From a virus, in the IMG/VR virus record IMGVR_UViG_3300044624_002933, positions 1-42,731 of that record: a stretch of DNA of 42,731 nt. One strand, written 5' to 3'. Position numbers and translations under genes: made by a program. This document shows positions 1-42,731 of the stretch, in pieces. Numbering within the stretch: the first letter of the stretch is position 1; every line of letters begins with the position of its first letter. The notes below the pieces were generated by a model. That model saw only the letters and a list, made by a program, of their open reading frames with translations. It searched no databases and was not told the DNA's origin.

Positions 1-274
1 ATAGGAAGTGTTCACAGGGTTCTTCGAAATGTATTACATCGGGCTTGATAGTTTCTATCATGTCAAGAATCATCTTTTTCTTAACCCCCCATGTTACAAT
101 TCGATCCTCGCCTATTAATGATTCTATTCTTTTTCGGATGGTATTATAAGTTCTCTCATGTGATTTTTCTAAAACCCAGATATCGCAGGAGTCCTTAATT
201 TTTTCTATCTTGTTCTTTAGGTATTCCGGCATTCCTCCGGTAGACAAATGTGGTACAATAAAAAATACTTTCAC
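1..274 (-). CDS. Glycosyltransferase, N-terminal part (partial)
   Basis: This reading frame runs off the left edge of the window. It begins with GTG, with an in-frame TAG directly upstream, so GTG (or a later codon) must be the start. The first residues read VFFIVPHLSTGGMPEYL, the N-terminal beta strand and Gly-Gly loop typical of GT-B glycosyltransferases (glycosyltransferase-4-like N domain). Near the edge it reads DVIHFEEP, like the loop after the second Rossmann-type strand in this family. Only about 91 residues are visible and the sugar-nucleotide-binding C-terminal domain is outside the window. The family transfers a sugar from a nucleotide sugar. In a phage the target could be modified DNA bases, virion proteins or host surface glycan; nothing here decides between them. 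Confidence 0.6.
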   Translation of the reverse strand, partial: MKVFFIVPHLSTGGMPEYLKNKIEKIKDSCDIWVLEKSHERTYNTIRKRIESLIGEDRIVTWGVKKKMILDMIETIKPDVIHFEEPCEHFL

Positions 275-348
275 CTAGATCTTTTTTAATTATATGCGGA
301 TTTTGAGAATAGTTCTCTATAAAAAAGGAAAGAGCCCCGCAATTTAAT

Positions 349-1194
349 TTATTCTAGATTTCCGCCGCAAGATGGGCAGAATTTCCAGCTTTTTTTCTTT
401 ATTCTTGTTCCACACTCAGTGCAGTACTCTCTAATCTCGCTGATCTCTACAGGTTTAGTAGATCTTGGTAGAATCTGATACTCAGATTCATAAGATTTAA
501 AGATTGAATACGTACCATTATCTTTTCCAAAATTCTGGTCCGATTTACTTCCTTCCTCTACTCTTCCTGTTTCAATAGGTGTAGTGGATAAAATAGATGT
601 AGTGGATAAAGATCCAGCTGCTGAGCAATTAACTAGATTAGTTGTGTAGCTAGAATTTCCTACTATCTGATTTGAGGTATTCGTTGTCGTGAAAAGAGTG
701 TTAATTGTGGATCCACCAAAAGTTATCGTAGGATTATAAGTTGGTGGATTATAAGTTGGCGAAGTATAAGTTGGATACGATGTGTATGTGTCCCAAGTTA
801 TTTTTTGCCCATGCCAATCGTTAGGTGTTGTCTCGGCGTAAAATTCAACCTTAACTAGACCATTTTTTTCAATTGCCTTTTTCACCTCCTCGCTGTTCTC
901 AACATCATAAGTTGAGAAAACTAACTTCTTCTTTACATCTATGTGTCTGTCTAGAAAATACCTCTGTCCTGGTTTTAAAACCAATCCAGAACTAGACATT
1001 AGTTTCCCGTTGATGTAAATCTTAGAAAGATAAGTGGTTGATGTTGGATTGTATAATTCTATTTGGAATTCTTGTCCATCTTCCAAATAGATCTTATCCT
1101 GATCTTCGCCGTAGAGTTTTTGCCTGTTGTTGGATACGGCGATCCATGCTTGGGGTCTTTGGGAGATATCCACTCCCGATCTGCTTTTTTTCAT
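349..1194 (-). CDS. Hypothetical protein with C-terminal zinc ribbon
   Basis: A 281-residue protein that I do not recognise as a whole. The last 25 residues contain two Cys-x-x-Cys pairs (YCTECG and FCPSCGG), a classic zinc-ribbon knuckle pair. The centre (about residues 135-160) is a low-complexity stretch rich in Tyr, Pro and Thr with the repeated unit PTYxxPTY, mirrored in the DNA as short imperfect repeats around 725-785. The N-terminal 130 residues look like a beta-rich folded domain. No signal peptide or membrane segment is visible. It stands alone between intergenic gaps of about 75 and 130 bp, with an A-rich start context (AAAAGGTAATATG). A protein-protein or nucleic-acid binding role is possible for the ribbon but is inference. 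Confidence 0.6.
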   Translation of the reverse strand: MKKSRSGVDISQRPQAWIAVSNNRQKLYGEDQDKIYLEDGQEFQIELYNPTSTTYLSKIYINGKLMSSSGLVLKPGQRYFLDRHIDVKKKLVFSTYDVENSEEVKKAIEKNGLVKVEFYAETTPNDWHGQKITWDTYTSYPTYTSPTYNPPTYNPTITFGGSTINTLFTTTNTSNQIVGNSSYTTNLVNCSAAGSLSTTSILSTTPIETGRVEEGSKSDQNFGKDNGTYSIFKSYESEYQILPRSTKPVEISEIREYCTECGTRIKKKSWKFCPSCGGNLE

Positions 1195-1327
1195 ATTACC
1201 TTTTGTTTTTTTAATATCTCTTCGTTGCTCTTTTAAAACAACTCTAAGGCCAAATGACCCGAGACGATAAGTGCTAAAGGCTCTTTCCTCAGTTATTATA
1301 TATTTGATTTTCTAGAATGTTCCGTAT

Positions 1328-1777
1328 TTACCAATTATCATCGGGATCTAAATCTCCACCGTATCCATAACCGGAATCTTTGGAATCCCATTCTTCCTCC
1401 TCACCCCATACGCCTCTATCATGATCCTTTGTTACCAGATCCCAAGAATCGTCATTCTTAAACCACAAATAAGAGACATTTGGATATTCGGATGTCCACT
1501 CTATTTTAGAATCGTTACCCCATCCACCTGATATAGTCGAATCGAGAATATTTACGAATTCCTCAACCTCATTTAATTTATCGGAATCGAATTCTGCATC
1601 CTCCACATATATTTCTATGTGGCTGCTAAAGTTCATTGATATAGATTCTGCAAGTATGGAGCAAAGATCGAAGAAATCCTCATTTAGCTCCAGAGAATTT
1701 TTTATTTTTTCTAAATCCTCCTGAGTAAATTTTCTTTTCGATACGAGATCTATGTTTAAATAATAGCTAGATTTCAT
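1328..1777 (-). CDS. Acidic hypothetical protein
   Basis: A 149-residue, strongly acidic protein of unknown function. The N-terminal two thirds look like a mixed alpha/beta fold. The tail is a run of Glu/Asp followed by a Gly-Tyr-rich segment (GYGYGGDLDPDDNW). There are no Cys pairs, signal peptide or transmembrane segment. The start lies about 19 nt downstream of a TATATAAA box, a variant of the candidate phage promoter motif seen elsewhere in the window. It is separated by about 35 bp from the next gene upstream. Acidic tails of this type occur on phage DNA mimics and on chaperone-like proteins, but nothing here supports a specific assignment. Confidence 0.5.
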   Translation of the reverse strand: MKSSYYLNIDLVSKRKFTQEDLEKIKNSLELNEDFFDLCSILAESISMNFSSHIEIYVEDAEFDSDKLNEVEEFVNILDSTISGGWGNDSKIEWTSEYPNVSYLWFKNDDSWDLVTKDHDRGVWGEEEEWDSKDSGYGYGGDLDPDDNW

Positions 1778-1813
1778 TAAAATTTTTTTTTTGCTTTATA
1801 TACCAAAAAAATT

Positions 1814-2122
1814 TTAATATATTTTTCCCGTAGTATCTATACCTATAAATTCATCCAGGCTTCTAAGGTCTGGTTTCATGCTCCCCGGAAATTCTGAATA
1901 TTTGTAGCTTTTTAATTGGCCATGTAGTTCCAAATCACCGTGGATGAATTCCTTCATTTTATCGGAATCTAAAATATCAACTATACAGTCTTCCATATCG
2001 TAGATAACAAACACATGGTGACATATTTCCTCTTCAGAGTTTTTAGTTACATATTCATTATGCCTCTTGCAGTACAATAGGCATCCCTCCGAATTAAGTA
2101 AGCAGAAATCTCCCTTTCTCAT
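1814..2122 (-). CDS. Hypothetical protein, Cys-containing
   Basis: A 102-residue protein of unknown function. Five cysteines fall in the first half (CLLNSEGC, YCKRH, EICHH, DCIVD), spaced in a way that could bind a metal, but they match no zinc-finger pattern that I recognise. Its ATG overlaps the stop of the upstream GMP-reductase-like gene as ATGA (2119-2122), so the two are translationally coupled and in one operon. The predicted fold is mixed alpha/beta with no membrane segment. Confidence 0.5.
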   Translation of the reverse strand: MRKGDFCLLNSEGCLLYCKRHNEYVTKNSEEEICHHVFVIYDMEDCIVDILDSDKMKEFIHGDLELHGQLKSYKYSEFPGSMKPDLRSLDEFIGIDTTGKIY

Positions 2123-3189
2123 TTTTTATATCTGTTTAAAGAATTTGGAGTTACGTAGTTGAACTTAGCAAGACCTATAAAGCTCTTAAGATCGGCTGCA
2201 TCGGAATAGCTCATTGCGGAGGAAAGGTAGCTTCTAAAGTTTTCAGTCCATCCTTCTAATGTGTATTCTACTGGTTGCATTCGACTAACTCCTTCGCTAG
2301 TTTTCAACTCTGTCTTACCCATAGCCTTCTGAGCCTCCTTGGTACTCATCCCTCTAAACTTCTTAAACATCTTAGTACCGTACTTGAACAGATTCTCTGT
2401 CTCAGCAGCATATTGATTGATCCTTTCACCCGGCTCAGTCCATCCCTCACCTTTAGTATTAGCTAAGTATGTGTCACCTGCGCTCTCCAAAGCTTTATTC
2501 AATATTGAACCAAGCATAACATAATCTGCTCCTAGTCCAAGAGCTTTTATAATATCAGAATAGCTTTTAAATCCGCCATCAGCAACAATCTTCGCGGGGG
2601 TATTCATCAAACAGCTTTCGATGTAACATTCTTTAATTAAAGATGCCATAGGATAGCCAACTCCAGTTTGAACCGTCGTTAAGCAACCTCCGCCGTTTCC
2701 TATCCCAACTCTTACAAAATCAGCTCCTGCTTCGGAAAGATCGGAGTATGTCTTAGGATTGGCTATATTACCCACCATGAGAATTAAAGAATCACCGTAT
2801 GTTTCTTTAGCTTTCTTAACAGAATCAATAAGCTTTCTCATATGCCCATTTGCAATGTCGATGAGAATAAACATCTGGTCATCATATTCATTCTTTTTTT
2901 TACCTAGATAAATTTTAATGAATTCGTCTAAACCAAGAGAAATGAATTCATTGAAATCCGTTCCATAACCACTGTATGGTGTATTCAGGGTTCTTGGCTT
3001 CACAACTCTTATCCCTTTAGCCTGAAAAAGTTCAATATTATTCTCGCTAACTACAGTATCCATAGGAGCAGTAAATAGAGGGAGGTACCCATCATTATAT
3101 GTAACGGTAACCTCACTACGAGAAGATATATCGCTAACTATAGAAGGTTGAATCAGGATATCATCGAAATCGAATTTAGTTTTATTCAT
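2119..3189 (-). CDS. IMP dehydrogenase/GMP reductase family protein (GMP reductase-like)
   Basis: A 356-residue TIM-barrel enzyme of the IMPDH/GMPR family. Visible motifs are the N-terminal FDFDDILIQP with the SRSEV strand, the phosphate-binding segment VADGGFKSYSDIIKALGLGAD, and the catalytic-cysteine loop VGIGNGGGCLTT (Cys169) followed by TGVGYP. The flap region (KFRGMSTKEAQ) and the length without CBS domains match GMP reductase better than IMP dehydrogenase. GMP reductase converts GMP to IMP using NADPH and so moves guanine toward adenine nucleotides. IMPDH runs the reverse oxidation, and sequence alone does not fully exclude it. It is the middle gene of an operon downstream of RNase HII and the 115-residue protein. 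The likely role is adjusting the purine pool during infection. Confidence 0.85.
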   Translation of the reverse strand: MNKTKFDFDDILIQPSIVSDISSRSEVTVTYNDGYLPLFTAPMDTVVSENNIELFQAKGIRVVKPRTLNTPYSGYGTDFNEFISLGLDEFIKIYLGKKKNEYDDQMFILIDIANGHMRKLIDSVKKAKETYGDSLILMVGNIANPKTYSDLSEAGADFVRVGIGNGGGCLTTVQTGVGYPMASLIKECYIESCLMNTPAKIVADGGFKSYSDIIKALGLGADYVMLGSILNKALESAGDTYLANTKGEGWTEPGERINQYAAETENLFKYGTKMFKKFRGMSTKEAQKAMGKTELKTSEGVSRMQPVEYTLEGWTENFRSYLSSAMSYSDAADLKSFIGLAKFNYVTPNSLNRYKK

Positions 3190-3194
3190 AATAA

Positions 3195-3542
3195 TTATTC
3201 TTTAACCTCGGTTTGGTTTATCTTTTCTATATTTTCTTCCTCTATCCTGCTAAGTTCATCTAGTTCAGCTCTTCTTTCATCCGGCATTCTTCGGGCAAAT
3301 ATTTGCATTTTCTTAGATCCATTAGCAGATCTAAAAGTTAGATTGCTCTCGCTATTAGCCTTAAGAATAAAAGATAATTCGCCTGGCTCTTCTTTACTAT
3401 TGCTCCAAGCAATAACAATAGGTTCCTCATCATCAAATTGGAAAACCCACTCGGCTCTATCGAATTCCTCTATACCAAGGATTTTCATTTCTTCCGATTC
3501 TGACATAGGTTGGTTGATTTCTTGCGATTCCATAGTATTCAT
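3195..3542 (-). CDS. Hypothetical acidic protein
   Basis: A protein of about 115 residues with unknown function, rich in Glu and Ser, with a C-terminal charged helix (ERRAELDELSRIEEENIEKI). I place the start at the ATG that overlaps the RNase HII stop codon (AAAATGAAT: ATG 3542-3540, TGA 3541-3539). This is the usual coupled junction in this window; an upstream in-frame ATG at 3560 would lie inside rnhB. The centre (VFQFDDEEPIVIAWSN) looks like a small beta sheet. There is no signal peptide, membrane segment or cysteine cluster. It is followed 5 bp later by the GMP-reductase-like gene. Confidence 0.5.
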   Translation of the reverse strand: MNTMESQEINQPMSESEEMKILGIEEFDRAEWVFQFDDEEPIVIAWSNSKEEPGELSFILKANSESNLTFRSANGSKKMQIFARRMPDERRAELDELSRIEEENIEKINQTEVKE

Positions 3543-4145
3543 TTTATAAAATTTAAACAAAAAGTTTTTCTGTGGTGCTTTGTTAATCCAGATCTTCTTA
3601 TCTCATTAATGTGGTCAGCAGTACCGTACCCAACATTGGTTTCCCATTTATATGCTGGATATTCAATTCCTATCTGTCTCATAAGCTTATCCCGGTGTAC
3701 CTTAGCCAGAATAGATGCTGCTGAAATTGAATGTATCTTGGAATCACCCTTTATGACACACTCGTAGGGAATTCCGTTATGTCCTGGGAATTTATCTCCG
3801 TCCACATATAGAAAATCGGGCTTTTTTGAGCAAGAATCTATGGCTCTTTTCATAGCCAAGAATGTTGCCTGAAGTATATTCATCTGATCAATCTCTTGAG
3901 GTGAACTAGCTCCTATTCCCCATGATATTGCATTCTCCTTTATGATTAGTTCTACTTCCTCTCTTTTCTTTTGACTTTTAATTAATTTGCTGTCTTTAAT
4001 TCTCGGATCGTAAAATCCATCGGGTAGTATCACAGCAGCAGCTACCACTGGACCAGAAAGACATCCTCGGCCTTCAGCCCACCTCATCAACGCCAGCAAT
4101 AAACTTTAGCTCGCGAAGAAGAGGTGGATTATTTTTTTCTATCAT
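3539..4145 (-). CDS. rnhB: Ribonuclease HII, interrupted by a 7-nt gap (frameshifted or bypassed)
   Basis: RNase HII cleaves RNA in RNA-DNA hybrids and single ribonucleotides in DNA. The gene starts at ATG 4145, inside the end of the upstream endonuclease gene, and encodes 23 residues ending IAGVDEVG. The next codon is TGA (4076-4074). Downstream, a different frame carries GRGCLSGPVVAAAVILP, then VDGDKFPGHN and IKGDSKIHSISAASILAK with the remaining catalytic Asp residues. Skipping seven bases (4076-4070, TGAAGGC), from one GGC codon to the next, gives the exact family motif VDEVGRGCLSGP. The resulting protein is 199 residues, close to E. coli RnhB. Without the skip, the downstream open frame (internal ATG) lacks the catalytic Asp-Glu. 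It could be a translational bypass, a +1 shift, a recent mutation or a sequence error. The family assignment is certain; expression is not. Confidence 0.85.
4070..4076 (-). other. 7-nt coding gap in rnhB flanked by matched GGC codons
   Basis: Read on the minus strand, the coding sequence runs GAG GTG GGC, then TGAAGGC, then CGA GGA TGT. The gap starts with an in-frame UGA immediately after a GGC glycine codon and ends with an identical GGC, after which the canonical frame resumes. Matched take-off and landing glycine codons with a stop directly after take-off are the defining arrangement of the T4 gene 60 bypass (GGA...GGA, stop UAG). A slippage-type duplication producing a null allele would look the same in DNA. 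Confidence 0.6.
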
Positions 4146-4800
4146 TATTTTTACTTTGGATTGATTTTCTTATTTTATCCTTTGTTTCCTCAGAATGTTT
4201 CATTCCATAGAATGGGTTTTTTTCTCCTTTTATTTTTTCGCTGTTTTTCAGAGAATCCGATAGATTTTTTATGTGTTCCTCGGTTTTTTTCTTTCCCTTC
4301 AGGCTTTCTGATATTTTTTTTCTCTGCTCGTCGGTAAAAGTCCTACCCTTAAGAGCTTTGCTCATTTTTTCTCTGTATTCCTCAGAAGAATGTAACTCCT
4401 TCTTTTTTTCCGATTTTAATTGTCCCTCAGATATCCTAGAAGAAACTTCTGGAGAAGACATAATTTCCTTAAATTTATCGGAATTGCTATTTTCTCTTAT
4501 CTTTTCTATAACATCAGGTGATTGTTTAAATCCTTTAGATCCCAGACCACCCCTTAGTATATTATAGCCTATCTTATTATCGGTTGAATTAAATAAAGAG
4601 ATCCAATAAATCTCCCTCTCGTTCAGTTGATCTATAGTTTTACATTCTTCCAGAATTTCCTTAACAAAGCTAGACTTTCCGTATTTTTTAATTGCTTCCT
4701 TAATTATTTTTCCTGAACCCATATAATTCGGATCGTTATTGGTGTCTTGCCCTATGTATATCTTCCCGTTTATCAAATTGGTAGTTTTGTAGATTATCAT
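4129..4800 (-). CDS. GIY-YIG homing endonuclease (Seg-like) with NUMOD3 repeats
   Basis: A 223-residue free-standing homing endonuclease. The N-terminal GIY-YIG nuclease domain (about residues 1-95) shows IYKTTNLINGKIYIGQ, then YMGSGK, a KYGKSSF helix and the catalytic-Glu segment NEREIYWI. The C-terminal half holds several NUMOD3-type DNA-binding motifs (SPEVSSRISEG, GRTFTDEQRKKISES, GMKHSEETKDKIRKS), rich in Lys. Such enzymes cut related genomes lacking the element and spread themselves and flanking markers during mixed infection. The gene has a GATATATA box 19 nt before its start, and its end overlaps the true start of rnhB. It therefore sits directly against a gene carrying a 7-nt interruption. 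No intron sequence surrounds it. Confidence 0.9.
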   Translation of the reverse strand: MIIYKTTNLINGKIYIGQDTNNDPNYMGSGKIIKEAIKKYGKSSFVKEILEECKTIDQLNEREIYWISLFNSTDNKIGYNILRGGLGSKGFKQSPDVIEKIRENSNSDKFKEIMSSPEVSSRISEGQLKSEKKKELHSSEEYREKMSKALKGRTFTDEQRKKISESLKGKKKTEEHIKNLSDSLKNSEKIKGEKNPFYGMKHSEETKDKIRKSIQSKNNDRKK

Positions 4801-4819
4801 AATTTAGATTTTTTTAAAT

Positions 4820-4827
4820 TATATATC
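4820..4827 (-). promoter_or_regulatory. Candidate phage promoter octamer GATATATA
   Basis: On the minus strand GATATATA lies 19 nt before the ATG of the GIY-YIG endonuclease, in the short gap after the metallophosphoesterase gene. It belongs to the recurring GATAWATA set described in the findings. Confidence 0.45.
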
Positions 4828-4856
4828 CAAATTAGCATGTCTACCTGGACCCTATA

Positions 4857-6413
4857 TTAATTCTTTAGAGTGGTAAATCCACCCTTTATGAAGTTTATGT
4901 GCTGTGCCTTACCATCATCATGTATAATCACATGTGAATGTAGCCATCCGCTAGGTCTTAGTTTAGTAGAGGTACCAACAGCAAGTGCTCCGTCCTTTCT
5001 TCCTGGTGAATGATAATGTCCTACCACTAATTTTCTATTCAATTTTCTGAATTGTAAAAGAGAACCTCTGGCTCCATTTGAACCAATATCACCGTGCTGT
5101 CCCAACTCCCAGTCTTTTATAACAAAACTGTCGCTTCTTCCTAGAGTAATAAAATCTGGGAATTTTTGCTTTATGAGGTACGGAATGATCCCATTTGGTG
5201 CTTCCCCTTTAAGAAGCAACGTACTAAACTCCATGTATTCTATGGAATTCTTCATTGTAGTTGCCTTTCTCCAGTCGGTGTTCTTTAACCATCGATCTAA
5301 GAAATCATCATGGTTACTTCTTACTATAACTGTTTTATAGTTTCTGAACTCCTCCAGACCATTTAGCATGGCATCTATCTCATTTCTAAGAGAATTAGTG
5401 CCTTCTATCTCACGATGATACTGAACGAAAGGATCATTGGATTCGTGATGATTTATAGAAAGACCATCGAAAACATCATGAAGTACCACATAATCAGGCT
5501 TGATGTTTTTAAACATTCCCAGAGTATTATCAAGAACCTCCTGGTCATGTTGTCCATAATGGACATCTCCCAGGATAATTGCAGAGACTCTATCTATTGT
5601 TTTTACTGTGCTTTGATCTGAGTCCGGATCATATTCTACCCTGTAGTAAAGGTCGGTAAAATCACCAGCTTCATTTGCTGTTACCTGTCGGGCAAAAAAT
5701 GTTTCATCATCTTTAATTTCAACTACGACAAATCCCAATGTGTGATGGAATTCTCCTTTTTTACCCGATTTTGAATCTGTATAATTTTTCACCGTGCATG
5801 CGCCGGTAGTCATCATAATCTTGGGTAGATTTCCTTCAAGCACTGGAATTGTTTCCATCTGAACCTTGGGTGATCCGAATATACATGAATTTATCCCGGT
5901 CATACCCTGAAGCCCAGTCATAGGATCAACCGCAGTAGGCTGTATTTTAACATCGGACATTATCCACATATATTTATGGATCTCGTGTCTGTTTGCATCT
6001 AAATACTTTATAATCCTATCCGGCCACTGCTCGTATTTTTTATCAGTAAAAACTGATGTTGGATTTTTATATCTTCCTGCTATGACGTGAATGTCAGCGT
6101 TAATATGATTAGCGTATGTCTCTATATTAAGAATAAAGTTATCATGAACTGGGGTATCATTTTGAGCCCAAGTTACAATGAATCTTCTTTTTCTCTTATT
6201 GAATTTTTTTTCCTTTGCTCTAATTAGCTGAGGGGATTCTTGTATGGATTTCTCTGTGATACCTAATTTTGATATCCACTTCTGAACAGTTCTTTCGGAT
6301 TTACCTAGATACTGACTGAGAGCCTCCATTCTTTCGTCCCATCCCATCTTTCGATCCCAATATATTTTGGAAATCTCAAATACTTGCTCTGACGATAATT
6401 CTGAAAACTTCAT
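4857..6413 (-). CDS. HTH-metallophosphoesterase fusion protein
   Basis: A 518-residue protein. Residues about 20-55 form a helix-turn-helix (SQYLGKSERTVQKWISKLGI). Residues 75-260 are a region I cannot assign. Residues 275-510 form a calcineurin-like metallophosphoesterase: GDVHYGQHD (Asp283, His285), HDVFDG (Asp313), SNHDD (Asn367, His368), GQHGD, and GHYHSPG near 465. These residues ligate two metals in Mre11- and calcineurin-type phosphatases and nucleases. The DNA-binding head suggests that it acts on DNA or is targeted to a DNA site, but its substrate is unknown. The gene is preceded by a sequence-poor gap of about 75 bp. Confidence 0.8.
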   Translation of the reverse strand: MKFSELSSEQVFEISKIYWDRKMGWDERMEALSQYLGKSERTVQKWISKLGITEKSIQESPQLIRAKEKKFNKRKRRFIVTWAQNDTPVHDNFILNIETYANHINADIHVIAGRYKNPTSVFTDKKYEQWPDRIIKYLDANRHEIHKYMWIMSDVKIQPTAVDPMTGLQGMTGINSCIFGSPKVQMETIPVLEGNLPKIMMTTGACTVKNYTDSKSGKKGEFHHTLGFVVVEIKDDETFFARQVTANEAGDFTDLYYRVEYDPDSDQSTVKTIDRVSAIILGDVHYGQHDQEVLDNTLGMFKNIKPDYVVLHDVFDGLSINHHESNDPFVQYHREIEGTNSLRNEIDAMLNGLEEFRNYKTVIVRSNHDDFLDRWLKNTDWRKATTMKNSIEYMEFSTLLLKGEAPNGIIPYLIKQKFPDFITLGRSDSFVIKDWELGQHGDIGSNGARGSLLQFRKLNRKLVVGHYHSPGRKDGALAVGTSTKLRPSGWLHSHVIIHDDGKAQHINFIKGGFTTLKN

Positions 6414-6488
6414 TGATTAGTTGTTTGTTTTTGATAACAATTATACCTAATTTAGAACTAAAGGTTTCAATAACTGGCTGATTAGGCA

Positions 6489-6755
6489 TCAACTATCCTT
6501 ATCGGATTTGTTTTTTCTGGCTTTTAGAGCCTTGACTTTTTTGTTATTTAGAGCTATCTCTTTTTCTAGATCCTCGAAAAAGCCAACTATGTACTTACAC
6601 TTCTCGAATTCTTCGGTAGATTCATAATATCTGATGAGTGAATCTTTTATAATATTTCTCTTAGCTAATATTCTAGGAGAGCTCATCCCATCTAGTCCAT
6701 AAACCTCCATGCTCTTCAGAGCATTCTCAAAAATCTGTCTATTGATTATCTTCAC
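6489..6755 (-). CDS. Small hypothetical protein, 'YE+C' helical family
   Basis: An 88-residue, mostly helical protein of unknown function. The segment RYYESTEEFEKCKYIVGFFEDLEKEI resembles the C-terminal parts of the next two genes upstream and of 24748-25104: a helix containing E(E/D)(Y/F)EKC followed by a second amphipathic helix. The tail is Lys-rich (KALKARKNKSDK). It lies 21 bp downstream of the 77-residue gene in a run of small co-directional genes. Confidence 0.5.
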   Translation of the reverse strand: MKIINRQIFENALKSMEVYGLDGMSSPRILAKRNIIKDSLIRYYESTEEFEKCKYIVGFFEDLEKEIALNNKKVKALKARKNKSDKDS

Positions 6756-6776
6756 CTTTTAATTTCTCTATTCTCA

Positions 6777-7010
6777 CTACTTTTTAGTCTCGTAAGCCTT
6801 TAATATTTCGAGTAGGTCGGCACATTTTTCATAATCTTCAAATTCTTCAAATATGCTAATACATTCTTTGATTTCTTCTATCGAATTTCCTCCGCATCTC
6901 ACAATTATGGAATACTTTGCGAGTGCCTTATCATATATTTTCTTCTCCTCCCCGTTCATGCTTAACGTCATTCTGTAATGAGCTCCTGTAGATCCAATAT
7001 TTCCAAACAT
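6777..7010 (-). CDS. Small hypothetical protein, 'YE+C' helical family
   Basis: A 77-residue protein. The C-terminal half, IKECISIFEEFEDYEKCADLLEILKAY, is a helical hairpin with the EDYEKC motif shared with its neighbours. Its start lies inside the upstream 97-residue gene (43-bp overlap). The starting ATG is the first plausible one, and a shorter protein beginning MTLSMNGEEKKIYD is possible. No enzyme motif or membrane segment is visible. Confidence 0.45.
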   Translation of the reverse strand: MFGNIGSTGAHYRMTLSMNGEEKKIYDKALAKYSIIVRCGGNSIEEIKECISIFEEFEDYEKCADLLEILKAYETKK

Positions 7011-7261
7011 CTTTCATACTGCTCCTCATCTTCGCACAGCTTTAAATAATTTTCCAGAAATATTGAAAATTGAGCTCGATCTAACGTAAAAACAATACCC
7101 TCGGGATATTCCTTGTTGTCTGTGGGAATCAGTGTAAATAAAGAAGCCTCCTCATAGTTCTCTAGAATCGCCTCCTTAACTTTGGGGTAAATTAAATCCC
7201 CTAGGAAAGGACCTTCGTTGTCCTGCATATCCATGAATTCTTTGAAGCTTCCTGATTCCAT
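6968..7261 (-). CDS. Small hypothetical protein, 'YE+C' helical family
   Basis: A 97-residue protein. The N-terminal 60 residues appear alpha/beta (EASLFTLIPTDNKEYPEGIVFTLDRAQF). The C-terminus FLENYLKLCEDEEQYERCLEILDLQELI carries the same helical hairpin with (E/D)xYE+C as the two genes that follow. Together they look like diverged tandem duplicates. The start follows a short A-rich leader (AAAAAAAGATTGGACC), and the function is unknown. Confidence 0.5.
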   Translation of the reverse strand: MESGSFKEFMDMQDNEGPFLGDLIYPKVKEAILENYEEASLFTLIPTDNKEYPEGIVFTLDRAQFSIFLENYLKLCEDEEQYERCLEILDLQELITE

Positions 7262-7287
7262 GGTCCAATCTTTTTTTTATGTGGGGT

Positions 7288-7671
7288 TTACCCCACGTCG
7301 AAAATAACTTTAAGCGCAATAGCTGCAATGGCTGTAAAAATTATCCACATTGCCTTATTTATTCCGCCCTGCCATTTTTTTAGGTTCTGAAGATCCGCGT
7401 TGAACTCCAAATAGTCCTCATATCTTCCCTCCTCCTGCACTCTAAATTTTGTGTTTTCGTTAACCTTCACAATTACACCAGTTTCTGGATCAAGAAGCTT
7501 TTTCTTAATATCAGATATGTCATCCTTTAAGGACTTTTGGTCCCTTTTCAAATCTTCTATGCTGTCTTGGAGGTGCTTTAGCTCCCCATTAGGCATATTG
7601 GACTTGAGTTTGGTAAGCTCGTCCAATATTTGCTTCATTAAGAACGCTTGGTTTATGTTATTCTCGTCCAT
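7288..7671 (-). CDS. Coiled-coil protein with C-terminal membrane anchor
   Basis: A 127-residue protein. Residues about 10-60 are a charged coiled coil (LKHLQDSIEDLKRDQKSLKDDISDIKKKL). Residues 100-125 are a single hydrophobic segment (MWIIFTAIAAIALKVIFDV) at the extreme C-terminus, giving a tail-anchored topology with the coiled coil in the cytoplasm. This layout occurs in phage holin-like and spanin-like genes and in host-membrane modifiers. No lysis gene lies beside it, so I leave the role open. A GATATATA box lies about 50 nt upstream. Confidence 0.55.
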   Translation of the reverse strand: MDENNINQAFLMKQILDELTKLKSNMPNGELKHLQDSIEDLKRDQKSLKDDISDIKKKLLDPETGVIVKVNENTKFRVQEEGRYEDYLEFNADLQNLKKWQGGINKAMWIIFTAIAAIALKVIFDVG

Positions 7672-7719
7672 ATATCAATTTGTTTTATTGCCCGATTTCA
7701 AAAAGATATAGATACGGAC

Positions 7720-7727
7720 TATATATC
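7720..7727 (-). promoter_or_regulatory. Candidate phage promoter octamer GATATATA
   Basis: GATATATA on the minus strand in the gap between the 73-residue gene and the tail-anchored coiled-coil gene, about 48 nt before the latter's ATG. Confidence 0.4.
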
Positions 7728-7749
7728 GACAAGAATATGGATAAGAGAT

Positions 7750-7971
7750 CTATCTGATAACTTTTCCTTCTGGCATTTCTAAAGTTATATCTCTAAACTC
7801 AGAAAAAATCTCATAAATTTCATCGCTGCTTCTCAATAGGAACATCCCATAAAAATCGTCAGATTCATCACCCATCTTATCCGAAAGAATCTTGGATAAT
7901 GTCAAAGAAATTAGCTCACATATCTGAATGTGTACCTCCGGGCTATATGTTTTAATGTAGAATTCTAACAA
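7750..7971 (-). CDS. Small hypothetical protein
   Basis: A 73-residue acidic protein, predicted mostly helical (ICELISLTLSKILSDKMG), with a C-terminal strand-like segment (DITLEMPEGKVI). Function unknown. It follows the 92-residue gene by 2 bp, so the two are almost certainly co-transcribed. Confidence 0.45.
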   Translation of the reverse strand: MLEFYIKTYSPEVHIQICELISLTLSKILSDKMGDESDDFYGMFLLRSSDEIYEIFSEFRDITLEMPEGKVIR

Positions 7972-7973
7972 GA

Positions 7974-8252
7974 CTAATCTTTTTTTAAAACCGAGTTTGT
8001 AACGCTGTCACAATGTATTATATAACATTTTCCGTCATTTATATCCTCAGCTACCATGAGATTGGCGTCCATTGATCCCAGTAACTTCATTTTTTTATCG
8101 TCATAATCAAACTCGACACCCAAATGGGAAACCTCTAGACTGGATCTTCTAATAAACTTAGATTGGTTTCTTTTAAACATTTTTTCATAAAAAGATAACA
8201 TGTTGTCCGTTGGCTTTTTTATCTCTTTGAAATAACTTGATTTTAGATCCAT
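7974..8252 (-). CDS. Small hypothetical protein
   Basis: A 92-residue basic protein, not recognised. The N-terminal half is helical and Lys/Arg-rich (YEKMFKRNQSKFIRRS). The C-terminal half is strand-rich (GVEFDYDDKKMKLLGSMDANLMV, KCYIIHCDSVTN). The spacing to neighbours is 2-3 bp on both sides, indicating one operon from 9213 down to 7750. Confidence 0.45.
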   Translation of the reverse strand: MDLKSSYFKEIKKPTDNMLSFYEKMFKRNQSKFIRRSSLEVSHLGVEFDYDDKKMKLLGSMDANLMVAEDINDGKCYIIHCDSVTNSVLKKD

Positions 8253-8255
8253 TTT

Positions 8256-8435
8256 CTATTTTTTATCTTGGGATTCAACTTTTTTATCAGTCTCTTTATT
8301 AGAAATATAATCTCTGATAGAAATTCTAACCTGCTTTCCTAATTCGGCGTCATTGGGATATTTTCTAGCTAAATTTACTATTTCCTGATATTGATCAGCT
8401 AGTTCTTTTACCGCTTTCATTAAGATCTCGTTCAT
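8256..8435 (-). CDS. Small hypothetical protein (59 aa)
   Basis: A 59-residue helical protein beginning MNEILMKAVKELADQYQEIV and ending in a charged Lys/Glu tail. The ATG directly follows the stop of the upstream dCMP-hydroxymethylase-like gene (TAGcATG) and its TAG is 3 bp before the next ATG, so it fills the operon without slack. This is the main reason to accept it despite its size. Function unknown. Confidence 0.55.
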   Translation of the reverse strand: MNEILMKAVKELADQYQEIVNLARKYPNDAELGKQVRISIRDYISNKETDKKVESQDKK

Positions 8436-8436
8436 G

Positions 8437-9213
8437 CTACTTATTACTTAATTTTAATAATCCCTTCTCGCTATTAAAGCAATGCAAAGATATTATGTGC
8501 ATAGAAAAATACCCAGGAACAACATCGTTCCATGTATCCGGATTTCTCTTTTTAAGCTCATCTAATATCCACATAAGTTTTCTTATCGCTAGATATATGT
8601 CATCTCTAAAGTGTCTTATATAATCACATGATCTAATAAAGTAAGCTATATGGAACCAATTTCCTCTCCGCATAAAATGATACCCTATAGTACACGGTAC
8701 TCTTTCTCCGTGGGTTACTCCGGTATCCTCAGGAAACCATATGGGCAAAAAAGCCTGTCTGGTAAATGGCTCCTTCTCTAATAAATCAACAACATCAGCA
8801 AGATCTCCGTAATCGAAACGTATTCCTGATAATTTGGTATTGGGTTCTTCTGATGCGTATTTAGGCCATATCCTTTCCGGATAGGTGTGGGAAAATCTAC
8901 TATTCCCACCAAACTTCTCGTTATTCTTTTGAGCAAATGGCCAGTTAACATGGGAAGGAGGTGGATTAAGGGGAAGACCCCCAACTCTTTCAAAGAAGTG
9001 CTCATCCGCCCAGTCAAGATTCGGTTTTACCTCATCAATAAGTTCTTCCAAAGAATGTGGGATAAACATTTGGAAAGAATGGTTCATAATCTCAAACATA
9101 TCGTCGGGTGCTTCTATACCCTGCCATTTTTCCGTTTTAACTACATACCCACAATCAGACAACCGCTCCTTAGTCCATTTTATAGCATCGGATGGTTTTT
9201 GGAAAGTTCTCAT
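8437..9213 (-). CDS. Thymidylate synthase family protein, predicted dCMP hydroxymethylase
   Basis: A 258-residue member of the thymidylate synthase/dCMP hydroxymethylase family. The nucleophile Cys174 sits in RVPCTIGYHF. Twenty residues on, as in E. coli ThyA and T4 gp42, is Arg194 of the phosphate-binding RSCD (Asp197), and SMHIISLHCF matches the SLHxY strand. The discriminating position, 11 residues after the Arg (Asn177 in ThyA, which reads dUMP), is Asp205, as in T4 dCMP hydroxymethylase. Family knowledge therefore predicts that it makes 5-hydroxymethyl-dCMP from dCMP and methylenetetrahydrofolate. The N-terminal 110 residues are diverged. Substrate preference is inferred from this one residue and not shown directly. 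Confidence 0.75.
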   Translation of the reverse strand: MRTFQKPSDAIKWTKERLSDCGYVVKTEKWQGIEAPDDMFEIMNHSFQMFIPHSLEELIDEVKPNLDWADEHFFERVGGLPLNPPPSHVNWPFAQKNNEKFGGNSRFSHTYPERIWPKYASEEPNTKLSGIRFDYGDLADVVDLLEKEPFTRQAFLPIWFPEDTGVTHGERVPCTIGYHFMRRGNWFHIAYFIRSCDYIRHFRDDIYLAIRKLMWILDELKKRNPDTWNDVVPGYFSMHIISLHCFNSEKGLLKLSNK

Positions 9214-9260
9214 TTAAAATTTATTGTTTTATTTTTCTATGAACAAATATCAATAAGATT

Positions 9261-9953
9261 TCAGTCTAGGTCTGAAAAAATATAGGATTTTTTTTCCTCG
9301 GTATCAAATATGATGGGATAGTTGGCTGGATAATAGGAAAGATTCAGAAAAGAGGCGTTAATATAGGTAACCCCATCTATGATATCTGTTCCAAATGATT
9401 CGTGGATGTGACCGAAGGAATGTGCTATAAGATTCTTTAGATCCCCAATCTTTCTGGAAAGCTCTGGACAACCAACATTTTTGTGTCCATTGAAAGTGTA
9501 ATCAAGAATATCTTTTGGAGGACCGTGTGTAATGAGTATATTTATATCCGAAGGTATTAGATCCCAGTGATCAACAATTTCGCCTCTCCTGTTAAAAGCC
9601 CAGTCATAGAACCAGGGAGTTACTGGACTTCCCCAAAATTTAATACCATCTATCTCTACACCAGAATCATTCAGATATATTATCGTCTTTCCGTCTAGTA
9701 TTTCGTTACATCTTTCAGGATTAGTTTCGAAAAGAAAATCATGATTTCCTGCTACCAGTATCTTTTTTTTAAACCCTAAACTATCGTACCAGGAAATAAA
9801 ATCCACTACCTCATAATCTCTGCCTCTATTTGAAATATCCCCACAGTGGATCAAAACCGAATCAGGATATTTGCCAAGAATTTTCTCTAGGAATAGGTTT
9901 AATTTAAGATTCTCGTGCTGGCCATGAGTATCTGATATAAAGCACAGTATCAT
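9261..9953 (-). CDS. Calcineurin-like metallophosphoesterase
   Basis: A 230-residue, single-domain metallophosphoesterase. Motifs in order are CFISDTHGQH (Asp and His, metal 1), IHCGDISNRG (bridging Asp), VAGNHDF (Asn-His), LITHGPP and SFGHIHES (final His pair). All metal ligands are present, so it should be active. Relatives include small phosphodiesterases of the YfcE/MPPED type that act on cyclic nucleotides, nucleotides or phosphoproteins; the substrate cannot be read from the sequence. It overlaps no neighbour and follows mgsA by 1 bp. Confidence 0.85.
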   Translation of the reverse strand: MILCFISDTHGQHENLKLNLFLEKILGKYPDSVLIHCGDISNRGRDYEVVDFISWYDSLGFKKKILVAGNHDFLFETNPERCNEILDGKTIIYLNDSGVEIDGIKFWGSPVTPWFYDWAFNRRGEIVDHWDLIPSDINILITHGPPKDILDYTFNGHKNVGCPELSRKIGDLKNLIAHSFGHIHESFGTDIIDGVTYINASFLNLSYYPANYPIIFDTEEKKSYIFSDLD

Positions 9954-9954
9954 T

Positions 9955-10323
9955 TTACTTCTCTTTAATTATAGCTTCTACTAGAAGCTTAGCCGTAGAA
10001 TAGTTTGTTGCTATTGGAATATTCCACACATTACAAAGTCTTAGCAACATCTGGACGTCAACCTCATGTGGATGAGATGTTAAGGGATCAATGAAAAAAA
10101 GAACCCCATCTATTCGACCTTCAACAAGTTCCGCTGCTATCTGTGCATCTCCTCCTTTAGGACCGGAAAGCTTTTTTGTTACCTCTATGCCGGCGTGCTC
10201 TATATGCTTACCTGTGGTCCCAGTTGCTACGATCTCGTGTTTTTTAAAAAAATCAAGTCTCTTCAGAATAAAAGCAACGAGATCAGCTTTCTTGTTATCG
10301 TGTGCAATTACAGCTATTCTCAT
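9955..10323 (-). CDS. mgsA: Methylglyoxal synthase
   Basis: A 122-residue enzyme that matches methylglyoxal synthase along its whole length. Visible elements are the N-terminal IAVIAHDNKK (His8), the phosphate loop ATGTTG, SGPKGGDAQI (Asp59, the catalytic base equivalent to E. coli Asp71), FFIDPLTSHPHEVD (Asp79, His86, Asp89 for E. coli Asp91, His98, Asp101) and LLRLCNVWNIPIATN. The family converts dihydroxyacetone phosphate to methylglyoxal and phosphate, a bypass of lower glycolysis that releases phosphate but makes a toxic electrophile. The length is a little below the bacterial norm (about 150) because both termini are short. It is unexpected in a phage operon, with a phosphoesterase 1 bp downstream. 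Confidence 0.9.
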   Translation of the reverse strand: MRIAVIAHDNKKADLVAFILKRLDFFKKHEIVATGTTGKHIEHAGIEVTKKLSGPKGGDAQIAAELVEGRIDGVLFFIDPLTSHPHEVDVQMLLRLCNVWNIPIATNYSTAKLLVEAIIKEK

Positions 10324-10325
10324 AC

Positions 10326-10802
10326 TTAATTAGCTTCCTCTAGAATTGATTGAAAGTACTTTTCAGGAATTCCATTCTCACCGGATTCTGGATTTTTGAA
10401 ATTATCGTAAACCCCATCTAGAAAAAGATCCTCATTTGAAACCGCTTCGCTTTCCAGCTTTTGCATATCAGATTCTATTCTAGCAAAAGCATCTCGGATG
10501 ATTGATTTACCAAAATCTGGATGTATATCAAACCTCGAAAATGATTTATGGTTCGTGATTCTTACCTCCCTATCATCAAATGATATTATGTAGGTTTTCT
10601 CTTTATTGTGAGTGAATATCCGGTAACTCTCAGGAGAGTAGTAGATTCTGCTATCTGGATTTTCAAGGATCTCTCTTAGTATTTTTTTGAGCGTCCTTTC
10701 TTTCTTGGATAGCTTGGTTTTGTTATAGTGTCCTCTTTTAAAGAATCTGGACATCTTGTAGAATCTTAATAAGACTTTGTTTTTGATAGTTCTTAGTATC
10801 AT
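10326..10802 (-). CDS. Hypothetical protein, basic N-terminus
   Basis: A 158-residue protein that is not recognised. The first 45 residues are very basic and helical (FYKMSRFFKRGHYNKTKLSKKERTLKKILREI). The middle is strand-rich (RIFTHNKEKTYIISFDDREVRITNHKSFS), followed by an acidic helical tail. The basic head and acidic tail suggest nucleic-acid or membrane contact, which is inference. It lies 2 bp upstream of mgsA and starts the operon after the gap at 10803-10865. Confidence 0.5.
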   Translation of the reverse strand: MILRTIKNKVLLRFYKMSRFFKRGHYNKTKLSKKERTLKKILREILENPDSRIYYSPESYRIFTHNKEKTYIISFDDREVRITNHKSFSRFDIHPDFGKSIIRDAFARIESDMQKLESEAVSNEDLFLDGVYDNFKNPESGENGIPEKYFQSILEEAN

Positions 10803-10865
10803 TGGTATTTTTTTTAGAAGTTGCCTAAAATTAGATTTCTATAACGGGAATAAAAAATTAAATAG

Positions 10866-10898
10866 CAAAAAAAACTCCTTCTTTCTGAAGGAGTTTTT
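10866..10898 (-). terminator. Rho-independent terminator
   Basis: A perfect 10-bp inverted repeat (AAACTCCTTC/GAAGGAGTTT, arms at 10872-10881 and 10887-10896) with a 5-nt loop, followed on the minus strand by eight T residues. It closes the 10901-11245 gene. The shorter T run on the other side could also serve the plus strand, which has no gene here. Confidence 0.85.
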
Positions 10899-10900
10899 AT

Positions 10901-11245
10901 TTAGCTTAGTAGTAGATCGTTTCCTTTATCCTTTTTTGGTTTTCTCCCTTTTTTGGAAGGTCCTTTCTTTGGTGCTTTAGCTTTTGCTGATTTTTTACCC
11001 TCAGAAACTGTTTCCTTGATAATTGGTTCTTTAATTTCATTAGCTTCAGGTTCACCAGTAGTTCCGCTGAATCCAACAGAAACTGTAGCTGAGTTTTCTT
11101 CGGAGCTTTCATCAGTTCCATCTAATTTAATGTCAAGATCAACATCGATAGATCCTGTTGTGTTGGTAGACGAATTTCTAGAATATAGGTACCAAAATCC
11201 AAGGATCAATGCAACCAATAAAATTGTAGTAATAGTAAGTGTCAT
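10901..11245 (-). CDS. Membrane-anchored protein with basic tail
   Basis: A 114-residue protein. A single N-terminal hydrophobic segment (TLTITTILLVALILGFWYLY) works as a signal anchor, leaving an acidic middle (DVDLDIKLDGTDESSEENS) and a very Lys-rich tail (KAKAPKKGPSKKGRKPKKDK) on one side of the membrane. There is no cleavage site after the hydrophobic segment and no lipobox. Its own promoter (GATAAATA at 11272-11279) and terminator (10866-10898) make it a one-gene transcription unit. The function is unknown; a role at the host inner membrane is plausible. Confidence 0.65.
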   Translation of the reverse strand: MTLTITTILLVALILGFWYLYSRNSSTNTTGSIDVDLDIKLDGTDESSEENSATVSVGFSGTTGEPEANEIKEPIIKETVSEGKKSAKAKAPKKGPSKKGRKPKKDKGNDLLLS

Positions 11246-11271
11246 AATAATTTGTTTAATTTTTATATTAG

Positions 11272-11279
11272 TATTTATC
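11272..11279 (-). promoter_or_regulatory. Candidate phage promoter octamer GATAAATA
   Basis: GATAAATA on the minus strand, 26 nt before the ATG of the membrane-anchored protein at 10901-11245. It is one of the two copies with the A rather than T centre and is close to the T4 late promoter TATAAATA. Confidence 0.5.
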
Positions 11280-11353
11280 TAAAAAGTTTCAAAAATTGCT
11301 TAGCATTATCCTCCTGGTAGGGGGTCAAATAAAACTGTAAGTATTGATTTTTA

Positions 11354-12181
11354 TCAATCAATTTTTTTGCGATATTGATTATAGTTATCTATCGCCCATT
11401 TAACAACCCTATCCAAGTCATCATTCTCAAATAATACTCTTCCATCTTTATCAAATATTGCCCAATTCTTTTCTCCGAACACTATAGGTATTATATCAGT
11501 AGCCTCTCTCCCATAAAAAATCACCTGATACTCCTGATCCTTTTCATGCCAAACCCTAATACCTGAAGCTTTAAATAACACAGCAAGAGGTCCATATTTT
11601 GGTAAAAGACCGTAATTAGTATAATAGCTATAGTACTTAGGAAAATCATCGATTGAAAATGCAAAATTATATCCTCCTGCCTCTTTATCAGCTTTAGATA
11701 ATCTTGTAGTAGCTGCCAGATCATCAAGATTTTTAGCTCCATATTTGAATCCATCTTTACTGATCTCTTTCGCATAATCAGTAAAATGTATGAGCCATTG
11801 GTTTTTAATTATCTCAGGGGATTTAAGCCACCTCCAAGCAGGATACTTACGTTTTTCTATCGGGAGGGTTTCATCTTCTATCTTATTGTACAGATATTCT
11901 GCAAATTCTTCGTAGGCTTTCTTATCATTATTCTCTATCCATGATATTATTTTATCTCCATCAATTTCTTTAGACCCCTTAAATTTATACCCGGTTTCTA
12001 AAATAAAATCATCAAAGAGATAGTAGTATTTATGAGGAAGAGATTTCTTCTTTAAAGATTTTGGGGATTCGAGATATTTCTTAAACCTTATTACATCATT
12101 TACTAAGTATTCATTTATCATTTGTAATCCCTTAAGATTATCTAGATTCATGAAATCTTCAAATAATTTAATGTGTTTCAT
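11354..12181 (-). CDS. Leader-bearing protein, possible ADP-ribosyltransferase-like effector
   Basis: A 275-residue protein. Residues 1-24 (MKHIKLFEDFMNLDN..., ending MINE) are nearly identical to the start of the product at 12314-12928 and resemble T4 capsid-targeting leaders, with a potential I-N-E cleavage site at residues 22-24. The body contains LIHFTDYAKEISKDGFKYG (His132), SIDDFPKYYSYYTNYG (Tyr cluster 183-187) and DQEYQVIFYG (Glu217). This order is compatible with the His-Tyr-Glu arrangement of one class of ADP-ribosyltransferases. That reading is tentative, based on motif order only. If right, the protein could be packaged and injected like T4 Alt. The gene has a GATAAATA box whose last base is 5 nt before the ATG, so the mRNA would be nearly leaderless. 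Confidence 0.7.
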   Translation of the reverse strand: MKHIKLFEDFMNLDNLKGLQMINEYLVNDVIRFKKYLESPKSLKKKSLPHKYYYLFDDFILETGYKFKGSKEIDGDKIISWIENNDKKAYEEFAEYLYNKIEDETLPIEKRKYPAWRWLKSPEIIKNQWLIHFTDYAKEISKDGFKYGAKNLDDLAATTRLSKADKEAGGYNFAFSIDDFPKYYSYYTNYGLLPKYGPLAVLFKASGIRVWHEKDQEYQVIFYGREATDIIPIVFGEKNWAIFDKDGRVLFENDDLDRVVKWAIDNYNQYRKKID

Positions 12182-12182
12182 A
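12117..12182. repeat. 66-bp exact direct repeat, copy 1
   Basis: Identical over 66 bp to 12864-12929. It encodes the leader (first 21 or so codons) of the 11354-12181 product and ends just upstream of the ATG. The flanking DNA and the rest of the two proteins are unrelated, so only the leader was copied or conserved. Confidence 0.95.
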
Positions 12183-12186
12183 ATAC

Positions 12187-12194
12187 TATTTATC
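12187..12194 (-). promoter_or_regulatory. Candidate phage promoter octamer GATAAATA
   Basis: GATAAATA on the minus strand, separated by only 5 nt from the ATG at 12181. If transcription starts about six bases after the box, as in T4 late promoters, the transcript begins at or next to the start codon. Confidence 0.5.
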
Positions 12195-12313
12195 CGTACG
12201 GAGTCCCAAATGCCCTAGGACCGGAGGGGATTAAAAAGTTATGTGTAAGTGTTCCGTTCATCGTTCTAATCAAAATTTCGGTTGAAAATTTTAAAAGAAA
12301 AATCCCACCCGCG

Positions 12314-12928
12314 TTATAAATTTGAAATATCTAATTCTGGATAATCACCATAATTAATAGTTTGATCACCAACATCGAATACCGCTAAATTTCCATTTTT
12401 TAATCCCATATTCATCCCCCAATCAAAATCTTTTGGATCTGATATACCGTTATTCTTTAATTCGGTTTCAATATCATTCAATTGTATTATCAACCAATCA
12501 AATTCTGGCCCCCAACCAAAGGATCCGTTATAATTTTTCACTAATTCAAACAATTCTTCTGGTAAACTATCTAAATATTCCAAAACTATTATATAAACGC
12601 CTTGGTCTTTAATTTTGTAAGTTTCATATATGTTACTTATTCTTTTTAAATTTTTACCTTTTAATTTATTAGCTACTAAAAATTCTGTTTTATCCGTAGT
12701 TATTTTTAATACTTTACCGCCATCTAATATATAGGCAACACCATTATTACCTGAATCTAAATTTATTTTTAGTTTATATCCTAACTTATTAGCTATTTTT
12801 GAAACGTAAGAACTGTTAAAGTAATTTGGATGTTTACCAATTAAATCAAAAATATCCTCATCAATCATTTGTAATCCCTTAAGATTATCTAGATTCATGA
12901 AATCTTCAAATAATTTAATGTGTTTCAT
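12314..12928 (-). CDS. Leader-bearing protein with protein-kinase-like fold
   Basis: A 204-residue protein starting at the ATG of the shared leader. A longer frame from 12955 would begin inside the terminator and promoter and is rejected. After the leader (potential cleavage at I-D-E, residues 22-24) come kinase-like elements: the glycine-rich loop LDSGNNGVAYIL (58-68), VLKIT (Lys75), the hinge IVLEYLDSL, and KDFDWGMNMGLKNGNLAVFDVGD, which resembles a catalytic loop (Asp159, Asn163) and a DFG-like DVG (Asp175). The catalytic loop is one residue shorter than usual and lacks the His, so activity is uncertain. No C-lobe of full size is present. It follows the tmRNA and its terminator, with GATATATA five bases upstream of the start. 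Confidence 0.7.
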   Translation of the reverse strand: MKHIKLFEDFMNLDNLKGLQMIDEDIFDLIGKHPNYFNSSYVSKIANKLGYKLKINLDSGNNGVAYILDGGKVLKITTDKTEFLVANKLKGKNLKRISNIYETYKIKDQGVYIIVLEYLDSLPEELFELVKNYNGSFGWGPEFDWLIIQLNDIETELKNNGISDPKDFDWGMNMGLKNGNLAVFDVGDQTINYGDYPELDISNL

Positions 12929-12929
12929 A
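12864..12929. repeat. 66-bp exact direct repeat, copy 2
   Basis: Second copy of the 66-bp repeat at 12117-12182. It encodes the leader of the kinase-like protein and stops just before its ATG-proximal upstream bases. Confidence 0.95.
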
Positions 12930-12933
12930 TTCC

Positions 12934-12941
12934 TATATATC
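12934..12941 (-). promoter_or_regulatory. Candidate phage promoter octamer GATATATA
   Basis: GATATATA on the minus strand, 5 nt before the ATG of the kinase-like gene and immediately after the tmRNA terminator, which is the expected place for a new promoter. Confidence 0.5.
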
Positions 12942-12943
12942 AC

Positions 12944-12973
12944 AAAAAATCCCATCCGGTAGAGGATGGGATT
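12944..12973 (-). terminator. Rho-independent terminator after tmRNA
   Basis: Inverted repeat AATCCCATCC/GGATGGGATT (about 12949-12957 and 12964-12973) with a 6-nt loop, followed on the minus strand by a run of six T residues. It lies 8 nt downstream of the tmRNA 3' end and ends the transcript that carries the tmRNA. Confidence 0.85.
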
Positions 12974-12980
12974 AATTTAG

Positions 12981-13469
12981 TGGACCCGGAGGGGGTCGAA
13001 CCCTCGTCCAGATCGAATGTCCATTGGACTCATTCACAGGCTTAGTTGATTGTTTGACATCAACAAACTTTGGGTGCGTTTCTTTTTTCTTTCAGACTTA
13101 ACGCTCAGTCTGGTCTACTCCCAGGTATTAGCCAAGTTTCACTGACATTGATAGTGACGATCTAAATGGGTATTGGACTAATCCTCAAGGTTCCACTCAA
13201 TGTCAAATAGGCAATACTACGAACCTTTTTTCTTGCCAGCTTGCAACTTTCTTTTATGATTGGCAGTTGCCGCCAATTGGTTAGGCTGCAACAGCTAGCT
13301 CAACCTCTTCAGTTACTACCGAACGAGTAAGTGAAGTTGGGATACTCATGATATCCTCAGAATTGTAAACGTTTGCGTTTATTGTTTGATAGGTAATTAA
13401 AGTCTTTCCAATCTAAGACTGCCTGCATCTCAAAGAACTACCTCCGCCTGTCAAATCCAAAGCGGGCCC
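12981..13469 (-). ncRNA. ssrA: Transfer-messenger RNA (tmRNA)
   Basis: A 489-nt one-piece tmRNA that rescues stalled ribosomes and tags the unfinished protein. The 5' end GGGCCCG pairs with the 3' end CGGGUCC in a 7-bp acceptor stem with an A discriminator; CCA is not encoded. The 5' part has the conserved GGAUUUGACAGG. The 3' part has GGACGAGGGUUCGACCCCCUC, a 5-bp T stem with UUCGACC loop. The tag frame opens at the conserved cGCAAAC (resume codon GCA at 13376) and runs to UAA at 13281. The 5' end is 3 nt after the stop of the 59-residue gene, so it is probably cut from an operon transcript. The intervening pseudoknot region was not folded in detail. Confidence 0.95.
13281..13376 (-). other. 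tmRNA tag reading frame (31 residues)
   Basis: The frame from the resume codon GCA to UAA encodes 31 residues, beginning ANVYNSEDIM and ending TEEVELAVAA. The C-terminal AVAA keeps the small hydrophobic end recognised by ClpXP-type proteases. The length is well above the 8-15 residues of common bacterial tags. The start is set by the GCAAAC context, which is conserved at tmRNA resume sites. Confidence 0.85.
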
Positions 13470-13472
13470 ATA

Positions 13473-13652
13473 TCACTTATCTTCTTTCTTACTCGAAGAG
13501 TCAGTTGTATTTTTTTTAGCGAGATAAAGATTTCTAAGATCTTCTACTAACTTTGGCATTTTAATAACCTTAGTAACACTTATCCCATTGGACTCTGCAA
13601 AATCCCTAAGATAGTTGTAAAAATCTTTCTCTATTTCCTTATCTCCTTCCAT
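13473..13652 (-). CDS. Small hypothetical protein (59 aa)
   Basis: A 59-residue charged protein (MEGDKEIEKDFYNYLRDFAE..., basic C-terminus) of unknown function. The ATG lies 3 bp after the stop of the sugar-transferase-like gene and the TGA is 3 bp before the tmRNA 5' end, so it is inside one transcript with both. The segment NGISVTKVIKMPKLVEDL could be a small DNA-binding or adaptor helix pair, which is only a guess. Confidence 0.55.
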   Translation of the reverse strand: MEGDKEIEKDFYNYLRDFAESNGISVTKVIKMPKLVEDLRNLYLAKKNTTDSSSKKEDK

Positions 13653-13655
13653 CCA

Positions 13656-14576
13656 CTATTTATTCATATAGATCTCGAAATTTTTAGATATCGATCCTAT
13701 AATATCTTCCTTGAGCTCCAATCTCGATGATATCAGATCTCCTAAGAGTTTCTCCTCCAATCGGGGATCAGCATTTAATGCTTTCTTATATCCCCATATA
13801 TGCAGGAATCCTCTTTCGGATACTTCATTAACATCGGAATCAATAAACTCCGGTTCCTTCCCATCTCTTGCCTCTCTAGGTATATAAATACCGGATATTA
13901 GTGTTCCAACGTCTATTCCTCTCATTTTACAAAGCTCATAAGCTAATCTTTGTTCTACTAATAGGATATAAGAAACCGAATCGAAGGATAGATCAATCTC
14001 CTCTATATTTTTCATGAATTCCAAAGCTGAAGTAGCAAACTCCTTTGCTAGTGAAAGATCTTTAAAATATATTATAGATGTATTTATTGCTACATCGCTC
14101 CATTCTATTCCATGTCGAGATTCTAAAAAACCACTCTTATCCAAGAATTCTGGTGGAGGATAAAAATTAATATCATCTTCACGAACCATTTCATAGTGTG
14201 CAAAGAATGCCTCGTGATTTTCCGGATTTATTTTAAACCTTATCTCTGCATCCAGATCTATCATAATAAAAGGGGAATCGCATTTCTCTATAGCTAAGAA
14301 TTTTGCAGCTGCCCAAAAAACTGTAGGGTCGAAATCTATCTCTTCGGGGTCATTAGGCAAAACTGGAAAAACCTCATCAAAATGCTTGATCAGATCTAAG
14401 CTTTCATAGTAATCATATGTCGCTTGATCGCAATAAAGAACCGGAGAGAATCCATTTATTTCCCTAGAGAAATAAGTCGTTCTAATTATCATAACCACTT
14501 CCCAGTGTTTTTTTACTGGTATTTCTACTCCCTTCATTTTTCTGGGAAGGTGCCAATCTACATAAACAGCTTTCAT
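13656..14576 (-). CDS. Glycosyltransferase-like protein with DxD motif
   Basis: A 306-residue protein starting at MKAVYVDWHLP. A longer frame from 14618 would begin inside the upstream terminator hairpin. The arrangement fits a GT-A nucleotide-sugar transferase: an N-terminal strand, INGFSPVLYCDQATYDYY (Rossmann-like crossover), then FWAAAKFLAIEKCDSPFIMIDLDAEI, where DLD is the metal-binding DxD motif. WSDVAINTSIIYF later resembles the acceptor-site strand. No signal peptide or membrane segment is visible, so it should act in the cytoplasm. Acceptor unknown; hydroxymethylcytosine in phage DNA is one possibility given the predicted dCMP hydroxymethylase. It is the first gene after a strong terminator. 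Confidence 0.6.
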   Translation of the reverse strand: MKAVYVDWHLPRKMKGVEIPVKKHWEVVMIIRTTYFSREINGFSPVLYCDQATYDYYESLDLIKHFDEVFPVLPNDPEEIDFDPTVFWAAAKFLAIEKCDSPFIMIDLDAEIRFKINPENHEAFFAHYEMVREDDINFYPPPEFLDKSGFLESRHGIEWSDVAINTSIIYFKDLSLAKEFATSALEFMKNIEEIDLSFDSVSYILLVEQRLAYELCKMRGIDVGTLISGIYIPREARDGKEPEFIDSDVNEVSERGFLHIWGYKKALNADPRLEEKLLGDLISSRLELKEDIIGSISKNFEIYMNK

Positions 14577-14579
14577 TGT

Positions 14580-14615
14580 CAAAAAAAAATGCTCGACCTT
14601 TATAGCCGAGCATTT
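14580..14615 (-). terminator. Rho-independent terminator
   Basis: A 9-bp perfect stem (AAATGCTCG/CGAGCATTT, 14587-14595 and 14607-14615) with an 11-nt loop, then nine T residues on the minus strand. It ends the transglycosylase transcript. Confidence 0.85.
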
Positions 14616-14632
14616 CATTATTATTCCCTTAT

Positions 14633-15145
14633 TTAGTTAAAATTATAAACATCTATGGCGTACTGGTTAACGATAGGCTTTCCTGTGTTATAACACCCGA
14701 AAACTATTTTCCAATCGCCGTATCTGTCATGTAGATGTCTAAGTAACTTCATACTAGTTTCCACGTTGAATTCTATATCATTCCTCAATTCTTCCCTAGT
14801 AAATTCCTTATTCTTCCACATCATCTGGGCCGTTGAATACATTACCTGCATCGGACCTACTGCTCCTACACAACTAGTCTGTCCTGGATCATATTCCCAG
14901 TGAAATGCACCAGAATATCTCGTTTCCTTCCAGGCTACACCATAAGCGTATTTTTTGGGGATATGATATATTTCGGAGTATTTTTCTATGCAATTGTGCA
15001 TCTCTATACAAGGTGGTACTTTCATAGATGTCTTAGGAGAAGATATCGGTACTTCGTTTTTAGGAGACGTAGAGCTACTAAGAAGTAGAAAGAATATCGG
15101 TAGCAAAAGAACGCTCATAGCGATCATGTAAATACGGTTTTTCAT
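14633..15145 (-). CDS. Lytic transglycosylase (SLT domain) with N-terminal membrane anchor
   Basis: A 170-residue protein. Residues 5-24 form a hydrophobic signal or signal-anchor (MIAMSVLLLPIFFLLL), placing the enzyme in the periplasm. The SLT domain covers about residues 50-168. Glu74 in AWKETRYSG is the catalytic acid, followed by GAVGPMQVMYSTAQ (the GxxQI/V-type motif), DIEFNVETSMKLLRHL and FGCYNTGKP. The family cleaves the MurNAc-GlcNAc bond of peptidoglycan, leaving 1,6-anhydro ends. It could be the phage endolysin, of signal-arrest type because the anchor is uncleaved by appearance, or a virion-associated muralytic enzyme. The 110-residue membrane protein just upstream, 5 bp away, is a natural lysis partner. 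Confidence 0.85.
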   Translation of the reverse strand: MKNRIYMIAMSVLLLPIFFLLLSSSTSPKNEVPISSPKTSMKVPPCIEMHNCIEKYSEIYHIPKKYAYGVAWKETRYSGAFHWEYDPGQTSCVGAVGPMQVMYSTAQMMWKNKEFTREELRNDIEFNVETSMKLLRHLHDRYGDWKIVFGCYNTGKPIVNQYAIDVYNFN

Positions 15146-15150
15146 GATTT

Positions 15151-15483
15151 CTATTTGTTATCATTATACATTTTATTTGCATAGAGATTGAATATCTGAA
15201 TCCCAGTAGAATCCTGATAGATCTCATATTCTCCATTTCTACGATCTATTATCATTAGCTCGTTTCTCTCGTTAATAGCAACAGAGATTTCCGATGAATT
15301 TCTGGTTTCCATCGGTGCTCCCTCTTTCTGACTATTTTTCTCAGAATACCTATGGTGTATTTCCGAGATAGCATATCCAGAAGCAATAGCTACCAGAATG
15401 AAAATCACTTTAATTGAGGCTTTGAAAAAATCTAAAGCCTTGTTGCGAGCTTCGTTCCAATTAATTCTTTTTTGTTCTTCCAT
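15151..15483 (-). CDS. Single-pass membrane protein, possible lysis accessory
   Basis: A 110-residue protein with one hydrophobic segment (about residues 24-42, VIFILVAIASGYAI), preceded by a basic, amphipathic N-terminus and followed by a charged domain with strand-like segments (ISVAINERNELMIIDRRNGEYEIYQD). The topology would put the C-terminal domain in the periplasm. It is encoded 5 bp upstream of the transglycosylase and shares its transcript, so a holin-inhibitor, spanin-like or anchor role is possible. I see no sequence match to any named lysis protein. Confidence 0.55.
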   Translation of the reverse strand: MEEQKRINWNEARNKALDFFKASIKVIFILVAIASGYAISEIHHRYSEKNSQKEGAPMETRNSSEISVAINERNELMIIDRRNGEYEIYQDSTGIQIFNLYANKMYNDNK

Positions 15484-15535
15484 AACTTATATTTTTATTG
15501 GTTTGCTTGGTAAACATATGGAATAATCTCGGGAG

Positions 15536-15568
15536 AAAAAAAAAGTCCGAGCTTTCACTCGGACTTTT
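15536..15568 (-). terminator. Rho-independent terminator
   Basis: An 11-bp perfect stem (AAAAGTCCGAG/CTCGGACTTTT, 15541-15551 and 15558-15568) with a 6-nt loop and a minus-strand tract of nine or so T residues. It ends the transcript from the 15595-15696 region. Confidence 0.85.
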
Positions 15569-15594
15569 AATGTTTCAGGATTGCTTTTTCTTTC

Positions 15595-15696
15595 CTATAG
15601 TTGCGTAGAATATGTTTTGCTGTAACAATCCTTTAATGTTAACGGAATCTCTTTTTTTACGACTGGAACCGTAGAACCAGACTGATCGATATTCAT
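15595..15696 (-). CDS. Possible small protein (33 aa)
   Basis: A 33-codon frame (MNIDQSGSTVPVVKKEIPLTL...) lying alone in the roughly 290-bp gap between two larger genes. It is bracketed by a candidate promoter (AATATATA at 15741-15748) and a strong terminator (15536-15568), which is why I list it. The alternative is that the bracketed unit makes a short noncoding RNA. Apart from this, the gap holds nothing else that I can identify. Confidence 0.35.
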   Translation of the reverse strand: MNIDQSGSTVPVVKKEIPLTLKDCYSKTYSTQL

Positions 15697-15740
15697 AAAT
15701 TGTAAGTTAGTTTTGCTGAAAAGATTCCTTATTTTATTTT

Positions 15741-15748
15741 TATATATT
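15741..15748 (-). promoter_or_regulatory. Candidate phage promoter octamer AATATATA
   Basis: AATATATA on the minus strand, about 45 nt before the 33-codon frame. It is a one-base variant of the GATATATA set. Confidence 0.35.
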
Positions 15749-15772
15749 GGTCTGAAGATAATGTTTCATTGA

Positions 15773-17203
15773 TTATGATATATTTTTATATCTTTCCGAA
15801 TTTATCGTCTCTTGCATAATATCAATAGGAGTAATGTTATTCCCTGAGAGTATCGATTTCAAAATGGAAGGCGAAAATCCGGAGATTAAAGCAGTTCCCG
15901 ACTCATCGAATCTAACCGGAACATTATTTCCTCCACTCCTACTCTGAATGTTCCAGAATATAATAGATGGCATATCATATCCAGCTTTCTCGTACTTTCC
16001 TCTGATCATCTCTATAGCTGAAACGCTTTCTCCTCCACGAATGGCCTGGTTGAATTCCATATCGGAAAGAATCAATATCTTAGTTGGCATCGATTCTTTA
16101 CCCACGTTATGTTTAATAGCCTGACGCAAAACTAAATCAAACACCGATTCTAAATTAGTAGACATCCCCCACTCAGAAGATTCTAATTGGTGATATCTCT
16201 CGTAAAGATTACCCTTTAGTTTTTGGAGTTCAGGTCTTTCACTAAATGTGATGAAGTGATCCTGGAAAGGCCCCACATTTCTTTCGGAGATGTAAAGTCC
16301 AAGAGAAATTGCAACATCCATACAGGTTAAAGATGATCCGCTAGAAATCCCGGTTGTCATAGATCCGGATACGTCCACTACAGGTAATATCATATCTGAG
16401 CTTCCCTCCATATAATCGGGAAGTTCGTTCCACTGGGCGGTTGCTACGTCTTCGTTACCTTTTCTGATTGATTTTAGAACATCGTATGGATAAACGGCTT
16501 GCGCATTTATCTTTACTCCTTCCGGTCTAGATTCTGCAGGAAGAGATAAGAGTCTAATGTATTCTGCATACCTTTCTGTGTCTCTTTTATAGAAAGCTCT
16601 CTGGTATCTGGCAGCAGCTACAGAAGGAACCTGCGAATAGTTAATGTCTTCCCATTTACCGGAACACATATTCTGCTCAACCACATTAGTAAGAGAAACA
16701 AGGGTCTTACGATAATCCTTCGGTGTCATTCCCATGAACTTTCTAAGCTCGTTAGCAACAAATCCCTTTCTAGGCATCCATTTAGCACAAAGACCATTCT
16801 CAGAATCCAGAGCACCCTTAATTAACTTTGCTGCCTCGTCCTGAAGATCCGTACCGAAAAATACAAGCAAATCATCCCATCTTCCATATTCAGAGATAAG
16901 AGGCATGTTCCTAACTATAGCCTCTCTATTAGCTTTGGAAAGATATTCCAGGCATATTCTAAAAACTCTTCTCTCTCCAGCACCACCTCTGATGTCTCTA
17001 GCCCAGAAAAGAATTCTTAAAGCGGAAACCGGATCCTCTGAAAAGGCAAGAGAAAAAACTCTAATCACATCAGCTTCTTCCGCAGATCTAAAAGCTCCGA
17101 TTTTAAAAAACATATCAACGCAGTTATCAAGAGAGCTAGAATTTGTTACCATTCCATTCTCGGTAGTTGTATTAGATTGTTGTAAAGCTGAAACTAGATC
17201 CAT
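15773..17203 (-). CDS. TROVE/DUF2828-like protein with vWA domain
   Basis: A 476-residue protein. The N-terminal 260 residues are a helical-repeat region with the WARDIRGGAGERRVFR signature and EYGRWDDLL, typical of the TROVE/DUF2828 group related to Ro60. Residues about 270-455 form a von Willebrand A domain with an intact MIDAS start DVSGSM (Asp277, Ser279, Ser281), a later Thr in GMSTNLES and an Asp in LILSDMEF. Ro-type proteins bind structured or misfolded RNAs; the DUF2828 branch has no firm function. It is a single gene with short gaps on both sides. In a phage it could handle RNA during infection, which is inference, although a tmRNA is encoded 2.3 kb downstream. Confidence 0.75.
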   Translation of the reverse strand: MDLVSALQQSNTTTENGMVTNSSSLDNCVDMFFKIGAFRSAEEADVIRVFSLAFSEDPVSALRILFWARDIRGGAGERRVFRICLEYLSKANREAIVRNMPLISEYGRWDDLLVFFGTDLQDEAAKLIKGALDSENGLCAKWMPRKGFVANELRKFMGMTPKDYRKTLVSLTNVVEQNMCSGKWEDINYSQVPSVAAARYQRAFYKRDTERYAEYIRLLSLPAESRPEGVKINAQAVYPYDVLKSIRKGNEDVATAQWNELPDYMEGSSDMILPVVDVSGSMTTGISSGSSLTCMDVAISLGLYISERNVGPFQDHFITFSERPELQKLKGNLYERYHQLESSEWGMSTNLESVFDLVLRQAIKHNVGKESMPTKILILSDMEFNQAIRGGESVSAIEMIRGKYEKAGYDMPSIIFWNIQSRSGGNNVPVRFDESGTALISGFSPSILKSILSGNNITPIDIMQETINSERYKNIS

Positions 17204-17252
17204 AAAACGATTATTTTAATTGTTCTAGGATAGGATTTAAAAAAAGTTTCAA

Positions 17253-17573
17253 TTAATATTGAAATCTTTGAACTTGATCTATATTAGTGTATTGAAATTC
17301 TGGTCCAGGAGACATTACCACAGAAAGACCATCCGCTAATGTATAGAGACTTTCTAGGTAATCCTGAACCGCATCTGTTTTTGATTTATCTAGACCGAGC
17401 TGTTCCACACAGTCTTTTGTTACCTGTTCGATTGAATCTACAAATTCTCCGCTATTGTGGAAATTAAAGTACTTCTCATATTTCTGTATCCAGTTCCGGA
17501 TCATTGCCTTCTCTGGCTCACCTAGTTCTAGGTCATCCTCCAGATAATCATCAAACTCTATTATAAGCCTCAT
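17253..17573 (-). CDS. Hypothetical acidic protein
   Basis: A 106-residue, acidic, mostly helical protein (FDDYLEDDLELGEPEKAMIRNWIQKYEKYF, then a second helical stretch around VQDYLESLYTLADG). There are no cysteine pairs or membrane segments. Its ATG lies 2 bp after the stop of the 70-residue ribbon-helix-helix-like gene, so the two are co-transcribed; together they could be a DNA-binding protein and a partner, which is inference. Confidence 0.5.
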   Translation of the reverse strand: MRLIIEFDDYLEDDLELGEPEKAMIRNWIQKYEKYFNFHNSGEFVDSIEQVTKDCVEQLGLDKSKTDAVQDYLESLYTLADGLSVVMSPGPEFQYTNIDQVQRFQY

Positions 17574-17575
17574 TA

Positions 17576-17788
17576 TTAATCTTCGGTAGTTTTTCCTAGA
17601 TTTCTTCTGATTAGCTTTCTTACATAGTGTGAAATAGAAACAGGTGCTTCACCCTTAGCTAAAGCCTCTTTAGAGATCTTTCTGCTTAAATCTGTTAAAT
17701 CTTCTTTGGAAAGAAGAACTTGGATTTTTTCTGTTTTTTCATCCTGAGCAGATTCGCTAAGATTACCAAACTCTCTTAAGTTTTCCAT
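17576..17788 (-). CDS. Small protein, possible ribbon-helix-helix DNA binder
   Basis: A 70-residue protein. The central segment EKIQVLLSKEDLTDLSRKISKEALAKGEAPVSISHYVRKLIRRNL has a strand followed by two helices, with the second helix starting SISHYVRKLI, close to the ribbon-helix-helix (CopG/MetJ) layout. The N- and C-termini are acidic. It sits 11 bp after the ATP-grasp gene in the same operon. Specific regulation is unknown. Confidence 0.5.
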   Translation of the reverse strand: MENLREFGNLSESAQDEKTEKIQVLLSKEDLTDLSRKISKEALAKGEAPVSISHYVRKLIRRNLGKTTED

Positions 17789-17799
17789 TTTATATTTTG

Positions 17800-19257
17800 T
17801 TATTTTTCGAATTTAATTCCTGCGTGGGATTTACCCTTAGAAGCCCCAACCTGATATCCTCCTTTAGGTTCTTCTGAAACCACAAAGGCTTTATATGGAT
17901 TAACAATTAGACCAAGTCTTCTCATAAATCCTCTATTTGCTAAGAATGGTGTGCTTTTCTCTGTCCTGTCGACTGGAGAAATCTTAACTGCAGGTACCAG
18001 AACACCGTGGAACATTATGTCCATCTCTATTATTGGTCTAGTGTGTATATCCCTACCTACTTCGGCATCCGAATATCCCACGATATCGCTAACAAAATTC
18101 TTCTTACCGATTTTCCATTTTAGCTTACCGTCAACCTCTTCAACCTCATCACAGTGCATACTGCATGATTTTGCTCCGTTTCCGGTATCAAACTTAGCTA
18201 CTATATTACCAATTCCTGGTATCTCTATAGTTTCTAAGTATCCTATTTCTAAATTGGAATAAGACCAGTTGCTCTTTTCAACAAGATAATTTATAACGTC
18301 ATCAACTATAGGCTTTCCGATTGCTTGCGATATTCCTTCCGTACCAGGAGAGGAATTAACTTCCAGTATATAAGGCTTCTTAGTTTTAGAATCTATCATA
18401 ATATCAACCCCACACCAATGGCAACCTACTGCATTTGCCGCTTTACATGCAATTTCTTCTATTTCTTTAGATATGTTGTATTTCGAAACAGATCCACCTA
18501 AAGAATAGTTGGTTCTAAAGTCTTTCTTAACCGCCTGTCTTTTCATCGATCCCAGGATAATGCAGTTATCAGGATCTGGCTGTAAAGGGTCGAATTTCTT
18601 GATTATAACTTGAATTCTAAGATCAAAGTTGGAATCTATTTTTTCTTGGATTAAAATCTCATTATCTCCATCTAGCTTTCTGATGGTTTGGTAGACAGAT
18701 TTCAATGAAGAGTACGAATCAACTATAGAAACTCCTATTCCCTGAGTTCCTGCAAGCAGCTTCATAACTACTGGGAATTTACCACCTATTTGTTTTAGAG
18801 CGGAATCTAGAAAATCCTCATTGGGAACTAAAGCACATTTAGGAACTGGTAAACCACTCTCCTCCAATATCTGAGAAGTTAAATACTTATTCTCGCACAC
18901 TTCCATAGATTCCAAAGTGTTTACTGTAAAATATCTGGAATCCTCCAGATATGAAAGGATCTGCTTAGTGTATGAGTTTTCTAAAACTCCTCTTCTTGGT
19001 ACAATTACAGTAGAGTTCGGGTCTATTTGGATTTCCTTGTCCCCCGTCTTAAATGTGTGTCCATTGTATGTTTTCTCTATAATAGCATCGTTTACGTCTA
19101 CTATATAGCATTCTATTTTTCTTTTCTTACACTCTTTCTCAAAAGACGATGAAGTCTTACTTCCCTTAACGTTACCGGTCAGAACCACTATTTTTGTGGT
19201 GTCTACCTTAGCCTCATTAATATAGGAGAAAAAATCGAGAACTCTATTTGATGGCAT
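17800..19257 (-). CDS. RimK-like ATP-grasp ligase fused to retropepsin-like domain
   Basis: A 485-residue fusion. Residues 1-20 (NRVLDFFSYINE) resemble the capsid-targeting-type leaders, with I13-N14-E15. Residues 20-115 form a pre-ATP-grasp domain. Residues about 115-325 are an ATP-grasp ligase with the flexible loop KLLAGTQGIGVSIVD, EILIQEKI, and the metal motif EVNSSPG (299-305), as in RimK-type amino-acid ligases. Residues 340-470 match the retropepsin-like 'ATP-dependent zinc protease' family: IPGIGNIVAKFDTGNGAKS with catalytic-type Asp357-Thr-Gly. RimK adds glutamate to the C-terminus of ribosomal S6, and fusions to this protease family occur in bacteria. The phage target is unknown. 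A GATATATA box lies 21 nt upstream. Confidence 0.85.
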   Translation of the reverse strand: MPSNRVLDFFSYINEAKVDTTKIVVLTGNVKGSKTSSSFEKECKKRKIECYIVDVNDAIIEKTYNGHTFKTGDKEIQIDPNSTVIVPRRGVLENSYTKQILSYLEDSRYFTVNTLESMEVCENKYLTSQILEESGLPVPKCALVPNEDFLDSALKQIGGKFPVVMKLLAGTQGIGVSIVDSYSSLKSVYQTIRKLDGDNEILIQEKIDSNFDLRIQVIIKKFDPLQPDPDNCIILGSMKRQAVKKDFRTNYSLGGSVSKYNISKEIEEIACKAANAVGCHWCGVDIMIDSKTKKPYILEVNSSPGTEGISQAIGKPIVDDVINYLVEKSNWSYSNLEIGYLETIEIPGIGNIVAKFDTGNGAKSCSMHCDEVEEVDGKLKWKIGKKNFVSDIVGYSDAEVGRDIHTRPIIEMDIMFHGVLVPAVKISPVDRTEKSTPFLANRGFMRRLGLIVNPYKAFVVSEEPKGGYQVGASKGKSHAGIKFEK

Positions 19258-19278
19258 ATCTTAAATTATTTTGCTTCT

Positions 19279-19286
19279 TATATATC
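19279..19286 (-). promoter_or_regulatory. Candidate phage promoter octamer GATATATA
   Basis: GATATATA on the minus strand, 21 nt before the ATG of the ATP-grasp gene and in the gap after the small membrane protein. Confidence 0.5.
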
Positions 19287-19320
19287 TAAAGTAAAGGATT
19301 AACTACTTACTCATTGGGAT

Positions 19321-19569
19321 TTAAATCCCAAATAAATAAACCATATAAGCTCCTATAGTATATCCTATAGCAGAAGAAAGAGCTAATTTCGATCTCTCTC
19401 TCCAGCATTTAGTCTCTACTAGATACCCAACAAAAGGAAGAGACAGGAAAGGACCGACGAATGCCCAGAATATCATAAAAACAGAACGATCAGCTACCGT
19501 AGCGATGTACATCGTGCTAGCTACTTCTATAATGAATGAGGAAAATCCTATGATCAGATATTTCTTCAT
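19321..19569 (-). CDS. Small integral membrane protein
   Basis: An 82-residue, very hydrophobic protein with two or three membrane segments (LIIGFSSFIIEVASTMYIATV; FMIFWAFVGPFLSLPFVGYLV; SSAIGYTIGAYMVYLFG). It resembles small inner-membrane proteins found scattered in T4-like phages that affect superinfection or host physiology, but no named match is visible. The ATG overlaps the stop of the upstream gene (ATGA-type, 4 nt), which shows operon coupling. Confidence 0.6.
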   Translation of the reverse strand: MKKYLIIGFSSFIIEVASTMYIATVADRSVFMIFWAFVGPFLSLPFVGYLVETKCWRERSKLALSSAIGYTIGAYMVYLFGI

Positions 19570-19856
19570 ACGAACTCCTTAAAATAGAACCTGAGCTTAA
19601 TTGATGTCTTAACTAAGTTTAGATCTCTAACTATTTCTTTTTCCTCCTCCATTGTAAAGAAGTCTATTAGGTCATTTAATCTAGAAATACGTGTCATTAT
19701 AGGGAGATCGTCGAAATTTATGTATTTCTCTTTGTTGCATAGAATTTCTTCTGCCTCTTCTATCATCAGAAGCTTGTATTCATCATATTCGCTTCGGGTA
19801 AATGCCATTGAATTAAGCGACCCGAGATATTCTTTAATCTCTTCCTCCGTCATCAT
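19566..19856 (-). CDS. Hypothetical helical protein
   Basis: A 96-residue helical protein starting MMTEEEIKEYLGSLN. A longer frame from 19970 exists, but its first 38 residues overlap the 68-residue upstream gene and look like out-of-frame sequence. The ATGATG at 19856-19851 overlaps the end of that gene and is the better start. The body is acidic in the centre (MEEEKEIVRDLNLV) and ends FKEFV. No function recognised. Confidence 0.5.
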   Translation of the reverse strand: MMTEEEIKEYLGSLNSMAFTRSEYDEYKLLMIEEAEEILCNKEKYINFDDLPIMTRISRLNDLIDFFTMEEEKEIVRDLNLVKTSIKLRFYFKEFV

Positions 19857-20040
19857 TTTGCTCTCCTGTTTTTTTGTGGTTCTCGTAAACTTCATCCATA
19901 TAACGGACAGACTCGACAGAACCGATAATAGCGTCCGCCTTACCCAGGATTTTTTCCAAAAATTCTTCATCGCTATTGCAAGATGTTCTTATTTCTTTTA
20001 ATCGTTCTAGATCAGGTATATGCCTTCTGTGGAATCCCAT
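19834..20040 (-). CDS. Small hypothetical protein
   Basis: A 68-residue protein (MGFHRRHIPDLERLKEIRTSC...), charged and helical, ending in an acidic Asp/Gly stretch. It begins 5 bp after the polymerase C-terminal-fragment gene stop and overlaps the following 96-residue gene by about 23 bp. It is accepted because of its position in the operon and plausible composition; function unknown. Confidence 0.45.
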   Translation of the reverse strand: MGFHRRHIPDLERLKEIRTSCNSDEEFLEKILGKADAIIGSVESVRYMDEVYENHKKTGEQNDDGGRD

Positions 20041-20045
20041 ATTAT

Positions 20046-21209
20046 TTAAAAAAGTGCGTTAATCATAAACAAGTTAGGACTTATTTTATTGTACCCCATA
20101 ACTTCAATAAACCTATTTATAGGATCCAAAATAGTCTTAGTAAACTGCTCATCATAATCTATAGGCGGAGCAAATTCATAGGGAAATGTTCCCTGAGGAT
20201 ATGCAAAGACATTATTGTCAGCTATAGATTTTGTTTTAACAAAGTAATAGTTAACCTTCTCAGCGCTTCTTATTAGGGAATATTTACTCTTATATTTAGA
20301 CGAATTTAGAAGGTAGTTGTGATAACCAGAAGCTCTAACGTGGATTGGACAAGCCTTTGCCACTTCGAAAGCGGTGGTATCATTCAGAATGAATTTCTCG
20401 TAATTGTTAATATTTACGGATGCTGATATGTTTTTAGGTTCCTGGACTTTGAATTCCTTCTTTATATCCTTAAGTTCCTTAACAAAGTCCCTGATATTAA
20501 AATTTCTACCTTTTGAGAAAATGAATTTTGTTAGATAAACAAGCTTCTCTCTTACAAATGGAGGTGTACCTCCTTTAATCATCTCAACTCCAGTAAACTT
20601 CAACTGAGATAGAGGATCTGTGTGGATACCTGAATCATAAGCCAGGTTAGCAACATATTTCTTCTTACCTAAGAATATGGCGTTAAAAGAAAGTGTCTCT
20701 AACTCAAAGTCCTGGTAATTGTCTGTATTCCATTTTTTGGAGTAGATATCAAAACACTTCTTCAGATAATCATTCAGTCTATATTCATTTATCTTAAGAA
20801 TTAAATCCTTTGGGTCTCCTTTATAGTCACATGAATCTACCACCTCCTGAAACGTCACGTAATTAGAATCAGTATCACCATAAACAACCAGGGGTCTAGA
20901 AACCTTCTTCACGGCGGTAAGCCCTAATTTTTCATGGAGCTCCTTATCTAGGTGCCAGTGCTCATGGAAGTATTTATGGAGAATCTTCTCCGAATACTTT
21001 ATTAGGTCCTGTCCCTGTAGGGTTACAGATTCAGCAACATCAGGATTGAAACACACAAACCAGTTATTACCAATCGCTCCATAGATGGAGTTCATTGTTA
21101 ATTTAATAGCCTGCTCCTCGTTCTTAAGTTCGTTCTTAACTTCAGTAAGCCTCTCTATTTTTTGTTTTATTTCTAGGATTTCTTCCTGTGTCATATTTTT
21201 ATTTTTCAA
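20046..21209 (-). CDS. DNA polymerase family B, C-terminal fragment (fingers, palm, thumb)
   Basis: A 387-residue fragment. It starts with a helix (TQEEILEIKQKIERLTEVKNELKN) running directly into motif B, NEEQAIKLTMNSIYGAIGN (Lys36, Tyr43), the nucleotide-binding finger helix. Motif C VYGDTDSNYV supplies two catalytic aspartates (Asp112, Asp114). KKKYVANLAYDSG matches the KKRY motif of phage polymerases, followed by GVEMIKGGTPPFVREKL and a thumb-like end. The third catalytic Asp (motif A) and the exonuclease are in the separate gene at 35719-37125. Both pieces are needed for one active enzyme. The ATG overlaps the sliding-clamp gene by 11 bp, so polymerase tail and clamp are co-translated. 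No intein residues are present. Confidence 0.9.
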   Translation of the reverse strand: MKNKNMTQEEILEIKQKIERLTEVKNELKNEEQAIKLTMNSIYGAIGNNWFVCFNPDVAESVTLQGQDLIKYSEKILHKYFHEHWHLDKELHEKLGLTAVKKVSRPLVVYGDTDSNYVTFQEVVDSCDYKGDPKDLILKINEYRLNDYLKKCFDIYSKKWNTDNYQDFELETLSFNAIFLGKKKYVANLAYDSGIHTDPLSQLKFTGVEMIKGGTPPFVREKLVYLTKFIFSKGRNFNIRDFVKELKDIKKEFKVQEPKNISASVNINNYEKFILNDTTAFEVAKACPIHVRASGYHNYLLNSSKYKSKYSLIRSAEKVNYYFVKTKSIADNNVFAYPQGTFPYEFAPPIDYDEQFTKTILDPINRFIEVMGYNKISPNLFMINALF

Positions 21210-21963
21210 CTAATCCCATAGCTATAGACGTAGAAGATTGTTCAGATACCATAACCATTCTGTTGTCATGAACATAAACCTCGCAAGTTTCTGGTTCCAT
21301 GTAAGATAATTCCTTTTTATAGATATTTGGTGAACTCTCACCGTCTTCTAAAATTATCTCGGAAGATCCTATGTTCAGCTTATAATTGAATGAATCCCCT
21401 ATAGCATAAACATTTGTGTCCTTCACATTGAAGCATAAAATCTCCTCGGAGTTTGTTTCTAATCCACATAGGGATGTAATCGTGGTGAAGTCAGATTGGT
21501 AGATTTTAAATCTTAATAAAGCATCTTCCCTGCTATGAACAAGATCTAATATATTATCCTCAACATAAGAAAGTAGTGAAAGATCCGCACATTTTAGTCT
21601 AATGCTAAGTGAAGCAGAAATTAATTTAACCTCAGTAGAAACACAAGATCCTTCCAAATTATCAGTTTCAATCTCCATAAAGATCTCTTCCTCTGGTCTG
21701 AAGTGTTTAAAGGCATCTATTAAACGGGTAACATCAATTATCCCGATTTTTATACGATCACATTTAATTTTTTTCCAATCTATTTCTCCTTCTAGAATAT
21801 CGTCGAATTTAACGGAAGAATATTTCATTACCGACTTATCCGGTGTATGAACTTTACAAAAAATTCCATCCTTTTTTAATTCAAGGATAACGCTCCTTTC
21901 TACCGTTTTCAATCTTCGCAAAAGTGTAATTAGGTTTGCGGTACTTGTGATTCTAAGTCTCAT
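21199..21963 (-). CDS. Sliding clamp (gp45-like)
   Basis: A 254-residue protein with the two-lobed strand-helix pattern of PCNA/T4 gp45 clamps: RLRITSTANLITLLRRLKTVERSVILELKKDGIFCKVHTPDKSVMKY at the start, DVTRLIDAFKHF in the first lobe, and a second lobe ending EVYVHDNRMVMVSEQSSTSIAMGLVE. Length and position directly before a polymerase gene support the call. The clamp ring tethers polymerase to DNA. In T4 it also activates late transcription from TATAAATA promoters, which matters here because similar octamers recur in the window. The sequence is diverged, so the assignment is structural. Confidence 0.75.
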   Translation of the reverse strand: MRLRITSTANLITLLRRLKTVERSVILELKKDGIFCKVHTPDKSVMKYSSVKFDDILEGEIDWKKIKCDRIKIGIIDVTRLIDAFKHFRPEEEIFMEIETDNLEGSCVSTEVKLISASLSIRLKCADLSLLSYVEDNILDLVHSREDALLRFKIYQSDFTTITSLCGLETNSEEILCFNVKDTNVYAIGDSFNYKLNIGSSEIILEDGESSPNIYKKELSYMEPETCEVYVHDNRMVMVSEQSSTSIAMGLVEK

Positions 21964-21999
21964 ATTTTATCTTTTCTAAGTTTTACTGCTGTTTCTTTT

Positions 22000-23397
22000 T
22001 TAAATTTCATCTTCCTGTTCTATTTCTTCGATTTTTTCCTCTTCTTCCTCTACCTGGAATATTTCTATCCCATTAATTTGGCTTTCCTCAAAAAGACTAT
22101 TCGATATTTTAGTCTGCTTTGTTTTTGAGATCTTTTCCAGATTTTTACACACCTGCTTGTAATTTTTCTCCTGCTCCTTTATGTCCTTCTTTAGTTGTGC
22201 TATTTTCTTTTTTATCTCCTTTATGTCTTCCTCGGTTTGCTTTATGTGTTCAACACTTAGCTTAACTATTTCTATCTTCTGAAGTCTAATAGATATCCAA
22301 TTTTCGAACTGAGAAACAAAATCTACTATCTCATTATTGTTCCTTTTCTTCGCTATCATGAAATTTAAAAACTTCAACTTAGCTTCTAAGAAAGCCAATT
22401 CTCGTGAGAAGTCCTGCTCGTCTTTTATTATTCTCTTTAGCTTAACCAACTCTAGGTGAGCCTTGAAGTGGTCCAGATAATCCTTAACCGACGGGAAATC
22501 CATAACGTTCCCGTCCTTAACAAAAATAACATCCTCCTTAACTATAATCTTAGTTAATTTAGAAACTGAAGAAACCGTCTCTTCAAATATTTCCGGGCTC
22601 ATCCCTCTAAAGGAAACTATTAGATCACATTTACTCTGAGATCTATTTTCGATCCTATAGTCGTGACCCATTCTATCCAGTTTATCGTCTAGCTTATTGA
22701 TAAAACTGTCATATCTCATAACTGGCGGTAGATCGAAAATACGAATCAACTTCTTGTTCTTATCAACCTCAAATCCACTTTCTATTAACCATGAACTTTC
22801 CTCGTTCATCCATCTGGTTATTTTTCCAGAAAAGTCCTTAAAGTAAGGCTTCAGTAATTTAGGTGATCCCTGGAGATATTCTAAAACGTCCTCCATCTTT
22901 CTTGGAAGTATATTACTTCTATATCCGACCGCTATACCAACGACATGTGTTAATAATCCAACGGGGAATTCTACATGGATCCAATCATGACCTCCCTCCT
23001 CATTCTTGATATTAAGATCTGAGTTTTTTGAAATGATATCCTTAATCCTTTGGTTTATTCTTACTGACGTGTATCTGGGAGCCGAAGGACTGGGATTTAC
23101 TGGGGATCCGAAAAAACCATCCCCTTCTAGTACTCCATATGAACAACCAAAAGGTCTAGCTAACTTGGATATCGCTCCAGCTAAAGATGAGTCACCGTGG
23201 TGATATAATCCAGTTTTAATTACTTCCCCGACTAATCCAATCGTTTTATTAAACCGAGATGGGGAATTTTCTAATATTAATCTCTGGACTGGAGTTAATC
23301 CATCATAGAAATTTGGGATTCCTCTACTTTGTAAAACATACAGTGCGTACGTCCGATACTGTCGGTTTATTTGATCCGATATATTAATGTGACTCAT
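22000..23397 (-). CDS. Type II topoisomerase, DNA-cleavage subunit (gp52/GyrA-like)
   Basis: A 465-residue protein. It opens with the GyrA-type segment QYRTYALYVLQSRGIPNFYDGLTPVQRLIL. The active-site Tyr109 lies in SAPRYTSVRI, preceded by the winged-helix region (GEVIKTGLYHHGDSSLAGAISKLA). Residues 310-430 form a long coiled coil (LAFLEAKLKFLNFMIAKK, then EEDIKEIKKKIAQLKKDIKEQEKNYK). It ends with an acidic tail and lacks a gyrase-type C-terminal beta-pinwheel, as in T4 gp52 and topoisomerase IV-like phage enzymes. It passes DNA through double-strand breaks together with the ATPase subunit at 26534-28327. It stands upstream of the clamp in the replication block. Confidence 0.9.
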   Translation of the reverse strand: MSHINISDQINRQYRTYALYVLQSRGIPNFYDGLTPVQRLILENSPSRFNKTIGLVGEVIKTGLYHHGDSSLAGAISKLARPFGCSYGVLEGDGFFGSPVNPSPSAPRYTSVRINQRIKDIISKNSDLNIKNEEGGHDWIHVEFPVGLLTHVVGIAVGYRSNILPRKMEDVLEYLQGSPKLLKPYFKDFSGKITRWMNEESSWLIESGFEVDKNKKLIRIFDLPPVMRYDSFINKLDDKLDRMGHDYRIENRSQSKCDLIVSFRGMSPEIFEETVSSVSKLTKIIVKEDVIFVKDGNVMDFPSVKDYLDHFKAHLELVKLKRIIKDEQDFSRELAFLEAKLKFLNFMIAKKRNNNEIVDFVSQFENWISIRLQKIEIVKLSVEHIKQTEEDIKEIKKKIAQLKKDIKEQEKNYKQVCKNLEKISKTKQTKISNSLFEESQINGIEIFQVEEEEEKIEEIEQEDEI

Positions 23398-23405
23398 TTT
23401 TATGA

Positions 23406-23717
23406 TTATGCTTTTCTCAAGAATATTATAATTGACTCCATGAATACGCCAAGAGTGCTTTGGATAAATGGATAAAAGATTAGATTAAACCAGATTGGCA
23501 TTTCACCAATAGGTCCAATCTTACCAATGAAGGTCAATGTCCAGAAAATAGACGCGCCTACCCAAAAACCAAAACACATTACACAGGTTATTAGTTTGTA
23601 AAGCAGTGGTACTTTTACGCCCGTCCAGTTTCTAAATTTCTCGAATATGGATCCATTAACTACAGTGGTAGTTATACAGAATCCAAAAAATAACATTAAG
23701 ATAATAAATTCCATCAT
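23406..23717 (-). CDS. DUF1360-like membrane protein
   Basis: A 103-residue membrane protein with three hydrophobic segments (FIILMLFFGFCITTTVV; LLYKLITCVMCFGFWVGASIFWTLTFIG; LIFYPFIQSTLGVFMESIIIF). The LxTCxxCxGFWVG core is the signature of the DUF1360 group, common in phages and bacteria and without known function. The two cysteines in that motif could form a metal or disulfide site. The stop overlaps no other gene; the ATG overlaps the dnaJ stop (23714-23717). Confidence 0.7.
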   Translation of the reverse strand: MMEFIILMLFFGFCITTTVVNGSIFEKFRNWTGVKVPLLYKLITCVMCFGFWVGASIFWTLTFIGKIGPIGEMPIWFNLIFYPFIQSTLGVFMESIIIFLRKA

Positions 23718-24748
23718 TCAAATAATTCTAGTGCTTTCATTTGTTCATCACTTAGATCCTTAGGGATCTTTATATAGGTTTTAACAAGGATGTCCCCGTT
23801 TCCAATTCCATTAAATTCAGGAATTCCTTTACCCTGTAATCTAAATACCTTTTCAGAAGAAGTTCCTGCTGGTATTTTTATTCTTAGAGTTGATCCCTTT
23901 AGATCTGGTATGTCTACGGATGTTCCTAAACAAGCATCCTTAAATGAAAGGTACTTGTCATGAATAAGGTTTATACCGTCCCTTCGGTAAACTGGATGTA
24001 CATATTCCTCTACGTTTATAATTAAATCTCCGGGGTTTGCTGGAGATTTTGCCCAGTCTCCCTTTCCTATTACCAGATAAGAAACACCGCTTATCGATCC
24101 CTTTGGGATTGAGGTTTCTAGTTCTTCTTCTTTCCTAATTAGACCTGTTCCCCTGCAGGTGGAACAATTAGTTCTGGAAACGCTACCGCTTCCTCTACAT
24201 GTATGGCAGTCCTCCTGCATTACGATTTCTCCGAAAGTGTGCTGGACTGTTCTATTAACTCTCCCCATTCCCCCGCAAGTAGAGCAGTTTACAGTTTCTC
24301 CGTTTTCTGCTCCTGTACCTTTACATGGATCACATTGGACATTCCGATTTATGCGTATCTTCTTGATTGCACCAGTCATCATTTCTTCCAGTGTAACTGA
24401 AACATATGCGTTAAGATTTCTTCCTCTGTTTATCATTGTTTCCTTAGCGGTTTGCCTACCAGTAAAGAAACTAGAGAAATCTCCAGTTTGGAAAGGGTTT
24501 GTATTCTGCCAGTTCCAGTTTTGTCTTGATCCGGCGAATGGATTATCATATGATGCTTTCTTGTCCGGATTGGATAGAGTCTCGTATGCTTCTGAGATTT
24601 CCTGAAATTTTTCCTTTGCCTCTGAGGTGTTTCCTGCTTTATCGGGGTGATGTTTATGAGCAAGTTTTCTGTATGCTTTTTTTATCTCGTCCGCTGTCGC
24701 ATTCTTTGTTATCCCCAATATGTTATAGTAGTCTTTCTGCGACATCAT
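23714..24748 (-). CDS. dnaJ: DnaJ co-chaperone
   Basis: A 344-residue type I J-protein. The J domain occupies residues 5-70 with HPD at 34-36 and LSNPDKKASYD at its end. A short Gly/Phe-Asn/Gln linker contains NPFAGSRQNW. Four zinc-finger repeats CxxCxGxG follow (CDPCKGTGAENG, CSTCGGMG, CHTCRGSG, CSTCRGTG), then the C-terminal substrate domains ending KIPKDLSDEQMKALELFE. It would deliver substrates to Hsp70 and stimulate its ATPase, presumably the host DnaK, since no phage Hsp70 is in the window. The start MMSQKDYYNIL follows the 118-residue gene without gap. Confidence 0.95.
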   Translation of the reverse strand: MMSQKDYYNILGITKNATADEIKKAYRKLAHKHHPDKAGNTSEAKEKFQEISEAYETLSNPDKKASYDNPFAGSRQNWNWQNTNPFQTGDFSSFFTGRQTAKETMINRGRNLNAYVSVTLEEMMTGAIKKIRINRNVQCDPCKGTGAENGETVNCSTCGGMGRVNRTVQHTFGEIVMQEDCHTCRGSGSVSRTNCSTCRGTGLIRKEEELETSIPKGSISGVSYLVIGKGDWAKSPANPGDLIINVEEYVHPVYRRDGINLIHDKYLSFKDACLGTSVDIPDLKGSTLRIKIPAGTSSEKVFRLQGKGIPEFNGIGNGDILVKTYIKIPKDLSDEQMKALELFE

Positions 24749-25104
24749 TAAGCTTTAAATGTTGATCTGAAAATATCCTGTATTCTAACAAACCCTTCGG
24801 TTTTTTCCAGACCATCCCTATTTTTCCATTTTTCTTTTAGTTGTTTAGATAACTCAATAACCTCCGAACATATCTCATATTTTTCCAGTCCCTCCCAATA
24901 TTTTAAAACCCTATCACTAAACCCATCTATTTGATTTTCATTCTCAAATATAAAAATGAGTTCTATTGGCTGGTTTCTTAATGTACTAAGAAACATATCC
25001 TGGACCGATCTCTCTATGTGTTTTTTTAGAATGTCGTATTGAGGGTGTCTAACTGGGGCTTCCTCTCTTTCTAATCCGAATTCATCGTCGTTATTCTCAA
25101 ACAT
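24748..25104 (-). CDS. Hypothetical protein, 'YE+C' helical family member
   Basis: A 118-residue helical protein. RVLKYWEGLEKYEICSEVIELSKQLKEKW carries the same helix-(E)KYE+C-helix pattern as the three small genes at 6489-7261, so these may be paralogues scattered over the genome. Preceding residues are helical and acidic. It overlaps the 80-residue gene by 8 bp and the dnaJ start by 1 bp. Function unknown. Confidence 0.5.
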   Translation of the reverse strand: MFENNDDEFGLEREEAPVRHPQYDILKKHIERSVQDMFLSTLRNQPIELIFIFENENQIDGFSDRVLKYWEGLEKYEICSEVIELSKQLKEKWKNRDGLEKTEGFVRIQDIFRSTFKA

Positions 25105-25339
25105 TACTTCCCGATTCTAATTTTTTCTTCACTGAGTTATAAAAATCAACGTCATATAAATCGATAACGTCCTTTACTAACTCATCAACTTTTTCCTCGC
25201 CGTAAGTTTCAATTAGATATTCATATTTAACAGATGCTTCCAGAGAACGATCTATCCGATACTTAATCTGCGCATTCATATCCTGGTTATTCACCTTCTG
25301 CTCAAATTCTTCAAGCTCTTTAGAATTTTTTGACTTCAT
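25097..25339 (-). CDS. Small hypothetical helical protein
   Basis: An 80-residue helical, charged protein (LEEFEQKVNNQDMNAQIKYRIDRSLEAS...). It overlaps the uvsE end by 20 bp and the next gene by 8 bp, so it is squeezed into the operon. No motif recognised. Confidence 0.45.
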   Translation of the reverse strand: MKSKNSKELEEFEQKVNNQDMNAQIKYRIDRSLEASVKYEYLIETYGEEKVDELVKDVIDLYDVDFYNSVKKKLESGSNV

Positions 25340-26249
25340 ATAGCAGTTCCTTTTCTTTTATGTATTTAAGTAAAGCTAAATCTTTCATTTTAACTTCAAA
25401 TTCTATATCGATCTCAAGCCCATAAGTTTCGGGTGATTCCCAAATCCAATCGGAATGAGCTACTTCCTTAGCAGAAGAATCCTCGAAGATTTTTCTAGAA
25501 TCCGAATAATGAGTTATCGGAACAATACCCTCTGGCCAGGTGCTAACACACAATGCCAGTGCATCACGCTCGCTAAGAGAGGATGGGTTACATTTGTTAT
25601 GTAGATAATCAAAAGTTACTGGGATACCAATTCTTTTATGGACCATCTCGTAAAGATCCTCCGCGTGAAATTGTGATTTCTTATCATCAACTTCCAAGAC
25701 TAGTCTAGCCTTTACTGAATCCGGGAGTACCTCGTAATTACGACAGAATCTGTCTGCTGCATCCTCTTTTGTTGGCTTCGTTGTATTTATGTGAATATTG
25801 ATCGGATACTTATGGCTTTTGTCTAGTCCCATCAGATCGAATATCTCCGCATGTTGAGAAAGTTCCTTTATTGCCTTCTCCACCACATCGGGACGTTCGG
25901 AAGCTAGAACTCCGTATGGTGAGGGATGAAATGTTATTCTTTGGTCATTCATTATTGCAAAAAAACCGCATGCTTTTAAAACGGCCGAGATTGCATCATA
26001 ATCAGGTAGGTCCTTTATTTCATATTCGGAGCACCAAGGAAATATATCACTGGACATCCTATACATCTGTATTCCGTTGTCATAATTCCATTGCAAGATT
26101 TCTCTTAGATCTATTACATTCTTTAAAGCTAGCTCTGAAGCATATGCTATACCTTTCTCTAGAAATGTTTTCTTTACCATTCCTCTGTTAGTAGAGATCT
26201 TTCTATCAGAAAGACTCATATTTATACAACAATATCCGTATCTTCCCAT
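25320..26249 (-). CDS. uvsE: UV-damage endonuclease UvsE/UvdE
   Basis: A 309-residue TIM-barrel enzyme of the UvdE family, which nicks DNA 5' of UV photoproducts and other lesions as an alternative to UvrABC. Visible family segments are GYCCINMSL at the start, NGIQMYRMSSDIFPW, FHPSPYGVLAS (metal-ligand His), HINTTKPTKEDAADRF, RLVLEVDDKK (Glu, Asp), IPVTFDYLHNKCNP (Asp, His) and the C-terminal ITHYSD and AHSDWIW His ligands. All expected metal ligands are present. It is encoded 0 bp after a small Cys-rich protein and downstream of the topoisomerase ATPase gene. Confidence 0.9.
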   Translation of the reverse strand: MGRYGYCCINMSLSDRKISTNRGMVKKTFLEKGIAYASELALKNVIDLREILQWNYDNGIQMYRMSSDIFPWCSEYEIKDLPDYDAISAVLKACGFFAIMNDQRITFHPSPYGVLASERPDVVEKAIKELSQHAEIFDLMGLDKSHKYPINIHINTTKPTKEDAADRFCRNYEVLPDSVKARLVLEVDDKKSQFHAEDLYEMVHKRIGIPVTFDYLHNKCNPSSLSERDALALCVSTWPEGIVPITHYSDSRKIFEDSSAKEVAHSDWIWESPETYGLEIDIEFEVKMKDLALLKYIKEKELLYEVKKF

Positions 26250-26495
26250 CTATTTAAATTTTCCTAGTTTTTCACCGCATGATTTACACTGATCCATTAT
26301 TTCACCTCCGATGAGTTTACACCAACCACCAAAAATGCCTTCTGATTTCTGATAATAGAAAGGACACTCTTTTATAGTGTACCCATATTTCCCATTCTTA
26401 AGTTTCTTGAAATCCGACGTTTGGGTATAACAATAGAATCCCTCCGGGATTTGCTTTTTCTTCTTCCTTGGAATTCTATATTTTTTCGATCTCAT
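26250..26495 (-). CDS. Small Cys-rich protein, possible zinc binder
   Basis: An 81-residue basic protein (MRSKKYRIPRKKKKQIPEG at the start). Cysteines at CYTQT, ECPFYY, GGWCKL and DQCKSCGEK give a C-x(n)-C...CxxC pattern compatible with zinc binding. It directly abuts uvsE and follows the topoisomerase gene by 38 bp. It could be a DNA-binding helper for repair, but the sequence does not show this. Confidence 0.5.
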   Translation of the reverse strand: MRSKKYRIPRKKKKQIPEGFYCYTQTSDFKKLKNGKYGYTIKECPFYYQKSEGIFGGWCKLIGGEIMDQCKSCGEKLGKFK

Positions 26496-26533
26496 GCACT
26501 ATAAAAATAACTAAATAACACGGATATAAAAAA

Positions 26534-28327
26534 TTAAACCTCTGAGCTTAGCCACTTTTTCCTTTCCAGAGAAGATTTTCCAAATGCCATTTCTAGATTC
26601 GTCTTTGCTTTGGTGTCATCCTTTATAGATATTATCCTCTTGTTTTTCATAACGTGATCCCAGTCCTCCAAAGATAAAGATCCTAGTCCTTTGAGATATC
26701 TAATAGCTCCTCTTTCGCTTTTAGATACATTCTTTTTGAATTCCTCCAATGAATAATAATATCTCTTAGATCTATCACCAACAGTAACTAATGGTGTTTC
26801 TAAAAAACTAACTCTTCCGTCTTTAATCATCCACGGGAACCACATATAGAAAAGATTTATCAAAAGAGAAGTAATGTGAGCTCCGTCCGGATCTTGGTCT
26901 GTAGCTATTACTACTTTATCGAATGGACAATTCAATGATTGATCTGCGGGATCTAGATTTAATATCTGCATCAGTTCGAGAATCTCCCTATTATCGGAGA
27001 GATCGGATAAGCTTCTAGCATTTTTTATTTTCCCTTTAAGTGCATAGACTCCATCCTTCTTCGGGTCTCTTTTCTGAAGAATCGATCCCATCGCACTGAG
27101 TCCTTCCACAATAAAAAGATTCTCCGCTCTTCCTGAAGTAGGTGGAAAATATTTATTGGAATGCTTTATCCTAATTGACTTCTTCTCCTTCCTTATCTTC
27201 TTTAAGGCTGTTTCTTTCTTCCTGTCGTCAACCGATTTTTTTATTTTCTTATATGTCTCGCTTCTAAAGAACTTACTTAATGATCCGTCGAAGTTTCTTA
27301 TAATAGTTGGTTCTACCTCCTCCCTTTTAGAAACAAATTTTGTCTTGTTCTGATCTCCGAACCTAACTATTCTAGGGGACATATTTAATATGAGAAGGGT
27401 ATCATAGAAATGATGTCCTAAAGAATCCTCTAATTCACCGTTTATTTTATCGTATACGATCTTTTGGTGTATCCCCGTACATAAAGCACTATTAACAAAT
27501 GAAAATGAGCCAGAGTCTTGTTTTTTCTCCCATATCAATAATTCACCAATGGGAGTTTTTGCGGACCAGTCTGGCTTCAATTCTGATGAAATCATTTCGG
27601 TCTTTCCATCCCAGATAAATTCTATCTTCAGTGATGCAGTCTTTTCCTCTGTTTCTAAAACTCTTTTTCTTAAACAGAGATAGGTTCGAATAGTAGCATA
27701 ATCCCATTTTGAATTATCGAAAACACTGGAGTTAGGAACGAATCCAACCTTTGTCCCAGTAGCCTTACTCTTTGCTTTTGTCTTTATAGTGGGCTTAGCT
27801 GATTTAAAATTATTCCAGATCTGGTAATACGTTTCTTTGCTGTTTGTTGTTTCTATTTCGAACATGTAAGAAAGAGCGTTAACCAAGCTAACCCCCATAC
27901 CATTAGTACCAACGATAGATTCATCTATATTATCATTATCGAAGTTAGATCCAGCTCTTAACATAGAAACCGCTGTTTCTATATTGCTCATCCCGCTTTT
28001 TTTGTTAACGGTAGATCCATTCGTAAATCCGTCACCAGTATCGGTAATTGAGATTGAATTCTCCTTAGAGGAAACCTCAACAGTTATCTTCTTCATTGGG
28101 GTCTGCATTCTCTTAGCTTCATCAACGGAATTAGCGAAAACCTCATCGAATAATTTGTACATCCCTATAGAATGTTCCTTGGTTACAGATTTTATAAATC
28201 CGTCTCCTATTATTGGGATTATCTCTTCGCTTCTTTTAACAGATCCCACGTACATAGTGGGCCTTTTGATAATGTGTTCAAAGTCTGTTAATACCTCAAT
28301 TGTTTTGTTTACCTTGTTAGAAGCCAT
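26534..28327 (-). CDS. Type II topoisomerase, ATPase subunit (gp39/GyrB-like)
   Basis: A 597-residue protein with the GyrB/ParE layout. IIKRPTMYVGSV opens the GHKL ATPase. DEVFANSVDEA has the Mg-ATP Asn, ITDTGDGF and GTNGMGVSLVNAL form the nucleotide lid, a transducer follows, and then comes the TOPRIM domain with EGLSAMGSI and TDQDPDGAHI (catalytic acidic residues). GVYALKGKIKNARS is the conserved loop of the family. In T4 the equivalent is split into gp39 and gp60; here it is one chain, with the partner subunit at 22000-23397. Its likely job is managing supercoiling and initiating replication. A strong terminator lies upstream at 28373-28404. Confidence 0.92.
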   Translation of the reverse strand: MASNKVNKTIEVLTDFEHIIKRPTMYVGSVKRSEEIIPIIGDGFIKSVTKEHSIGMYKLFDEVFANSVDEAKRMQTPMKKITVEVSSKENSISITDTGDGFTNGSTVNKKSGMSNIETAVSMLRAGSNFDNDNIDESIVGTNGMGVSLVNALSYMFEIETTNSKETYYQIWNNFKSAKPTIKTKAKSKATGTKVGFVPNSSVFDNSKWDYATIRTYLCLRKRVLETEEKTASLKIEFIWDGKTEMISSELKPDWSAKTPIGELLIWEKKQDSGSFSFVNSALCTGIHQKIVYDKINGELEDSLGHHFYDTLLILNMSPRIVRFGDQNKTKFVSKREEVEPTIIRNFDGSLSKFFRSETYKKIKKSVDDRKKETALKKIRKEKKSIRIKHSNKYFPPTSGRAENLFIVEGLSAMGSILQKRDPKKDGVYALKGKIKNARSLSDLSDNREILELMQILNLDPADQSLNCPFDKVVIATDQDPDGAHITSLLINLFYMWFPWMIKDGRVSFLETPLVTVGDRSKRYYYSLEEFKKNVSKSERGAIRYLKGLGSLSLEDWDHVMKNKRIISIKDDTKAKTNLEMAFGKSSLERKKWLSSEV

Positions 28328-28372
28328 TTTTATTTCCAGTTTTGGTTTAATTCGTAGCTAATCTTATATCAT

Positions 28373-28404
28373 AAAAAAAAGCTCCAATACTAATATTGGA
28401 GCTT
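28373..28404 (-). terminator. Rho-independent terminator
   Basis: An 11-bp stem (AAGCTCCAATA/TATTGGAGCTT, 28379-28389 and 28394-28404) with a 4-nt loop, followed on the minus strand by eight T residues. It ends the 28427-28981 transcript. Confidence 0.85.
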
Positions 28405-28426
28405 CTAGATTATGTTTCATTTAGAT

Positions 28427-28981
28427 TTATTTAGAGGGAGTAAAAAATACCTCATCTACTTGTTTAGGCTCTAGATAAACCGTGTAGTATTCCATTTCTG
28501 ATTTACTAGCTTCAGCTTTTCTTCTCTTTGAATCTGGAATTGCTATAATATAGTCCTTACCTAATTTATTAATTACACCCTTAACAATAAATTCTGAATC
28601 TACGAATATATTGATAGCATCAGTGTATTCCTCTTCTTCCGGTCTATCCGCTCTTTCTACCCTACTTCCGTATAAAGCATATTTTCTTTTAGCCATTCGG
28701 TCTCTTTCGATCTGAACGTCATCTCTTACGTATTGAGGAGCGTTCTTACCTTGTGTCGGAATTTCAGCAATAACGATTATTTTTTCGATATCTCCTTTTT
28801 CCTGGTCCTCTAATAATCTAGTTAGAGTAGAAACGAGTTCAGGAGCTTTTACCATCATAGCAGGCTTAGTGTTATTGCTCTGCATGAAAACAGTCTCATT
28901 ATAAATAGGAATTCCTCCCTTTACCTCATTTTCTTTTACTAGGAAATTAGAAAAAGATTCAAATTCTAAAAGATGTATCAT
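28427..28981 (-). CDS. Hypothetical protein with leader-like N-terminus
   Basis: A 184-residue protein that I do not recognise. It starts MIHLLEFESFSNFLVKE, similar in spacing of aromatics (F-E-x-F) to the leaders on other products here but without a clear (L/I)xE site. The middle is alpha/beta (IEKIIVIAEIPTQGK), followed by a very charged stretch (RDDVQIERDRMAKRKYALYGSRVERADRPEEEEY) and a strand-rich end. A GATATATA box lies 18 nt before the ATG and a strong terminator follows the stop, making a single-gene unit typical of an abundant product. Confidence 0.6.
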   Translation of the reverse strand: MIHLLEFESFSNFLVKENEVKGGIPIYNETVFMQSNNTKPAMMVKAPELVSTLTRLLEDQEKGDIEKIIVIAEIPTQGKNAPQYVRDDVQIERDRMAKRKYALYGSRVERADRPEEEEYTDAINIFVDSEFIVKGVINKLGKDYIIAIPDSKRRKAEASKSEMEYYTVYLEPKQVDEVFFTPSK

Positions 28982-28999
28982 TTTATACTATTTTTATAG

Positions 29000-29007
29000 T
29001 ATATATC
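29000..29007 (-). promoter_or_regulatory. Candidate phage promoter octamer GATATATA
   Basis: GATATATA on the minus strand, 18 nt before the start of the 184-residue gene and between two genes. Confidence 0.5.
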
Positions 29008-29009
29008 CA

Positions 29010-30293
29010 CTATACATTCTTTAAACCTTGCATTTGCTGTAGTGCCTGCATTTGTTTTAGTTTTTTCATCTTTTCCTCAGCACCTCTTTTATAGAAATCC
29101 ATATTCTTAAGAAGTCTCTTCTGTTCTTCCTGTAGGATATCCTTAAAGAAAGGAGCATTTACAATGGCACCAGTTTTTTCCAACGAAATTTCAGGATTTC
29201 CTATATAATATGCGGCTAGCGAATACTCATCCAGAAGTCTCCACTGCCAGATTTCTGGTTCTATAAAGAGTATATCTCCAGTACCCTTAGTTTTTATTGC
29301 AATGTCTCCATAGGCAAAAGATATAAGGTGTCTTCCCTGGTCTCTTAACTTTCTCATAGTGTGGAAGACCGCTTCTAATCTAGCAGGTCTGTACTCCCAA
29401 GCTCTGGAATATAGATCGATTATCTCTGAATCTGGTTTACCTATTCTTTCGCTAATTTTAGCTATCATATACATGGAATAATAAACCTCCTCTTCCCATC
29501 CTTTCATATCAACTCTCTTCTGATATGATTCTATGGCCTTCTCTAGTTGATTTGCATCTCTATAGCTTTGAGCGAGATAGAACATGTATCTCTCATTATC
29601 TGGTTCTTTAACTAAAGCATCCTCTAGAATCTTAGCATCGTTTGAATATTTCTCCTCCAAACTACCAGCTCTTTTTAGAGGCGAAATATCAGCCATAACA
29701 TAGCATCCCCTGATAGGAACCTGCATCACCTCTATTCTTTCCTCGTCTAAATATAAATATTCATGTAGAACTCCCTTGTAAACCCAATTTTGATCTGACT
29801 TTACGATCTGTGCTCTGTTGTACTGTAATTGGTTCAGCTTATACATTAGCTGATAACAATCTGGCTTGGTGTCCAAACCTGCGAACGGGTTTACTGTAGG
29901 TGATTCAGTAAAGAATGTATCATCGGCATCGATTATCCATCTGTAGTCGCATTTATTCTTAGCCAGGTTTAAGCTCTCGGTCCTATTAACTTCAAAGTTA
30001 ACCCAAGGTCTTTCGTGTAATTCACCAGGGATTCCTAAATCATCCATTGTTGCTTTAATAACCTCTTTGGTTTTATCTCCGGATCCAGTATCTACGATTA
30101 CCCAGTATTCTATATAAGGTGCAACAGCTCTCAAGCATCTCTCCATCGTATCTTCCTCGTCTTTTACGATCATAACAAGACACAAGCTAATCGTTTGTTT
30201 TCCTGTGTTAGATAAAGGACTTTTCATAGCTACGGGAGAAATCATGCTCTTCATAGGAACCGGACTCTTTTTCTTCATTTTGTTCTTTGACAT
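29010..30293 (-). CDS. Family 2 glycosyltransferase with TPR repeats
   Basis: A 427-residue protein. Residues about 35-150 form a GT-A domain: SLCLVMIVKDEEDTMERCL (NDP-sugar binding), YWVIVDTGSGDKT, and RWIIDADDTF with the DxD-type metal motif. The following segment contains YKGVLHEYL. Residues about 225-330 are TPR-like repeats (KEPDNERYMFYLAQSYRDANQLEKAIESYQKRV). The C-terminal end is Lys/Gln-rich and coiled. This GT2-TPR architecture is common in bacterial and phage glycosylation genes. The acceptor could be virion protein, DNA base or cell surface glycan. Confidence 0.85.
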   Translation of the reverse strand: MSKNKMKKKSPVPMKSMISPVAMKSPLSNTGKQTISLCLVMIVKDEEDTMERCLRAVAPYIEYWVIVDTGSGDKTKEVIKATMDDLGIPGELHERPWVNFEVNRTESLNLAKNKCDYRWIIDADDTFFTESPTVNPFAGLDTKPDCYQLMYKLNQLQYNRAQIVKSDQNWVYKGVLHEYLYLDEERIEVMQVPIRGCYVMADISPLKRAGSLEEKYSNDAKILEDALVKEPDNERYMFYLAQSYRDANQLEKAIESYQKRVDMKGWEEEVYYSMYMIAKISERIGKPDSEIIDLYSRAWEYRPARLEAVFHTMRKLRDQGRHLISFAYGDIAIKTKGTGDILFIEPEIWQWRLLDEYSLAAYYIGNPEISLEKTGAIVNAPFFKDILQEEQKRLLKNMDFYKRGAEEKMKKLKQMQALQQMQGLKNV

Positions 30294-30324
30294 TATTCTT
30301 TGTTTATCTGTTTATAATTATATC

Positions 30325-30972
30325 CTAGTGATTCAGTTTTGCTCCTCTTTTTTTTGAAATATTTGTTTCAACTACTTCACCCATCTTATCAAACATTATA
30401 TTGAAGTAGTAGTTTGAGTTTAGATCTACCCTCATCTTCTTTTTGCTCCTATCCTGAGTTCTTATCTGGATATCGTGATTAGAAAAATCAATACCATCAA
30501 AAACCCATAATTTCAAATAAAAGTAATTGGTATCATAAACTCGATAGCTAACAGCTTCGGTCTTTAGAGTTATTCTTAATGTGAAGAAATATTTGCCTGT
30601 TATCTTCAATTCTAAAAAACAAATACTATCTGAATTTAAATTCGATAGCATTATTTTACCAAAGTTAGCTACATAGAGTGAATTTTTAGAATCGATTTCG
30701 TGCCTATCCAGAACAACCCCATTGTTTTTCAGAATATTATAAAAATCCTCGTTGATATTATCGGATTCTAGATATAGATTCAGAAGATAAGACATCTCGT
30801 TAGTCTCGAAATCTTTAACATTTCTTATCTCAGCTTTTCCTGAATTTTTTAGATAGCTTACAAGATTATCAAAAATATCCCTTAAGATAATTCTCCTCCG
30901 GTTATCATCGGTCTTTTTCTTATTTAGAATATCCCTTACGGAATTTACAAAGTCTCCACTAGTGGTGCTCAT
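30325..30972 (-). CDS. Hypothetical protein
   Basis: A 215-residue protein. The N-terminal 90 residues are helical and charged (FVNSVRDILNKKKTDDNRRRIILRDIFDNLVSYL). The rest is strand-rich (CFLELKITGKYFFTLRITLKTEAVSYRVYDTNYFYLKLWVF), ending in a basic tail. No signal peptide, membrane segment or enzyme motif is present. It follows the adenylate kinase by 18 bp, at the end of the nucleotide operon. I cannot assign a function. Confidence 0.5.
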   Translation of the reverse strand: MSTTSGDFVNSVRDILNKKKTDDNRRRIILRDIFDNLVSYLKNSGKAEIRNVKDFETNEMSYLLNLYLESDNINEDFYNILKNNGVVLDRHEIDSKNSLYVANFGKIMLSNLNSDSICFLELKITGKYFFTLRITLKTEAVSYRVYDTNYFYLKLWVFDGIDFSNHDIQIRTQDRSKKKMRVDLNSNYYFNIMFDKMGEVVETNISKKRGAKLNH

Positions 30973-30990
30973 TTATATGATTTTATGGAA

Positions 30991-31617
30991 TTACTTTTTC
31001 TTCTTAGTAAGTCCCAGTTTTTCAACAACTTTAGAGAGTACTTTATCCTTTCCCCCCTCAGCATCTATTTTTAGAAGTTTTCTACTTCTCTTATAAAAGT
31101 CAACTAAAGGGAATGTCTTATTGTGATATTCTTTGAATCTGTTTTCTATAACCTCATCGCTGGAATCATCCTTTCTATCCTCTTTCTTTGCTCTTTCTTT
31201 TATCCTTTCCTTGGCTATTTTTTCATCAAGATCAAGAAATATCGCGTGATTTAACCCAAGCCCCATCTTGCCAAGAATAGAATCAAGCTTTTTAGCTTGT
31301 TTAATTGTCCTTGGGAATCCATCAAAAATAACACCCTCTAAAGGGTCTATATTCTTTAGTTCGGAAACGAGCATTTTAACTATCATTGAGTCAGGTACAA
31401 GATCACCACCAGCTATTATTTTTTTAAGCTCCTCGTCATCCGACTTTCTAATTAGATCACCAGTGGATATATGATTGATTCCATAGTCATCTTGTAGAAC
31501 TTTTGCTAGTGTTCCCTTCCCTGATCCAGGTGCCCCTAAAATGACGAGAACTTCCCCTTGGTTATCGGGAAGTTCTCTCTCATTTAAAAATTGTTCGAAG
31601 TATTTTATTTGTCCCAT
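30991..31617 (-). CDS. adk: Adenylate kinase family protein with leader-type N-terminus
   Basis: A 208-residue nucleoside monophosphate kinase. The core starts about residue 22: EVLVILGAPGSGKGT (P loop 28-36), HISTGDLIR (AMP-site), VIFDGFPRT and the Arg pair in ERIKERAKKEDRKDD of a short lid without a zinc insert, as in UMP/CMP-type and short AMP kinases. The reaction is NMP + ATP to NDP + ADP; exact base preference is not readable. Residues 1-13, MGQIKYFEQFLNE, precede the domain and resemble a capsid-targeting leader with a potential cut after L11-N12-E13. It is encoded 11 bp after nrdA, consistent with a nucleotide supply operon. Confidence 0.88.
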   Translation of the reverse strand: MGQIKYFEQFLNERELPDNQGEVLVILGAPGSGKGTLAKVLQDDYGINHISTGDLIRKSDDEELKKIIAGGDLVPDSMIVKMLVSELKNIDPLEGVIFDGFPRTIKQAKKLDSILGKMGLGLNHAIFLDLDEKIAKERIKERAKKEDRKDDSSDEVIENRFKEYHNKTFPLVDFYKRSRKLLKIDAEGGKDKVLSKVVEKLGLTKKKK

Positions 31618-31628
31618 TTAAAAAATCT

Positions 31629-34124
31629 TTATGATCCGCAAGCAAGACAATCGTCAGGATTGTCTAAGCTACAAACTATATCAGACATCATATTTTCTGC
31701 TGCCTTACTTAGTTCTTCGCTTGTCATGCCAAGCATATCTATCTTCTCCTCGGTATTTTCTTTTACTGGAGTTGGAATTTTTTCCTCTGTTGTTTTCAAA
31801 GATTTCTTTGCCTTTTCCATGTCTATACCCAAACCAGCAATTGCATCCACCGCTGATTTAGTCCTTAAGTAGTACATTCCTGTTTTTAGTCCTAATTCCC
31901 AAGAATGGAAATGTGCCGAAGTTAATTTAGCAGCATTAACATTCTCTATAAAGAGATTTAGTGATTGTGATTGGCAAATAAATTTGCCTCTTCCAGCAGA
32001 CATATCTATTAGATCCTTCTGCTTTATTTCCCATACAGTTTTATATGTTTCTCTAACAGCTTCTGGTATTTGTGGAATATTCTGAACCGATCCCTTATGT
32101 AGGATAATCATGTTTTTCATATCATCGCTCCATAGACCTAAAGAAATAAGATCCCTAACTAGATGTTTATTTACAAGAATAAACTCACCACTTAGTGTTC
32201 TTCTGGTATAGATATTGGATGTAAAAGGTTCAAAAGCCTCGTTGTTACCCATTATTTGTGCAGTGGAAGCAGTTGGCATTGGAGCTAAAAGCAAAGAGTT
32301 TCTTGCTCCGTGTTTCATTACTTCCTTTCTCAATTTAGCCCAATCCCATCTTCCGGAAAGTTGTTCGTCTTTGAATCCCCAAAGGTTAAATTGGAAATCT
32401 CCTTTGCTAAGTGGTGAACCGTCAAATGTTTCATATTTTCCGTCTCTTCTAGCTAAGTCCATTGAAGCGGACATTGACGCAAAGTAAATTGTCTCAAATA
32501 CTTCCTCGTTTATTTTCTTAGCCTCTAAACAAGTAAAAGGAATACCCATAATTGCAAAAAGATCTGCTAGACCTTGTATACCGATACCGATTGGACGGTG
32601 TCTCATGTTAGATCTCTCAGTTTCTTTTGTCGGGTAATAGTTAACGTCAATAACCTTATTTAGGTTGATAGCTGTTTGGTAAGCTACATCATATAAGGCT
32701 TTATGATCAACCTCACATTTTCCTCTGGCTATCTTTGAAGTCCTATTGTCTGTAGATTTTAAGAATTTATTTACCGGGATAGATGCAAGGTTACAAACAG
32801 CTTGCTCGTCCTTAGAAGTATATTCTAAGATCTCCGTACAAAGATTAGAACTTTTTATTGTACCAAGATTTTGCTGATTTGATTTTTTGTTAGCAGCATC
32901 CTTATAAAGCATATATGGAGTTCCGGTCTCGATTTGTGAATCAATAATTTTTGTCCATAAATCCCTGGCTTTTATTGTCTTTCTAGCCTTTCCTGAAAGT
33001 TCAGCATCGATATAAGCTTTCTCGAAATCCTCTCCGTATAATTCCCAAAGCCCAGGAACATCAGAAGGAGAAAATAATGACCATTCTCCGCTCTCTTTAA
33101 CCCTCTTCATAAATAAGTCAGGGGTCCATAAAGCCAAAAATAAATCTCTTGCTCTAAGTTCTTCTTTCCCTGTATTCTTTCTAAGATCTAGAAAAGACTC
33201 AATGTCAGCATGCCATGGTTCTACATAAATAGCAAAAGATCCTTTTCTTTTGCCTCCACCTTGATCTACATATCTTGCAGTTTCGTTGAAAACTTTTAGC
33301 ATAGGAACAATTCCATTGGAAGTTCCGTTTGTTCCTTTAATATAAGAACCCGTACTTCTAACGTTATGAATAGCAAGTCCTATACCTCCGGCATTCTGAG
33401 AGATAACAGCAACATCGGATAACGTCTTATAGATTCCGGGAATAGAATCATCCGACATCATTAAAAGAAAACAAGAAGATAGCTGTGGTTTTTTTGTTCC
33501 AGCATTAAATAATGTTGGCGTTGCGTGGGTCATTAAATGATTAGAAAGTAACTCGTATGTTTTAATTACATTCTTCAGATTATCTCCCCATATACCAACT
33601 GCTACTCGCATGTACATATGCTGAGGAGTTTCCGTTGTCTCCCCATATGTCTTTAAAAGATAACTCTTCTCCAATGTTTTGAATCCAAAATATTCGAAAT
33701 TAAAGTCCCTCTCGTGTATGATGGCTCCATCCAGTTTCTGTTTATTCTTCATAACGACCTTATATGTCTCGTCGTTAATAAGACCTGCTGGAGTATTAGT
33801 TTCAGGATCTATATAGCTATAAAGATCTTCTATCGTTTCAGAAAACTTCTTCTTAGTTGTCTTATGCAATCTAGAAACTGCTATTCTTGAAGCTAATATT
33901 GAATAATCTGGGTGATTTGGGATAAGCGATGCTGCAGTTTCAGCTGCAAGATTGTCTAACTCCTGTGTAGAAATTCCATCGTAGATTCCGGCAATAACTT
34001 TTTGCGCAATCTCTAAAGAATCAATATGATCAGGATTTAGACCATAAGTCATTTTTTTAATTCTATTAGAAACTTTTTCAAACCTAACGGGTTCCTTAGA
34101 ACCGTCTCTTTTTATTACAAACAT
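31629..34124 (-). CDS. nrdA: Ribonucleoside-diphosphate reductase, large subunit
   Basis: An 831-residue class I alpha subunit. The N-terminal ATP cone (FVIKRDGSKEPVRFEKV) gives allosteric control. The specificity and catalytic domain shows SSCFLLMM (first redox Cys), NAGGIGLAI, the catalytic NLCTEI loop (Asn, Cys, Glu) and CNLASIPVN. The C-terminus ends DDCLACGS, carrying the shuttle cysteines Cys826 and Cys829 that reload the active site from thioredoxin or glutaredoxin. It reduces NDPs to dNDPs with the NrdB radical subunit encoded 19 bp upstream. The sequence is of the eukaryote-like class Ia type shared with several T4-like phages. Confidence 0.95.
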   Translation of the reverse strand: MFVIKRDGSKEPVRFEKVSNRIKKMTYGLNPDHIDSLEIAQKVIAGIYDGISTQELDNLAAETAASLIPNHPDYSILASRIAVSRLHKTTKKKFSETIEDLYSYIDPETNTPAGLINDETYKVVMKNKQKLDGAIIHERDFNFEYFGFKTLEKSYLLKTYGETTETPQHMYMRVAVGIWGDNLKNVIKTYELLSNHLMTHATPTLFNAGTKKPQLSSCFLLMMSDDSIPGIYKTLSDVAVISQNAGGIGLAIHNVRSTGSYIKGTNGTSNGIVPMLKVFNETARYVDQGGGKRKGSFAIYVEPWHADIESFLDLRKNTGKEELRARDLFLALWTPDLFMKRVKESGEWSLFSPSDVPGLWELYGEDFEKAYIDAELSGKARKTIKARDLWTKIIDSQIETGTPYMLYKDAANKKSNQQNLGTIKSSNLCTEILEYTSKDEQAVCNLASIPVNKFLKSTDNRTSKIARGKCEVDHKALYDVAYQTAINLNKVIDVNYYPTKETERSNMRHRPIGIGIQGLADLFAIMGIPFTCLEAKKINEEVFETIYFASMSASMDLARRDGKYETFDGSPLSKGDFQFNLWGFKDEQLSGRWDWAKLRKEVMKHGARNSLLLAPMPTASTAQIMGNNEAFEPFTSNIYTRRTLSGEFILVNKHLVRDLISLGLWSDDMKNMIILHKGSVQNIPQIPEAVRETYKTVWEIKQKDLIDMSAGRGKFICQSQSLNLFIENVNAAKLTSAHFHSWELGLKTGMYYLRTKSAVDAIAGLGIDMEKAKKSLKTTEEKIPTPVKENTEEKIDMLGMTSEELSKAAENMMSDIVCSLDNPDDCLACGS

Positions 34125-34143
34125 TTAATTTAGATTATTATTT

Positions 34144-35127
34144 TTAAAATTCAGCATCGAAATCGAAAGCGTCCTCTGACTTGTTCATTACACCAGCTTT
34201 TTGATATTCACCAACTCTTTTCTCGAAGAAATTAGTCTTTCCCTGAAGTGAAATATTCATCATGAAATCAAATGGATTTTCAGAGTTGTACATTTTAGAA
34301 CATCCTAGATCAACTAAGAGTCTGTCTGCAACGAATTCCAGATACTGCTTCATTAACTCCGAATTCATCCCAATCAATCTAATAGGCAAAGACTCGATAA
34401 TAAATTCCTTCTCTATCTCAAGAGCACTTATTATGATTTCACGGATTCTAGCTTCGCTAACTTTATTTACAAGATGATTGTTGTGTAGCATAACTGCAAA
34501 ATCGCAGTGCATACCTTCGTCTCTTGAAATTAGCTCGTTGGAGAACGAAAGACCAGGCATAAGTCCTCTCTTTTTAAGCCAGAAAATAGAACAGAAAGAT
34601 CCACTAAAAAATATACCCTCCACAGCAGCAAAAGCAACTAATCTTTCTTGGAAGTTTGGTGAATCTACCCATTTAAGAGCCCATTCCGCTTTTTTTCTCA
34701 CCGCGGGAATTGTTTCTATAGCATTGAATAATCTGGCTTTCTCCTCCTGGTCATTGATGTACGTATCTATGAGTAATGAGTATGTTTCCGAATGTATGTT
34801 TTCCATCATAATTTGGAATCCATAGAAAAACTTAGCCTCGGTGTATTGAACTTCGGAAACAAAATTCTCAGCTAGGTTTTCATTTACTATACCATCAGAA
34901 GCAGCAAAGAAGGCTAAAACATTTTTGATGAAGTATCTCTCATCGTCAGTTAACTTATTTCTCCAGTCATTCAAATCCTGAGCTAAATCGATCTCTTCTG
35001 CAGTCCAGATGCAAGCCTGTTGTTTCTTATACATTTCCCAGATGTCATGATGTTCGATAGGAAATAAAACGAAACGATTTTTGTTTTCCTGTAAAATAGG
35101 CTCAGGTAAAGAATATAATTCCTCCAT
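34144..35127 (-). CDS. nrdB: Ribonucleoside-diphosphate reductase, small (radical) subunit
   Basis: A 327-residue class I beta subunit. [13 protein letters not shown] and [14 protein letters not shown] (the Tyr here is the radical tyrosine position in the family, five residues after the His ligand pattern) are followed by [22 protein letters not shown] and [15 protein letters not shown] with Glu and His iron ligands. The C-terminal [10 protein letters not shown] tail is the peptide that docks onto NrdA. All metal ligands and the Tyr are present, so a diiron-tyrosyl type is expected. The gene follows the dUTPase and precedes nrdA. Confidence 0.95.
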
Positions 35128-35146
35128 AGTTAACTTTTAATTTTAA

Positions 35147-35626
35147 TTAATAATTGTTTTCTTGTCTTCTGATGTTCTCCTTGTTTTTGGAGAGGTAATA
35201 ATTATAAAGCTCCTCAGCGGTCATGCCAACGGAAGCCATCATGTTGAATATGAAATGTTGAATGTCTACTAACTCCATTTTTAATTCTTTTACATCGTCA
35301 TCGGATAAATCCGATATTTTCATTTCATAAGCCTTCTTATGGTTGCTTTTCCATGGTTTCCATACTGCGTTGCCTATAGATGTCTCGCCATTGTTAGATA
35401 CTCCACCTAAGGCATCATATGCCTCCGATATTTCGTCTTCGATAGCTCTGGTGTTCCAAAGCCAAAAGTCTTTAATTTCTCCGAGGGTAAGGTCATCAAA
35501 CTTGTAACCATAAACCCTCTCTTGGGTGTTTTTCTGAAGGGACATCAACTTCTCCAGGTGGTGTGTGGACGTTACGTAGTCATTCTCAACGAGAAGATCT
35601 TTACATTGGTTGTCTATATTTGCCAT
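35147..35626 (-). CDS. Dimeric dUTPase (all-alpha NTP pyrophosphatase)
   Basis: A 159-residue helical protein of the dimeric dUTPase/MazG-like superfamily. The metal-binding helices show EDEISEAYDALGG (ExxE) and ELKMELVDIQHFIFNMM (ExxD). The C-terminal NYYLSKNKENIRRQENNY matches the conserved nucleotide-contact end of this family. It converts dUTP to dUMP and pyrophosphate, keeping uracil out of DNA. It is the first gene of the dUTPase-nrdB-nrdA-adk operon. A GATATATA box lies about 55 nt upstream. The alternative, a MazG-type cleaner of other NTPs, is less likely given the C-terminus. Confidence 0.8.
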   Translation of the reverse strand: MANIDNQCKDLLVENDYVTSTHHLEKLMSLQKNTQERVYGYKFDDLTLGEIKDFWLWNTRAIEDEISEAYDALGGVSNNGETSIGNAVWKPWKSNHKKAYEMKISDLSDDDVKELKMELVDIQHFIFNMMASVGMTAEELYNYYLSKNKENIRRQENNY

Positions 35627-35678
35627 AATTGTGATTTTTGACTAGGTTTGTGTCTAGGCCTAAATCCACCGGGTTTTT

Positions 35679-35686
35679 TATATATC
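35679..35686 (-). promoter_or_regulatory. Candidate phage promoter octamer GATATATA
   Basis: GATATATA on the minus strand, about 52 nt before the dUTPase start, between it and the polymerase N-terminal-fragment gene. The long leader sets it apart from the copies that lie next to a start codon. Confidence 0.4.
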
Positions 35687-35718
35687 AAAAGACCCTGGAG
35701 ATCGGAGGCTTTAGAGCG

Positions 35719-37125
35719 TTAATTTTTTTCTTTTTCTAATAACTTTTCTAGCTTGTCAATTTCGATCTGTAGCTCTAGCATTCGGTCTTTAGTTTTCCTC
35801 CTTCTGGAATAAAGATCTTTAATGATTGTTCTTAATATCGGGTTCTCGTCTTCACCGCCAAAATATGCTCCAGATGCTGTTTTAGACCAGGTTTCTTTTG
35901 GATTTGCTGGATTCTTTCCCTTGTAAACTTCTGGAGAGATTCCCCATTGAACCATGGTGTTTGGATAAAGAGAAGCAAAGTCATAACAAGCTATCCATTC
36001 ATGTAATCCTTTGGTTGGTTCCTTTACGTAACCTCCCGCAAATTTAACGTGTACTTCTTCCTTCCTTTCGTCGGTAAAAACTTGCTTCCGATCCAAGAAT
36101 TTTCTAAGCATCATAATTTCGGTAGACCATACAGGGGAAAGAGCACGGTTTATTTCCACTCCCGAGATCATTGCGATCTTAAAGAAAGTTTGCATGGTTT
36201 TAAGCTTGGTGTCAATATAATGAACCAACGCACAGTCAACTGCGTTATAATAAATAAAGTCCTCAAAATTCGATTGGTATAGATCTCTAAGAGTTCCATT
36301 GTATTCTATCTTTTTGAATCCAACAGCCTTATCGGCAACATAATCTAATCTATTACTTTCCTTAATCTTAATAACTCTGTCCCATTTTTTATAGATCTCA
36401 AGGTAATCGACCATGAGTAAGTGCATAGGTAACTGTGCTTTCCCTATCAGATAATTTCCAGGGGAAATCATCTTAGGGTCAACTCCTATTCTTTTAGCTC
36501 TATTTAATAAATAAGGCCAGTCATACCCTAACCAGTTCCAACCGGTTATTACTGGCATACGAGGACCAAGCTCTCTAAAAAATGTGTAGAGCATATCATA
36601 CTCTGATGGAAACTGTTTGTATTTAAACGACCATTCGTCACCGGTTCTTTCAAAGTATGAATTTATCTTCTTGTAGATACTAGCTTGCTGTTCTGGTGTT
36701 AGCGGATCAAGACCAAGAACTATTATCTTATTCTTGTCTGTAGCAATCCCTATAGAAAGAACCCGATTTCTTGCATTCTCTGTATCTAAAGCTGCTGCCA
36801 TATCCTCCGTTATCTCAACCTCGATATCGACAAAGTATTTTCTAGGGGTCTGGTACTCCCAAAGGGGTTTGGTCAATTCTTCGGGAGAATCTATAAGTAT
36901 CTGAGCCATTCTATACTTATTGTATTTCTCGGTCTTCGTTTTCTTTACCGCCTCTCCTGTCCAATTCGTCCATTCTTTGTCCCTTTTTGGATCATTAGGA
37001 CTGCACTTCTCCCAAATAAATCTGTCCTCCTCCTTAATGGGAACTTCTAAAAAAGCCAATTCTCCCTCTTCGTTAAAGTGGGATACTTTTAGATAACTTC
37101 CCTTATTTTCTATGTCTATGATCAT
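35719..37125 (-). CDS. DNA polymerase family B, N-terminal fragment (exonuclease to motif A)
   Basis: A 468-residue fragment. Residues 90-310 form the 3'-5' proofreading exonuclease: KYFVDIEVE (Asp100, Glu102), TGWNWLGYDWPYLL (Asp202) and YYNAVDCALV (Asp297). The palm begins about 335, with motif A ACYDFASLYPNT (Asp382). The chain ends in a helical segment (SRRRKTKDRMLELQIEIDKLEKLLEKEKN), which in intact phage polymerases is the first finger helix. Motifs B and C are missing here and lie in the gene at 20046-21209. The split falls at the finger tip and both ends are coiled-coil-like, so the halves probably reassemble without splicing. No intein motifs occur at the junction. Confidence 0.9.
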   Translation of the reverse strand: MIIDIENKGSYLKVSHFNEEGELAFLEVPIKEEDRFIWEKCSPNDPKRDKEWTNWTGEAVKKTKTEKYNKYRMAQILIDSPEELTKPLWEYQTPRKYFVDIEVEITEDMAAALDTENARNRVLSIGIATDKNKIIVLGLDPLTPEQQASIYKKINSYFERTGDEWSFKYKQFPSEYDMLYTFFRELGPRMPVITGWNWLGYDWPYLLNRAKRIGVDPKMISPGNYLIGKAQLPMHLLMVDYLEIYKKWDRVIKIKESNRLDYVADKAVGFKKIEYNGTLRDLYQSNFEDFIYYNAVDCALVHYIDTKLKTMQTFFKIAMISGVEINRALSPVWSTEIMMLRKFLDRKQVFTDERKEEVHVKFAGGYVKEPTKGLHEWIACYDFASLYPNTMVQWGISPEVYKGKNPANPKETWSKTASGAYFGGEDENPILRTIIKDLYSRRRKTKDRMLELQIEIDKLEKLLEKEKN

Positions 37126-37181
37126 TTAAAAAGCGATTTTCTTATTTGTTCTATTCATCTATCTTTCTTATGTTCCGGGTG

Positions 37182-37189
37182 AATATATA
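37182..37189 (+). promoter_or_regulatory. Candidate phage promoter octamer AATATATA
   Basis: AATATATA on the plus strand, 7 nt before the ATG of the 100-residue gene. It is one of the copies that would give an almost leaderless transcript. Confidence 0.4.
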
Positions 37190-37196
37190 CTATTAG

Positions 37197-37499
37197 ATGA
37201 AAAATTTAAAAAATTTCGACAATTTCCTATTTGAGTGGATAGATTCACCCGGAAGCGTTGATGTTCCAGGTCAGGCCAGTGAAGTGAAGGTAAATTCCAG
37301 AAACTACACATCAGCAAATCCGCAAATGCCAGAAGTTATTGATGCAATGTATGAAGCAGCGGAGGTAAATATGTTTCTGGATAAAGAGGGGAAATCCGAA
37401 GCTTTCAACAAGTTTCTAAAAGAAAAGACAAGATCTGGGTCAGAGGTAACAGATTACATCAAGGGTTCCTTCAGAGAAAAGGCAAAACCTAAAAAGTAG
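37197..37499 (+). CDS. Small leader-bearing protein, plus strand
   Basis: A 100-residue protein on the rare plus strand. It starts MKNLKNFDNFLFEW, matching the leader pattern seen on other products here with an L11-F12-E13 site, then a Ser/Asn-rich stretch and a helical, basic C-terminus (FNKFLKEKTRSGSEVTDYIKGSFREKAKPKK). It has its own AATATATA box and overlaps the end of the convergent DNA glycosylase gene by about 11 bp. The composition would suit a small virion or internal head protein, which is inference. Confidence 0.6.
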   Translation: MKNLKNFDNFLFEWIDSPGSVDVPGQASEVKVNSRNYTSANPQMPEVIDAMYEAAEVNMFLDKEGKSEAFNKFLKEKTRSGSEVTDYIKGSFREKAKPKK

Positions 37500-37887
37500 T
37501 ATCTTCTAGATATTTAATAAGCTTCTTGTCTGTAGGAGAAATGTCTCTTCTCCCATTTACGAATATCTCCCATGAATCTTTCCCATATCTTCCTATTCCC
37601 GGGAGCTCTGATACGTCGGAAAAACCAGCATTCCATTTTTGGCTGAGATTCTTTATTCTGGATGCTTTAATGTTCTGAAATCCGGTTGTTTTTATGACCT
37701 CTGCTAAGACTTTAAGATCAACCCCAGATGCAGATATGGGATTTGGAATAAGTTCAAATACGGAGCTTAAAATCGGTCTAACTTGCTTATTGCTAGTTTG
37801 ATTTAGAAGAATGCAACAAACAAGCATTTTCCACGGGGAGCTAATGTACTCTTCCTGTATAAGGATCTCTCTTCGTTTAATTTCCAT
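37489..37887 (-). CDS. MBD4-like mismatch DNA glycosylase (HhH-GPD)
   Basis: A 132-residue protein starting MEIKRREILIQEE; an in-frame ATG at 37938 adds a hydrophobic stretch unlikely to belong. SSPWKMLVCCILLNQTSNKQVRPIL is the core helix of the MBD4/endonuclease III superfamily, followed by the helix-hairpin-helix LPGIGRYGKDSWEIF and the catalytic Asp in ISPTDKKLIKY. There is no iron-sulfur cluster Cys set. MBD4-type enzymes remove T or U opposite G, arising from deamination of 5-methylcytosine or cytosine. In a phage predicted to carry modified cytosine this would deal with deamination products, which is an inference. Confidence 0.8.
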   Translation of the reverse strand: MEIKRREILIQEEYISSPWKMLVCCILLNQTSNKQVRPILSSVFELIPNPISASGVDLKVLAEVIKTTGFQNIKASRIKNLSQKWNAGFSDVSELPGIGRYGKDSWEIFVNGRRDISPTDKKLIKYLEDTTF

Positions 37888-37998
37888 ATTATAAAGATAA
37901 TAAACCGATGCGTATATTAAAAATAAAAGCGCACGCACGTATAGAGGATTTTTTTAAAAAAAATTACAGTTTTTCTTTTTTCCCTCGTATTAGTGTTC

Positions 37999-38006
37999 TA
38001 TATTTG
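37999..38006 (+). promoter_or_regulatory. Candidate Bacteroidota-type -7 box
   Basis: TATATTTG matches the TAnnTTTG -7 element used by the primary sigma factor of Bacteroidota, 31 nt before the ATG of the secreted-protein gene. No clear -33 TTG was found at the right distance, so this is a partial match. It is the only such box noticed, and it supports the host inference. Confidence 0.4.
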
Positions 38007-38037
38007 AAATGTAAATCAATTAAAAAAAATAGAAATT

Positions 38038-38481
38038 ATGAAAACAAAAAACATCTTCAGCAAAGTAACAGGATTGGTAATCGCTCTTACTTTTTTCTTC
38101 AGCACTGCTTTTGCAGGTAACGGTACAGGTAATAATAAACCAGCTGACAAAATGAAACAGATCCAAGACTCGGTAGAGATTGCTTTGGAAAACCACTACG
38201 GAACTAATTTCACATTAGATCCATCTCTAAAAGAAGGAGCCATCAATTACGCAAAGGGTCAGGAATTCATTAAAGGACAAGGCCACATCAACAGCCGTCT
38301 TTATGGAGATTTCGATTTGGTTAATTCCTTGGAAGCAAGCTTTTTCTCAGGAAGTGCCATTAAAACAATTCAAAGACCCGAATTTGGGAACTACTTCGAA
38401 TTATACGGAACTCCTAAAAATTTCTGGGTAGAACAGGTTAAAATCGGGGAAACATACTACGTTGTAATCACCATCGAATAA
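38038..38481 (+). CDS. Secreted/periplasmic protein of unknown function
   Basis: A 147-residue protein with a clear Sec signal peptide: basic MKTKNIFSK, hydrophobic core VTGLVIALTFFFSTAFA and a likely signal peptidase I cut after AFA (around residue 27). The mature domain is about 120 residues, starts with a Gly/Asn-rich linker and has alternating helical and strand segments ending GETYYVVITIE. No lipobox or cysteine is present. It has a host-like promoter and a bidirectional terminator, separate from the minus-strand operons. Roles could include periplasmic exclusion of other phages or a host-like 'moron' gene, but the sequence does not show which. Confidence 0.7.
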   Translation: MKTKNIFSKVTGLVIALTFFFSTAFAGNGTGNNKPADKMKQIQDSVEIALENHYGTNFTLDPSLKEGAINYAKGQEFIKGQGHINSRLYGDFDLVNSLEASFFSGSAIKTIQRPEFGNYFELYGTPKNFWVEQVKIGETYYVVITIE

Positions 38482-38491
38482 AAACAATCTC

Positions 38492-38532
38492 TCACAAAAA
38501 AAAGGGAATCTTTAAGGATTCCCTTTTTTGTG
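38492..38532. terminator. Bidirectional rho-independent terminator
   Basis: Inverted repeat centred at about 38513 (GGGAATC/GATTCCC extended by A/T tracts into CACAAAA...TTTTGTG), with T runs on both strands. It separates the convergent plus-strand secreted-protein gene and the minus-strand OmpA-domain gene. Confidence 0.85.
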
Positions 38533-38544
38533 GGTTTTATTATT

Positions 38545-39834
38545 TTAACCTTCAGTGTCTATCTCAATAGCAAACTGGAATATCGTCTGACGAAGAGTAT
38601 AATCTTCTGAATAAATCGTATCGTCCTGACTTATGAATTTTATGACATCTTTAACATCACCCGGAATTACGGATGTACCTTTTATATCTAATGATATTTT
38701 TCTCCAAGCTTCCTTTTTGTCCGTGTTATCAGCTGGCTGGATATTTGCAGTTTCCGAAGCAGTAACTGTTGCATCCTTAGATAAAGTTTTAATGAATTTT
38801 GCTGCTTCGGCTGCTCTATCTTTACATAGTTGCGTGTTAACCTCTACTGTTCCCTCTTTAGAAGCATAACCATTTATCGTTACTTCTTTGATTGAGGTAA
38901 AGTTTTGCTGGATAGCAGCATAGATTGCTTTTTTACCAGTTTCGGTTAATTCATATTTACCCTGAGAAAAATATGCACCGTTATAGTCTGTGATCTCAAT
39001 TTTCTTCTCGCTATCTGGTGCTTTAGTTGGAATTGTTACAGGCACAACGTCAGTAACATTATAGGATGTTTTACCATCAGCAATACTCTCTACTGAATAG
39101 AGTACAAGATTTACATATCCAACATCATTAGCTATTCCATTATCGGCGGTGTTCAGTTCAACAGAATCAGACCCGTAAGAAAAATCATCCTGTGCCGGTG
39201 TTACTGGATTAGAGAATGTATTTAGCTTCCATTCGAATTTTGTAGACCCAGATGTATTAGTTATAAATATCTGTTTGTCATAACTTCCATCAATCAGATT
39301 ACCTTCCTTATCTACGTTAAGTTCGAAAGGTTTACCAGCTTTTTTCTGTTTAGCATAAGTCTTAGATTTTCTTGCCTCTGCATTAGCTAAATTAATTGAT
39401 GTTAGAAGATCAGTTAAAAGTACCTTGTTTCCATTTTTCTTAGCAGCTTCCACTGAAGTTGATGGTATAGCATCACATTTTACAGATCCTGCCGTTACCC
39501 CTGTAATTTTTAATTTATTGGAAACTACTCCACAATTGTCTAAATAAAGTTTTAGATTCTTAGTTTCAATAGAATCTGAAATTATTGATCCCAAAGCATC
39601 ACCTAAAGCAGTAACTACAGTCTCAGGACTTACCGAGTTTTGTTTAGCCATTAATTCAATATTTGCTAGAGCTTCCTTCACATAAGTTTTCTGGTTTCCG
39701 CTTGAAAGACTCATTCCCTTAGTTTGGGTAAATGCGTTTAGTGATTCCATAGCTTCAGAAAAGCTATATCCCTCGTTGATCATTCTTGCAGACTCGATCA
39801 AGAAATCTGCGAAATTTAATACTGGTCTTGCCAT
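38545..39834 (-). CDS. Large protein with OmpA-like domain and leader
   Basis: A 429-residue protein with no Sec signal. It begins MARPVLNFADFLIESARMINE, matching the capsid-targeting-like leader with L-I-E (12-14) and I-N-E (19-21) sites. The middle is Thr/Ser/Asp-rich and probably beta-rich. The C-terminal 130 residues resemble an OmpA/MotB-like fold: AIYAAIQQNFTSIKEVTINGYASKEGTVEVNTQLCKDRAAEAAKFIKTL contains the NxxLxxxRA helix, which in host proteins binds peptidoglycan. A virion protein that contacts the cell wall is one reading. The GATATATA promoter lies 35 nt upstream and a strong terminator follows. Confidence 0.75.
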   Translation of the reverse strand: MARPVLNFADFLIESARMINEGYSFSEAMESLNAFTQTKGMSLSSGNQKTYVKEALANIELMAKQNSVSPETVVTALGDALGSIISDSIETKNLKLYLDNCGVVSNKLKITGVTAGSVKCDAIPSTSVEAAKKNGNKVLLTDLLTSINLANAEARKSKTYAKQKKAGKPFELNVDKEGNLIDGSYDKQIFITNTSGSTKFEWKLNTFSNPVTPAQDDFSYGSDSVELNTADNGIANDVGYVNLVLYSVESIADGKTSYNVTDVVPVTIPTKAPDSEKKIEITDYNGAYFSQGKYELTETGKKAIYAAIQQNFTSIKEVTINGYASKEGTVEVNTQLCKDRAAEAAKFIKTLSKDATVTASETANIQPADNTDKKEAWRKISLDIKGTSVIPGDVKDVIKFISQDDTIYSEDYTLRQTIFQFAIEIDTEG

Positions 39835-39869
39835 GATAATTATTTTATTTTAGTTTTAAAATTGTCATT

Positions 39870-39877
39870 TATATATC
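39870..39877 (-). promoter_or_regulatory. Candidate phage promoter octamer GATATATA
   Basis: GATATATA on the minus strand, 35 nt before the OmpA-domain gene and just downstream of hsp20. Confidence 0.5.
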
Positions 39878-39911
39878 ACGGAAAAACTAAAAAATTTCGG
39901 AATTTAATAAA

Positions 39912-40292
39912 TTAGATGATCGTTATCTTTTTTGATCCAGTTTTAGATCTTTCCGGAATTTTTACCTCAAGAACACCATTCTTCATTTCCGCTGAAGCTC
40001 CTTCCGGGTCGAATGACTCCGACACCAAATAGGTGCTCTTACCCTCCAGCGACCAATTCCCTGATTTCTTGACCTCTAGGATAAGCTTACCGCTTTCAAA
40101 AGAAACCGAGATGTCATCCTTAGATAAACCAGGCAAAGGAAATTCTATTCTAAGGTTTCCATCTATTACCTCCGTCTTGTATGAGTTCTTAGATACCCCA
40201 GATTTTAAAGATATGATGCTATCTAAAATGGAATCGTTTAGTGTAGATGATAAAATTGTTGGAAACATGTTTCTAAATTCTTTTGTGTTCAT
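39912..40292 (-). CDS. Hsp20/alpha-crystallin small heat shock protein
   Basis: A 126-residue small heat shock protein. The alpha-crystallin domain covers about residues 35-126, with IEFPLPGLSKDDISVSFESGKLILEVKKS and the family signature AEMKNGVLEVKIPERS near the end, followed by the short tail KKITII (an I-x-I type motif). The N-terminal 35 residues are short. It would hold unfolding proteins in a refoldable state without ATP. It stands alone between gaps and has a distinct downstream gene. T4-like phages commonly carry one such chaperone. Confidence 0.92.
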   Translation of the reverse strand: MNTKEFRNMFPTILSSTLNDSILDSIISLKSGVSKNSYKTEVIDGNLRIEFPLPGLSKDDISVSFESGKLILEVKKSGNWSLEGKSTYLVSESFDPEGASAEMKNGVLEVKIPERSKTGSKKITII

Positions 40293-40335
40293 GATTTTTT
40301 ATTTTTTATTCATCTTAGTACAAAAACAGTTCCAC

Positions 40336-40364
40336 ACAAAAAAAGAAGACTAAATGTCTTCTTT
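40336..40364 (-). terminator. Rho-independent terminator
   Basis: A 9-bp stem (AAAGAAGAC/GTCTTCTTT, 40342-40350 and 40356-40364) with a 5-nt loop and a minus-strand T run (seven bases). It ends the transcript of the 40409-40879 gene. Confidence 0.8.
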
Positions 40365-40408
40365 CCCCGTGTTTTTTATAAATTGAATTGTCAAAATGAC
40401 ACCCTGAT

Positions 40409-40879
40409 TTATTTTTTTCTATTCCTTATAAAATCCATATAAGATATAAGATTCTTACCCTTTTTGCCTTTCTTCTTAGCAGCTGCAGTCCCTGCAGTTA
40501 ATGTGGTAAATTTATCACCGCTTCCTGTTTTGCTTGAATCATAAAAACCAGCATTAGTTCCATCATTGGAAGGAGGAGTTGGATTACCCATACCTGGGAC
40601 ATTACCTAATGTTGCAAGTCCTGGGGCTGGAGCAGCGGTAGGAGCTGGAGCAGCACCCATATCCTCCATGATCTTATCCTCGTTGCATCCCATTTCTTTA
40701 AGATACTCCTTAAGCTGCCATTTTTCAACGCAGTAGTTTTTCTCTTCTAACCATTTTCCCATGCACTCGGTCACGCAAGATTCGTTGCACTCGTTTAGTG
40801 CTTCTGCAATTTCTGGTTTCTCGTCCTCCATGCAGACTAGGCATCTTCCTTTGGTTGTATTTCCTGTTGGATAAAACAT
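40409..40879 (-). CDS. Cys-rich, Pro/Ala-rich protein, probable structural
   Basis: A 156-residue protein. The N-terminal 75 residues carry seven Cys (CLVCMEDE, NECNESCVTECMG, NYCVEKW, EMGCNED) and look helical, possibly metal- or disulfide-linked. A flexible Pro/Ala/Gly stretch (APAPTAAPAPGLATLGN) follows, then a basic tail ending NLISYMDFIRNRKK. The end resembles the aromatic pattern of the leaders but at the C-terminus. It lies in the probable virion gene cluster and is followed by a terminator. I do not recognise the family. Confidence 0.55.
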   Translation of the reverse strand: MFYPTGNTTKGRCLVCMEDEKPEIAEALNECNESCVTECMGKWLEEKNYCVEKWQLKEYLKEMGCNEDKIMEDMGAAPAPTAAPAPGLATLGNVPGMGNPTPPSNDGTNAGFYDSSKTGSGDKFTTLTAGTAAAKKKGKKGKNLISYMDFIRNRKK

Positions 40880-40883
40880 AAGT

Positions 40884-41114
40884 TTAATCTAATATTTGTT
40901 TGATATTATGGGTGAAGATTCTAACCGTGTTACCATCCTCATTCTTTGTTATGTAACCTATAATATCATTGTATATATCGTAGATGGGACCTTGAACCAA
41001 AAGTTTCCTGTTTAGATTATCCAGAATCCACTTGTTGTCTATTTGGCTAACCTCCTTTGCTCCCCTTCTGGGATTTAGAGGTTCAGTAACGCTATATCCT
41101 CCACAATCACACAT
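40884..41114 (-). CDS. Small hypothetical protein
   Basis: A 76-residue protein beginning MCDCGGY, with a strand-rich C-terminal half (KLLVQGPIYDIYNDIIGYITKNEDGNTVRIFTHNI). There are no known motifs. It is 4 bp before the next gene and 5 bp after the previous one, so all three share a transcript. Candidate small structural protein. Confidence 0.45.
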   Translation of the reverse strand: MCDCGGYSVTEPLNPRRGAKEVSQIDNKWILDNLNRKLLVQGPIYDIYNDIIGYITKNEDGNTVRIFTHNIKQILD

Positions 41115-41119
41115 ATTTA

Positions 41120-41533
41120 TTATCTATAATCTCCTCTATCTTCTTTTCTCTTAAGATATTGCCAGAGATAGTTCAAACCTTTTTTGTAATCTGCTATGCT
41201 CTTAAACGGTTCGATGAATTTCTTGATATCATTTCCGCTTCCCTCTGGTGTCTCTTTAGATCTTATAGGGTTATATCTTCTAACTGTTCCGGTCGGGTGT
41301 ATTGTATAAAAAACATCACCATGTCCTTTCTCTCTTTGCTTGTTCTCGGTTCTAATAAACTTCATGGTGTTATTTAGATCCTGCTGATGTGATGTCTCCT
41401 CTTCAAAACCAAGATCTATGATCCTTTTATATTCTCTGGATTTTCTTATTCTATCCAAATTAATCGATCTACGAGAATCTAATTTATACTCGTCAGCTGG
41501 ATCGTATTCCTCAAAGTTTACAACGTGTTTCAC
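41120..41533 (-). CDS. Hypothetical protein, GTG start, leader-like N-terminus
   Basis: A 137-residue protein starting at GTG, reading MKHVVNFEEYDPADEYKLDS. The first residues resemble the leaders on other products but lack a clear (L/I)xE site. The rest is charged and mixed: a basic helix (LDRIRKSREYKRIIDLGFEEETSHQQ), a strand segment (DVFYTIHPTGTVRRYNPI) and a helical end. An AATATATA box is only 4 nt from the start. Position suggests a virion-associated product; the sequence does not show this. Confidence 0.5.
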   Translation of the reverse strand: MKHVVNFEEYDPADEYKLDSRRSINLDRIRKSREYKRIIDLGFEEETSHQQDLNNTMKFIRTENKQREKGHGDVFYTIHPTGTVRRYNPIRSKETPEGSGNDIKKFIEPFKSIADYKKGLNYLWQYLKRKEDRGDYR

Positions 41534-41537
41534 AATC

Positions 41538-41545
41538 TATATATT
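41538..41545 (-). promoter_or_regulatory. Candidate phage promoter octamer AATATATA
   Basis: AATATATA on the minus strand, 4 nt before the GTG of the 137-residue gene, in a 13-bp gap between genes. The short spacing is unusual and might reflect chance. Confidence 0.3.
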
Positions 41546-41546
41546 C

Positions 41547-42134
41547 TTAGAATCCTACTTGATTTACGGTGAGAATGATCGAAGGAATACCAGGATACGC
41601 TGCGGGATTGGGTTGTGCAGAGTTTGCAGGTTCCGAGATTATATGTATGTTGACATCTGTCGTTCTCCACATCAGCTGGAAGTAGTCCGAATCATATTGG
41701 GTTTGGGCGAAGAAATTCCAAGCAGCAACAATTTTGGAAGCATTAGAATTACCGGAAAGAGTTACTTTAGTACCTGTCCATGGAACATCAACATCATTTT
41801 TTCTAAGCCATATGTCAACCTGGACCAATCCAGATCCGGATACCCTATCTAATTGTGCAGAAAATTGAATATTATATCTTCCTGGGTGCTCTGGAGATAT
41901 TCTTGTTAAATTCCCGCTAGTGTCAGCTTTAATAGAAACACCATAAGAAAAATCAGTAGTCCTGAATATCATAGGGGTTGCGGTACTAGCCGAGGCTGTT
42001 TGGTCCTGGATATCATAGAAAGATCCATAAACTCCCGTTCCTGGAACCCATTGATGTCCACCCCAAACATATAAATTAGTCTGATTTGGAAGGAAGGCCT
42101 GCCCTATCTTTGGATTTGAGGGAAATCTAGACAT
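41547..42134 (-). CDS. C1q/TNF-like jelly-roll virion protein
   Basis: A 195-residue protein. The N-terminal segment PKIGQAFLPNQTNLYVWGGHQWVPG is a Gly-rich strand pattern seen in phage tail-fibre and head-decoration proteins. The remainder is a beta-sandwich resembling C1q/TNF domains (GRYNIQFSAQLDRVSG, VDIWLRKNDVDV, AAWNFFAQTQYDSDYFQLMW). No signal peptide or membrane segment. It is probably a trimeric surface protein of the virion, possibly for receptor contact. It lies 3 bp after the DUF3008-like gene, in the virion cluster. Confidence 0.65.
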   Translation of the reverse strand: MSRFPSNPKIGQAFLPNQTNLYVWGGHQWVPGTGVYGSFYDIQDQTASASTATPMIFRTTDFSYGVSIKADTSGNLTRISPEHPGRYNIQFSAQLDRVSGSGLVQVDIWLRKNDVDVPWTGTKVTLSGNSNASKIVAAWNFFAQTQYDSDYFQLMWRTTDVNIHIISEPANSAQPNPAAYPGIPSIILTVNQVGF

Positions 42135-42137
42135 GAA

Positions 42138-42506
42138 TTATTTCTGATTGATCCAATCTCTATAATCCTTAAGGTTTTGTAGGTTACCCCTCCCCTTCTT
42201 CTTTTGTTTAGCATCGGGATCTAGGAATGGAACTATTTTTCCCGGGCCATGTGGATTAAATTTGGGCATGGTGTCAGATGGAATAGGTTCCAATGATGTA
42301 CTCATTTCCGACTCGTCAACATAGTGGGGAAGCCCTTTTTGTCTAGTTTCAGCGTATTTTTTAAGCTCATCTTTAGTCATACCTTTAGCAATCTTTAAAA
42401 TCTCTGCTCGGTATCTAGGATTTAAATCTTCAGGTTCCATTGCTCCTATTTTTATAGCGTATGCCTGACCCATTAATCTCTGCTGTGCTGTGCTTCTTGC
42501 TGGCAT
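42138..42506 (-). CDS. DUF3008-like virion protein
   Basis: A 122-residue protein. It starts MPARSTAQQRLMGQAYAIKIG, the hallmark of the DUF3008 family (MPAkSxAQqrfMgmvha) common in T4-like phages, with no established function. The body has helical stretches (EDLNPRYRAEILKIAKGMTKDELKKYAE), then a Pro-rich linker and a helical end (LQNLKDYRDWINQK). Its start overlaps the stop region of the upstream partial gene closely (TAAAATG). It is likely a minor capsid or packaged protein, inferred from family distribution. Confidence 0.7.
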   Translation of the reverse strand: MPARSTAQQRLMGQAYAIKIGAMEPEDLNPRYRAEILKIAKGMTKDELKKYAETRQKGLPHYVDESEMSTSLEPIPSDTMPKFNPHGPGKIVPFLDPDAKQKKKGRGNLQNLKDYRDWINQK

Positions 42507-42507
42507 T

Positions 42508-42731
42508 TTATTTGCTTTTATTTCTGTTATTATAGTTATTCTCGTAATCCTTTAATACTCCTGGATTAGCCTTAAGATAAGCTATCTCTTTATTTGTTTT
42601 TGGTCGAAGATCGTCTCTTAATCTCTTTAGGTTTTCTGAGAATGTTTTAGTAAACTCCGGATTTTTTCTATGAGAGGAAAAATAATCAATAAATCCGAGT
42701 GGTTTAGATGGGTGATCCTTTTTGTCCTTGG
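42508..42731 (-). CDS. Hypothetical protein, C-terminal part (partial)
   Basis: A frame entering from the right edge; about 73 C-terminal residues are visible, ending GVLKDYENNYNNRNKSK. The segment is charged and helical (FTKTFSENLKRLRDDLRPKTNKEIAYLKA). No family is recognised. Its TAA is 1 bp before the DUF3008-like ATG, consistent with one operon of virion genes. Confidence 0.55.
   Translation of the reverse strand, partial: KDKKDHPSKPLGFIDYFSSHRKNPEFTKTFSENLKRLRDDLRPKTNKEIAYLKANPGVLKDYENNYNNRNKSK

Follow-up and report, generated by a model that had tools for sequence, protein, structure and literature searches.

The question raised by this locus is how a phage could keep a usable RNase HII when the gene for it, rnhB, is broken by a stop codon inside the catalytic motif of the enzyme. 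The window, which is the whole 42,731-nt stretch of viral DNA analysed (IMG/VR record IMGVR_UViG_3300044624_002933, positions 1 to 42,731), carries rnhB on its minus strand in two pieces. The preliminary description reported a UGA after IAGVDEVG, a 7-nt gap, resumption at GRGCLSGP and a protein of 199 residues, and all of these coordinates are confirmed (Table 1). It thus caught the interruption itself, and it missed the upstream hairpin, the conservation, the 6-nt gaps and the other stop codons that are described below. The downstream frame opens GRGCLSGPVVAAAV at the second GGC and gives 177 residues, GRGCLSGP...NFIK, after that codon, and the 607 nt minus 7 encode 199 amino acids. The DExGRG motif of RNase HII is formed in the window only when the gap is skipped, and the later motifs VDGD/IDGD and KGDS are kept in the 16 proteins compared. 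The open reading frame of a GIY-YIG gene (4800-4129) overlaps the rnhB start by 17 nt. The cassette boundaries given for the window are those of the sister pair L045/L079, carried over by inference.

Table 1. Positions of the features at the interrupted rnhB locus of the window.
Feature	Position	Strand	Remark
rnhB 5' coding part with the catalytic Asp-Glu, MIEKNNPPLLRELKFIAGVDEVG	4077..4145	minus	ATG at 4145-4143; 23 codons to GGC
Candidate take-off codon GGC (Gly)	4077..4079	minus	GGC in 10/10 gap alleles
UGA stop immediately 3' of the take-off GGC	4074..4076	minus	UAA and UAG in one relative each
7-nt segment TGAAGGC, which a bypass would skip	4070..4076	minus	last three bases are the landing codon
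Proposed landing codon, second GGC	4072-4070	minus	end of the 7-nt gap
Main part of rnhB, beginning at the landing codon, GRGCLSGP...	3542..4072	minus	stop at 3541-3539; Pfam RNase_HII, 108 bits
GIY-YIG/NUMOD3 homing-endonuclease-like gene, 223 aa	4132..4800	minus	stop at 4131-4129; Pfam NUMOD3 and GIY-YIG
Predicted RNA hairpin inside the rnhB coding sequence	4078..4128	minus	folding; model R1
Lower stem of the hairpin, UCCACCUC paired with GAGGUGGG	4128-4121 with 4085-4078	minus	3' arm ends on the GG of the take-off GGC
Putative mobile cassette	4073..4856	minus	from just past the stop of the preceding gene (ends 4857) to the junction before the landing codon

The same arrangement is found in relatives of the window. 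A search of viral_contigs with the downstream 178 residues gave 23 loci, 8 with a stop directly after DEVG and 15 with an uninterrupted DEVGRG. A profile search with the downstream protein alone gave 30 loci (13 with the stop and 17 without), and a DNA pattern search, in which 12 of 25 matches were judged from their translations to be chance and discarded, added one more gap contig, L048. The gap set comprises 14 contigs with 14 metagenome numbers plus the window and is counted as 10 alleles, leaving out as near-copies L001 and L002 (of the window), L041 and L048 (of L040), and L023 (of L017, with one base different in the part compared). The near-copies L006 and L010-L012 were left out of the gapless alleles, and L078 (46% identical) was used only in the 30-locus stop count, the endonuclease survey and the shuffle folding.

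The stop is UGA in eight gap alleles, UAA in L019 and UAG in L071. The gap is 7 nt long in 8/10 alleles and 6 nt in L005 and L019, and the reading frame is therefore unchanged in the latter two. All ten alleles have the stop (TGA, TAA or TAG) directly after the take-off GGC, and the codons before the stop are GAG GTG GGC in all ten, which are not ten independent observations because the gap alleles share descent. The same positions are mixed in the 12 gapless alleles (GAA/GAG, GTA/GTT/GTG and GGA/GGC/GGT), and GGC makes up 16 of the 435 glycine codons in 17 open reading frames of the window. The landing codon is GGC, identical to the take-off codon, in 6/10 gap alleles, GGA in three and GGT in one. 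A hop from GGC to the next GGN restores the exact DEVGRG in every gap allele, whichever the gap length or the stop. The 141 nt around the site had no blastn match in 50,697 phage records, and all 19 rnhB matches in named phages are less than 50% identical, the one inspected being uninterrupted. An RNase HII homologue of a huge phage (L178, LR756504.1, around 1480-1515) reads TDESGVGCLAGP, with Val for the Arg of GRG and no gap.

A long hairpin, UCCRCCUC...GAGGUGGG, is predicted before the stop, with a 3' arm that reaches as far as the first two bases of the take-off GGC. With dinucleotide shuffles as the null, its mean z is -6.4 in the 10 gap alleles, which hold nine distinct hairpin sequences, versus +0.8 in 13 gapless loci. 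Under a null of synonymous recoding, 0 of 1000 recodings are as stable for each of the 10 gap alleles (mean z -6.3), and the 12 gapless alleles have a mean z of +1.1; the stretches folded were up to 48 nt in gapless and 57 nt in gap alleles. Selection therefore seems to act on the RNA and not on the peptide alone. The covariation is weak, with two pairs changed on both sides and 51 of 500 shuffles reaching the score. The covariance model R1 finds one place in each of the 14/14 gap contigs and in 0/12 gapless ones; it also gives a weaker mirror match on the opposite strand, and large records were scored on the best 150 first-look candidates. The 19-residue upstream peptide is conserved in the gap alleles as well, and any part it may play as a nascent-peptide signal is inseparable from enzyme function.

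The hairpin was also compared with other stops. In the window and one 348-kb relative, 29 of 11,487 stops adjoin a hairpin with an energy of -20 kcal/mol or lower. First and third place among these go to the two rnhB sites, which are also the only ones flanked by Gly codons, one before the stop and a second 0-1 nt behind it. The hairpin-stop pattern, which finds only copies sharing the same lower stem, matches 14 contigs in viral_contigs, all of them rnhB loci. Its single match in genome_contigs, in a Nitriliruptoraceae MAG, was rejected, as it has TGG for the stop and no RNase HII motif in three frames. A scan for hairpin, stop and resumption in 79 GIY-YIG loci (from the best 80 of 414; coding strand, -900 to +1700 of the gene) gave eight matches, namely three known cassettes and five others (L102 twice, L128, L157 and L158) with no Gly codon before the stop. 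A known RNA element or intron at the site was discarded as well: at gathering thresholds, Rfam gives tmRNA only among five sources, in the window and L045, and nothing in L003, L005 and L019.

Both halves of rnhB are under purifying selection, as judged from their substitutions. The downstream frame has no stop in 10/10 gap alleles, including the five without an intact endonuclease, and the median dN/dS is 0.078 among gap alleles (21 finite of 45 pairs, 24 giving no finite ratio) and 0.074 among gapless alleles (25 finite of 66 pairs, 41 giving none). Over the last 19 codons of 10 alleles, the upstream part has a pN/pS of 0.137 in its own frame, whereas the two other frames give 3.04 and 1.06. 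It occurs in this form in gap alleles only, and for a peptide that ends in IAGVDEVG the one evident function is to form the catalytic start of RNase HII. PF01351 is present once per record in 24/24 records searched, including gap genomes of 289, 319 and 348 kb, and no second rnhB was found in these 24 records, which may be incomplete. Between L045 and L079, the second half of the gene differs by 0 synonymous and 3 non-synonymous changes. Some gains of the gap are recent, and intact downstream parts alone therefore prove little.

The 223-aa product of the upstream gene in the window matches NUMOD3 at 56.6 bits, above the cut-off, and GIY-YIG at 21.6 bits (E 2.7e-4), 1 bit under the Pfam cut-off of 22.6. 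The five aligned copies of the endonuclease (alignment A3) are conserved. It is intact beside rnhB in five gap alleles (the window with its copies L001 and L002, L003, L005, L019 and L045), a fragment in three (L043, L071 and L020) and absent in two (L040 and L017). The gap and the hairpin persist in all gap alleles, including those with a fragmentary or absent endonuclease. No endonuclease match was found in 15/15 gapless loci or in the four gapless loci surveyed further. In L017, a 61-aa membrane-protein-like open reading frame (4649-4831) stands in the place of the endonuclease, perhaps as a replacement after loss. Distant GIY-YIG genes, about 29% identical, lie elsewhere in gap-bearing phages, at 3724-4296 in L043 (flipped), 1778-2368 in L041 (flipped) and 4572-5162 in L048, and several such endonucleases therefore circulate.

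The sister pair L045 and L079 has both states of the locus. L045, with gap and endonuclease, and L079, with neither, are 99.0% identical over the 2959 nt before the locus and 99.1% over the 2014 nt after it. In between, L045 has a block of 774 nt, comprising the GIY-YIG gene, a foreign rnhB 5' end and the stop, in place of 40 nt. The block extends approximately from the stop of the preceding gene to the junction before GGN. In a tree of 22 alleles, built from 468 nt downstream of the gap, alleles with and without the gap are intermixed. The gap trait requires 9 changes, of which well supported branches impose at least 6, and clusters no more than with shuffled labels; the AU test rejects a single gap clade (p 3.5e-5). 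The gap is regarded as derived because gapless 5' ends agree by eye within their clades, and on the tree gain and loss are indistinguishable. Synonymous differences between gap alleles are 0.336 in the upstream part versus 0.742 in the downstream part, and the lower upstream value is expected if the upstream part travels. From these comparisons, it appears that a mobile gene for a DNA-cutting enzyme is spreading in a group of large phages along with a stop-bearing 5' piece of rnhB.

The locus is thus quite probably a homing-endonuclease cassette that carries a minimal bypass signal, with tRNA-Gly hopping from GGC to GGN. A minimal bypass element tied to the GIY-YIG gene, which possibly protects the site, was the reading put forward in the preliminary description, and the comparison of relatives fits it. 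Gapless relatives, which had been expected to speak against a bypass, were indeed found, but they represent the locus without the mobile cassette. The free-standing GIY-YIG homing endonuclease and the recoded rnhB 5' end would move as one unit, a cassette of about 0.8 kb. The presumed cutting target of the endonuclease is the near-invariant DEVGRG stretch in rnhB genes that lack the cassette. Repair from the cassette allele would then swap the resident 5' end and leave 6-7 extra nt with a stop, and these would destroy the cutting site. It is proposed that a recoding signal carried within the cassette keeps rnhB usable. A ribosome pausing at GGC followed by the stop would lose codon-anticodon pairing, and the hairpin abutting the take-off codon would refold behind the ribosome and pull the mRNA onward. 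The peptidyl-tRNA-Gly would re-pair with the next GGN after skipping 6 or 7 nt, and translation would resume with the exact DEVGRG, yielding a product that includes a peptide across VDEVGRGCLSGP.

The GAGGUGG arm lies directly before the take-off codon and about 7 nt before the landing codon, and it could therefore be both a motor and an SD-like element. The signal may well be compact and self-sufficient: a refolding coding hairpin would drive a natural stop hop of 6-7 nt with any stop and frame, and its 5' arm CCRCCUC would be a built-in substitute for the anti-SD in hosts that use the anti-SD little. The gene preceding the cassette is nearest to those of Maribacter and Flavobacterium phages (44% and 42%). 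The DNA polymerase is nearest to that of uncultured huge phages (37%), with Prevotella Lak phages lower among the matches (30%). Prevotella is a genus of Bacteroidota. A counterpoint to the hop is that the take-off and landing codons differ in 4/10 alleles. A GCC anticodon should not read GGA, and strict codon matching as in gene 60 would disallow a GGA landing. Minimal pairing can reportedly suffice, going by the title of Herr et al. 2004. No tRNA-Gly was recognised among the seven tRNAs, one with an undetermined anticodon, of the one phage genome examined.

Several explanations dispense with the hop. It is improbable that a +1 frameshift at GGC-stop serves the 7-nt alleles and readthrough the 6-nt alleles, giving DEVG-x-GRG with two extra residues. 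The sequences do imply an equal number of added residues in both cases, GAGGUGG could also pair with the anti-SD, and prfB illustrates how common +1 shifting is at a UGA with an SD-like element nearby. The prfB frameshift site is described in 523 of 726 Bacteroidia genomes, and F. johnsoniae, a member of this class that rarely uses SD, retains it (PMC8710568), with a frameshifting efficiency reported as low (PMC12421855). Against this, one cassette would need two mechanisms, each fitting only a subset of the alleles; a slip of GGC to GCU is a bad pairing; and extra residues in the catalytic loop are absent in 17 uninterrupted relatives and in two PDB alignments viewed. A split enzyme, in which termination and re-initiation give two polypeptides that assemble, is very unlikely. 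Internal initiation is possible in the window and four other alleles, since the second frame has an ATG just before the gap in the window, L003 and L071, a GTG and a TTG there in L040, and a TTG in L043. It was rejected because the start codon is absent in 5/10 alleles: L005, L019, L045, L020 and L017 have no ATG, GTG or TTG between the last stop and GRG, and their first downstream start lies 12 to 73 residues in. Moreover, a 23-residue fragment that supplies the catalytic Asp-Glu would be unusual.

It is hardly credible that the cassette is selfish and simply inactivates an rnhB that the phage can spare, having been gained too recently for decay to show. Phages can live without RNase HII, and at least one swap is recent, as the 99% identity of L045 and L079 indicates. 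The stop, the hairpin and the upstream frame were nevertheless kept while the cassette copies diverged (0.336 synonymous and 0.046 non-synonymous differences per site), and the downstream frame is unbroken in all ten alleles with or without an intact endonuclease. The decaying remnant that had been considered earlier finds no support. A single 7-nt interruption could be an error of sequencing or assembly or a private mutation, and a plain frameshift or error had initially been regarded as a strong alternative. The chance of this is practically nil because 14 further contigs with 14 metagenome numbers carry the same arrangement, with differing stops and gap lengths.

The cassette with a stop-hop signal, as preferred here, resembles the T4 gene 60/MobA cassette and the synthetic stop hops, but differs in the class of endonuclease and in the gene, and its gap is far smaller. 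MobA and the gene 60 gap reportedly form a mobile cassette, according to the title of Bonocora et al. 2011. Set beside three accounts of gene 60, both systems have a homing endonuclease gene just upstream, a gap in the neighbour gene that is untranslated in gene 60 and presumably so in rnhB, a Gly take-off codon followed directly by a stop, a Gly landing codon and a 5' stem-loop in the coding sequence (both predicted in rnhB), and some relatives without the endonuclease insertion and the gap (PMC5009743, PMC3014915, PMC11194080). In contrast to the 50 nt of gene 60, the rnhB gap of 6-7 nt has no room for structure inside. The rnhB cassette pairs a GIY-YIG endonuclease with rnhB, whereas the MobA system, likened by description, pairs an HNH endonuclease with a topoisomerase. 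Unlike gene 60, rnhB has a hairpin arm that abuts the take-off codon, all three stops and a landing codon that is not always identical, and it occurs in many lineages, in sister pairs with and without the cassette and in copies without the endonuclease. In gene 60, the stem-loop upstream of take-off is proposed to be part-paired at the mRNA exit and to pull the mRNA on completed pairing, with an SD-like sequence 6 nt upstream of the landing codon (PMC5009743; also PMC11194080). The bypass of gene 60 reportedly 'appears to be unique' (PMC3014915).

The stop hops of Weiss et al. 1987 are constructs with matched codons around a stop, in which 9 nt give one amino acid (PMC5009743). The rnhB alleles are natural, and L019, with GGC TAA GGC, has precisely that form. 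No occurrences of in-frame stop hopping in nature were known according to the 2016 review (PMC5009743). As that review describes them, a bypass with a reported 29-nt hop was proposed for an adhesin gene of the bacterium Prevotella loescheii and was dropped, partly since it was hard to get working in E. coli, and the terminase gene of Streptomyces phage Hau3 is a likely bypass in a phage; its account of both cases, unlike rnhB, describes no endonuclease tie (PMC5009743). The byp elements of Magnusiomyces capitatus mitochondria are also short bypassed inserts in coding genes with landing codons that are not always matched. They are mitochondrial and occupy 81 sites (PMC5009743), whereas the rnhB gap is at one site in phages and comes with an endonuclease gene. 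The programmed +1 frameshift of prfB (RF2) shares the stop right after the shift codon and a GAGG-like element upstream; in rnhB, unlike prfB, the stop identity varies, the gap is 6-7 nt and the hairpin is conserved. Judged by titles and abstracts, a search of open-licence literature brought up no report of bypass in rnhB or of a stop hop in nature.

Among phages and bacteria, T4 gene 60 is essentially the only well-proven case of programmed bypass (PMC3014915), with Hau3 and P. loescheii described as candidates (PMC5009743). If true, the rnhB system would be the first stop hop in nature, and also the first case of a bypass cassette of which many alleles circulate. With ten natural alleles, three different stops, gaps of two lengths and matching empty sites, the minimal needs of hopping could be tested. 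The system would also support the idea that homing endonucleases drive recoding evolution by inserting into codons too conserved to change.

Two further features of these genomes were observed. A phage tmRNA is encoded at 12978-13469 of the window on the minus strand (Rfam RF00023, 85.5 bits; ARAGORN tag EEVELAVAA); L045 has a tmRNA as well (8906-9379), and so does the 348-kb relative (tag EVEYAYAA). The family-B DNA polymerase of the window is apparently split between two open reading frames on the minus strand, 35722-37125 and 20049-21209, which are about 14.5 kb apart; by Pfam ranges, the exonuclease and the first part of the polymerase domain lie in one and the rest in the other.
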